From: Solirubrobacteraceae bacterium
Lineage (GTDB): Bacteria > Actinomycetota > Thermoleophilia > Solirubrobacterales > Solirubrobacteraceae
Reading direction: 5' to 3'
NCBI GenBank assembly: GCA_030690545.1
Contig: JAUYGN010000077.1
Span: 1 to 38,327 of the forward strand
DNA: 38,327 nucleotides
A program made the position numbers and the translations under genes. Below the pieces are notes generated by a model. The model was not told where the DNA came from and did not search any database. It saw only the letters and a list, made by a program, of their open reading frames with translations. The number at the start of each line of letters is the position of its first letter. The first letter of the stretch is position 1. Positions 1 through 38,327 of this stretch are shown here, one piece after another.

Positions 1-1
1 C

Positions 2-1762
2 GCCGGCGCCGACCTGCCGGCCCTGCGCCGCCTGCAGGCGCGCGGGCTCGTCGTGCTCGAGCGACGCGCGACGCGCCGTCACGTCCGCCACGAGGCCGTC
101 GGCGCGCGCCGTGCCGAGCCGCCGGCACTGACCGTCGAGCAGGTGCGCGCGCTCGTCGAGATCGAGACCGCGATGGCGGCGCCGCGGCGCCGGCCGCAGG
201 CGGGATCGCGTCCGGAGCCGCCACCGGAGCAGCCGTCAGGGCCGTCGCCGCAGCCGGAGCAGCAGCCGCAGCGGCAGCAGCCGCTGCCGCTGCTGCTGCA
301 CGGCGTCACCGGCTCGGGCAAGACCGAGGTCTACCTGCGCGCCGCGGCGACCGCGCTGCGCCGGGGCCGCGGCGTGATCGTGCTCGTCCCCGAGATCGCG
401 CTGACGCCGCAGATCGTGAGCCGCTTCGTCGATCGCTTCGGCGACACCGTCGCCGTCCTGCACTCCAAGCTCGCCGCCGGCGAGCGCCACGACGAGTGGT
501 CGCGCCTGCGCGACGGCAGCGCGCGCGTCTGCGTCGGCCCGCGCTCGGCCGTCTTCGCGCCGATCGAGCGGCTCGGCCTGATCGTCGTCGACGAGGAGCA
601 CGACAGCTCCTACAAGCACGAGGGCGATCCGCGCTACGACGCGCGCCACGTCGCGCTGCGGCGCGCCGAGCAGACCGGCGCGCTGCTCGTCGCGGGCAGC
701 GCGACGCCGCGGCCCGAGAGCGTCCACGCGCTGCGCCGCCTGCGGCTGCCCGCGCGCGTCGACGGCCGCCCGCTGCCACCGGTGCAGATCGTCGACATGC
801 GTGAATTGGTCCCACCCGCCCCGCTGCATCCCGACACGAGCCACGCGCTCGTCGACGCGCGCAAGGCGATCGTGCTGCTCAACCGCCGCGGCTGGTCGAA
901 CTTCGTCGACTGCCGCTCCTGCGGTCGCGCCTGGATGTGCCCGCAGTGCGACGTCGCGCTCGTGCTGCATCGCGCGCAGGACCGGCTCGCCTGCCATCAC
1001 TGCGGCCACCGCGAGCGCGTGCCACAGCATTGCGGCGCCTGCGGCTCGGTCTCGGTCGCACGGCACGGCGCCGGCACCGAGCGGCTCGAGCACGAGCTGG
1101 CGGCGATCGGCCACGAGGTCTTCCGGCTGGACGCCGACGTGCGCGACGCCGGCACGCTGCTGCGCCGCTTCGAGGCGGCGCAGCGCGGCATCCTGCTCGG
1201 CACCCAGATGGTCGCCAAGGGCCACGACTTCCCGGACGTCACGCTGGGGGTCGTCGTCGACGCTGACAGCACGCTGCGCTTCCCCGACTTCCGTGCCGAG
1301 GAGCGGACGTTCGCGCTCGTCGCCCAGCTCGCCGGTCGCGCCGGCCGGGGTCCGGGCGGCGGCCGCGTGATCGTGCAGACGATGTCGCCCGACGCGGCGT
1401 CGATCGCGGCCGCCGCCCGCCACGACGCCGACGGCTTCCTCGCGGGCGAGCTCGCCCGCCGCGAGGCGCTGCGCTATCCGCCGTTCTCGCACCTGATCCG
1501 GATCGTCTGCTCGGCGCCCGACCCGCACGCGGCCGTCGATGCTGCCGCTGCCGTCCGCGCCGCGCTCGGCGCGATCGCGGGCGCGACGGTGCTCGGGCCG
1601 GCGCCGCTGTTTCGCCTGCGCGGCCGCGATCGCGCGCAGCTCGTCATCAAGGGCGCCGACCGCGCGCGCGCCGTGCGCGCCGCCGGCAAGGCGGTCGACG
1701 CGGTCGCCGGCGCGCGCGGACGCCGCGACGTCGCCTACTCGGTCGACGTCGATCCGCAGTAG
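2..1762 (+). CDS. priA: Primosomal protein N' (PriA), 5'-truncated by window edge
   Basis: PriA remodels stalled forks and loads the primosome for replication restart. The frame is open to the left edge, so the N-terminal DNA-binding part is missing; a GTG at 53 is internal, not the start. Visible: the end of the winged-helix region, Walker A GVTGSGKT (about nt 302-325), a DEEH helicase motif II, GSATP, and a paired zinc module with eight cysteines (four CxxC pairs, about nt 905-1050), then the GTQMVAKGHDFP and QLAGRAGR helicase motifs. These are diagnostic of PriA. An odd Pro/Gln-rich low-complexity linker (about nt 195-285) lies just before Walker A. Actinobacterial PriA proteins often have impaired ATPase motifs, but here both Walker motifs look intact. 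It heads the priA-def-fmt-rsmB-rpe string. Confidence 0.96.
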   Translation, partial: AGADLPALRRLQARGLVVLERRATRRHVRHEAVGARRAEPPALTVEQVRALVEIETAMAAPRRRPQAGSRPEPPPEQPSGPSPQPEQQPQRQQPLPLLLHGVTGSGKTEVYLRAAATALRRGRGVIVLVPEIALTPQIVSRFVDRFGDTVAVLHSKLAAGERHDEWSRLRDGSARVCVGPRSAVFAPIERLGLIVVDEEHDSSYKHEGDPRYDARHVALRRAEQTGALLVAGSATPRPESVHALRRLRLPARVDGRPLPPVQIVDMRELVPPAPLHPDTSHALVDARKAIVLLNRRGWSNFVDCRSCGRAWMCPQCDVALVLHRAQDRLACHHCGHRERVPQHCGACGSVSVARHGAGTERLEHELAAIGHEVFRLDADVRDAGTLLRRFEAAQRGILLGTQMVAKGHDFPDVTLGVVVDADSTLRFPDFRAEERTFALVAQLAGRAGRGPGGGRVIVQTMSPDAASIAAAARHDADGFLAGELARREALRYPPFSHLIRIVCSAPDPHAAVDAAAAVRAALGAIAGATVLGPAPLFRLRGRDRAQLVIKGADRARAVRAAGKAVDAVAGARGRRDVAYSVDVDPQ

Positions 1763-1844
1763 GCCGCCACGCCGACTGCGTGCTCGACGTCGATCCGCGA
1801 CGGCGCCGCCACGCCGGCTGCGCGCTCGACGCCGATCGGCGACC
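1743..1844. repeat. Imperfect direct repeat, 41-42 bp unit, 2.5 copies
   Basis: Units begin at 1743, 1784 and 1826 with TCGACGTCGATCCGC or a close variant, followed by a GCCGCCACGCCG block in the first two units. The first unit contains the last codons and stop of priA; the others fill the priA-def gap. It looks like a local duplication of the gene end. No function can be assigned. Confidence 0.75.
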
Positions 1845-1875
1845 CCGCGGGTAGTCGTTGCCCGAATCGCCGATC

Positions 1876-1888
1876 TACACTGGCCGTG
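1876..1888 (+). promoter_or_regulatory. -10 hexamer for def
   Basis: TACACT at 1876-1881 lies 7 bp before the ATG at 1889. With the usual 6-8 nt from -10 to the transcription start, the mRNA would begin at or next to the ATG, giving a leaderless transcript. No good -35 or Shine-Dalgarno is visible. Confidence 0.55.
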
Positions 1889-2494
1889 ATGGCTGACGCG
1901 GCGCAGCAGCACGACGAGACCGAGGCGCCCGAGCACGAGGCTCCGCCGCCGTTGGACCCCGAGGTCCGCGAGCGTCGCGACGCCGCGCTGCGCCATGTGC
2001 GCAAGCTCGGCGATCCGATCCTCAAGACGAGGGCGCGGATCGTCGAGCGCTTCGACGACGAGCTGCGCGAGGAGGTCGGTCGCATGGGCGCGCTCATGCA
2101 CGACGCGCTCGGCATCGGCCTCGCCGCCCCGCAGGTCGGCATCTCGCACCGCGTGCTCGTCTACCGCGTCGAGCCCGACAGCCCGATCGTCGCGCTCGTC
2201 AACCCGCGCGTCGAGTGGTCGAGCCGCGACGAGGAGATCTCCGAGGAGGGCTGCCTCAGCCTGCCGCTGATCCACGTCGAGGTCGAGCGCCCCGTGGCGG
2301 TGCTCGTCCACGCCCGGGACGAGCGCGGCGCCGATCTCGTGATCGAGGCGACCGGTCTCGAGGCGCGCGTGATCCAGCACGAGATCGATCACCTCGACGG
2401 CGTCCTGATCCTCGACCGCACGACGCGCGAGCAGCGCAAGGCTGCGATGCGCGCGCTGCGCGAGGCCGAGCAGGCCGCTGCCGGCGCGGCGTAG
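1889..2494 (+). CDS. def: Peptide deformylase
   Basis: Removes the formyl group from the N-terminal Met of new proteins; metal-dependent, cytosolic. All three family motifs are present: GIGLAAPQVG (about residues 75-84), EEGCLSLP with the metal-ligand Cys122, and QHEIDHLDG with His164 and His168 as ligands and Glu165 as catalytic base. At 201 residues it is longer than most deformylases because of an acidic, Pro-rich extension of about 35 residues before the first core strand. A GTG three bases upstream (1886) is an alternative start; ATG 1889 fits the -10 spacing better. It is followed by fmt, the enzyme that adds the same formyl group to initiator tRNA, the classical pairing. Confidence 0.97.
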   Translation: MADAAQQHDETEAPEHEAPPPLDPEVRERRDAALRHVRKLGDPILKTRARIVERFDDELREEVGRMGALMHDALGIGLAAPQVGISHRVLVYRVEPDSPIVALVNPRVEWSSRDEEISEEGCLSLPLIHVEVERPVAVLVHARDERGADLVIEATGLEARVIQHEIDHLDGVLILDRTTREQRKAAMRALREAEQAAAGAA

Positions 2495-2537
2495 GCCACC
2501 GCATGCCCGCCCGCGCGATCGCACCAGCCCGCTCGTA

Positions 2538-3419
2538 GTGCGGACGGTCGTTCTCGGCACGTCGGACTTCGCGGCCGCGATCCTCGACCGGCTCGCCGCC
2601 AGCCCGCACCGGCCGCAGCTCGTCGTGACGCGCCCGGACCGCCCCGCCGGCCGCGGCCGCCGGCTGTCGGCGCCGCCGGTCGCCGACGCCGCCGGCGCGC
2701 TGGGCATCGAGCTCATCCAACCCGAGGACGTCAACGCCGACGAGGCGCGTGCGCGGATCTCCGCGGCGCAGCCCGACGTCGTCATCGTCTGCGCCTTCGG
2801 GGCGATGATTCGCGAGCGACTGCTGGCGGACTTCGAGCTGCTCAACGTGCACCCCTCGCTGCTGCCGCGCTGGCGCGGCGCGGCGCCGGTCGAGCGGGCG
2901 ATCATGGCGGGCGACGAGCAGACCGGCGTTGCGATCATGCGCCTGACCGCAGGCCTCGACAGCGGACCGGTCTGCCTGACCGGCCGCGAGCCGATCGAGC
3001 CCGACGACACCTATGGCACGCTCAGCCGCCGTCTGCAGGAGCTCGGCGCCGGTCTGCTGCTGCGCGCGCTCGACGAGGCCCCGCCGTTCGTCGAGCAGCC
3101 CGAGGAGGGCGTCACCTACGCCGAGAAGATCGGCCCCGCCGACCGCACCCTCGAACCCACGGCGACGGCCGCCGTCAACGACCGTGTCGTGCGGGCGCTG
3201 ACACCGCACGTCGGCGCCCGCGTCGCGCTGCCGGGCGACGGCGGCTTCCTCGGCGTCCTGCGGGCGGCGGTGCGCGAAGCGGACCGCGCCGGCGCGCTGC
3301 GCGCCGACGGCGAGCTGCTCTGCTTCGGCGGCCTCGAGCTGCTCGAGGTCCAGCCCGCGGGCGGGCGGCCGATGGACGCCGCGGCCTACCTGCGCGGGCA
3401 TGGCTTGCCGGAGGCCTGA
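2538..3419 (+). CDS. fmt: Methionyl-tRNA formyltransferase
   Basis: Transfers a formyl group from 10-formyl-tetrahydrofolate to Met-tRNAfMet for translation initiation. The N-terminal formyltransferase domain shows the catalytic triad Asn103 and His105 (in LNVHPSLLPRWRG) and Asp141 (in GLDSGPV); SLLPRWRGAAP is the folate-binding signature. A C-terminal OB-like domain follows from about residue 205. At 293 residues it is slightly shorter than the usual 310 or so. The start is GTG at 2538, which gives the canonical N-terminus (MRTVVLGTSDFA). It lies 43 bp after def with no obvious promoter, so co-transcription is likely. Confidence 0.97.
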   Translation: MRTVVLGTSDFAAAILDRLAASPHRPQLVVTRPDRPAGRGRRLSAPPVADAAGALGIELIQPEDVNADEARARISAAQPDVVIVCAFGAMIRERLLADFELLNVHPSLLPRWRGAAPVERAIMAGDEQTGVAIMRLTAGLDSGPVCLTGREPIEPDDTYGTLSRRLQELGAGLLLRALDEAPPFVEQPEEGVTYAEKIGPADRTLEPTATAAVNDRVVRALTPHVGARVALPGDGGFLGVLRAAVREADRAGALRADGELLCFGGLELLEVQPAGGRPMDAAAYLRGHGLPEA

Positions 3420-3471
3420 CGCCGCGAGCACGCCAGCCGTGGTGCTCCATCTCGCCCCGGGCGCAATCGTC

Positions 3472-3498
3472 TAGCTAGACTAGCTAATGATGTACCAT
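3472..3498 (+). promoter_or_regulatory. vapBC promoter with palindromic operator
   Basis: A perfect inverted repeat, TAGCTAG-A-CTAGCTA (3472-3486), stands in an unusually AT-rich patch just before a -10-like TACCAT (3493-3498), 10 bp before the vapB ATG. Type II antitoxins commonly bind such palindromes over their own promoter, so this is the likely autoregulatory operator. Confidence 0.65.
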
Positions 3499-3508
3499 CG
3501 AGCACGAG

Positions 3509-3745
3509 ATGACGCAGATCGGCATGCATGAGGCCAAGACGCAGCTGTCCAAGCTCGTCGCGCGGGCGGAGGCGGGCGAGGAGATCGTCATCGCCCGCAA
3601 CGGCACGCCCGCCGTGCGGCTCGTGCCGGTCGCGGGGATCTCGTCGATGGAGTCGATCCGCGGAGCGTGGCGCGGTCGGGTAACGATCGCCGACGACTTC
3701 GACGAGCTTCCGGATGATGTCGCCGAGGCGTTCGGCATGCGTTGA
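3509..3745 (+). CDS. Type II antitoxin, Phd/YefM family (VapB-like)
   Basis: A 78-residue protein with the Phd/YefM N-terminal DNA-binding fold: GMHEAKTQLSKLVARAEAGE followed by EIVIARNGTPAVRLVPV. This strand-helix-helix-strand pattern dimerises and binds operator DNA. The C-terminal tail (about residues 45-78), rich in Asp and Glu and containing Trp, is the expected toxin-neutralising segment. The stop overlaps the toxin start by 4 bp (TTGA), a typical translationally coupled antitoxin-toxin arrangement. The ATG at 3524 is an alternative start five codons in. The pair sits between fmt and rsmB, which are usually adjacent, so it is a likely insertion into the housekeeping string. Confidence 0.9.
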   Translation: MTQIGMHEAKTQLSKLVARAEAGEEIVIARNGTPAVRLVPVAGISSMESIRGAWRGRVTIADDFDELPDDVAEAFGMR

Positions 3746-4116
3746 GGCTGCTGCTCGACACGCACGCAGCGCTGTGGTGGCTGACCGACGACGCGCGGCT
3801 CAGCCGGACCGTGATCGACCACCTGCGCGACGGCTCGAACCAGAGCCTGCTGAGCGCTGCAGCCGTCTGGGAAGTCGCGATCAAGCGCTCGCTGGGCAAG
3901 CTCGACGCCCCTGACGGCTTCGCCTCCCAACTGCTGGAGGGCGGCATGCTGCCGCTTGCGGTCAGCCTCCAGCATGCCGAGGCCGTCGGCGATCTGCCCC
4001 GCCATCACGGCGACCCGTTCGACCGGCTGCTCGTCGCGCAGGCGATCGTCGAAGGGGCGACGCTCGTCTCCGCCGACGAGGCGCTGGCCGCCTACGACGT
4101 CGCGATCCTCTGGTAG
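3742..4116 (+). CDS. PIN-domain ribonuclease toxin (VapC-like)
   Basis: PIN-domain toxins are Mg2+-dependent endoribonucleases that usually cut tRNA or rRNA and stop translation. The 124-residue protein has all four acidic active-site positions: Asp6 (LLLDTHAALWW), Glu44 (AVWEVAIK), Asp94 (DPFDRLLVAQA) and Asp112 (SADEAL), so it looks intact. The DTHAxLWW opening is typical of the VapC subgroup paired with Phd-type antitoxins. The start is TTG at 3742, overlapping the antitoxin stop. It ends 5 bp before rsmB, so rsmB may depend partly on read-through from this pair. The RNA target cannot be told from the sequence. Confidence 0.92.
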   Translation: MRLLLDTHAALWWLTDDARLSRTVIDHLRDGSNQSLLSAAAVWEVAIKRSLGKLDAPDGFASQLLEGGMLPLAVSLQHAEAVGDLPRHHGDPFDRLLVAQAIVEGATLVSADEALAAYDVAILW

Positions 4117-4121
4117 CCGTC

Positions 4122-5384
4122 ATGACCACCGTCACGCCCGCGCGCCGGGCCGCCTACGCCGTCGTGCGGCGCGTCTTCGAGCAGGACGCCTACGCCGACC
4201 GCGCGCTGCACGGAGAAGCGCATGGCCTCAACGCGCGCGACCGCGCGCTGGCGATGCAGCTCGCCTACGGGACCGTCCAGCGCAAGCTCACGCTCGACCA
4301 CTACGTCGAGCAGCTCGCGAGCCGGTCGGCCGCCGAGCTCGACCCGCAGACGCTGGCCGCGCTGCGCCTCGGGCTCTACCAGCTGGCGTTTCTCGACGGC
4401 ATCGCCGCGCACGCCGCCGTCGGCGAGAGCGTCGAGCTGGCCAAGGGCGGGCGCAGCGGCGGGCACAAGCTCGTCAACGCCGTCCTGCGGCGGGCGACGC
4501 GCGGCGAGCTGCCGGCGCTGCCATCCGACGACACGCCGGCCGGCGCCGCCGTCGCGCACTCCTATCCGGTCTGGCTCGTCGAGCTGTGGTGGGAGCGCTT
4601 CGGGCCCGACGAGACGCGTGCGCTGCTGCGCGCCGGCAACGCGCCCGGCGAGCTCGCGCTGCGCGTCAACACGCTGCGCGCGACGCCTGCCGCCGTCGTC
4701 GCGGCACTCGCTCCCGCGACGGCCGCCCGGCCGGCGGGCGACGAGCTTCCGGAGGGACTCGTCGTCGGCGGCGCCTTCGACGCGCACGCCGACCCGCTCT
4801 GGCTGCAGGGCGCGATCACCGCTCAGTCGCGCGGCTCGATGCTCGTCGCCCGCGCGCTCGATCCGCAGCCCGGCGAGCGGGTGCTCGATCTCTGCGCGGC
4901 ACCCGGCGGCAAGACGACGCACCTGGCCGCGCTGATGGGCGACGAGGGCGAGATCGTCGCCGTCGAGCGCCACGCCGGCCGGGCGCGGGCGCTGCAGCGC
5001 ACGTGCGAGCGGATGGGCGCGACCTGCGTCGTCGTGCGGACGGCCGACGCGGCGCGCCTGCAAGCCGACGCGCCGTTCGATCGCGTGCTCGCCGACCCGC
5101 CCTGCAGCGGCCTGGGCACGCTGCAGGGCCATCCCGACCTGCGCTGGCGGATGTCGCCCGAGGCGATCGAGCGGCTCGCCCGCGCGCAGTCCGCGATCCT
5201 CCAGGCGGCACGGGCCGCGCTGCGTCCCGGCGGACGGCTCGTGTACTCGACCTGCACGCTGTCGCCGCGCGAGAACGAGCAGCAGGTCGCCGCGCCCGGG
5301 CTGGCGCTAGAGTCCGAGCGCCTCGTGCTGCCCCACCGCGATCGTACCGACGGCTTCTACATCGCCCGCTTGGCGTGCCGATGA
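4122..5384 (+). CDS. rsmB: 16S rRNA (cytosine-C5) methyltransferase RsmB/Sun-type
   Basis: Methylates C967 (E. coli numbering) of 16S rRNA using SAM. It has an N-terminal NusB-like RNA-binding domain (about residues 1-135) and a C-terminal Rossmann methyltransferase domain. The SAM-binding motif DLCAAPGGKTTHLA is near residue 257. The two cysteines of RNA m5C methyltransferases are in DPPCSGLGTL (about 327) and YSTCTLSPRENEQ (about 377). At 420 residues it is close to family length. The ATG lies 5 bp after the vapC-like stop. Its stop overlaps the next gene's ATG by 4 bp (ATGA, 5381-5384), showing translational coupling. Confidence 0.96.
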   Translation: MTTVTPARRAAYAVVRRVFEQDAYADRALHGEAHGLNARDRALAMQLAYGTVQRKLTLDHYVEQLASRSAAELDPQTLAALRLGLYQLAFLDGIAAHAAVGESVELAKGGRSGGHKLVNAVLRRATRGELPALPSDDTPAGAAVAHSYPVWLVELWWERFGPDETRALLRAGNAPGELALRVNTLRATPAAVVAALAPATAARPAGDELPEGLVVGGAFDAHADPLWLQGAITAQSRGSMLVARALDPQPGERVLDLCAAPGGKTTHLAALMGDEGEIVAVERHAGRARALQRTCERMGATCVVVRTADAARLQADAPFDRVLADPPCSGLGTLQGHPDLRWRMSPEAIERLARAQSAILQAARAALRPGGRLVYSTCTLSPRENEQQVAAPGLALESERLVLPHRDRTDGFYIARLACR

Positions 5385-5599
5385 CCGACGAGGTCGGGAT
5401 CGCCTGCCCGAACTGCCGCGAGCCGTGGCTGCGGCCCGCCAACCTGCCCGGCCGCTACCGTTGCGTGTACTGCCTGCACCGCTTCGAGCTGTGCTCGCTG
5501 TGCCCCGACTGCGGCGAGCATTCTACGATCGTGCGCATGTCGAAGACCGCGATCCTGTCCTGCAACGCCTGCTCAGCCTCGATGCTGCGGGAGATCTGA
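5381..5599 (+). CDS. Small zinc-ribbon protein, YfgJ-like
   Basis: A 72-residue protein with four CxxC pairs: CPNC near residue 9, CVYC near 28, CSLCPDC near 37-43 and CNAC near 61. The order (CPNC, RCVYC, LCPDC, CNAC) resembles the E. coli YfgJ zinc-ribbon family; this is recalled similarity, not an alignment. It probably binds two zinc ions. Function is unknown, but translational coupling to rsmB and a position directly before rpe suggest a soluble nucleic-acid or protein-binding accessory. It overlaps no other gene and is easily missed because longer spurious frames cover it. Confidence 0.8.
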   Translation: MTDEVGIACPNCREPWLRPANLPGRYRCVYCLHRFELCSLCPDCGEHSTIVRMSKTAILSCNACSASMLREI

Positions 5600-5604
5600 G
5601 AACC

Positions 5605-6264
5605 GTGCCCCTGACCGAACGCCATGTCGCGCCGTCGATCCTGTCGGCCGACTTCGCCGACCTCGCCGCCAAGGTGCGGGAGGTCATGGACGCGGGTGCC
5701 CGCGTCATCCACTGCGACGTCATGGACGGTCACTTCGTCCCGCCGATCACCTTCGGCCCGATGGTCGTCGCCGCGCTGCGCGAGTCGCTGCCCGACGAGG
5801 CCTATCTCGACGTGCATCTGATGATCGAGCGCCCGGAGCGCCACGTCGCCGAGTTCGCCAAGGCCGGCGCCGACGGGATCACGATCCACGCCGAGGCGAC
5901 GCCGAACATCGCCTTCACGCTGTCGGCGATCCGCGAGGCCGGCTGCAAGGCCGGGCTCGTCGTCTCGCCCGGCACGCCGCCGGACCACTTCGGTGAGAAC
6001 GAGATCGATCTCGCGCTGATCATGACCGTCAACCCGGGCTGGGGCGGGCAGCCGTTCCTGCGCAACCAGCTGCACAAGATCCGGCGCGTGCGGGCGATGC
6101 TCGGCGACGCGATGCCGATCGAGGTCGACGGTGGCGTCAACCCCAGGACCGCTGCCGAGTGCGCGCAGGCGGGCGCGACGTGGTTCGTCGCGGGCTCGGC
6201 GATCTTCGGCTCCGCCGACCCCGCGGCGGCGTTCCGCGAGATCGCCGCCGCCGCCGGCTGCTGA
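5605..6264 (+). CDS. rpe: Ribulose-phosphate 3-epimerase
   Basis: Interconverts ribulose 5-phosphate and xylulose 5-phosphate in the pentose phosphate pathway; metal-dependent TIM barrel. Motifs: APSILSADFADL (Ser11), HCDVMDGHFVPPITFGP (His37, Asp39), DVHLMIERPERH (His71), NPGWGGQPF and EVDGGVNPRTA, covering the metal ligands, catalytic Asp pair and phosphate-binding loop. The start is placed at GTG 5605, which gives 219 residues, the normal family length; the frame remains open further upstream through the zinc-ribbon gene, but that part is non-homologous. The start is 5 bp after the zinc-ribbon stop, closing the priA-to-rpe string. Confidence 0.96.
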   Translation: MPLTERHVAPSILSADFADLAAKVREVMDAGARVIHCDVMDGHFVPPITFGPMVVAALRESLPDEAYLDVHLMIERPERHVAEFAKAGADGITIHAEATPNIAFTLSAIREAGCKAGLVVSPGTPPDHFGENEIDLALIMTVNPGWGGQPFLRNQLHKIRRVRAMLGDAMPIEVDGGVNPRTAAECAQAGATWFVAGSAIFGSADPAAAFREIAAAAGC

Positions 6265-6286
6265 CGAGGCGCGCGCCCTGGTCAGG

Positions 6287-6299
6287 TAGCGTCGGACCC
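6287..6299 (+). promoter_or_regulatory. -10 hexamer for the PKD-protein gene
   Basis: TAGCGT at 6287-6292 ends 7 bp before GTG 6300, so the transcript would start at the initiation codon. It suggests that the three genes to 8481 form a separate operon from rpe. Confidence 0.55.
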
Positions 6300-7445
6300 G
6301 TGCGCGCGATCCGGACAACGCTTCTGCTCGCCGCCGCGCTGGTGGTCGGCCTCGGCGCCGGCCCGGCTGCGGCGGCCGCGTCCGGACCCGGCGTGATCTT
6401 CTATCCCAAGGGCGCCCAGCCCGTGACGTTGCCCGGCGCGCTGATCGCGCAGGGCGCGAACGTGCCGCAGCGGACCTACTCGCTGCCACCGAGCGGTGGC
6501 GAGCCGGCCCGGAAGGTCGCTCTCAGGGGGCTCTCGATCCGCAACCTGCTGTCGCGCAGCGGCGTCAGTCCCGACTCGGTCACGTTCGTCCAGGTCGTCA
6601 ACGAATACGGCGGGACGCTCGTGCTCAGGAGCGCTGACTTCGGCTCGGCGCTGATCTCCGACAGCGGCGGGATCACGCGCTTCTTCCGCGCGTCGGGCGG
6701 TGGCGAGGTCCTGGACTACGTCGAGGCGACGGCCGCCAGCGGACCGCTCGAGATCTCCGTCGAGGGTGGCTCGGACATCCCCGTCAAGGCGACGGCGAGC
6801 CCGACCAAGGTCACGGTCGGCAAGACGGTCCGCTTCGAGGCCAGCGTCCGCTTCTCGCCGCCCGGCTCGCAGTTCAGCTACGAGTGGGAGTTCGGCGACG
6901 GGCAGGTCGCCTCCGGCGCTCGCGTGACGCACGCCTACGACACGTCCGGCCCGATCCTCGCGCAGGTCTCCGTGCGCAACCTGGACCCCGACTGCGCGAC
7001 GCGCTGCGGCGGCGTCCAGCAGGTCTCGGTGCAGGTCGGCGAGGCCCCCGAGCAGCCCGACGAGCCCGACCCGACGCCGGGCGGCTCGGCCGGCGATCCG
7101 CAGGCGACGGGCTCGGCGTCGGGGACGGGCGGCGGCGGGCAGGGCGGCTCGGGCGGCAGCGGCGCCGGCACCGGCACGACGCCCGGCGCGGCGTCGGCGG
7201 CCGACCCCGAGCCCAAGCCAGAGCCCAAGCCGCCGCCACCACCGCCCAAGCCGTTCGGCACGACGATCTCCGGCGTGCTGATCAACGACACCGGCGCGAC
7301 GGCGCAGACGCTGCCGCGCGGGACCCCCGCCGGCGCGCCGAGCGGCGCCCGCCCGACCCGCGGCGGCGAGACGGGCGACCCGGCCGAGCTCGTCCTCGGC
7401 GGCATCCTCGCGCTGGCCGCGATCTCGCTCGGCGCGCTGCGCTAG
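6300..7445 (+). CDS. Secreted PKD-domain protein with TonB-like Pro/Lys spacer and C-terminal membrane anchor
   Basis: A 381-residue protein. Residues 1-28 form a Sec signal peptide (MRAIRTTLLLAAALVVGL, then an Ala-rich cleavage region). Residues about 30-155 form a mixed alpha/beta domain I cannot assign. Residues about 160-247 are a PKD domain (YEWEFGDG at 194-201, VTHAY at 209-213), with two cysteines at 231 and 236 that could form a disulfide. Residues 250-318 are Gly/Ser/Pro-rich and end in PEPKPEPKPPPPPPKP, very like the periplasm-spanning spacer of TonB. Residues 362-380 form a hydrophobic C-terminal segment. The protein should lie outside the membrane, anchored at its C-terminus. It is followed after 26 bp by an ExbB-like gene and a DUF2149 gene, so it is probably the output or ligand-binding partner of that pair. 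The exact function is unknown. Confidence 0.85.
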   Translation: MRAIRTTLLLAAALVVGLGAGPAAAAASGPGVIFYPKGAQPVTLPGALIAQGANVPQRTYSLPPSGGEPARKVALRGLSIRNLLSRSGVSPDSVTFVQVVNEYGGTLVLRSADFGSALISDSGGITRFFRASGGGEVLDYVEATAASGPLEISVEGGSDIPVKATASPTKVTVGKTVRFEASVRFSPPGSQFSYEWEFGDGQVASGARVTHAYDTSGPILAQVSVRNLDPDCATRCGGVQQVSVQVGEAPEQPDEPDPTPGGSAGDPQATGSASGTGGGGQGGSGGSGAGTGTTPGAASAADPEPKPEPKPPPPPPKPFGTTISGVLINDTGATAQTLPRGTPAGAPSGARPTRGGETGDPAELVLGGILALAAISLGALR

Positions 7446-7471
7446 CGCCGAGGCGTCAGACTGCGCATCGC

Positions 7472-8110
7472 ATGATCGCCGTCTCCGGTATCGAGCAGCT
7501 GCTCTTCGAGCTCGCCAACGTGCTGCGCGTCCCCGTCTTCGCGGCCGCCATCGCGGCGCTCGTGTTCGTCCTCTTCGACCTCGGCGCGTTCGTCGTCGAG
7601 CTGCTGCGCCGCCGCCGCAGCCACCGCCGCGAGCACCTCGACCACGCCTCGGCGACGGCGCGCGAGGCGCTCGCGCTCAGCGACCTGCCCGGCGCCCAGC
7701 GCGCGCTCGTGTCGCTGGCCTCGAGCGCTCCGATGGCCGACACGCTCGCCGGGCTCGTCGCCGACCACGACCAGCCGGGCATCGAAGACCGCCGCGCGAA
7801 GGCGCTCGCGGACTTCGACCTGATCTCGCTGCGCAAGCTCGAGCGCAGCCGGATCCTCGTGCGCTTCGGTCCTGCGATCGGCCTGATGGGCACGCTGATC
7901 CCGCTGTCGCCGGCGCTCGACGGCCTTGCCAGCGGCAACGTGGCGCAGCTGTCGGAGAACCTGCGCGTGGCGTTCAGCGTCACCGTCCTCGGCCTGCTGA
8001 TCGGGGCGATCGCGTTCATGATCTCGCTCGTGCGCGACCGCCTCTACTCGCAGGACCTGTCCGACCTCGAGTACGTCGTCGCGGCGCTCGAGCCGCGGCA
8101 GGGCGGATGA
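7472..8110 (+). CDS. MotA/TolQ/ExbB-family proton-channel protein
   Basis: A 212-residue membrane protein. The first membrane segment is at about residues 21-45 and is followed by a basic RRRRSHRR stretch. A long cytoplasmic helical region spans about 46-128. Two further segments follow at about 131-152 and 166-187. The family's pore-lining threonines appear conserved: Thr141 in GLMGTLIPL (compare the ExbB GLLGTV motif) and Thr171 in FSVTVLGLLIGA. Such proteins form a pentameric channel around a small partner with one transmembrane helix and couple ion flow to mechanical work. The stop overlaps the DUF2149 start by 4 bp (ATGA, 8107-8110), indicating that the two are made as a unit. What it energises is unknown; the upstream PKD protein is the obvious candidate. 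Confidence 0.88.
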   Translation: MIAVSGIEQLLFELANVLRVPVFAAAIAALVFVLFDLGAFVVELLRRRRSHRREHLDHASATAREALALSDLPGAQRALVSLASSAPMADTLAGLVADHDQPGIEDRRAKALADFDLISLRKLERSRILVRFGPAIGLMGTLIPLSPALDGLASGNVAQLSENLRVAFSVTVLGLLIGAIAFMISLVRDRLYSQDLSDLEYVVAALEPRQGG

Positions 8111-8481
8111 GCCGGTCGCGCGTGACGCGCAGCCGCGTGACGCCGCGGGCGCGCAGCCGCGGCGATCGCGGCGGCGATCCGCTCGCCGGCCTCGTCAACC
8201 TGTTCGACCTCGGCATCGTGCTGGCGCTCGCGTTCCTGCTCGCCGCGCTGCAGTCGGTCAACCTGACCGACCTGCTGACGCAGGAGAACGTCACCGTGCT
8301 GCGCACCGAGGCCGACAGCCAGACGCTGATCGTCAAGGAGGGCGACACGATCAGGACCGTGCGGCTCAGCAAGGACACCGTGACGGGGTCCGGGCGGCGC
8401 GTCGGCGAGGTCTTCCGCCTGGCCGACGGGCGGCTCGTCTACGTCGACGGCGACAACGCCCCGACGACGACGCCGCCGTAG
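8107..8481 (+). CDS. DUF2149 family protein, probable ExbD/TolR-like partner
   Basis: A 124-residue protein with a very basic N-terminus (residues 1-21), then DPLAGLVNLFDLGIVLALAF: a single transmembrane helix (about 32-49) preceded and entered by Asp34. Its placement matches the essential aspartate in the single helix of ExbD and TolR (xxIDVMLVLLIxFM). A small extracytoplasmic beta-rich domain follows (about 50-115). The DPLxGLxNLFD pattern matches my recollection of the DUF2149 family, which in archaea accompanies MotA/TolQ/ExbB genes. The overlap with the ExbB-like gene supports complex formation. The ExbD equivalence is inference from helix and charge position. Confidence 0.8.
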   Translation: MSRSRVTRSRVTPRARSRGDRGGDPLAGLVNLFDLGIVLALAFLLAALQSVNLTDLLTQENVTVLRTEADSQTLIVKEGDTIRTVRLSKDTVTGSGRRVGEVFRLADGRLVYVDGDNAPTTTPP

Positions 8482-8494
8482 TAGTCGGGCGGCG
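8471..8494. terminator. Possible bidirectional terminator between convergent genes
   Basis: CGCCGCC (8471-8477) and GGCGGCG (8488-8494) can pair around a 10-nt loop that includes the DUF2149 stop; a short pyrimidine run follows. It lies between converging operons. There is no strong U tract, so support is weak. Confidence 0.3.
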
Positions 8495-8509
8495 CCGTCT
8501 TCTGGCTCG

Positions 8510-9802
8510 TCAGCGCGAGCCGCGCCGATAGACGGCTGCCAGCAGCGCGCAGAGCAGCGCCGTCGCGCCGCCGTAGCCGATCTCCATCCGCAGCAGCTGG
8601 TCGCCGACGATCGGGCTCAGCATCCACCACAGGAAGGCCGCCGCGCTGACGAGCCAGGCGAGCGCGGCGCCGGCCGCCTGGCCGCGCGCGAGCGCCGCCT
8701 GGTTGAGCGTGCCGGCGACGAGATGCAGGCCCATCCCCAGGCCGACGAGCGCCAGGCCGCCGCCGGCCAGGTCGCGCTCGATGTCGAACAGCGCCCGCAC
8801 GACCGGCGGGCCGGCGACGAGCAGGCCGAGCGCGACGGCGAGCGCGAAGCCGCCGATCGCCAGCACGGTGACGCGGATCGCGCGCCGGAACTCCGCCGCG
8901 CCGGCCGTCGCCTGCAGGCCGGCGAGGTGCGGCAGCAGCGAGCCCTGCACGGCCTGGAAGAGCTGCAGCGGGGCGCGCGCGATCAGCAGGACGCTGAAGA
9001 CGATCCCGGCGAGCGCCGGATCGGACGACGTCGCCGCGACGGTCAGCACGGCCGCGTTGAGCAGCGTCTGCTCGGCGACCATGACGGCGAAGACCGCCGC
9101 GGCGAAGCCGAAGCCGCGCCGCAGCGTCAGCCCGCCCTCGGTCTGCTTGACGGCGTCGACGTCGGTCGGCGGGTCGCGGCGCGCGAAGAACAACGGCACG
9201 ACGACGAGCGACACGAGCGGGGCGGCGGCCATGCCGAGCGCGACCGCCGTCTGGCCGGAGGCGATCCCGACGACGACGGCCAGCGCGAAGCACAGGCGCG
9301 ACATCGCCTCGAGGAAGACGAGCGCGCCGTACAGCGCGAAGCGCTGGTGGCCGGCGAGGAAGCCGCGCGCGAAGTAGCTCGCGGCGTAGGCCAGCACGCC
9401 GACGACGAGCACCCAGTACAGCGCGGCGGCGCCGTCGAAGAGGTCGTTCTGCAGCAGGTCGCGCAGCGCCAGCGCGACGACGAGGAAGGCGAGCGCGAAC
9501 GCGCCCTGGATCAGCAGCGGGACGCGCAGGCTGTGACGGTCGCCGAGGCCGCGCGCGCGGCGGTCGGCGATCGTCCGCGACAGCAGCTGCTCGATCGGCC
9601 GGTAGATGACCGACGCGACGACGAACATGATCGACCAGACGAGCGAGATGCGCGTGTACTGCGCCGCCGTCAGGGCGTGGGCGGCGAGCGCGAAGTACGC
9701 GAACGTGACGAGGCCGGTCGTCGCGATCCCGATCGACAGGATCCGCGCACCTCGCCCATAGGACGATCGCGGTGGCGAGACGCTGACGCTCGACGCGGAC
9801 AA
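8510..9802 (-). CDS. Polysaccharide flippase-like membrane protein (Wzx/MOP superfamily)
   Basis: A 430-residue, highly hydrophobic protein with about 12-14 predicted transmembrane helices and the layout of MATE/Wzx-type polysaccharide exporters: N-terminal GRGARILSIGIATTGLVTFAYFA, an IxRPIEQLLSR-like loop, then paired helices to the end. Such proteins flip lipid-linked glycans across the membrane. It is the last gene of a minus-strand set with a GT2 glycosyltransferase and a methyltransferase, which fits glycan assembly and export. The start is a TTG at 9802, 6 bp after the methyltransferase stop. No short motif proves the family, so the call rests on topology and context. Confidence 0.8.
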   Translation of the reverse strand: MSASSVSVSPPRSSYGRGARILSIGIATTGLVTFAYFALAAHALTAAQYTRISLVWSIMFVVASVIYRPIEQLLSRTIADRRARGLGDRHSLRVPLLIQGAFALAFLVVALALRDLLQNDLFDGAAALYWVLVVGVLAYAASYFARGFLAGHQRFALYGALVFLEAMSRLCFALAVVVGIASGQTAVALGMAAAPLVSLVVVPLFFARRDPPTDVDAVKQTEGGLTLRRGFGFAAAVFAVMVAEQTLLNAAVLTVAATSSDPALAGIVFSVLLIARAPLQLFQAVQGSLLPHLAGLQATAGAAEFRRAIRVTVLAIGGFALAVALGLLVAGPPVVRALFDIERDLAGGGLALVGLGMGLHLVAGTLNQAALARGQAAGAALAWLVSAAAFLWWMLSPIVGDQLLRMEIGYGGATALLCALLAAVYRRGSR

Positions 9803-9808
9803 GCAGTG

Positions 9809-10444
9809 CTACAGGCGGACGAGCAGCATCGTCCAGGGGAACGGCGAGCGTGCCTCGACGACGTCGCCGTGGCGCGACAGCAGCGAGACGAAGCTGCGCT
9901 TGGACCAGTGGTTGAGGTGCCCCGGCGTGTTGCCGAGCTGCTTGAGATAGGCCCCGCGCGCCATGTTCAGCCCCCGCCAGAGCGGCTCGCGCGGCACCGA
10001 GACGAGCAGGTGGCCGCTGGCGACGCGCGCCATCTCGGCGACCGTGTGGGCGGGGTCGGGCACGTGCTCGAGCACCTCGATCGCCGTCGCGACGTCGAAC
10101 TCCCCGTCGGCGAAGGGCAGGTTCTCGGCCTTCATGACCTGGTAGCTGAGGTTCGGCGCCTGGCGCTCCTGCCAGAGCGCGTGCAGCTGCGGATCGTCGA
10201 GGTCGATGCCGACGACGCGGCGCTCGTCGAGGCGCTGTGCCCACTTGTGGGTCAGCACGGCCTCGCCGCAGCCGACGTCGAGCAGCGACGCGGGATCGGC
10301 CTGTTCGAAGAGCTCGTCGAGCGTGCGCTCGAAGGCGCTCATCAAGCGCCGCACGACGGGGTTCGTCGAGCCGTACTTGTCGTACGTGTTGCCGGTGACG
10401 GTCCCCTCGGCGTCGACCGTCACGGCCGGGTCGGGCGGGGTCAT
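9809..10444 (-). CDS. SAM-dependent class I methyltransferase
   Basis: A 211-residue Rossmann methyltransferase. Motif I is LLDVGCGEAVL (about residues 48-58), the acidic end of strand 2 is VVGIDLDDPQ, and motif IV lies in FDVATAIEVLEHVPDP; these are typical of UbiE/Methyltransf_11-type enzymes. It has no membrane segments. The ATG overlaps the glycosyltransferase stop by 4 bp (ATGA, 10444-10441), and the flippase starts 6 bp downstream, so it is translated as part of the glycan set. The substrate is probably a sugar or a lipid-linked glycan; that is inferred from context only. Confidence 0.88.
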   Translation of the reverse strand: MTPPDPAVTVDAEGTVTGNTYDKYGSTNPVVRRLMSAFERTLDELFEQADPASLLDVGCGEAVLTHKWAQRLDERRVVGIDLDDPQLHALWQERQAPNLSYQVMKAENLPFADGEFDVATAIEVLEHVPDPAHTVAEMARVASGHLLVSVPREPLWRGLNMARGAYLKQLGNTPGHLNHWSKRSFVSLLSRHGDVVEARSPFPWTMLLVRL

Positions 10445-11502
10445 AGGCGTACCACGTCGCGCTCCTCGGTCTTGCCGGTCGCCGCGCCCGCGCCGGCGCC
10501 GGTCGTCGGCCCCTGCCCGGTCGGCTGCGCGCCCGGCTCGTAGTGCGACGGCGCGACGCCGAGCTTGAGCTCGATCCGCCGCACGCGCTCGAAGGTGCGC
10601 TGGATCATCGTGCGCTGCGCCGACATCAGGTCGCCGATCACGCCGAGCGCGGCGAGCACCATCGCCGCGTTGAACAGCACGGCGCCGAGGATCAGCGACT
10701 GGACGTGGCCGGCGCCCTCGCCCTCGACGATGTAGAAGTAGGCGAAGCGCCCCCAGACGATCAGGGCGAACAGCCCGATCACGGCGGCCGCCGTCATGAA
10801 GACGCGCAGCGGCTCGTACTGCGAGTAGATCCGGAAGATCGAGACGGAGTTGCGCCGCACGTAGGCCCACATCGACGGAAACAGGCGCGACTCGCGCGTC
10901 TTGGGGTTCGTCTTGATCGCGACGTGGTCGACGGCGACGAGCTGCTTGCCGGCCTGGATGATCGTCTCCAGCGTGTACGTGAACTTCGAGACGACGGCCA
11001 TCTGGATCGCGGCCTCGCGGTTGTAGGCGCGAAAGCCCGACGTCGTGTCGGGGACCTCGGTCGAGGAGGCCTGACGCACGACCCAGGAGCCGAGCCGCTG
11101 GAGCGCGACCTTGAGCGGCGAGAAGTGCTCGATCTTGTGGACCTCGCGATTGCCGACGACCATGTCGGCCTTGCCGCCGACGATCGGCGCGACGAGCTTG
11201 GGGATGTCGTTGCCGTCGTACTGGTTGTCGCCGTCGGTGTTGACGATGACGTCCGCGCCGAGCTTCAGGCAGGCGTCGAGACCGGCCTGGAAGCCCGCCG
11301 CCAGGCCCTTGTTGTTCGTCAGCCGCACGACGTGGTCGACGCCGCCGGCGCGCGCGACCTCGATCGTCCGGTCCGTCGAGCCGTCGTCGATGATCAGCCA
11401 TTCGACCTCGTCGAAGCCGTCGACGCGCCTGGGCAGGTCCGCAAGCACGAGCGGAAGTGTCTGCTCCTCGTTGAAGCAGGGGATCTGGATGATCAGCTTC
11501 AT
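10441..11502 (-). CDS. GT2-family (DPM1-like) membrane glycosyltransferase
   Basis: A 353-residue protein. The N-terminal GT-A domain has IIQIPCFNEEQTLP, the nucleotide-sugar motif WLIIDDGSTD, NNKGLAAGFQAG, and a DxD-type metal site in NTDGDNQYDG, all typical of polyprenyl-phosphate glycosyltransferases. Two transmembrane helices follow (about residues 232-252 and 268-292), then an Ala/Gly/Thr-rich tail. It probably loads a sugar onto a polyprenyl-phosphate carrier at the inner face of the membrane. The divergent GT-C genes, whose families use such carriers as donors, fit that role. It starts at ATG 11502 and is the first gene of the minus-strand set. Confidence 0.9.
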   Translation of the reverse strand: MKLIIQIPCFNEEQTLPLVLADLPRRVDGFDEVEWLIIDDGSTDRTIEVARAGGVDHVVRLTNNKGLAAGFQAGLDACLKLGADVIVNTDGDNQYDGNDIPKLVAPIVGGKADMVVGNREVHKIEHFSPLKVALQRLGSWVVRQASSTEVPDTTSGFRAYNREAAIQMAVVSKFTYTLETIIQAGKQLVAVDHVAIKTNPKTRESRLFPSMWAYVRRNSVSIFRIYSQYEPLRVFMTAAAVIGLFALIVWGRFAYFYIVEGEGAGHVQSLILGAVLFNAAMVLAALGVIGDLMSAQRTMIQRTFERVRRIELKLGVAPSHYEPGAQPTGQGPTTGAGAGAATGKTEERDVVRL

Positions 11503-11520
11503 GCGGGCGGTCCGCGTGGA

Positions 11521-11530
11521 ATCCTAACGT
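11521..11530. promoter_or_regulatory. Overlapping divergent -10 elements between GT2 and GT-C operons
   Basis: The 10-bp ATCCTAACGT reads as TAACGT on plus (11525-11530, 17 bp before ATG 11548) and TAGGAT on minus (11526-11521, 18 bp before ATG 11502). The shared sequence would make the two promoters mutually exclusive. No ideal -35 is seen. Confidence 0.4.
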
Positions 11531-11547
11531 TCATCGAAGTGCCAACC

Positions 11548-13071
11548 ATGCCCAGCGCCACCAGCCCGGCCGCCGCCGCGTCCCAGTCGCCCGCCGAGGC
11601 TCCCTCGGCGCGTCGCCGCCGCCTGCCCGAGATCCGCCTCGTCGTCGTCGAGCGGGTCGCCGTCGGGCTGCTCGCGCTCGCGGCGCTCGTCGGGTTCCTC
11701 GTCTACCCGACCTATCCCAACTACGACTCGTACTACTCGCTGCTGTGGGGTCGCGAGCTGCTCGCGCTCGACCCGCTCTCCTTCACGGCCTACCGCGCCC
11801 CGACCGAGCATCCGCTGGCGATCGCGTTCGGCGCGCTGCTCGTCCCACTCGGCGACGGCGCCGACCGCGTCATGGTCGCGATCACCGTGATGTCGTTCCT
11901 CGTGCTCGTGTCGGCGCTCTACGCGCTCGGCAAGACCGCCTTCACGCCGCTCGTCGGCTTCGTCGCCGCGGCGCTGCTCGTCTCGCGCTTCGACTTCCCG
12001 TTCCTCGCGGCACGCGGCTACATCGACATCCCGTACCTCGCCGTCGTCCTGTGGGCGGCGGTGATCGAGCTGCGCGCGCCGCGCCGTCATCCCGTGATCG
12101 TGCTCGTCCTGCTCGCCGCCGCGGGCCTGATGCGGCCCGAGGCCTGGCTGCTGGCGGGCGTCTACTGGCTCTGGCTGCTTCCGAGCCTGAGCTGGCGCCA
12201 GCGCGTGCAGCTCGCCGCGCTCGCGGGGGTCGCTCCGGCGATCTGGGCCGGCGTCGATCTCGCCGTCACCGGCAACTGGCAGCACTCGCTGACCGGGACG
12301 CAGGACCTCGCCGAGGAGCTCGGGCGCAACAAGGGCGGCGCCGCCGTCCCCGCGGCGCTGTACGCGTTCCTCGTCAAGCTGGCGAAGTTCCCCGTCGTCG
12401 TGGCGGGCGCCATAGGACTCGCGCTGGCGATCGTGCTGACGCCGCGCCGCGCGCTGATGCCGCTCGTCCTGTTCGTCGTCGGCGCCGGCACGTTTGCGCT
12501 CGTCGGCCTTGCCGGCCTGTCGGTGATCGACCGCTACCTGCTCGTCCCGTCGCTGATGGTGATGACGTTCGCGGCGGTCTTCATCGCCGGCTGGACGATG
12601 CTCGAGCCGGGGACCGCCTGGCGACGGGTCTGGATGACCGGCGCGGCGGGGATCGTGATCTTCGGCATCGTCTTCACCGCGACGCGCGTTAACCTCACGC
12701 ACCTGCACAACGAGCTGCAGTTCCGCGGCGATGCGCATGTGGCGCTGACGAGCGTGCTGCAAGACCCTGCCGTCGAGCGCGCGCTGGAATGCGGACCCGT
12801 CTACGTGCCCAACCACAAGCTCATCCCCGACGTGCGCTGGATCCTCGAGCGACCGCAGTCCGGCGTGCTCGCGCGCTCGAGCTTCCGCGGCCGCGCGCGG
12901 CCCGACGGCCCCGCGCCCAGGCGCGGCGTCGTGCTGCTCGTGCACGACCGGCCCGCGATCTTCAAGCAGGCGCTCGTGACGGATGGCGATCACCCGGCCG
13001 ACAACCTGCCGCCGCCCGGCTTCACGCGCGCCGCCACGAGCCAGTACTACGCCGCCTATGTCAGCTGTTGA
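11548..13071 (+). CDS. GT-C-type multi-pass glycosyltransferase (GT39/PMT-like), first of two
   Basis: A 507-residue polytopic membrane protein. After a soluble N-terminus of about 35 residues it has roughly ten hydrophobic helices to about residue 385, followed by an extracytoplasmic C-terminal domain (about 390-507). The first outer loop has PTYPNYDSYYSLLWGRELL, with the acidic residue and aromatic pattern typical of GT-C enzymes, and TEHPLA follows. It probably transfers a sugar from a polyprenyl-phosphate donor outside the membrane. It starts at ATG 11548; upstream in-frame sequence belongs to the opposite-strand GT2 gene. Its end overlaps the next GT-C gene by 14 bp. Acceptor and sugar are unknown. 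Confidence 0.82.
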   Translation: MPSATSPAAAASQSPAEAPSARRRRLPEIRLVVVERVAVGLLALAALVGFLVYPTYPNYDSYYSLLWGRELLALDPLSFTAYRAPTEHPLAIAFGALLVPLGDGADRVMVAITVMSFLVLVSALYALGKTAFTPLVGFVAAALLVSRFDFPFLAARGYIDIPYLAVVLWAAVIELRAPRRHPVIVLVLLAAAGLMRPEAWLLAGVYWLWLLPSLSWRQRVQLAALAGVAPAIWAGVDLAVTGNWQHSLTGTQDLAEELGRNKGGAAVPAALYAFLVKLAKFPVVVAGAIGLALAIVLTPRRALMPLVLFVVGAGTFALVGLAGLSVIDRYLLVPSLMVMTFAAVFIAGWTMLEPGTAWRRVWMTGAAGIVIFGIVFTATRVNLTHLHNELQFRGDAHVALTSVLQDPAVERALECGPVYVPNHKLIPDVRWILERPQSGVLARSSFRGRARPDGPAPRRGVVLLVHDRPAIFKQALVTDGDHPADNLPPPGFTRAATSQYYAAYVSC

Positions 13072-14803
13072 GCGCTGGCTGCATCGCGACCGGCTCCTCT
13101 GGGGCGCGGCGATCGGCGGCGTGCTGCTGCTCGCCTTCCTGCTGCGCATCTGGGGCAACGGCCATGGCCTGCCGTATGCCTACAACTCCGACGAGAACGC
13201 CCATTTCGTCACGCGCGCGATCGGCCTGTTCGGGCACGGCTGGGATCCCAACTACTACGTCAACCCGCCCGCCTACACGTACGTCGTGCACCTCGTGCTC
13301 GCCGCCTGGTACGGCGGTCGCGTCGACGTCTCGAACTCCTTCGCCGCCGATCCGACGCAGATCTGGACGATCGCGCGAACCGTCTCGGCCCTGCTCGGCA
13401 CGCTCGCCGTCTGGCTGCTGTACCTCGCCGCGTCGCGGCTCGTCGATCGCCGCGTGGGACTGCTGTCGGCCGGCATCTTCGCGGTCGCCTTCCTGCCGGT
13501 CTTCTACTCCAAGCTCGCGCTCAACGACGTGCCGACGCTGGCCGGCGTCTGCCTGGCGCTGTGGGGCGCCGCCGGGATCCTCCGCGACGGGCGCCTGCGC
13601 GACTACGTCTGGGCCGGCCTGGGCCTCGGCCTCGCCGCCGCCACGAAGTACACCGGTGGCATCGTCCTCTTGCCGATCCTCGCCGCCGCAGGTGCGCAGT
13701 TCGCCGTCGCCGGCGGCAGGTCGGGTGCGCTGCGCGGGATCTCGCTCGTCGGTGTCCTCGCGCTCGTCTCGTTCGTCGTCGCGAACCCGTACGCGGTGCT
13801 GGACTTCGCGTCGTTCTGGGACGGGCTCACGCACCAGGCCGATGCCTCCGGCGATGCCGCCGGCAAGCTCGGCCTGACGCAGGACTCGGGCTACCTGTAC
13901 TACCTGTGGTCCTTCGGCTGGGGGCTTGGCTGGGTGCCGCTCGTGTTCGCCGTCGGCGGTGCGGTGCGGCTGTGCTTCGACGAGCGCCGGCTGGTCTGGA
14001 TGCTCGTCCCGGGGCTCGTCCTGTTCGTCCTGTTCATGGGCTCGCAGGAGCGCTACTTCGGCCGCTGGCTGATGCCGGTCTTCCCGTTCGTCTGCATCCT
14101 CGCGGCGTACGCGGCGATCGAGCTCGCCGACTGGCTCGGCGCGCGCGCCGCGGCCCTGCGGCCGACCTTCGTCGCGGCGGCGATCGTGCTGCTCTGCGGC
14201 CAGGGCGTCGTCTACTCGCTGCACTCGGGCATGGTCCTGTCGCGCGAGGACACGCGCAACATCGCTCGCGAGTGGATGGTCGCCAACGTCCCGGCGGGCA
14301 CGAAGATCGTCGTCGAGCCGGTCGTGCCCGACGCCTGGGCGCAGGACATCGGCAACCCGTCGCCGATCATCTCCAACGGCAACCGCTGGAACAAGTACCC
14401 GCTGAGTCGTTCGCTGATCGATCCCAAGACCGGCGAGCAGGTGCAGCCGCCGGGCGTGATCGTGAACATCGAGGACTTCGAGCGCGTGCTGCGCCCGGAG
14501 CTGATCGACCTCTTCGAGCAGCAGGAGTACTGCTGGGTCGTCGTCGGCTCGACGCAGCGCGGTCGCGCCGAGGTCGAGCCCGAGGAGGTGCCGTTCGCGC
14601 TCGCCTACTACAGGGAGCTCGAACGCCGCTCGAAGGTGGCCTACGCCGTCTCGCCGTACGCCAAGGGCAAGGGACCGGTGGACTTCAACTTCGACTGGAC
14701 GTTCAACTTCTACCCGCTGGCCTACAACCGTCCCGGGCCGACGATGACGATCTACCGCCTGCAGGGCGGTCAGTGCGCGGAGGGTCGAGGCACGCCGAGG
14801 TAA
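13058..14803 (+). CDS. GT-C-type phospholipid carrier-dependent glycosyltransferase (ArnT/PMT-like), second of two
   Basis: A 581-residue polytopic protein with the ArnT/PMT_2 layout: first helix at about 17-34, then an outer loop with NSDENAHF, where the acidic Asp-Glu pair is the family catalytic site, and about ten further helices to about residue 385. A soluble C-terminal domain of about 190 residues follows, ending in TMTIYRL. YYVNPPAYTYVVHL and ATKYTGG are typical conserved loops. It overlaps the previous GT-C gene by 14 bp and is clearly co-translated. The role is transfer of a sugar from a lipid carrier to an outer-face acceptor; specificity is unknown. Confidence 0.87.
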   Translation: MSAVERWLHRDRLLWGAAIGGVLLLAFLLRIWGNGHGLPYAYNSDENAHFVTRAIGLFGHGWDPNYYVNPPAYTYVVHLVLAAWYGGRVDVSNSFAADPTQIWTIARTVSALLGTLAVWLLYLAASRLVDRRVGLLSAGIFAVAFLPVFYSKLALNDVPTLAGVCLALWGAAGILRDGRLRDYVWAGLGLGLAAATKYTGGIVLLPILAAAGAQFAVAGGRSGALRGISLVGVLALVSFVVANPYAVLDFASFWDGLTHQADASGDAAGKLGLTQDSGYLYYLWSFGWGLGWVPLVFAVGGAVRLCFDERRLVWMLVPGLVLFVLFMGSQERYFGRWLMPVFPFVCILAAYAAIELADWLGARAAALRPTFVAAAIVLLCGQGVVYSLHSGMVLSREDTRNIAREWMVANVPAGTKIVVEPVVPDAWAQDIGNPSPIISNGNRWNKYPLSRSLIDPKTGEQVQPPGVIVNIEDFERVLRPELIDLFEQQEYCWVVVGSTQRGRAEVEPEEVPFALAYYRELERRSKVAYAVSPYAKGKGPVDFNFDWTFNFYPLAYNRPGPTMTIYRLQGGQCAEGRGTPR

Positions 14804-14852
14804 CGGCGCGCCGGCCGGACTTGGCGCCCTGCCGCGCGCCCGCTCGCGGCCG

Positions 14853-14864
14853 TATGCTGACGCT
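14853..14864 (+). promoter_or_regulatory. -10 hexamer for ribD
   Basis: TATGCT at 14853-14858 ends 6 bp before GTG 14865, predicting a leaderless ribD mRNA. There is therefore no room for a leader riboswitch in front of ribD. Confidence 0.6.
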
Positions 14865-15992
14865 GTGTCCACGCTGACCGCGGTCGACCACGACCACCTC
14901 GCCCGCTCGATCGAGCTGGCGCAGTTCGGGCTCGGACGGGTGCATCCCAACCCGATGGTCGGCGCGCTGATCGTGCGCGACGACAAGGTGCTGGGGGAGG
15001 GCTGGCACGAGGAGTGCGGCGGTCCGCACGCCGAGGTCAACGCGATCGCCGACAGCCAGGCCGCCGGCAACAGCCTGGAGGGCGCGACGCTCTACGTCTC
15101 GATGGAGCCCTGCTGCCATCACGGCAAGACGCCGCCCTGCACGGATGCGATCATCGCCGCCGGCTTGCACCGCGTCGTCGTGGCGTCCGACGATCCGAGC
15201 CCGAAGGCTGCCGGCCGCGGCCTCGGCATCCTGCGTGACGAGGGCATCGAGGTCGACGTCGCCGACGGCGAGCTTGCCACCCGCGCCCGGCTCGTCAACC
15301 AGGCCTTTCGCAAGCATGCCCGCAGCGGCCGTCCCTGGGTGCTGTTCAAGTCCGCGATGACGCTCGACGGCAAGGTCGCGACGCGCACCGGCGACTCGCG
15401 CTGGATCTCCGACGAGTCCAGTCGCGCCCGCGCGCATCGCTGGCGGGCGAGCGTCGACGCCGTCGTGGTGGGGATCGGCACGGCGCTGGCCGACGATCCG
15501 CAGCTGACGGCGCGCGTCGAGGGGGTCCACCACCAGCCGCGCCGCGTCGTCTTCGACACGACGGCGCGCCTGGCGCTGGACTCCCAGCTCGTGACGGCGG
15601 CGCCGGACTCGGCGCTGACCGTCGTCGTCTCGCGCGCCGCGCGGCGCTCCGCCGTGGAAGCGCTCGCGCTGGCCGGTGCCGACGTCGTCGTGACGACCGG
15701 CGAGAACGAGCCCGCCCGGGTGCGCTCGGCACTGGACCAGCTCGGATCGCAGGGCATCACCTCGATCCTGCTCGAGGGCGGTCCGCACCTGGCGGGTGCG
15801 TTTCTCGACGCCGGCGAGATCGACGAGGTGAGGCTCTTCCTCGCGCCGCTGCTGCTCGGCGGCCGCGCCGCTCGCGACCCGCTCGAGGGCGAGGGCGTCG
15901 AGCGGATCTCCGAGGCGCTGCGCGCGCTGACGCTCGACTGCGAGCGCGTCGCCGACGACCTGCTGATCTCCGCTCGGCTGCGGGAGTGGTAG
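14865..15992 (+). CDS. ribD: Bifunctional riboflavin biosynthesis deaminase/reductase RibD
   Basis: Deaminates and then reduces the pyrimidine product of GTP cyclohydrolase II in riboflavin synthesis. The N-terminal deaminase (about 10-150) shows zinc ligands His55 with catalytic Glu57 (GGPHAEVNAI) and Cys83 and Cys92 (EPCCHHGKTPPC). The C-terminal reductase (about 155-375) has PWVLFKSAMTLDGKVAT, the DSRWISDE motif and SILLEGGPHLAGAF. The length of 375 residues is standard. The start is GTG 14865, supported by -10 spacing and homology. It is first in a ribD-ribE-ribBA-ribH string. Confidence 0.97.
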   Translation: MSTLTAVDHDHLARSIELAQFGLGRVHPNPMVGALIVRDDKVLGEGWHEECGGPHAEVNAIADSQAAGNSLEGATLYVSMEPCCHHGKTPPCTDAIIAAGLHRVVVASDDPSPKAAGRGLGILRDEGIEVDVADGELATRARLVNQAFRKHARSGRPWVLFKSAMTLDGKVATRTGDSRWISDESSRARAHRWRASVDAVVVGIGTALADDPQLTARVEGVHHQPRRVVFDTTARLALDSQLVTAAPDSALTVVVSRAARRSAVEALALAGADVVVTTGENEPARVRSALDQLGSQGITSILLEGGPHLAGAFLDAGEIDEVRLFLAPLLLGGRAARDPLEGEGVERISEALRALTLDCERVADDLLISARLREW

Positions 15993-15999
15993 CGATCGC

Positions 16000-16107
16000 G
16001 GTCTCGCGAGGCGTGATGCCGAGCACGTCTTCAGGCGCGGGGCCGGATGCCCCGGTCTCGCGAGGCGTGATGCCGAGCACGTCTTCAGGCGCGGGGCCGG
16101 ATGCCCC
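16000..16107. repeat. Perfect 54-bp tandem duplication in the ribE leader
   Basis: Copy 1 (16000-16053) and copy 2 (16054-16107) are identical. Each holds the palindrome CTCGCGAG and a GGGGC-CGGAT-GCCCC stem-loop. In copy 2 the stem extends to 8 bp (CGCGGGGC 16090-16097 with GCCCCGCG 16103-16110) and its last base is the first base of the ribE Shine-Dalgarno. Complete identity suggests a recent duplication or a maintained regulatory repeat. Confidence 0.95.
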
Positions 16108-16109
16108 GC

Positions 16110-16122
16110 GGAGGTAACCCTT
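16110..16122 (+). promoter_or_regulatory. Strong Shine-Dalgarno fixing the TTG start of ribE
   Basis: GGAGG (16110-16114) is 8 bp from TTG 16123. It is one of the few clear ribosome binding sites in the window. It abuts the 8-bp hairpin of the second repeat copy, so folding of that hairpin could affect access. Confidence 0.75.
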
Positions 16123-16710
16123 TTGTTCACGGGATTGGTCGCGGACCTCGGCACGGTCGCGGCCGTCGACGCGACCGCTGACGGCGTCCGCCTGACGCTT
16201 GCCACGCGGCATGCCGGCGAGCTGCGCGACGGCGACTCGGTGGCCGTCGACGGCGTCTGCCTGACGGCGACGGCGATCGACGCAGGCGGCTTCGCCGCCG
16301 ACGTCATGCACGAGACGCTGCGGCGCAGCACGCTCGGCGACCTGCAGGCCGGCGCGCGCGTCAACCTCGAGCTCGCGCTGCGCGCGACCGACCGGCTCGG
16401 CGGGCACATCATGCAAGGCCACGTCGACGGGGTCGGGACCGTCGCCGCGGTCCGCGAGGACGGCTTCGCGCGCGTCGTCACGGTCCGCGTCGACGACGCG
16501 GCGCTGCTGCGCTACGTCGTCGACAAGGGCTCGATCTCCGTCGGCGGCGTGTCGCTGACGGTCGCCCGCGTCGACGACGCCGGCTTCGACGTCTCGCTGA
16601 TCCCCGAGACGCTGCAGCGCACGACGCTCGGCGACGCGGCCGCCGGCGCGCGGGTGAACCTCGAGGTCGACGTCGTCGCCAAGTACGTCGAGAAGCTGCT
16701 GCCGCGTTGA
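16123..16710 (+). CDS. ribE: Riboflavin synthase, alpha chain
   Basis: Dismutates two 6,7-dimethyl-8-ribityllumazine molecules to riboflavin. It shows the internal duplication of two lumazine-binding barrels: FTGLVADLG and SVAVDGVCLTA (first repeat), then GGHIMQGHVDGVGTV and SISVGGVSLTVA (second repeat). At 195 residues it is near the usual 200-215. The start is TTG 16123, giving LFTGLV in place of the usual MFTGIV, and has a good Shine-Dalgarno. It lies 130 bp after ribD behind the 54-bp tandem repeat, so it may have its own control. Confidence 0.96.
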   Translation: MFTGLVADLGTVAAVDATADGVRLTLATRHAGELRDGDSVAVDGVCLTATAIDAGGFAADVMHETLRRSTLGDLQAGARVNLELALRATDRLGGHIMQGHVDGVGTVAAVREDGFARVVTVRVDDAALLRYVVDKGSISVGGVSLTVARVDDAGFDVSLIPETLQRTTLGDAAAGARVNLEVDVVAKYVEKLLPR

Positions 16711-16785
16711 CCGCGTACCGGGCCATCGAGGGGCAGCCCGCCGCGTGATGACGTCGCGACCGCAGCGGTTTGGCAAGCTATCGCG

Positions 16786-18078
16786 ATGAGCTCGACGACA
16801 CGCAGCCCGTTCGCCACGATCGACGAGGCCCTCGAGGACATCCGCGAAGGCAAGATGATCGTCGTCTGCGACGACGAGGACCGCGAGAACGAGGGCGATC
16901 TGACGATGGCCGCCCAGTTCGCGACGCCCGAGGCCGTGAACTTCATGGCCAAGGAGGGGCGCGGGCTGATCTGCCTGTCGCTGACGCCCGAGCGCTGCGA
17001 CGAGCTCGGGCTGGATCTCATGGCGGCGAAGAACGAGTCGCCGTTCGAGACGCCGTTCACCGTCTCGATCGAGGCTCGCGAAGGGGTCACGACGGGCATC
17101 TCGGCGCCCGACCGCGCGCGCACGATCCAGGTCGCGATCGACCCCGAGAGCTCGCCGCGCGACGTCGTCCAGCCGGGCCACGTCTTCCCGCTGAAGAGCA
17201 AGTCCGGCGGCGTCCTGGAGCGCGCCGGGCAGACCGAGGCCGCCGTCGACCTCGCTCGCCTCGCCGGCCTCAACCCGGCCGGCGTCATCTGCGAGGTGAT
17301 GAACGACGACGGCACGATGGCACGCGTCGACGACCTCGTCTCCTACTGCGCCCGGCACGGCTTGAAGATGATCACCGTCGCCGATCTGATCGCCTACCGC
17401 CGGCGCCATGACAAGCTCGTCGAGCGCGTCGTGTCGACAAAGCTGCCGACCGGATTCGGTGACTTCCAGGCCGTCGGCTATCGCGAGCTGATCGGCGGAA
17501 AGCACCACGTCGCGCTCGTCAAGGGCGATGTCGGCGGCGCCGACGACGTGCTCGTCCGCGTGCATTCGGAGTGCCTCACCGGCGACGTCTTTCACTCCCT
17601 GCGCTGCGATTGCGGCGAGCAGCTCGAGTCGGCGCTGGCGATGATCGAGCGCGAGGGCCGGGGCGTCCTGCTCTACCTCGCCCAGGAGGGGCGCGGGATC
17701 GGCCTGCTCAACAAGCTGCGCGCATACAAGCTGCAGGAGAGCGGCCTCGACACCGTCGAGGCGAACCTCGAGCTCGGCCTGCCCGCGGACCTGCGCGACT
17801 ACGGCATCGGCGCGCAGATCCTCGTCGACCTGGGCCTCGGCTCGATCCGGATCCTGACGAACAATCCGAAGAAGATCCGCGGCCTCGAGGGCTACGGCCT
17901 GTCGGTCTCCGCACAACTGCCGATCGAGCACGTGCCCAACCCGCACAACGAGGACTACCTGCGCGCCAAGCGCGAGCGGATGGGGCACACGCTGCATCAC
18001 CAGGGTCTCGACGTCGACCAGGAGATGCTCCACGACGAGGAGGTGCGCGACGAACGCGGCGAGGGAGGCGCGGCGTAG
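16786..18078 (+). CDS. ribBA: Bifunctional 3,4-DHBP synthase / GTP cyclohydrolase II (RibBA)
   Basis: Supplies both precursors of the riboflavin ring. The N-terminal DHBP synthase (about 1-210) has DDEDRENEGD, GRGLICLSLTPERCDELGL and the FTVSIEAREGVTTGISAPDR region. The C-terminal GTP cyclohydrolase II (about 215-410) has VRVHSECLTGDVFHSLRCDCG, whose three cysteines bind zinc, and EGRGIGLLNKLRAYKLQ. Both active sites look intact, and 430 residues is typical. The ATG lies 75 bp after ribE; the intervening sequence holds a weak TA-rich stretch (about 16775-16781). Its stop is immediately followed by the ribH ATG. Confidence 0.97.
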   Translation: MSSTTRSPFATIDEALEDIREGKMIVVCDDEDRENEGDLTMAAQFATPEAVNFMAKEGRGLICLSLTPERCDELGLDLMAAKNESPFETPFTVSIEAREGVTTGISAPDRARTIQVAIDPESSPRDVVQPGHVFPLKSKSGGVLERAGQTEAAVDLARLAGLNPAGVICEVMNDDGTMARVDDLVSYCARHGLKMITVADLIAYRRRHDKLVERVVSTKLPTGFGDFQAVGYRELIGGKHHVALVKGDVGGADDVLVRVHSECLTGDVFHSLRCDCGEQLESALAMIEREGRGVLLYLAQEGRGIGLLNKLRAYKLQESGLDTVEANLELGLPADLRDYGIGAQILVDLGLGSIRILTNNPKKIRGLEGYGLSVSAQLPIEHVPNPHNEDYLRAKRERMGHTLHHQGLDVDQEMLHDEEVRDERGEGGAA

Positions 18079-18576
18079 ATGTCCGCCGCCCCCGGCGTCG
18101 ACGACGAAGGGGTGGCTGGCGCGAGCGGCGATGCGACGGTCGAGGTCCGCTACGCGATCGTCATCGGCCGCTTCTACGCCGAGCTCGCCGAGCGGCTCGT
18201 GGCGAGCGCGACGCGCGTGTTCGAGCGGGCCGGCGCCGACGGCGTCGACGTCTACGACGTGCCGGGCGCCTTCGAGCTGCCGCTCGCCGCGCAGATGGCC
18301 GCCGCGACCGGCCGCTACGAGGGCATCGCCTGCCTGGGTGTCGTGATCCGCGGCGAGACGACGCACTACGACTACGTCTGCGGAGAGGCGGCGCGCGGCA
18401 TCCTCGACGTCTCGCTGCGCACCGGCGTGCCGTGCGGGTTCGGCGTCGTGACGGTCGAGAACATGGATCAGGCGATGGCGCGCAGCGGCGGCGGCAAGCG
18501 CGATCAGGGCGCGCACGCCGCCGAGGCCGTGCTGGCGCTGCTGCGCGTGCGCTCCGAGCTGGACGTCGCTGGGTAG
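18079..18576 (+). CDS. ribH: 6,7-dimethyl-8-ribityllumazine synthase
   Basis: Condenses the RibD and RibBA products into lumazine, usually in a 60-subunit or pentameric shell. Motifs: YAIVIGRFYAELAERL, DVPGAFELPLAAQ, CLGVVIRGETTHYDYVC with catalytic His96, and GVVTVENMDQA. It has an N-terminal extension of about 20 residues before the core. At 165 residues it is normal. The start codon directly abuts the ribBA stop (TAG-ATG), so it is tightly coupled. It completes the riboflavin operon. Confidence 0.97.
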   Translation: MSAAPGVDDEGVAGASGDATVEVRYAIVIGRFYAELAERLVASATRVFERAGADGVDVYDVPGAFELPLAAQMAAATGRYEGIACLGVVIRGETTHYDYVCGEAARGILDVSLRTGVPCGFGVVTVENMDQAMARSGGGKRDQGAHAAEAVLALLRVRSELDVAG

Positions 18577-18586
18577 GCTGATCGGC
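18574..18586 (+). promoter_or_regulatory. -10 hexamer for the small membrane protein gene, inside the ribH stop
   Basis: TAGGCT at 18574-18579 includes the ribH stop codon TAG and ends 7 bp before ATG 18587. It predicts a leaderless transcript independent of the riboflavin operon. Confidence 0.55.
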
Positions 18587-18964
18587 ATGGCCACTGGCCA
18601 GGCCGAGGAGATCGTCGCGATGGCGCTCGTGTTCGCCGTTCACGTCGCCGGAGCCGTCCTGCTCGTGTGGGCGCTGCTGGACGCCGAGCAGCGTGGCCGC
18701 TGGCGCCGCGGCGGGGAGCCCGGTGACGACGGCGACGGCGGCGGCGGAGGTGGCGGAGGTGGATGGCCCAAGGCGCCGCCGCCCAGCGGACCTGATCGGC
18801 ACGACGAGCGGCGACGGCGGCCGCTTCCGCTGTCGGACTCGGCGCCGAGCCGGGTCCGACTGCGCGAGCCCGTCCGCCTCGCCGGTGGCTACCGGCGCGT
18901 CACGCGACGGCCCGCGCACGGGACCGAGTCGCCGCCCGCTCCGCGGCGCTTGCCGAGCGCCTGA
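18587..18964 (+). CDS. Small single-pass membrane protein, unknown function
   Basis: A 125-residue protein with one hydrophobic helix at about residues 9-30 (EIVAMALVFAVHVAGAVLLV), then WALLDAEQRGRWR, an acidic/Gly-rich linker with nine glycines, and a basic, Pro-rich tail. The tail would be exposed and is probably disordered. I do not recognise a named family. The -10 box and the patterned composition support a real gene. The last 76 bp overlap, tail to tail, the end of the GH10 gene on the other strand, so the exact C-terminus is uncertain. Confidence 0.65.
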   Translation: MATGQAEEIVAMALVFAVHVAGAVLLVWALLDAEQRGRWRRGGEPGDDGDGGGGGGGGGWPKAPPPSGPDRHDERRRRPLPLSDSAPSRVRLREPVRLAGGYRRVTRRPAHGTESPPAPRRLPSA

Positions 18965-20136
18965 CGGGCGGCGCAGCTGCCGCGCGGGGCGAACGCCTCG
19001 CGCACGGCCGTGTAGGCCGGCTTGGCCCGGTAGCTGCGGTCGAACAGCAGGCCGGCCTCGCCGACGCCGAGCCATGAGACGGCGTCGCTGACGCCCCACG
19101 TCGTAAAGCGCGTGCAGGCCTTGACGGCGTTGCAGGCGCGCGCCGCCGCGCCGTAGGCGAGCGCCTGTCGGCGCAGGCGCTCGTTGCGCGCCAGGCCGAG
19201 CACCGAGGTGCCGACGTCCATCTCCGTGATCTGGACCTCCAGGCCCATCCGCTCGAAGCGGCGCATCGTGCTCGTCAGCGTCGCCTCGTCGGCGTAGCCG
19301 AGGATGTGGGTGTGCGCCTGCAGCCCGATGCCGTCCAGCGGCACGCCGCGGTCGACCAGGTCGCGCGCGAGCCTGACGAGGCCGTCGAGCTTGCGACCGG
19401 GCGCCTCGACAGCGAAGTCGTTGATGAACAGCTTGGCCTTCGGGTCGGCGGCCCGGGCGGCGCGCAGCGCGAGCTCGATGTAGTCCGGTCCGATGAAGCG
19501 ATGCCAGGCGCTCTGGGCGAGCGAGCCGTCGTCGGCGATCGGCTCGTTGACGACGTCCCACACGGTGACGTCGCCGGCGAAGTGGCGCATGACGGTGCGG
19601 ATGTGATCCTCCATGATCGCCAGCAGCTCGTCGCGTCGCCAGCCCGTCAGCAGCGTGGCGGTGTCGCTCAGGACCCTGCCGAGCGGGTGCGGCAGGGTCG
19701 GCAGGACGATCGGCGGCAGCGGCAGGCCGAGCTTGTCCGTCGCGCCGTGGTCGATCAGCCAGAACGGCAGCGACAGTCCCCAGATGAGCGTGTGCCCGTG
19801 GATCGCCTTGCCATGGCGGCGGGCGAAGCGCACGAGCTCGTCGGCGGCGGAGAAGTCGTACTGGCCGCGGCGTGGCTGCAGCGCGGCCATCTTCATCTCG
19901 TTCTCGGGCGTCAGGGCGTCGAACTCGCGCAGGAAGGTGTCGCGGTAGCGCCTGTCGCTGCGCAGGGTGGGGAGGCGCACCGCGCTGCCCTGCGGCACGA
20001 CGCGCGGCTTGGGCTCCACGGCGCGCTTCTTGGCCGAGCTCTGCGCCTGGGCCGGCGCCGGTCCGGGCAGCGCTGCGCACAGGACGGCGAGCGCGGTGAC
20101 CGCGATGCTCCGGCGGACCCCTGCCCTGCCAACCAC
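18889..20136 (-). CDS. Secreted GH10 endo-1,4-beta-xylanase
   Basis: Cleaves xylan or related beta-1,4 glycans outside the cell. Signal peptide at residues 1-32 (RRSIAVTALAVLCAALPG, cleavage near AQAQS). The GH10 barrel shows DALTPENEMKM (77-83 region), HGHTLIWG (113-120), the acid/base Glu198 in WDVVNEP, the nucleophile Glu305 in QITEMDVG, and TTWGVSDAVSWL near the end. Both catalytic residues are intact. It is 415 residues long, with an atypical insertion of roughly 30 residues (about 121-165) after HGHTLIWG, where GH10 enzymes usually have a short loop. The start is GTG 20136, next to a -10 box and a 12-bp palindrome. A basic C-terminal tail overlaps the opposite gene. Confidence 0.95.
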   Translation of the reverse strand: MVGRAGVRRSIAVTALAVLCAALPGPAPAQAQSSAKKRAVEPKPRVVPQGSAVRLPTLRSDRRYRDTFLREFDALTPENEMKMAALQPRRGQYDFSAADELVRFARRHGKAIHGHTLIWGLSLPFWLIDHGATDKLGLPLPPIVLPTLPHPLGRVLSDTATLLTGWRRDELLAIMEDHIRTVMRHFAGDVTVWDVVNEPIADDGSLAQSAWHRFIGPDYIELALRAARAADPKAKLFINDFAVEAPGRKLDGLVRLARDLVDRGVPLDGIGLQAHTHILGYADEATLTSTMRRFERMGLEVQITEMDVGTSVLGLARNERLRRQALAYGAAARACNAVKACTRFTTWGVSDAVSWLGVGEAGLLFDRSYRAKPAYTAVREAFAPRGSCAARQALGKRRGAGGDSVPCAGRRVTRR

Positions 20137-20150
20137 GATTCGCGAATCTA
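20137..20150 (-). promoter_or_regulatory. GH10 promoter with 12-bp palindromic operator
   Basis: The perfect palindrome GATTCGCGAATC (20137-20148) lies directly against the GTG start and overlaps the -10 box TAGATT (minus strand, 20150-20145), which ends 8 bp before the start. A repressor bound here would block the promoter, as expected for an inducible glycan hydrolase. Confidence 0.6.
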
Positions 20151-20160
20151 GCGTGTCCGT

Positions 20161-21783
<1,623 letters not shown>

Positions 21784-21819
21784 CGGGATTGACGATACCC
21801 GCCGTCGCGCACCACCCAA
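21784..21819 (-). promoter_or_regulatory. Promoter of the kinase gene
   Basis: On the minus strand, TTGGGT (21819-21814), a 16-bp spacer and TATCGT (21797-21792), then 8 bp to ATG 21783. It is one of the few promoters here with a recognisable -35. Confidence 0.5.
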
Positions 21820-21853
21820 CCCGTACCGGCGATCGGTGGCGAAAGCGACCCAC

Positions 21854-21869
21854 TACACTGCTCGGCGCG
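21854..21869 (+). promoter_or_regulatory. -10 hexamer for rpmB
   Basis: TACACT at 21854-21859 ends 10 bp before ATG 21870, identical in sequence to the def -10. The predicted 5' leader is only 3 nt or so. Confidence 0.5.
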
Positions 21870-22061
21870 ATGGCCAAGGTCTGTCACAGCTGCGGAAAGA
21901 AGCCGGCGTTCGGCCAGAGTCGAAGCCACTCGATGCGCGCCACCAAGCGCCGCTTCAATCCGAACCTGCAGAAGGTCCGCGTCCTGATCGGCTCCGCGCC
22001 GCGGCGCGTGTACGTCTGCACCCGCTGCCTGAAGGCCGGGAAGGTCCAGAAGGCGCTCTGA
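21870..22061 (+). CDS. rpmB: 50S ribosomal protein L28
   Basis: A 63-residue large-subunit protein. It matches the zinc-binding (C+) form: Cys5 and Cys8 (VCHSCGK) with Cys50 and Cys53 (VCTRC), plus the typical [20 protein letters not shown] core. ATG 21870 gives the standard MAKVC start. It diverges from the kinase gene and stands before recG, an order common in several bacterial phyla. A possible terminator follows. Confidence 0.97.
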
Positions 22062-22065
22062 GCTT

Positions 22066-22084
22066 CGACCCCTCCCCGGGGTCG
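22066..22084 (+). terminator. Possible hairpin terminator after rpmB
   Basis: CGACCCC (22066-22072) and GGGGTCG (22078-22084) form a 7-bp GC stem with a 5-nt loop 5 bp after the rpmB stop, followed by only TT. It may separate rpmB from recG or attenuate read-through. Confidence 0.45.
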
Positions 22085-22156
22085 TTGGCAGGTTCACCGA
22101 CGTGGAGGCCGAAGTGCGGCGCGCTCCCGGGCATCGACCGGTCCGCGGGGGCGATC

Positions 22157-24271
22157 ATGATGCCTGGCGTGGCCACCGTCTTCGCAGGTTCTGAGAAGCT
22201 CGATCGCGAGACGCTGCTCGCCGCGCGGTTGCGCTGGCCGCGCCCATCGGCGCTCGACGCCGAGCTGAAGGTCACGCCGAAGAGGTCCGCGCAGGCGGCT
22301 GAGCAGCTCGGTCTGGTGACGATCGGCGACCTGCTCGAGCATCTGCCGCGCGATCGCCGCGAGGCGCGCACCGTCGCGACGCTGCAGCCCGAGGACATCG
22401 CGACCGTCGTCGTCGAGGTGCGCTCGATCACGAGTCGCCCCGTGCGCCGGCGCGGGATGAAGCCGCTCGTCGAGGCGACCGTCGCCGACGAGACCGGCGT
22501 CATGAAGGCGACGTTCTTCAACCAGCCCTGGCTGCAGCGCAAGTACGCGCCCGGCACGCGCCTCGTGCTGCACGGCAAGTACGCCGCGCGCAACGCGTTT
22601 CGCGTGACGAGTCACGCGCCGACCGACGAGCGCACTGGCAGCGGTGGCGAGGTCGCGCACTACCCCGCCACCGAGGGCCTGTCCTCGACGCAGATCCTCG
22701 CACTCGTGCGCGCCCACCTGCCCGCCGCCGAGCATGCCGTCGAGCTGCTGCCGGCCCGCCTGCGCACGCGCGACGCGCTGCCCGACCGCGCCGCCGCGCT
22801 GCACGCCGCCCACGCCGGAGACCACGAGGCCGGCCGCCGGCGGCTGGCGTTCGACGAGCTGCTGCTCGCCCAGCTGTCGCTGCTGCGCCGCCGCGCGCAG
22901 CGCCGCTCGTCGGGCGTGGCACCGGTGCTCGATGGCGCTCCCGCGCTGTCGCTGCGCTGGCGCGAGCAGCTGCTGCCGTTCACGCCGACCGGCGATCAGC
23001 TGCGGGCGATCGCCGAGATCGACGAGGAGCTCGCGCAGCCGCGCCCGATGCAGCGCCTGCTGATGGGCGAGGTCGGCTCGGGCAAGACGGTCGTCGCGCT
23101 GCATGCGATCCTGCGCGCCGTCGAGCACGACATGCAGGCCGTCTTCATGGCCCCGACCGAGACGCTCGCCGAGCAGCACTTCGCGACGCTGCAGGCGCTG
23201 CTGCCCGGCGAGGCGGTGCGCGCGGCGCTGCTGACCGGTTCGACGACGGCGGCGCGGCGCGCCGACAGCCTCAGCAAGCTCGCCAGCGGCGAGCTGTCGT
23301 TCGTCGTCGGCACGCACGCGCTCGTCGAGCCCGACGTGCTCTTCGACCGGCTCGCGGTCGTCGTCGTCGACGAGCAGCACCGCTTCGGCGTGCGCCAGCG
23401 CGCCGCGCTCGACGCCAAGGCACAGGCCGGCCTCGTGCCGCACGTGCTGCACATGACGGCGACGCCGATCCCGCGCACGATGGCGCTGCTGCGCTACGGC
23501 GATCTCGACATCACGACGCTGCGCGAGCTGCCGCGCGGCCGCCGCCCCGTCGAGACGCAGATCGCCTCGACCGACGCCGAGCGCGCCTGCGCCTACGACC
23601 TCGTCCGCGAGCAGCTCGCCGACGGCCGGCAGGCGTTCGTCGTCTGCCCGCTCGTCGAGGAATCCGAGCTGCTGCAGGCGCGCGCCGCGACGGCGGAGTA
23701 CGAGCGCCTGCGCTCCGGCGAGCTGCGCGACCACCGCGTCGCGCTGCTGCACGGCCAGATGCGCCCGCGCGAGAAGCAGGAGGCGATGCTCGCGTTCGCC
23801 GCCGGCGAGACCGACGTGCTCGTCGCGACGACGGTCATCGAGGTCGGCATCGACGTGCCCAACGCGACCGTCATGCTCGTCGAGGGCGCCGAGCGCTACG
23901 GGATCAGCCAGCTGCACCAGCTGCGCGGGCGCGTCGGGCGCGGCAAGCACGCGGCGGTCTGCCTGCTGTTCGGACCCAAGCACGCCGCTCGGCTGCGCGC
24001 GCTGCGCGAGCATTCCGACGGCTTCGAGCTCGCGCGGATCGATCTCGAGCTGCGCGGCGAGGGCGAGATCGCCGGCACGCGCCAGTCGGGCCTGGCGCAG
24101 TTCAAGGTCGCCCAGATGCCCGACGACGAGGCGCTCGCCGAGGCCGCGAAGGCGTATGCGGAGCGCCTGCTCGCCCACGATCCGCAGCTGTCCGAGCCCG
24201 AGCATGCGCTGCTGAGGGACGCGCTGGCGCGGGCGCACGGGGCGGCGGAGCTCCTGCCGCTGCCGGCGTGA
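22157..24271 (+). CDS. recG: ATP-dependent DNA helicase RecG
   Basis: Branch-migrates stalled forks and Holliday junctions. The N-terminal wedge/OB region (about 50-180) contains LGLVTIGDLLEHLPRDRRE and EATVADETGVMKATFFNQPW. The helicase core has Walker A MGEVGSGKT (about 302-310), APTETLAEQHF, motif II VVVDEQHRFGVRQR, the MTATPIPRT motif III, VATTVIEVGIDVPNA and QLRGRVGRG; the RecG C-terminal TRG-type region DLELRGEGEIAGTRQSG follows. At 704 residues it is normal. ATG 22157 is chosen, with ATG 22160 and GTG 22169 as close alternatives. It is 95 bp after rpmB. Confidence 0.96.
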   Translation: MMPGVATVFAGSEKLDRETLLAARLRWPRPSALDAELKVTPKRSAQAAEQLGLVTIGDLLEHLPRDRREARTVATLQPEDIATVVVEVRSITSRPVRRRGMKPLVEATVADETGVMKATFFNQPWLQRKYAPGTRLVLHGKYAARNAFRVTSHAPTDERTGSGGEVAHYPATEGLSSTQILALVRAHLPAAEHAVELLPARLRTRDALPDRAAALHAAHAGDHEAGRRRLAFDELLLAQLSLLRRRAQRRSSGVAPVLDGAPALSLRWREQLLPFTPTGDQLRAIAEIDEELAQPRPMQRLLMGEVGSGKTVVALHAILRAVEHDMQAVFMAPTETLAEQHFATLQALLPGEAVRAALLTGSTTAARRADSLSKLASGELSFVVGTHALVEPDVLFDRLAVVVVDEQHRFGVRQRAALDAKAQAGLVPHVLHMTATPIPRTMALLRYGDLDITTLRELPRGRRPVETQIASTDAERACAYDLVREQLADGRQAFVVCPLVEESELLQARAATAEYERLRSGELRDHRVALLHGQMRPREKQEAMLAFAAGETDVLVATTVIEVGIDVPNATVMLVEGAERYGISQLHQLRGRVGRGKHAAVCLLFGPKHAARLRALREHSDGFELARIDLELRGEGEIAGTRQSGLAQFKVAQMPDDEALAEAAKAYAERLLAHDPQLSEPEHALLRDALARAHGAAELLPLPA

Positions 24272-24396
24272 GCGTCGCTCGCGCGGCCGTGCGTCGTCCG
24301 GGCGCTGTCCGGGTGCTCGCTGAACGGCATCGATGACGGAGCGAGGGCACCGGCGCGTGGGCGCTCCTGCGGACGCCGGCTGGCGGCACCGGGGAG

Positions 24397-24440
24397 GTGT
24401 GTCGAGTTTCTGTCGGCCGCCCGACAGAAATGCGACACAC
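24397..24440. repeat. 44-nt near-perfect inverted repeat (hairpin)
   Basis: Left arm 24397-24416 and right arm 24421-24440 around the loop CCGC. The inner 10 bp are perfect (TTTCTGTCGG with CCGACAGAAA), the outer 8 bp are perfect (GTGTGTCG with CGACACAC), and only two positions between them differ, one of which would be a G-U pair in RNA. No U tract follows, so a simple Rho-independent terminator is doubtful. Confidence 0.95.
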
Positions 24441-24575
24441 TCGCGCCAGTCGGGCGAGCACCCGAGCCCGAGCCTGCCAGTGCGAACGGCCTTCCTCATC
24501 GATGCCGGTTGGCTGCGTCTGTGCCGCCTCGAGCGCGCAGCGGCTGCGACGCCCAGCGAGCATCGGGAGCATCGG

Positions 24576-24592
24576 TACAGTCAGTCGCGTCG
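24576..24592 (+). promoter_or_regulatory. -10 hexamer for the DUF1707 gene
   Basis: TACAGT at 24576-24581 ends 11 bp before ATG 24593; no -35 is evident. It would drive the gene and probably rsmD-coaD downstream. Confidence 0.45.
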
Positions 24593-25222
24593 ATGACGGC
24601 AGACGATCATCCCGACGTGCGCGCCTCCGACAGCGAGCGGGAGCGCACGATCGACGTCCTGCGCGTTGCCGCCGGCGAGGGGCGCCTGACGTTCGAGGAG
24701 CTGGCCGATCGGATCGAGGCCGCGGCCGCAGCGCGCACGCGTGCTGAGCTCGCGCTGCTGACCCGCGACCTGCCGACGACCGAGCCCGAGCCCGCGTCCG
24801 CATCGGCCGCGGCGACGGGCGCGAGCGCCGAGCTCGTGGTGCCCGAAGAGCGCTCGGCGGTCTTCGGCGACGTGCGCCGCTCGGGCGCCTGGGTCGTTCC
24901 GGCCAAGAGCCGGTGGAGCAGCTGGTTCGGCGACATCGTGCTCGATCTGCGCGAGGCGACGGTCAGCTTCGAGGAGGTGACGATCGATGCCGGCAGCGTC
25001 TTCGGGAGCATCGACCTGCTCGTGCCCGAGGGCGTCGTCGTCGACATTCGCAGCAAGACGCTGTTCGGCTCCATTCACGAGGAGACCGGTGCGCCGGCGC
25101 CAGCCGGCGCACCGCGCGTGATCCTCATCGGCGGGAGCACCTTCGGCGACGTGCGGGTGCGCAACAGGAGGCTGCGCGAGCGCGTCGTGGGCAGCCTGCT
25201 GGGTCGCGGCACGTGGGCCTGA
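24593..25222 (+). CDS. DUF1707 and LiaF-like C-terminal domain protein
   Basis: A 209-residue soluble protein. Residues about 8-62 match the DUF1707 (SHOCT-like) helical domain, with RASDSERERTIDVLRVAAGE and LTFEELADRIEAAAAARTR. After an Ala/Glu-rich linker, residues about 88-200 form a beta-solenoid-like domain of the LiaF/YvqF C-terminal type (AVFGDVRRSGAWVVP, SWFGDIVLDLREA, SVFGSIDLLVPEGVVVDI, GGSTFGDVRVRN). Such fusions are common in actinobacteria and have been linked to envelope-stress sensing, but this protein has no transmembrane helix. Its stop is 4 bp before rsmD, so it is co-transcribed. Confidence 0.88.
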   Translation: MTADDHPDVRASDSERERTIDVLRVAAGEGRLTFEELADRIEAAAAARTRAELALLTRDLPTTEPEPASASAAATGASAELVVPEERSAVFGDVRRSGAWVVPAKSRWSSWFGDIVLDLREATVSFEEVTIDAGSVFGSIDLLVPEGVVVDIRSKTLFGSIHEETGAPAPAGAPRVILIGGSTFGDVRVRNRRLRERVVGSLLGRGTWA

Positions 25223-25226
25223 CCGG

Positions 25227-25760
25227 ATGCGGGTCGTCGCCGGCCTCTACGGCGGACGCCGGCTCGTCACGCCCGCCGGTCGCGAGACGCGGCCGACGAG
25301 CGATCGCGTCCGCGAGGCGCTGTTCAGCGTGCTCGGCCCTTCGGTCGGCGGCGCGCGCGTGCTCGACCTGTTCGCCGGTTCGGGCGCGCTCGGCATCGAG
25401 GCGCTCTCGCGCGGCGCGGGATCGGCGGTCTTCGTCGACCGCTCGCACAGGGCGATCGCCGCGCTGCGCGCCAACCTCGCCGCACTCGCGATCGACGCCG
25501 ATGTGCGCCCGATCGAGGCGCGCGCGGCCCTGCGGACGGCATCGGCGCGCCGCGAGGCATACGATCTCGTCTTCCTCGATCCGCCCTACCGGCATGCCGC
25601 CGAGCTGGGACGGGAGCTCTCGGAGGGGCTGACCGCGGTGCTCGCACCCGGTGCCCGCGTCGTCACCGAGAGCGACCGCCGCGCCGCGGTGGCACTCGAC
25701 CTTCCGATCGCCGACGAGCGCCGCTACGGCGACACCGTCATTCGCATCCATGACATCTGA
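25227..25760 (+). CDS. rsmD: 16S rRNA (guanine-N2) methyltransferase RsmD
   Basis: Methylates G966 of 16S rRNA (E. coli numbering). The 177-residue protein shows the RsmD N-terminus MRVVAGLYGGRRLVTPAG, the RPTSDRVREALFSVL stretch, SAM motif I DLFAGSGALGIEALSRGA (47-64) and the catalytic DPPY (118-121). It overlaps coaD by 11 bp. rsmD-coaD is one of the most conserved bacterial gene pairs. Confidence 0.96.
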   Translation: MRVVAGLYGGRRLVTPAGRETRPTSDRVREALFSVLGPSVGGARVLDLFAGSGALGIEALSRGAGSAVFVDRSHRAIAALRANLAALAIDADVRPIEARAALRTASARREAYDLVFLDPPYRHAAELGRELSEGLTAVLAPGARVVTESDRRAAVALDLPIADERRYGDTVIRIHDI

Positions 25761-26247
25761 CCAGCGCATCGCCCTTTGCCCGGGCTCCTACGACCCCGTG
25801 ACGAACGGCCATCTCGACATCATCGCTCGCGCGGCCGAGCTGTTCGACGAGGTCATCGTCGCCGTCGTCAACCTGCCCGCGCGCAAGGGCAGGACGCTGT
25901 TCAGCACGGAGGAGCGGATCGGCTTCATCGAGCAGGCGACCGCGCATCTCGCCGGCGTTCGCGTCATCGCCTTCTCGGTGCTCGTCGTCGACTTCGCGCG
26001 CGAGCAGGGGGCCAAGGTGATCGTCAAGGGGCTGCGCGCGATCTCGGACTTCGAGTACGAGTTCGAGATGCACCAGCTCAACCGCCTGCAGGCCCCGGAT
26101 ATCGACACGCTCTACCTGATGGCCAGCCCGCAGTACAGTTTCATCAGCTCGAGTGGGATCAAGGAGCTCGCGATGTTCGGTGGAGCAATCGACGAGCTCG
26201 TCCCGGAACGGGTAGCCGCACGGTTGAAGGAAGAGCTGGGCCGCTAG
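25750..26247 (+). CDS. coaD: Phosphopantetheine adenylyltransferase
   Basis: Catalyses the penultimate step of coenzyme A synthesis, 4'-phosphopantetheine plus ATP to dephospho-CoA. Nucleotidyltransferase motifs: GSYDPVTNGHLDII (TNGH at 18-21), IVKGLRAISDFEYEFEMHQL with the conserved Arg, and YSFISSSGIKELA (ISSSGIK 132-138). It has 165 residues, as expected. ATG 25750 overlaps the rsmD end by 11 bp; this start is preferred because the residues upstream belong to the rsmD region in another frame. Confidence 0.97.
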   Translation: MTSDQRIALCPGSYDPVTNGHLDIIARAAELFDEVIVAVVNLPARKGRTLFSTEERIGFIEQATAHLAGVRVIAFSVLVVDFAREQGAKVIVKGLRAISDFEYEFEMHQLNRLQAPDIDTLYLMASPQYSFISSSGIKELAMFGGAIDELVPERVAARLKEELGR

Positions 26248-26263
26248 CGAATCAAGGGTTGCC

Positions 26264-26728
26264 ATGGACGTCCTCGTACTCATCGACAAGCTCGACGACT
26301 TGGTGCACAACGCCAAGCTCGTCCCGATGACCGGTCAGGTCCGCGTCGACAAGGATGAGATCTACGACATCCTCGACCAGATGCGTGCCACGATCCCCGA
26401 AGAGATCAAGCAGGCGCGCTGGATCGTCAAGGAGCGCCAGGAGATGCTCGCCGAGGCCAAGCGCGAGGCCGAGCGGATCATCAAGGAGGCGCGCGAGCGC
26501 CAGGACCAGCTCGTCGGCGACGAGGAGGTCACCAAGCAGGCCCAGCGCGCCGCCGAGGACATCATCGAGGACGCGCGCTCGCGCGAGCGCGAGATCCGCC
26601 TCGGCGCCGAGGACTACGCCGACGAGATCCTCAACACGCTCGAGGTCAACCTGTCGAAGTTCATCGCGGCCGTCCAGCGCGGGCGCGAGCGCCTGCAGGG
26701 CAAGGACGAGCCCGCCGAAGTCCGCTAG
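26264..26728 (+). CDS. DivIVA/SepIVA-like coiled-coil protein
   Basis: A 154-residue, highly charged protein. Residues 1-40 contain MDVLVLIDKLDDLVHNAKLV, VRVDKDEIYDILDQMRATIP; residues about 42-145 are a continuous coiled coil rich in Glu, Arg, Ala and Gln (AEAKREAERIIKEARERQD). The position directly after rsmD-coaD and, in related genomes, before the yceD-rpmF-rnc string matches mycobacterial SepIVA (Rv2927c), a DivIVA-like septation factor; this is by synteny recalled from memory. Databases often label such proteins as ATP synthase b-like. The gene ends 4 bp into the opposite-strand subtilase gene, which interrupts the expected order. Confidence 0.78.
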   Translation: MDVLVLIDKLDDLVHNAKLVPMTGQVRVDKDEIYDILDQMRATIPEEIKQARWIVKERQEMLAEAKREAERIIKEARERQDQLVGDEEVTKQAQRAAEDIIEDARSREREIRLGAEDYADEILNTLEVNLSKFIAAVQRGRERLQGKDEPAEVR

Positions 26729-28074
26729 CGCCGCGCCGCCCGCTTGACGCGGAAGACGCGCTTGCCGGTGACGATCTTCCTGCCCGTGGCGTTGAATCCG
26801 ACGACGCCCCAGCGGTGGCTGCCCGCGCGCCTGATCGTGCGCGTCACGCGGCGGGTCTTGCCGCTGCGCACCGTGGCGACGGCGCGGCCGTTCAGCGAGA
26901 TCCGCCAGCGCACGACGTCGCGGGTGCCGGTCGACGTCCAGCGCAGCACCGAGCGCCGGCCGGGACGCACGTTCAGGGTCGAGCGCAGCCGCAGCCGCGG
27001 CCTGGCGCCGACCGAGGCCGCGCCCGCGATCAGCTCGACCTGGCCGGTGCTGCCGGCGACGCGGCGCATCGCGGCGCCGACGTCGAGGCGTCCCGCGCCG
27101 ATCAGCGACGTCAGCTTGCCCGTCCGCTGAGCGGTGGCCAGCAGCGCTCCGCGCAGCGCCGACTGCGACAGGTCGGGGCGGGCCGCCGCGAGCAGGGCGA
27201 GCGAGCCGGCGACGAACGGAGCGGCCGCCGAGGTGCCCTGGCGGTACTGGTAGCCCGAGCCCCTCGTCGTCGAGGCGATCCGCGTGCCCGGTGCCGCGAG
27301 ATCGACCGACAGCAGGCCGAAGTTCGACAGCCGTGCGAGCCCGGCCGTCTGGTCGGTCGCCGCGACGGCGAGCAGCGCCGGATCGGGCAGCGACGCGGGG
27401 AAGGAGGGCAGCAGGTCGATGCTGCGGCTGCTGTTGCCGGCCGAGGCGACGATGGTGGCGCCCTGTGCGCCCGCATGGCGCACGGCGCCGGCGAGGGCGT
27501 CGGAGTAGCCGTTGCTGTTGATCGAGACGTTGATGATGCGGGCACCCTGCGCGACGGCGTAGCGGATGCCGTTCGCGAGCGCCGTCGTGTCGCCGGTCAG
27601 GTCGGCGCCGAGCACCTTGACGGGCAGGATCGTCGCGCCGGGAGCGATGCCCGCACCGCCGATGCCGTTGCCCCGGCGCGCCGCGACGATCCCGGCGACG
27701 TGGGTGCCGTGGCCGTTGTCGTCGTGGACGTTGCCGCTGCCGTTGAGCATGTTCGCGCCGTGGACGTCGTCGACGATGCCGTTGCCGTCGTCGTCGATGC
27801 CGTTGCCCGGGATCTCGCGGGGGTTGGTCCAGATGCTGCCGGCGAGGTCGGGGTGATCGAGCTGCACCCCGGTGTCGAGCACCGCGACGACGATCCCGGC
27901 GCCATTCGAGCGCGTCCAGGCTTCCTGGGCACCGGTCGCACTCGGCTCGCTGAGCGCCCATTGGCTGGTGAACAGCGGGTCGCTGCCGGCGGCCGCAGCG
28001 GCAGCCGGGGCGACGCAGCTGAGGACGAGCACGAGCCAAAGGGTTTTTCCATATGACCTAAGTCGATCATCCAT
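26725..28074 (-). CDS. Secreted subtilisin-like serine protease (S8)
   Basis: A 449-residue exported protease. Signal peptide at about 1-29 (LWLVLVLSCVAPAAAAAAG). The catalytic triad is intact: Asp67 (VAVLDTGVQLDHPDL), His122 (NGHGTHVAGIVAAR) and Ser282 (GTSAAAPFVAG), with oxyanion Asn214 (SAGNSS). An insertion, GNGIDDDGNGIVDDVHG (about 90-106), resembles a Ca2+-binding loop. There is no clear propeptide domain; the mature sequence starts almost at once with DPLFTSQWAL. The C-terminal 110 residues form a basic beta-rich domain (RPRLRLRSTLNVRPGRRSVL onward) that may bind wall or polymer. The first codons are strikingly AT-rich for this genome. It lies downstream of the HAD gene on the same strand. 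Confidence 0.94.
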   Translation of the reverse strand: MDDRLRSYGKTLWLVLVLSCVAPAAAAAAGSDPLFTSQWALSEPSATGAQEAWTRSNGAGIVVAVLDTGVQLDHPDLAGSIWTNPREIPGNGIDDDGNGIVDDVHGANMLNGSGNVHDDNGHGTHVAGIVAARRGNGIGGAGIAPGATILPVKVLGADLTGDTTALANGIRYAVAQGARIINVSINSNGYSDALAGAVRHAGAQGATIVASAGNSSRSIDLLPSFPASLPDPALLAVAATDQTAGLARLSNFGLLSVDLAAPGTRIASTTRGSGYQYRQGTSAAAPFVAGSLALLAAARPDLSQSALRGALLATAQRTGKLTSLIGAGRLDVGAAMRRVAGSTGQVELIAGAASVGARPRLRLRSTLNVRPGRRSVLRWTSTGTRDVVRWRISLNGRAVATVRSGKTRRVTRTIRRAGSHRWGVVGFNATGRKIVTGKRVFRVKRAARR

Positions 28075-28142
28075 ATCCCGCGTATCGGGTGATGCGCGGG
28101 ACGGGGACGGGCGCGGTCCTCTTGATGGACGTTCGTCTTACG

Positions 28143-28781
28143 TCACTGCTGGTTGAGCAGGCTCGGCAGCTCGGCCATGTCGCAAAACGGCTCACCGCCG
28201 GCCTTCGCCAGCAGGTCGGCGTCGGTGTCGCGCGCGAACGCGAGCGCGCGCATCCCGGCCGCGCGCGCGCCGACGATCCCCGGCACGCTGTCCTCGACGA
28301 CCGCGGTGCTGGCAGGGTCGAAGCCCATCGTGCGGGCGGCGTGCAGGAAGAGGTCCGGCGCCGGCTTGCCGTGGCGCACCTCGGTCGCGCTGAAGATGGC
28401 GCCCTCGAAGCGCTCCAGCAGCCCCGCGCGCTTGAGCGTGACCGCCATCTTGTGATGCGGCCCGCTCGAGGCGACGCAGACCGGCAGCGTGATCGCGTCG
28501 AGCGCCTCGATCACGCCGGGGATCGCCTCGCCCTCGACCGCGAAGCGCTCCTGCACGGCGGCGTAGTAGCGCGCCGGGATGTCGTCGGGCAGCGGCGCGC
28601 CGTGACGCTGCGTCGCAAGCTCCATCACCGACGTCAGCGAGCGGCCGCGGTACTCGCGCAGGCAGTGCTCGAGCGTCGTCGGCAGCCCGGCCGCGGTCAG
28701 CAGCCCGGCCAGCACGCTGTTGGAGAGCTGCTCGCTGTCGACGAGGACGCCGTCGCAGTCGAAGATCACGGCCCGGATCAC
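28143..28781 (-). CDS. HAD-superfamily hydrolase, beta-phosphoglucomutase-like
   Basis: A 212-residue phosphatase or phosphomutase of HAD subfamily IA. Motif I DCDGVLVDSE (Asp8 nucleophile, Asp10), motif II VASSG, motif III Lys in HGKPAPDLF and motif IV VVEDSVPGI are all present, with an alpha-helical cap between. The start is placed at GTG 28781 because a -10 box TAGCGT ends 7 bp upstream; a GTG at 28802 would add seven residues but would overlap that box. The substrate is probably a sugar phosphate, not determinable here. Confidence 0.92.
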   Translation of the reverse strand: MIRAVIFDCDGVLVDSEQLSNSVLAGLLTAAGLPTTLEHCLREYRGRSLTSVMELATQRHGAPLPDDIPARYYAAVQERFAVEGEAIPGVIEALDAITLPVCVASSGPHHKMAVTLKRAGLLERFEGAIFSATEVRHGKPAPDLFLHAARTMGFDPASTAVVEDSVPGIVGARAAGMRALAFARDTDADLLAKAGGEPFCDMAELPSLLNQQ

Positions 28782-28794
28782 GCGCTGGACGCTA
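28782..28794 (-). promoter_or_regulatory. -10 hexamer that decides the HAD start
   Basis: On the minus strand TAGCGT (28794-28789) ends 7 bp before GTG 28781, the same hexamer and spacing as at the PKD-protein gene (6287). It predicts a leaderless transcript. Confidence 0.55.
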
Positions 28795-28841
28795 TCCGCC
28801 ACCGCTCGGGCGCCCTCGCCCGCCTGCGCTGTGCCGGCAGC

Positions 28842-30131
28842 TCAGGCGTCGCGCGGGTTGCCGGCGTCGGCGAGCAGGCGCTCGATCGTCGCCAGGTGCC
28901 CGCGGACGCTGGCCGCCATCAGGTCGATGATCTTGCGGGCGTCCTCGATGCTCGTCGTGGCGTTCGTCAGCTGCGACTTGATGCGGCGCACGTCCTCCAT
29001 CGCGCCCTGCGCGCGCTCGAGCTCGGCGCGCAGCGCCGCGACGTCGAGCCCGTCGTCGGCGGCGCGCGCCATCAGCACCCGCGCACGGGCCAGGGCATAG
29101 GCGACCTCGAGCGCGAGCGTCGAGCCGTCCTCGGGATCGAATGTCACGAACAGCTTGTCGCCGTTGAACTCGCGCAGCGGATGGGTGCGAGCCGGCAGCT
29201 TCGCATCGCCGCTGACGACGAGCACGGCATAGTCGGCCGCGCGCGTCTCCAGCGCGCCGTCGAGCTCGGCCAAGGCCTCGTTCTTGGAGAGCTTCGAGCT
29301 CTTCGCCTCGAAGACGATCTTGCCGCGTGCCGGGCCCGCGCAGGCATCGATCGCGACGACGACGTCGCCCTTCCTGCCGCCCTCGCCGCGCACGTCGCCG
29401 ACGGCGTCGCAATCGTCGCCGCGCGCGGTCGCGATCGTCTGCAGCGCCTCGGCGACCGCCTCCTCGTAGGAGCGCCCCTTCGCGGTGCCCTTGTCCTGCA
29501 CGGCGGCGATCTCGGTCAGCTTCTCGCGCTCGGAGCGCAGCTGCGCGATCTCGACGCGCATCGCCTCCAGGCGGGCGCTCATCGCGCGCAGGTGCTCGGA
29601 CTGCTCGCCGGCGATCTGTCGCGTGGCGGCGAGATGCGTGCGCTGGAAGACCGCCAGCGGATTGGCGTCGTCGTCGGCCGACAGCTGCTTGCGCAGATCC
29701 TCGCGCATCTGCGCCGAGACCTCGCCGAGGACGGCGCGCACGCGGTGCTGGACGGCGGTCGACGACTCGTCGCCGAAGTGGCGCGCGAGCGCCTTCGTGA
29801 CGTGCCCGTGCTCGGGCCCGAAGACCTCGTCGACCTTCTCGTCGAGGCGCTCGGCGACGGCACGGGCGCGCTCGACGAACGCCGCGTCCAGCTCGCGCGC
29901 GGTCTTCTCGAACTCGGCGCGGACGAACTCCGCGTTGGCGCCGGTCTGCTCGCGGTCCAGCACGCGCGCGCCGATCTCGATCGCCTCGACGACGAAGCGC
30001 ACGGGATCGTCGCGCTCGGCCGCCAGGCGCACGGCGGTCTCGTCCTCGACGCTGAGAAAGTCGATCGCCAGCCGGCGGCCGGAGACCTGGACGCGGGCGA
30101 GCGGGAGTGGGAGGGGGCTGACGGCCTTCAT
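28842..30131 (-). CDS. Coiled-coil protein with PD-(D/E)xK nuclease-like domain
   Basis: A 429-residue soluble protein. Residues about 1-110 are mixed, 130-215 a coiled coil (LRAMSARLEAMRVEIAQLRS), 216-330 a nuclease-like core and 330-429 another helical coiled-coil tail. The core has the PD-(D/E)xK pattern: Glu223/Glu224 (GRSYEEAVAEAL), Asp256 (KGDVVVAI), then Glu275 and Lys277 (IVFEAKSSK). This resembles RmuC- and DUF2130-type proteins, where coiled coils flank a restriction-like fold. It may act on DNA; no partner gene is adjacent to prove it. The start is ATG 30131, with a GGGAG Shine-Dalgarno about 7 bp upstream. Upstream in-frame sequence overlaps the phosphatase gene and is not part of it. 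Confidence 0.8.
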   Translation of the reverse strand: MKAVSPLPLPLARVQVSGRRLAIDFLSVEDETAVRLAAERDDPVRFVVEAIEIGARVLDREQTGANAEFVRAEFEKTARELDAAFVERARAVAERLDEKVDEVFGPEHGHVTKALARHFGDESSTAVQHRVRAVLGEVSAQMREDLRKQLSADDDANPLAVFQRTHLAATRQIAGEQSEHLRAMSARLEAMRVEIAQLRSEREKLTEIAAVQDKGTAKGRSYEEAVAEALQTIATARGDDCDAVGDVRGEGGRKGDVVVAIDACAGPARGKIVFEAKSSKLSKNEALAELDGALETRAADYAVLVVSGDAKLPARTHPLREFNGDKLFVTFDPEDGSTLALEVAYALARARVLMARAADDGLDVAALRAELERAQGAMEDVRRIKSQLTNATTSIEDARKIIDLMAASVRGHLATIERLLADAGNPRDA

Positions 30132-30186
30132 GATGCGCTCTCCCACGCTACGGACCGCACCCGACGGACCGCGGCTGATGCGGGTC

Positions 30187-30672
30187 TCAGTCCGCGCGGG
30201 CGGTCCACCAGCGCAGCAGATCCTGGCGCTGGTGCTCGAGCGGGTTGGCGCGCGGGTTGCGCTCACGGACGCGCTGCAGCGCCTCGACCGGCTCGACGTT
30301 CTCCTCCAGCGCGACGATCGCCGCCGCGACCGTGGCCGAGCGCTGCATCCCGGCACGGCAGTGCAGGTAGACGCGCTCGCCCTCGCGCAGCCACGCCTGC
30401 ACGCTGCGCGCGGCATGCTCGATGTGCCCCGGCAGCAGGTTGCCGAAGTCGACGACCTCGACGCGCTCCTCGACGATGCCCGCCGCGGCGAGCGCCGCGG
30501 TGCACGCGTCCCGCCCGCCGGCGTGGTACTCGACGTCCTGCACGAGGTTGAAGACCCGCGACACGCCGAGCCGCGTCAGCTCGGCGACGTCGTCGGCATC
30601 CTGCGGATAGGCACCGATGAACAGCTCGTCGCCGACCTGTCCGAAGCCGAAGTGCTCAAACCAATCTGACAC
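30187..30672 (-). CDS. Dual-specificity / tyrosine phosphatase-like protein
   Basis: A 161-residue cysteine phosphatase. The P-loop signature HCRAGMQRSAT gives nucleophile Cys105 and Arg111. The upstream strand-helix pattern (VGDELFIGAYPQDADDVAELTRLGVSRVFNL) is typical of the DSP fold. There is no signal peptide or membrane helix, so it is cytosolic. The start is GTG 30672 with -10 TACGCT 9 bp upstream. The substrate is unknown; a receptor Ser/Thr kinase is encoded in the same window but not next to it. Confidence 0.9.
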   Translation of the reverse strand: MSDWFEHFGFGQVGDELFIGAYPQDADDVAELTRLGVSRVFNLVQDVEYHAGGRDACTAALAAAGIVEERVEVVDFGNLLPGHIEHAARSVQAWLREGERVYLHCRAGMQRSATVAAAIVALEENVEPVEALQRVRERNPRANPLEHQRQDLLRWWTARAD

Positions 30673-30740
30673 GGACCGCGCAGCGTAGTGCCTGGACCGC
30701 CGTGCTCTGGCGCCGCGCGCGGCGTCCCTACGCTCGTGGG
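30673..30740. promoter_or_regulatory. Divergent promoter pair with matching TACGCT boxes
   Basis: TACGCT occurs on the minus strand at 30687-30682, 9 bp before the phosphatase GTG 30672, and on the plus strand at 30729-30734, 6 bp before ATG 30741. The identical hexamers suggest the same sigma factor reads both genes. Confidence 0.5.
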
Positions 30741-31691
30741 ATGAGCCTGCTCGCGAGCGCACTCCAGGATGCCGGTGGGACGGCGGCGCCGCGTGAGCGG
30801 GGCGCGCAGCTGCGCGACCTGCTGCACGACGAGCTGCGCCGCTCCGAGCGCGAGCTGGCGCTCGCTCGCTCCGGGCGCGCCGAGCCCGTCACGATCGTCG
30901 TCGCCGCCGCGCCGGACGCGCTGCTGGCGGCCGTTCCCGTGCCGGTCGAGGTGCGCGCCGATCCGCGCGCCGTGTCCGAGCGCGGCTGGCTGGCCGCCGC
31001 GGCGGCGATCGGTGCGCTCGTCGAGATCGCCGGGGCCGGCGCGCCGCGCGGTCCCGCCGACCTGCTCCTGCAGGCCGGTGCGCTGGGCGACCATCTCGCG
31101 CTGCGCCTACCGGCAGGAGCCCCCGTCGGCGACGAGGACGCCGAGCTGGCGGTCATCGCCTTCGAGGACCACGCCGCGACGATCGCCCGGCTGCGCAGCC
31201 GCGCGCTCGCGCTGCCGGCGCATGTCCTGACCGACGCCGGCGACTGGCGCGCGCCGATCTCGCAGGCGCTGCGCAGCGCCGAGGCCGTCGCGCGCCTCGG
31301 CGGTCGTCCGGCGGACGGCGACTCGGTCGCGGCGCACGAGGAGGACGTGCTCGCGCTGCTGCCGGCGGGAACCGAGGGCGATCGTGGCGCGACGCGTCCG
31401 CACGACGACCCGCAGCCGGCGCGGCGGATCGCCCGGCGGATACTGCAGCGCCTGCACGGGATGGGCAAGTGGGGCGGCTACCACACCGATGTGCGCCACC
31501 TGTCGCGCGGCTTCGCGGGCAACGAGCGCGCACTGGCCGACGAGATCGGCGAGGCGCTGCTCGCGGCGGGCCTGCTCGCCGAGAAGCCGAGCGTCGGCCA
31601 GCGCCACGTGTACCTCAACCCGCGGCGGGCGGCCGACATCCACGCGCTGATCGATCGCGGCGTGCTGCCGGCGGGCCTGCGGCTGCCCTAG
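30741..31691 (+). CDS. Protein of unknown function with winged-helix-like C-terminus
   Basis: A 316-residue soluble protein that I do not recognise. The N-terminal half (about 1-185) is Ala-rich and alternates strands and helices without a known motif. Residues about 226-316 look like a conserved domain: RIARRILQRLHGMGKWGGYH, then TDVRHLSRGFAGNERALADE, EALLAAGLLAEKPSVGQRHV and LNPRRAADIHALIDRG. This helix-helix-wing pattern suggests a winged helix-turn-helix. The start is ATG 30741, 6 bp after a TACGCT -10 box. Confidence 0.7.
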   Translation: MSLLASALQDAGGTAAPRERGAQLRDLLHDELRRSERELALARSGRAEPVTIVVAAAPDALLAAVPVPVEVRADPRAVSERGWLAAAAAIGALVEIAGAGAPRGPADLLLQAGALGDHLALRLPAGAPVGDEDAELAVIAFEDHAATIARLRSRALALPAHVLTDAGDWRAPISQALRSAEAVARLGGRPADGDSVAAHEEDVLALLPAGTEGDRGATRPHDDPQPARRIARRILQRLHGMGKWGGYHTDVRHLSRGFAGNERALADEIGEALLAAGLLAEKPSVGQRHVYLNPRRAADIHALIDRGVLPAGLRLP

Positions 31692-31708
31692 CTGGGTGGG
31701 CGAGCCTC

Positions 31709-31723
31709 TACATTCAGCCGTCC
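31709..31723 (+). promoter_or_regulatory. -10 hexamer for the acyl-CoA ligase gene
   Basis: TACATT at 31709-31714 ends 9 bp before ATG 31724. The gene therefore need not depend on the upstream unknown gene. Confidence 0.5.
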
Positions 31724-33340
31724 ATGCGCCTCGACAGCCTGTCGACGAAGGCCTTCACGGCCCGCCAGCTCGTCGAGTGCGGGATGCTGGCCCCGACCCG
31801 TCCCGACCGGCTCGCGCGGACGGTCCTGGCGCTGAAGGACTGGGGCCCGACGTTCGCCGGCGGGTACGCCGTCGCCGCGATCCGCTACCCGGACGTCACG
31901 GCGCTGATCGACGAGCTCGGCGAGCTGACGTTCGCGGCCGTGCACCGCCGCACGAACGCGCTCGCGCACGCCTGGAGCGAGGCCGGCATCGGCGCCGGCG
32001 ACACCGTCGCGATCCTCGCTCGCAACCACCGCGGGTTCGTCGAGGCGGTAGTCGCGTGCTCGAAGCTCGGCGCCGACGCGCTGCTGATGAACACGGCCTT
32101 CTCCGGTCCCCAGGTCAGCGAGGTCTGCGAGCGCGAGCGGGCCTGCGCGATCGTCCACGACGACGAGTTCGCGGACGTCGCCGCGGACGCCGCGACGGGC
32201 CGCCGGCAGTTCGTCGCCTGGACGGCGCCGGACGCGCGCGCCGTGCCCGGCGTGCCGACGCTCGAGGCGCTGATCGACGCCGGCGATCCGGCCGAGGTCG
32301 TCGCGCCCGCCGCCAAGGGAGCGATCGTGATCCTCACGAGCGGCACGACGGGGACGCCGAAGGGCGCCTATCGCAAGGAGCCCCGGACGCTCGACCCGGC
32401 CGCCGCGCTGCTGTCGAAGATCCCGCTGCGCGCGCGCGAGCGCACGCTGATCGCCGCGCCGCTGTTTCACTCCTGGGGGCTCGCGCACCTCGCGCTCGGC
32501 CTCGGGCTGTCCGCGACGATCGTCCTGCTGCGGCGCTTCGATCCCGAGCGGACGCTGCACGCGATCGACGAGCACGGCGCGAACGCGCTGATCGTCGCTC
32601 CCGTCATGCTGCAGCGCATCCTCCAGCAGGGACCGCGGGTCGTGCGCAAGCACGACACCGGCTCGCTGCGCGTGATCGCCGCCAGCGGCTCGGCCCTGCC
32701 GGGCGAGCTTGCGACGCAGGTCCAGGACGCCTTCGGCGACGTGCTCTACAACCTCTACGGCTCGACCGAGGTGGCGTGGGCGACGATCGCCACGCCGGCC
32801 GACCTGCGCGCCTCGCCGGGCACCGCCGGGCGCCCGCCGCGGGGAACCGTCGTACGCCTCTACGACGCCACCGGCAAGGAGGTCGGCCCGGGCGAGACGG
32901 GCCGCATCTTCGTCGGCAACGAGCTCGCGTTCGACGGCTACACCGACGGCGGCGGCAAGGCCGTCATCGACGGCCTCGTGTCCTCCGGCGACGTCGGGCA
33001 CTTCGACGACGACGGGCGCCTGCACGTCGACGGTCGCGAGGACGAGATGATCGTCTCCGGCGGCGAGAACGTCTTCCCGCGCGAGGTCGAGGATGCGATC
33101 GCCCTGCTCGACGGCGTCGCGGAGGTCGCCGCGATCGGCGTCGCCGACGCCGACTTCGGCCAGCGGCTGCGGGCCTTCGTCGTGCGGCGCGACGGCGCGA
33201 GCGTCTCCGAGCGCGAGGTCAAGCAGCACGTCAAGGCGACGCTCGCGCGCTTCAAGGTCCCGCGCGACGTCGTCTTCGTCGACGAGCTGCCGCGCACCGC
33301 GACCGGCAAGGTGCTCAAGCGCGAGCTCGCCGAGCGATAG
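31724..33340 (+). CDS. Fatty-acyl-CoA synthetase / AMP-dependent ligase (FadD-like)
   Basis: A 538-residue ANL-family enzyme that activates a carboxylic acid as acyl-AMP and transfers it to CoA. Motifs in order: P-loop VILTSGTTGTPKGAYR (about 202-217), PLFHSWGLAHL, NLYGSTEVAW (A5), SSGDVGHFDDDGRLHVDGR (A7-A8), DEMIVSGGENVFPREVE and the catalytic lysine in TATGKVLKREL at the end. The sequence resembles mycobacterial FadD2/FadD12-type ligases, probably using medium- or long-chain fatty acids, but chain length cannot be read from it. It stands between unrelated genes, so it is not clearly in a pathway cluster. Confidence 0.93.
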   Translation: MRLDSLSTKAFTARQLVECGMLAPTRPDRLARTVLALKDWGPTFAGGYAVAAIRYPDVTALIDELGELTFAAVHRRTNALAHAWSEAGIGAGDTVAILARNHRGFVEAVVACSKLGADALLMNTAFSGPQVSEVCERERACAIVHDDEFADVAADAATGRRQFVAWTAPDARAVPGVPTLEALIDAGDPAEVVAPAAKGAIVILTSGTTGTPKGAYRKEPRTLDPAAALLSKIPLRARERTLIAAPLFHSWGLAHLALGLGLSATIVLLRRFDPERTLHAIDEHGANALIVAPVMLQRILQQGPRVVRKHDTGSLRVIAASGSALPGELATQVQDAFGDVLYNLYGSTEVAWATIATPADLRASPGTAGRPPRGTVVRLYDATGKEVGPGETGRIFVGNELAFDGYTDGGGKAVIDGLVSSGDVGHFDDDGRLHVDGREDEMIVSGGENVFPREVEDAIALLDGVAEVAAIGVADADFGQRLRAFVVRRDGASVSEREVKQHVKATLARFKVPRDVVFVDELPRTATGKVLKRELAER

Positions 33341-33369
33341 CCTGGGCAGTCGCGATCGGAGGCCGTCGA

Positions 33370-33385
33370 TAGCCTGTTCTCAGAC
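33370..33385 (+). promoter_or_regulatory. -10 hexamer for yceD
   Basis: TAGCCT at 33370-33375 ends 10 bp before ATG 33386. It restarts transcription of the conserved yceD-rpmF-plsX-acpP-rnc-smc string after the accessory block. Confidence 0.45.
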
Positions 33386-33904
33386 ATGCCGGCCCGCACC
33401 GACAGCTTCGATCTCGGTCGCCTGAGGCTGACCTCCGGCGAGGGTCGCCAGCTGCTGCTCGAGGTCGCGCTCGACCCGTTGCGGTTCGGCGGCGAGACGT
33501 ACGTCGTCACCCCGGACGCCGTCGTGGCGACGCTTGACATCTCGCGTACGACGCACAGCGGCCACGCCCTGCGATTGCGCTTCGGCGCGTCGCTGCGCGG
33601 GCCCTGCATGCGCTGCCTGGAGCCCGCTGAGCCGTCGATCACGGTCGATGCGCGCGAGGTCGACCAGCCGGGCGAAGTCGAGGAGCTGCAGAGCCCCTAC
33701 GTCGAGGACGACGTGCTCGACCTGCGCGGCTGGGCGCGCGACGCGCTCGCGCTCGCACTGCCCGTCCAACTGCTGTGCCGCGCCGACTGCGCGGGCCTGT
33801 GCGCCGTCTGTGGCGCGGACCTCAACGCGGCCGGGCCGGAGCACCACCACGAGCCGATGCCCGATCGGCGCTGGGCCAAGCTTGGCGAGATCAGATTCGA
33901 GTAG
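33386..33904 (+). CDS. yceD: YceD/DUF177 family protein
   Basis: A 172-residue protein with the DUF177 signature: Cys74 and Cys77 (GPCMRCLEP) and the C-terminal cluster CRADCAGLCAVCG (Cys131, 135, 139, 142), a probable zinc site. YceD is linked in bacteria and plants to 23S rRNA accumulation and is almost always directly upstream of rpmF. Here a gene on the opposite strand lies between them and overlaps the yceD end by 14 bp, breaking the usual coupling. Confidence 0.93.
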   Translation: MPARTDSFDLGRLRLTSGEGRQLLLEVALDPLRFGGETYVVTPDAVVATLDISRTTHSGHALRLRFGASLRGPCMRCLEPAEPSITVDAREVDQPGEVEELQSPYVEDDVLDLRGWARDALALALPVQLLCRADCAGLCAVCGADLNAAGPEHHHEPMPDRRWAKLGEIRFE

Positions 33905-34439
33905 GCCGGCTGGCGCGGATGTCGCCCGTCGCCCACAGGTGCTCGTCGGGCTCGGGAGGCAGCGCCGCCGGCGGCTGGGCGAACGGCGCGGCCGGCGCGC
34001 TGCCGCGCGCGATCCGCTCGAGATCGTCGTGTGCTGCGACGAGCGGGCGCACGCCCGGCGCGAGGTCGGTGTGCTTGGCCTCGTCGAACAGGTCGCGGTA
34101 GCCGCCCGTCCCCTTGGGCTCGAAGTCGATGTCGATGTCGGCGTGGCGGGTCATGAACGAGCACGGCGCGAGCTCGCGCAGGTCACAGCGGCGGTAGTCG
34201 TACTCCGTCACCGCGGGGGTCCCGGCGATCCCCTGCTCGGCATCCATCGCCTGCAGCGCGCCGTTGAGGCGTTCGACGTTGCGTCCGTAGCCGCCGGGCA
34301 CGATCGCCACGCCGGAGACGAAGCCGCCCTCGTTGTAGATCGCTTCGGCGACATCGCCGACGAGCACGAACTCGACGTCGTGCTGCGCCAGAACGCGCAG
34401 CGTCTCCAGCAGCGTGGGGTCCAGTTCGAGCTCGCTCAT
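33891..34439 (-). CDS. Degenerate nucleotidyltransferase-like (MNT/AbiEii-type) protein
   Basis: A 182-residue protein. LRVLAQHDVEFVLVGDVAEA (15-34) and GRNVERLNGALQAMD (52-66) match the start of minimal nucleotidyltransferases found in toxin-antitoxin systems. The G[GS] motif is VGD and the metal-binding DhD is replaced by SGVAIVP (42-48), while a later acidic strand, DIDIDF (101-106), remains. Catalysis is therefore doubtful. A Pro/Ala-rich C-terminal tail follows. Start options are ATG 34439, or GTG 34466/34469, which sit behind an AAGGAG. It is inserted between yceD and rpmF on the opposite strand. Confidence 0.65.
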   Translation of the reverse strand: MSELELDPTLLETLRVLAQHDVEFVLVGDVAEAIYNEGGFVSGVAIVPGGYGRNVERLNGALQAMDAEQGIAGTPAVTEYDYRRCDLRELAPCSFMTRHADIDIDFEPKGTGGYRDLFDEAKHTDLAPGVRPLVAAHDDLERIARGSAPAAPFAQPPAALPPEPDEHLWATGDIRASRPTRI

Positions 34440-34519
34440 GCGACTACCGTTCGCGCGCGAGGGCACCACTCCTTCCCGCGATTCGCATCAGTCGACACGA
34501 GCCGCCCTGCCCGCTGCGC

Positions 34520-34536
34520 TACCCTTCCGCGAGCCG
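34520..34536 (+). promoter_or_regulatory. -10 hexamer for rpmF
   Basis: TACCCT at 34520-34525 ends 11 bp before ATG 34537. Its presence fits the break in yceD-rpmF coupling caused by the inserted opposite-strand gene. Confidence 0.45.
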
Positions 34537-34734
34537 ATGGCCGTTCCCAAGCAAAAGCAGTCGCACGCTCGCACGGCCCAGCGCCGCGCCCAGCACAAGA
34601 TGGCGGCGCCCGTCTACAACGCCTGCCCGCAGTGCCACAGCCCGCGCCGCCCCCACCGGGTCTGCCCGGTCTGCGGTCATTACGCCGGCCGCGAGGTCGT
34701 CGCGTCGCTCACGGCGCACGACCACGACCACTGA
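34537..34734 (+). CDS. rpmF: 50S ribosomal protein L32
   Basis: A 65-residue large-subunit protein with the standard MAVPKQKQSHARTAQRRAQH start and a zinc knuckle of Cys30, Cys33 (CPQC), Cys43 and Cys46 (CPVCG). The C-terminus is His/Asp-rich (AHDHDH). It is followed 13 bp later by plsX, the common rpmF-plsX linkage. Confidence 0.96.
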   Translation: MAVPKQKQSHARTAQRRAQHKMAAPVYNACPQCHSPRRPHRVCPVCGHYAGREVVASLTAHDHDH

Positions 34735-34747
34735 GGATGGCCGGCGG

Positions 34748-35866
34748 ATGCCGGCCCGACGCATCACGGCACTGACCGACCGCTTCGACCGCGCTGCCCG
34801 CTCGGACGGCAGCGCCCCGGCGGCCTCACAGCAGGTCCCGGTGATCGCCGTCGATGCCAACGGCGCGGACCTCGGTCCCGCCGAGGTGGCGGCCGGCGCG
34901 AACATCGCCGCCGCCGAGGGCGTGCGCATCCTGCTGTTCGGACCCGCGGCCGAGCTCGGTGCCGCCGGCCCCGGGATCGAGGTCGTCGATGCGCCGCTGT
35001 CGATCGCCAAGGAGGGCAACCCGGCCGCCGCCGCGCGCGCCAACCCGGACTCCTCGATCGTCCGCGCCGCCCGCGCCGTCGCCGAGGGCGACGCCGACGC
35101 GCTCGTCTCGGGCGGCTCGACGGGTGCCGCGCTGGCCGCGGCGCTGTTCAACATCAAGCGCGACCGCGGCATCCTGCGCCCGGCGCTGGCGGCGCTGATA
35201 CCGGTCCCCGGCGCGCCCGTGACGCTCGTCGACGTCGGTGCCAACATCGAGGTGCGGCCCGAGCACCTCGTCCAGTTCGCGTTCATGGGCTCGGCGCTCG
35301 CACAGGTCGTTCACGGCGTCGACGATCCACGCGTCGCGCTGCTGTCGATCGGCGAGGAGGAGACGCGCGGATCGCCGCTGACGATCGACGTCCACGCCCG
35401 CCTGACCGCGGCGCCCGGCCTGAACTTCGTCGGCAACATCGAGGGCCACGCGCTCGTCGAGGGCCACGCCGACGTCATCGTCACCGACGGCTTCACCGGC
35501 AACGTCGCGCTGAAGGTGATGGAGGGCGTGTCGGACAAGATGATCGCGCTGCTCGAGCAGACCGCCGTCTCCTCGACCCGCGCGAAGGCCGGCGGGCTGC
35601 TGATGCGCCCGGCGCTGGAGGCGTTCCGCGACGAGATCCACCCCGAGCTCGCCGGCGGCGCCTACCTGCTGGGCCTGCGCAAGATCGGCGTCGTCGCGCA
35701 CGGTCGCTTCACGAGTCGCGGCTTCGCGCACGCGATCCTGCTCGCCGCGCGGGGCGTCAGCGGCGACGTCACGGGCCAGACGCACGACGCACTCGAGCGG
35801 GCCGGTGCGCTGCGCAAGCCGGGCGGCGCGCTGTCCGGAAGCGGCTCTACGGTGTCCGCGCAATGA
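34748..35866 (+). CDS. plsX: Phosphate acyltransferase PlsX
   Basis: Makes acyl-phosphate from acyl-ACP, feeding phospholipid synthesis. The 372-residue protein has the PlsX core: VSGGSTGAALAAALFNIKR, TLVDVGANIEVRPEHLVQFA, LLSIGEEETRGS, FVGNIEGHALVEGHADVIV and TDGFTGNVALKVMEG. Two oddities: an N-terminal extension of about 30 residues before VIAVDANGADLGP, and the usual DAMGGD motif there reads DANGAD. An internal GTG at VIAVDA would remove the extension. It stands directly before acpP, its partner protein. Confidence 0.94.
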   Translation: MPARRITALTDRFDRAARSDGSAPAASQQVPVIAVDANGADLGPAEVAAGANIAAAEGVRILLFGPAAELGAAGPGIEVVDAPLSIAKEGNPAAAARANPDSSIVRAARAVAEGDADALVSGGSTGAALAAALFNIKRDRGILRPALAALIPVPGAPVTLVDVGANIEVRPEHLVQFAFMGSALAQVVHGVDDPRVALLSIGEEETRGSPLTIDVHARLTAAPGLNFVGNIEGHALVEGHADVIVTDGFTGNVALKVMEGVSDKMIALLEQTAVSSTRAKAGGLLMRPALEAFRDEIHPELAGGAYLLGLRKIGVVAHGRFTSRGFAHAILLAARGVSGDVTGQTHDALERAGALRKPGGALSGSGSTVSAQ

Positions 35867-35882
35867 TGCGAGCAGCAGCGCG

Positions 35883-36155
35883 ATGACCCGAGAAGAGATC
35901 TTCGCCATGATCCAGGCGCACCTCGTCGACGAGCTCGAGGTCGATCCCGCGCGGATCGACGACAGCACGAACTTCAGGGTCGATCTGGAAGCCGACTCGC
36001 TCGATCTCTACACGCTCGTGCAGGAGCTCGAGGACTCCTTCGGCGTGACGATGACCGACGAGCAGGCGGCGAAGATCGCTACGGTCGGCCAAGCCGTCGA
36101 CTTCGTCCTGGGGTCGATGGCGCAGACCGTCGCCCACGAGCCATCCGAGCCCTGA
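35883..36155 (+). CDS. acpP: Acyl carrier protein
   Basis: A 90-residue carrier for fatty acid synthesis. The phosphopantetheine attachment site is Ser39 in LEADSLDLYTLVQELED. The flanking acidic helices are typical (TREEIFAMIQAHLVDELEVD; ITDEQ-like TMTDEQAAKIATVGQAVDF). It is slightly longer at the C-terminus than the usual 77-80 residues. Its stop, TGA 36153-36155, overlaps the presumed CTG start of rnc. Confidence 0.95.
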   Translation: MTREEIFAMIQAHLVDELEVDPARIDDSTNFRVDLEADSLDLYTLVQELEDSFGVTMTDEQAAKIATVGQAVDFVLGSMAQTVAHEPSEP

Positions 36156-36856
36156 GCCTTCTCACCGAACTCCTCGAGGAGCTGCCCGAGCACCTGTATC
36201 GGCAGGTCTTCACGCACGCCTCGTGGACCGAGCGGCGCAGCGACTCGTACTCGCGCCTGGCATTCCTCGGCGATTCGGTCCTCGGCCTCGCCGTGACCGC
36301 GCATCTGTACCCGCGCCTGGAGGCCGAGCGCTTCGGCGCCGGCCGCCTGACGAAGATCCGCGCCCAGAGCGTCTCCGGCGTGTCCTGTCGCGCCGTCGCC
36401 GAGCGCCTCGGCGTGCCCGACAGGCTGCGTGCGACGGCGCCCCCGGGCATCGGCCAGAGCGCCGAGACGCTCGTCGAGACCGAGCGCGTGCTGGCATCGG
36501 TGATCGAGGCCGTGATCGGCGCCTGCTACCTGCACTGCGGCTACGAGCGCACCGCGGCCGCGGTCGTCGACGCCTTCCAGCCGGAGATCGCCAACGCCCT
36601 GTCGAACCCCGTCGACTTCAAGTCCACGCTGCAGGAGCGCCTCGCGCGCCGTGCGGAGCTCGTCGAGTACACGATCGTCGCCGAGCAGGGCCCGCCGCAC
36701 GACCGCACCTTCGAGGTCGTCGCGGCGGTCGACGGCGTCGCGGTCGGGCGCGGCGCGGGACGCTCCAAGAAGCATGCCGAGCAGGAAGCGGCGCGGATCG
36801 CGCTGGAGTCGCTGCATCCCGCCGAGCCCGTCGTGGGCGCCGGGGACGTGCGCTGA
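36152..36856 (+). CDS. rnc: Ribonuclease III homologue with altered catalytic site and non-standard start
   Basis: RNase III cuts double-stranded RNA in rRNA and mRNA processing. The endonuclease domain (about 1-145) has VFTHASWTERRSDSYSRLAF, LGDSVLGLAV and ERVLASVIEAVIGACYL; a well-conserved dsRNA-binding domain follows (about 154-222: DFKSTLQERL to GRSKKHAEQEAARIALESL). The domain clearly extends upstream of the first GTG (36293), yet no ATG, GTG or TTG exists in frame between acpP and there; CTG 36152, overlapping the acpP stop, is the likeliest start, giving 234 residues. Against E. coli positions, Glu38 is Ser34, Glu41 is Ala37 and Asp114 is Ser116; only Asp45 (Asp41) and Glu117 (Glu119) remain. 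Synteny with acpP and smc is canonical. Confidence 0.9.
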   Translation: MSLLTELLEELPEHLYRQVFTHASWTERRSDSYSRLAFLGDSVLGLAVTAHLYPRLEAERFGAGRLTKIRAQSVSGVSCRAVAERLGVPDRLRATAPPGIGQSAETLVETERVLASVIEAVIGACYLHCGYERTAAAVVDAFQPEIANALSNPVDFKSTLQERLARRAELVEYTIVAEQGPPHDRTFEVVAAVDGVAVGRGAGRSKKHAEQEAARIALESLHPAEPVVGAGDVR

Positions 36857-36857
36857 C

Positions 36858-38327
36858 GTGCACCTGAGGTCGGTGACCCTGAAGGGGTTCAAGTCGTTTC
36901 CTGATCGCACGAGGCTCGACTTCAGCCCCGGCGTGTCGGTCGTCGTCGGGCCCAACGGCTCGGGCAAGTCGAACATCACCGACGCCGTGCTGTGGGCGAT
37001 GGGCGAGCAGTCGCCGCTCGCCGTCCGCGGGCAGTCGATGCGCGACGTGATCTTCGGCGGCGGCCGCGGCGTGAAGGCGAGGGAGGCAGCCGAGGTCGAG
37101 ATCGTGATCGACAACGGCGACGGCGCGGTCGACCTTCCGCTCGGCGAGATCTCGATCCTGCGCCGGCTCGATCGCTCGGGCGACGGCGAGTACCGGCTCA
37201 ACGGCGCGAAGTGCCGGCTCGTCGACGTGCTCGAGGTGCTCTCCGACACGGGCCTGGGCAAGGAGATGCACTCGGTCGTCTCGCAGGGTCGCGTCGAGTC
37301 GATCGTGACGTCCAAGCCGCGCGATCGGCGCCTGCTGATCGAGGAGGCCGCGGGCCTGGGCAAGCATCGCAAGCGGCGGCGCCGCGCGCAGCTCAAGCTC
37401 GAGCGCACGCAGGACAACCTCGATCGCGCGCTCGACGTCGAGCGCGAGGCGCGCTCGCGGCTGCGACCGCTCAAGCGCCAGGCCGAGGCCGCCGAGCTGC
37501 ATGAGCGCCTCGAGCGCCAGACGCTGCAGGCGCGCTGGGAGCTCGTTCGCGACATCGCGCGCGCCCGTCGCGGGGAGCTGCAGGCCGCCGAGGAGGTCGC
37601 GACGGCCGCGCGCGACGCGCGCGACGAGGCGCAGACGGCCCTGCGCGCGGTCGCCGCGCGCCGCCGGGAGGCCGAGCAGGCGATGGCCCGTCGCAGCGAG
37701 CAGCGCGAGGCGTTTGCCGAGGTGGTCTACCGCGCGCGCTCGGCCGGCGAGCGCGTCGAGCTGCGCCTCGAGCGCACCCGCTCGACCACCGAGGACCTGC
37801 GCGATCGCGTCGAACGGCGCACGCACGAGCTGACGGCGCTGAGTGCGCTGGCGGCGTCCGAGGGCGAGGCCGTCTCCGATGACGGCGGCGAGCGGATCGC
37901 CGCGCTCGAGGGCGAGCTCGAGCAGCTCGCCGCCGATCACGCGACGCAGCTGCAGCGCGAGCTCGTCACGCTCGAGCAGGCGCGCGCCGAAGCCGACTCG
38001 GCGACACGGGACGGGCAGGGCGCCGTCGAGGCCAAGCGCGCGCTGCTGGCGTCGGCGACCGCTGCCGCGGAGGCTGCACGCGAACGTCGTCGCGAGGCCG
38101 ACCGTGCGCTCGAGGCGGCGCGCCGCGAGGCCGCCCGCGTCGGCGCCGAGCTGGCGGCCTGCAACCAGTTCCTGCGCACCCGCTCGGCCGCGGCCGGTCG
38201 CGGCGGCGCGGCGGGGGCTCGCTCGCTGGCCGATGCGCTCGAGGTCGAGCCCGGCTACGAGCGCGCCGTCGCGGGCGCGCTCGGCGGGCTGCTGCGCGCG
38301 TCGCTCGCCGAGCTCGTGCGCGACGGC
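36858..38327 (+). CDS. smc: Chromosome segregation protein SMC, 3'-truncated by window edge
   Basis: Subunit of the condensin complex. GTG 36858 begins VHLRSVTLKGFKSFPDRTRL, followed by Walker A GPNGSGKSN (31-39), the MRDVIFGG motif and SQGRVESIVTSKPRDRRLLI (142-161), then an Arg/Glu/Ala-rich coiled coil from about 170 to 450. The hinge begins near residue 455 (ARSLADALEVEPGYERAVAG). The frame is open to the right edge (490 codons seen). The hinge in well-studied bacterial SMC proteins starts near residue 500-520, so the first coiled-coil arm looks about 50 residues short. The gene begins 1 bp after the rnc stop. Confidence 0.97.
   Translation, partial: MHLRSVTLKGFKSFPDRTRLDFSPGVSVVVGPNGSGKSNITDAVLWAMGEQSPLAVRGQSMRDVIFGGGRGVKAREAAEVEIVIDNGDGAVDLPLGEISILRRLDRSGDGEYRLNGAKCRLVDVLEVLSDTGLGKEMHSVVSQGRVESIVTSKPRDRRLLIEEAAGLGKHRKRRRRAQLKLERTQDNLDRALDVEREARSRLRPLKRQAEAAELHERLERQTLQARWELVRDIARARRGELQAAEEVATAARDARDEAQTALRAVAARRREAEQAMARRSEQREAFAEVVYRARSAGERVELRLERTRSTTEDLRDRVERRTHELTALSALAASEGEAVSDDGGERIAALEGELEQLAADHATQLQRELVTLEQARAEADSATRDGQGAVEAKRALLASATAAAEAARERRREADRALEAARREAARVGAELAACNQFLRTRSAAAGRGGAAGARSLADALEVEPGYERAVAGALGGLLRASLAELVRDG

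What the first reader, a model, noticed from the sequence alone, without database searches (positions are those of the whole stretch)
36152..36856. RNase III homologue lacking three canonical catalytic acids
Aligning by eye on the motifs ERLEFLGD and ADTVEALIGG of E. coli RNase III, the present protein reads SRLAFLGD and ASVIEAVIGA. Glu38, Glu41 and Asp114 equivalents are Ser34, Ala37 and Ser116; Asp45 and Glu117 equivalents remain. The dsRNA-binding domain and the acpP-rnc-smc context are normal. Either this lineage cuts dsRNA with a reduced metal site, or the protein has become a dsRNA-binding factor without nuclease activity and another enzyme processes rRNA.
Basis: partly seen in the sequence, partly recalled or inferred. 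Interest (0 to 1): 0.82.

Follow-up and report, generated by a model that had tools for sequence, protein, structure and literature searches.

The report
RNase III with rewired metal site
An entire order of soil bacteria (Solirubrobacterales) makes its only RNase III, the enzyme that cuts double-stranded RNA, without two of the four acidic residues that hold its catalytic magnesium, and with a new arginine exactly where human Dicer keeps a catalytic lysine, so it probably still cuts RNA but with a rebuilt, possibly one-metal, active site.

Summary
The rnc gene at 36152-36856 reads SRLAFLGD and LASVIEA: E38S, E41A, D114S (E. coli numbers); D45 and E117 stay. E65 is also lost (A).

This is no sequencing quirk. 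In 109 Solirubrobacterales genomes E41 is Ala in 109 and D114 is Ser/Glu in 108, while D45 and E117 are 109/109, the only strictly conserved acids of the nuclease domain. E41 is intact in all 158 RNase IIIs sampled outside the order. D114 is already often lost in sister orders. E38 loss is minor (62/109 keep it).

It aligns with the catalytic lysine of Dicer, Dcr1 and Rnt1. E41A and 110R/K map to one branch; all 90 genomes with Ser114 carry 110R/K.

It is the only RNase III domain in the genome. The long stems flanking 16S and 23S rRNA, RNase III's classic substrates, are kept with compensatory changes.

Best reading: a working nuclease whose metal-A ligands (E41, D114) are gone, whose metal-B ligands (D45, E117) remain, with Arg112 standing in on the nucleophile side. 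A binding-only protein is the main rival. Activity was not tested.

The parts
36152..36856 (+). rnc: RNase III homologue, 234 aa, CTG start overlapping the acpP stop (CTGA)
36152..36604 (+). RNase III domain (residues 1-151)
   Evidence: PF14622/PF00636; AF2 model mean pLDDT 91.9; best VIA match 7R97, Z 19.7
36251..36253 (+). Ser34 at E. coli E38 (RNA-contacting valley); still Glu in 62/109 of the order
36260..36262 (+). Ala37 at E. coli E41 (metal-A ligand); Ala in 109/109 of the order
   Evidence: ligand role PMC9291653
36272..36274 (+). Asp41 = E. coli D45 (metal-B ligand), 109/109
36338..36340 (+). Ala63 at E. coli E65 (RNA-contacting valley); lost in 107/109
36485..36487 (+). Arg112 at E. 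coli S110, the position of the catalytic Lys of Dicer/Dcr1/Rnt1; R/K in 104/109 of the order, 0/159 outside
   Evidence: PMC5357909, PMC13334501
36497..36499 (+). Ser116 at E. coli D114; S 90, E 18, D 1 in the order
36506..36508 (+). Glu119 = E. coli E117 (shared metal A/B ligand), 109/109
36620..36814 (+). dsRNA-binding domain (residues 157-221); conserved GPPH and KKxAEQ motifs
   Evidence: PF00035
36644..36646 (+). Ala165 at E. coli Q165 (third position of engineered EcEEQ); A 105, M 4 in the order
   Evidence: PMC9291653
35883..36155 (+). acpP, acyl carrier protein; its TGA overlaps the rnc CTG
   Evidence: PF00550, sequence
36858..38327 (+). smc, 5' part (runs off the window)
   Evidence: PF02463

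Best explanation
The protein is the sole and functional RNase III of the Solirubrobacterales, with an active site rebuilt once at the base of the order. Shown: E41 (a metal-A ligand) became Ala, D114 became Ser or Glu, the valley acid E65 (and often E38) was lost, and a basic residue (Arg112, E. coli position 110) appeared on the same branch; D45 and E117, the metal-B pair, never changed. Inferred: the enzyme still cuts the double-stranded stems around 16S and 23S rRNA. Metal B, held by D41 and E119, stabilises the leaving 3'-oxygen and the scissile phosphate. Arg112 takes over part of the charge and positioning work of metal A on the nucleophile side, as the lysine at the same position does in Dicer, Dcr1 and Rnt1. 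Loss of the valley acids tightens RNA binding, as in the engineered 'bacterial Dicer' EcEEQ (E38A/E65A/Q165A), whose three positions read S, A, A here. Metal A may be absent or only weakly recruited by E119 and phosphate, so the enzyme may need high Mg2+ or prefer Mn2+.
For: Order-wide fixation with D45 and E117 at 109/109. These are the only strictly invariant acids among 132 nuclease-domain columns, of which only 9 are invariant; mean pairwise identity of the domain is 59%. E117 and D45 Ala mutants lose cleavage but keep RNA binding (PMC3386247), so binding alone would not preserve them. E41A and D114A in E. coli keep weak activity in excess Mg2+ (PMC8708148 Table 1). Metal A uses E41+E117 and metal B D45+E117 in the EcEEQ structure (PMC9291653). 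Position 110 is R/K in 104/109 of the order and 0/159 outside, and R/K in all 90 with Ser114. E41A and the basic residue at 110 each need one change on the tree; among all aligned sequences none has Ala41 with neither a basic 110 nor an acid at 114, and none has Glu41 with a basic 110. The eukaryotic catalytic lysine sits at the same place, 4 before D114. One RNase III domain per genome. rRNA stems of about 25-46 bp are retained, with compensatory changes. Purifying selection on the nuclease domain, dN/dS about 0.08-0.13 between nearest relatives. Fold intact, best match the E. coli post-cleavage complex 7R97.
Against: No activity data. E41A and D114A singly are already weak in E. coli, and the double mutant could be dead. 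D41 and E119 could persist as salt-bridge partners of Arg112. rRNA stems could be kept for ribosome assembly without being cut, or be cut by RNase E/G or J, which are present.
Confidence: 0.6

Rival explanations
1. The protein has become a dsRNA-binding RNA chaperone or assembly factor without nuclease activity. Arg112 forms salt bridges with D41 and E119 in place of the metals, which keeps those acids for stability. RNase E/G and RNase J mature the rRNA.
For: Loss of metal-A ligands; dsRBD residues strongly conserved; RNase E/G and J in 21/21 genomes; catalytically dead RNase III still binds RNA in vivo (PMC3386247); the fold search also matches mitoribosomal large-subunit chains with this fold.
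Against: D45 and E117 stay invariant even in the five genomes without Arg/Lys at 110, three of which have Ser there, so no such salt bridge is possible. No second RNase III or Mini-III took over. The stems stay long and covary.
Confidence: 0.25
2. The enzyme remains an ordinary two-metal RNase III that tolerates the losses. Metal A binds through E119, phosphate and water, as in E41A/D114A mutants at high Mg2+, and the Arg at 110 is a neutral lineage marker or RNA contact.
For: E41A and D114A mutants are active in excess Mg2+ (PMC8708148); D114 is not a direct Mg2+ ligand in the E. coli post-cleavage structure (PMC9291653) and has been lost many times in the class.
Against: E41 is never lost elsewhere in the samples, and its loss falls on the same branch as the basic residue at 110, which suggests coupling.
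Confidence: 0.12
3. Pseudogene, assembly error or contamination.
For: The window lies in a fragmented 149-contig assembly.
Against: Same residues in 108 distinct sequences from 109 genomes, including the complete genome of the isolate Conexibacter sp. S30A1; low dN/dS; order monophyletic in the rnc tree.
Confidence: 0.01

Closest known systems
Canonical bacterial RNase III (E. coli Rnc, A. aeolicus, M. tuberculosis)
   Same: Domain order, fold, D45, E117, dsRBD, rRNA stem substrates present; acpP-rnc-smc context as usual in many bacteria
   Different: E41->A, D114->S/E, E65->A, new Arg/Lys at position 110
EcEEQ, the engineered 'bacterial Dicer' E38A/E65A/Q165A (PDB 7R97, PMC9291653)
   Same: The window protein reads S, A, A at the same three positions; 7R97 is the best VIA match (Z 19.7)
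   Different: EcEEQ keeps E41 and D114; the window protein does not
Eukaryotic RNase III (Dicer, Dcr1, Rnt1) with the catalytic lysine
   Same: Basic residue four positions before the D114 site (Dicer K1806, KpDcr1 K217, ScRnt1 K313, EhRNaseIII K112)
   Different: Eukaryotic enzymes in general keep the four acids in addition to Lys; here it is mostly Arg and two acids are gone; the sequence is bacterial by phylogeny and context
Sister orders of Thermoleophilia (e.g. the Gaiella-like family f7)
   Same: Nearest relatives; D114 already Ala/Asn in most; Q165 mostly Ala
   Different: E38, E41, E65 kept; no basic residue at 110

Membership tests
Bacterial RNase III (Rnc, class 1) | RNase III domain followed by one dsRBD | tested here: met
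   PF14622, PF00636, PF00035 above cut-off; AF2 fold
Bacterial RNase III (Rnc, class 1) | Score above the curated NCBIfam equivalog cut-off (TIGR02191) | tested here: not met
   156 vs 166.25 bits; only 9 of 232 genomes of the order pass it
Bacterial RNase III (Rnc, class 1) | Four metal-site acids E41, D45, D114, E117 | tested here: not met
   Only D45 and E117 present
Bacterial RNase III (Rnc, class 1) | Orthology: acpP-rnc-smc context and rnc phylogeny | tested here: met
   class and order each form one clade in the rnc tree
Bacterial RNase III (Rnc, class 1) | Cleaves dsRNA | not testable with these tools
   Needs an assay; substrates (rRNA stems) are present
Eukaryotic-type RNase III (Dicer/Dcr1/Rnt1) | Catalytic Lys four residues before the D114 site | tested here: inconclusive
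   A basic residue is at that position, but Arg rather than Lys here; R/K in 104/109; position from PMC5357909 and PMC13334501
Eukaryotic-type RNase III (Dicer/Dcr1/Rnt1) | Four metal acids kept | tested here: not met
Mini-III (MrnC) | RNase III domain without dsRBD | tested here: not met
   dsRBD present; no additional RNase III domain in the genome

The most novel reading that the evidence does not exclude
A natural one-metal RNase III: an order-wide bacterial lineage in which a single arginine, at the position of Dicer's catalytic lysine, has replaced metal ion A and its ligands E41 and D114, while metal B (D45/E117) is kept and dsRNA cleavage continues.
Probability: 0.38. Interest if true: 0.86.

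Novelty: new variant of a known kind. Interest (0 to 1): 0.73.

Why it matters
Two-metal catalysis with four conserved acids is the textbook definition of RNase III from bacteria to Dicer. A clade that has lost the private ligands of one metal in its only RNase III, and gained a basic residue where eukaryotic enzymes have their catalytic lysine, would be a natural experiment on what that lysine does; [quoted passage not shown] It makes the question of whether a basic residue can replace a metal ion testable with one protein and a few point mutants. It may also provide natural Dicer-like bacterial enzymes. If the protein is instead inactive, a whole order matures rRNA without RNase III cleavage although the stems persist.

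Tried and rejected
A duplex-only fold of the rRNA flanks was misleading and timed out. A first hand register of the stems was off by one and was redone. For the 16S stem the exchange control is not informative (95.1% paired, exchange maximum 95.1%) because the sequences are nearly identical; only its four double changes count. For 23S the observed 90.6% exceeds the exchange maximum of 87.9%. dN/dS over all pairs (median about 0.46) is unreliable because of divergence and high G+C; only nearest pairs are used. A compensating acid elsewhere: no new acid is fixed at 95% or more. E109 is acidic in 95/109 but changes often on the tree (16 changes), and E. coli also has Glu there, so it is not claimed. 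The conserved Asn of eukaryotic RNase III was not seen by eye in the alignment and was not tested further. Literature searches for RNase III in Thermoleophilia, MRPL44 catalytic residues and bacterial CUG starts gave nothing useful. The canonical second copy in G059 (235 bits on a 3.8 kb contig of an 84% complete, 7% contaminated assembly) is taken as contamination, not proven. Rfam found no RNA element in 33000-38327.

Full report
Check of the observation. The frame 36152-36856 encodes 234 aa with a complete RNase III domain and a dsRBD, between acpP and smc. HMMER alignments to E. coli, M. tuberculosis and C. jejuni RNase III are gap-free through both motifs: E38->S34, E41->A37, D45->D41, D114->S116, E117->E119. 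In addition E65->A63. The finding is therefore real, with one correction. According to the E. coli post-cleavage structure, the metal-site residues are E41, D45, D114 and E117, while E38 and E65 lie on the RNA-contacting valley (PMC9291653).

How general it is. In 109 genomes of this order (108 distinct sequences) E41 is Ala in 109, D114 is Ser 90, Glu 18, Asp 1, E65 is lost in 107, E38 is kept in 62, and D45 and E117 are kept in 109. Outside the order, E41 is kept in 51 of 51 sequences of other orders of the class, 40 of 40 from the rest of the phylum and 67 of 67 other bacteria; one sequence counted with the order in that call (L174) keeps Glu41 and resembles the sister family, and was moved there afterwards. 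D114 is Asp in only 11 of 51 in the sister orders (Ala 32, Asn 5), but in 36 of 40 and 63 of 67 elsewhere. The rnc tree has the order as one clade (support 0.86) with one change at E41 and at least seven at D114. So loss of D114 is recurrent in the class, and loss of E41 happened once, at the base of the order.

The missed change. At E. coli position 110 (window Arg112), four residues before the D114 site, the order has Arg 101, Lys 3, His 2, Ser 3. Outside it, 0 of 159 sequences have a basic residue there. All 90 genomes with Ser114 have Arg or Lys at 110; the five exceptions all keep an acid at 114 (Fisher p about 1e-4, not corrected for relatedness). On the tree the basic residue appears once, as E41A does; no sequence has Glu41 with a basic 110, and none has Ala41 with neither a basic 110 nor an acidic 114. 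In eukaryotic RNase IIIs this position is a catalytic lysine: EhRNaseIII K112 (D116/E119), KpDcr1 K217, which contacts the nucleophilic water, ScRnt1 K313, which contacts the product phosphate (PMC5357909), and human Dicer K1806 (D1810/E1813), whose mouse counterpart K1790 is needed for cleavage (PMC13334501; PMC8138440).

Selection and structure. Only 9 of 132 nuclease-domain columns are strictly invariant in the order; the only acids among them are D45 and E117. Nearest relatives give dN/dS about 0.08-0.13 for the nuclease domain and about 0.26-0.30 for the dsRBD (deeper pairs are unreliable). AlphaFold2 gives mean pLDDT 91.9. The best VIA match is 7R97, E. coli EcEEQ in its post-cleavage complex (Z 19.7, rmsd 3.4, 212 residues), followed by 2NUG (Z 19.4); the two are tied. 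EcEEQ is the engineered E38A/E65A/Q165A 'bacterial Dicer'; the window protein has S, A and A at those three positions.

Genome context. PF14622 and PF00636 find one RNase III domain in the window genome (98.6% complete) and at most one per genome in 61 genomes of the order, so no Mini-III or second Rnc was found. RNase E/G and RNase J are present in 21 of 21 relatives.

Substrates. In 13 genomes of the order plus two of a sister family, the flanks of 23S pair in a long stem in 15 of 15, and those of 16S in 14 of 15. In the window genome the 16S stem is CGGTCTTTGAAAACTCAACAGCATGC with GCATGCTGTTGAGTTTTGAGAGACCG. Changes on both sides of a pair occur at 4 of 22 core pairs in 16S and 8 of 22 in 23S. 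For 23S, pairing (90.6%) exceeds every exchange of halves between genomes (maximum 87.9%); for 16S this control cannot discriminate. E. coli rrnB gave the expected stems by the same method. RNase III-type substrates are thus maintained.

Mechanism. Metal A uses E41 and E117 (in Dicer models D114 as well), metal B uses D45 and E117. The order has lost exactly the ligands private to metal A and kept exactly the metal-B pair. E117 and D45 mutants lose cleavage but not binding (PMC3386247; PMC8708148), so their invariance speaks for catalysis. E41A and D114A are weak but active in excess Mg2+, and Mn2+ can rescue some active-site mutants (PMC3839596). I infer a nuclease with metal B retained, Arg112 on the nucleophile side, and loss of valley acids favouring RNA binding. 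Shown: residues, fixation, single origin, sole copy, retained stems. Inferred: activity, metal number, role of Arg112. Main rival: a binding-only protein in which Arg112 forms salt bridges with D41 and E119.

Novelty. Membership by descent and fold is clear, but a defining feature (four metal acids) is not met. In the searches made no paper describing a bacterial RNase III of this kind was found; most subscription papers are not in that library. I rate it a new variant of a known kind.

Noticed in passing
window 36152-36154; L006, L019, L030, L260 and others: rnc appears to start at CTG. Of 120 sequences of the order, 23 (the window included) have no ATG/GTG/TTG between the upstream in-frame stop and conserved His22, and 22 of these 23 have CTG exactly 21 codons before it, the position where standard starts peak in other genomes; often the frame opens only one codon earlier.
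   Followed up: partly
sister orders of Thermoleophilia, L053-L102, L175: D114, usually given as a catalytic residue, is Ala or Asn in most RNase IIIs of sister orders that otherwise look canonical.
   Followed up: partly
L108:4725-5467 (Conexibacter sp. S30A1) and L107 (two insertions): The 23S rRNA gene is interrupted by insertions of about 0.7-1.5 kb that hold LAGLIDADG endonuclease ORFs (PF00961, PF03161); Rfam found no known intron family there.
   Followed up: partly
rRNA stems, L103-L117: Both 16S and 23S processing stems share the motif CTTTGAAAACT or CCTTGAAAACT with a G-G mismatch at the same place in 13 of 14 and 13 of 15 genomes, perhaps a positioning signal.
   Followed up: no
G000:C92:12662-14305, G000:C131:65968-67602, G000:C105:19734-20543: The window's genome holds two full-length RNase J-like matches and one partial match.
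   Followed up: no
L003 (G059:C92): A canonical RNase III (235 bits) on a 3.8 kb contig of a contaminated assembly that also has the low-scoring variant; probably contamination.
   Followed up: partly
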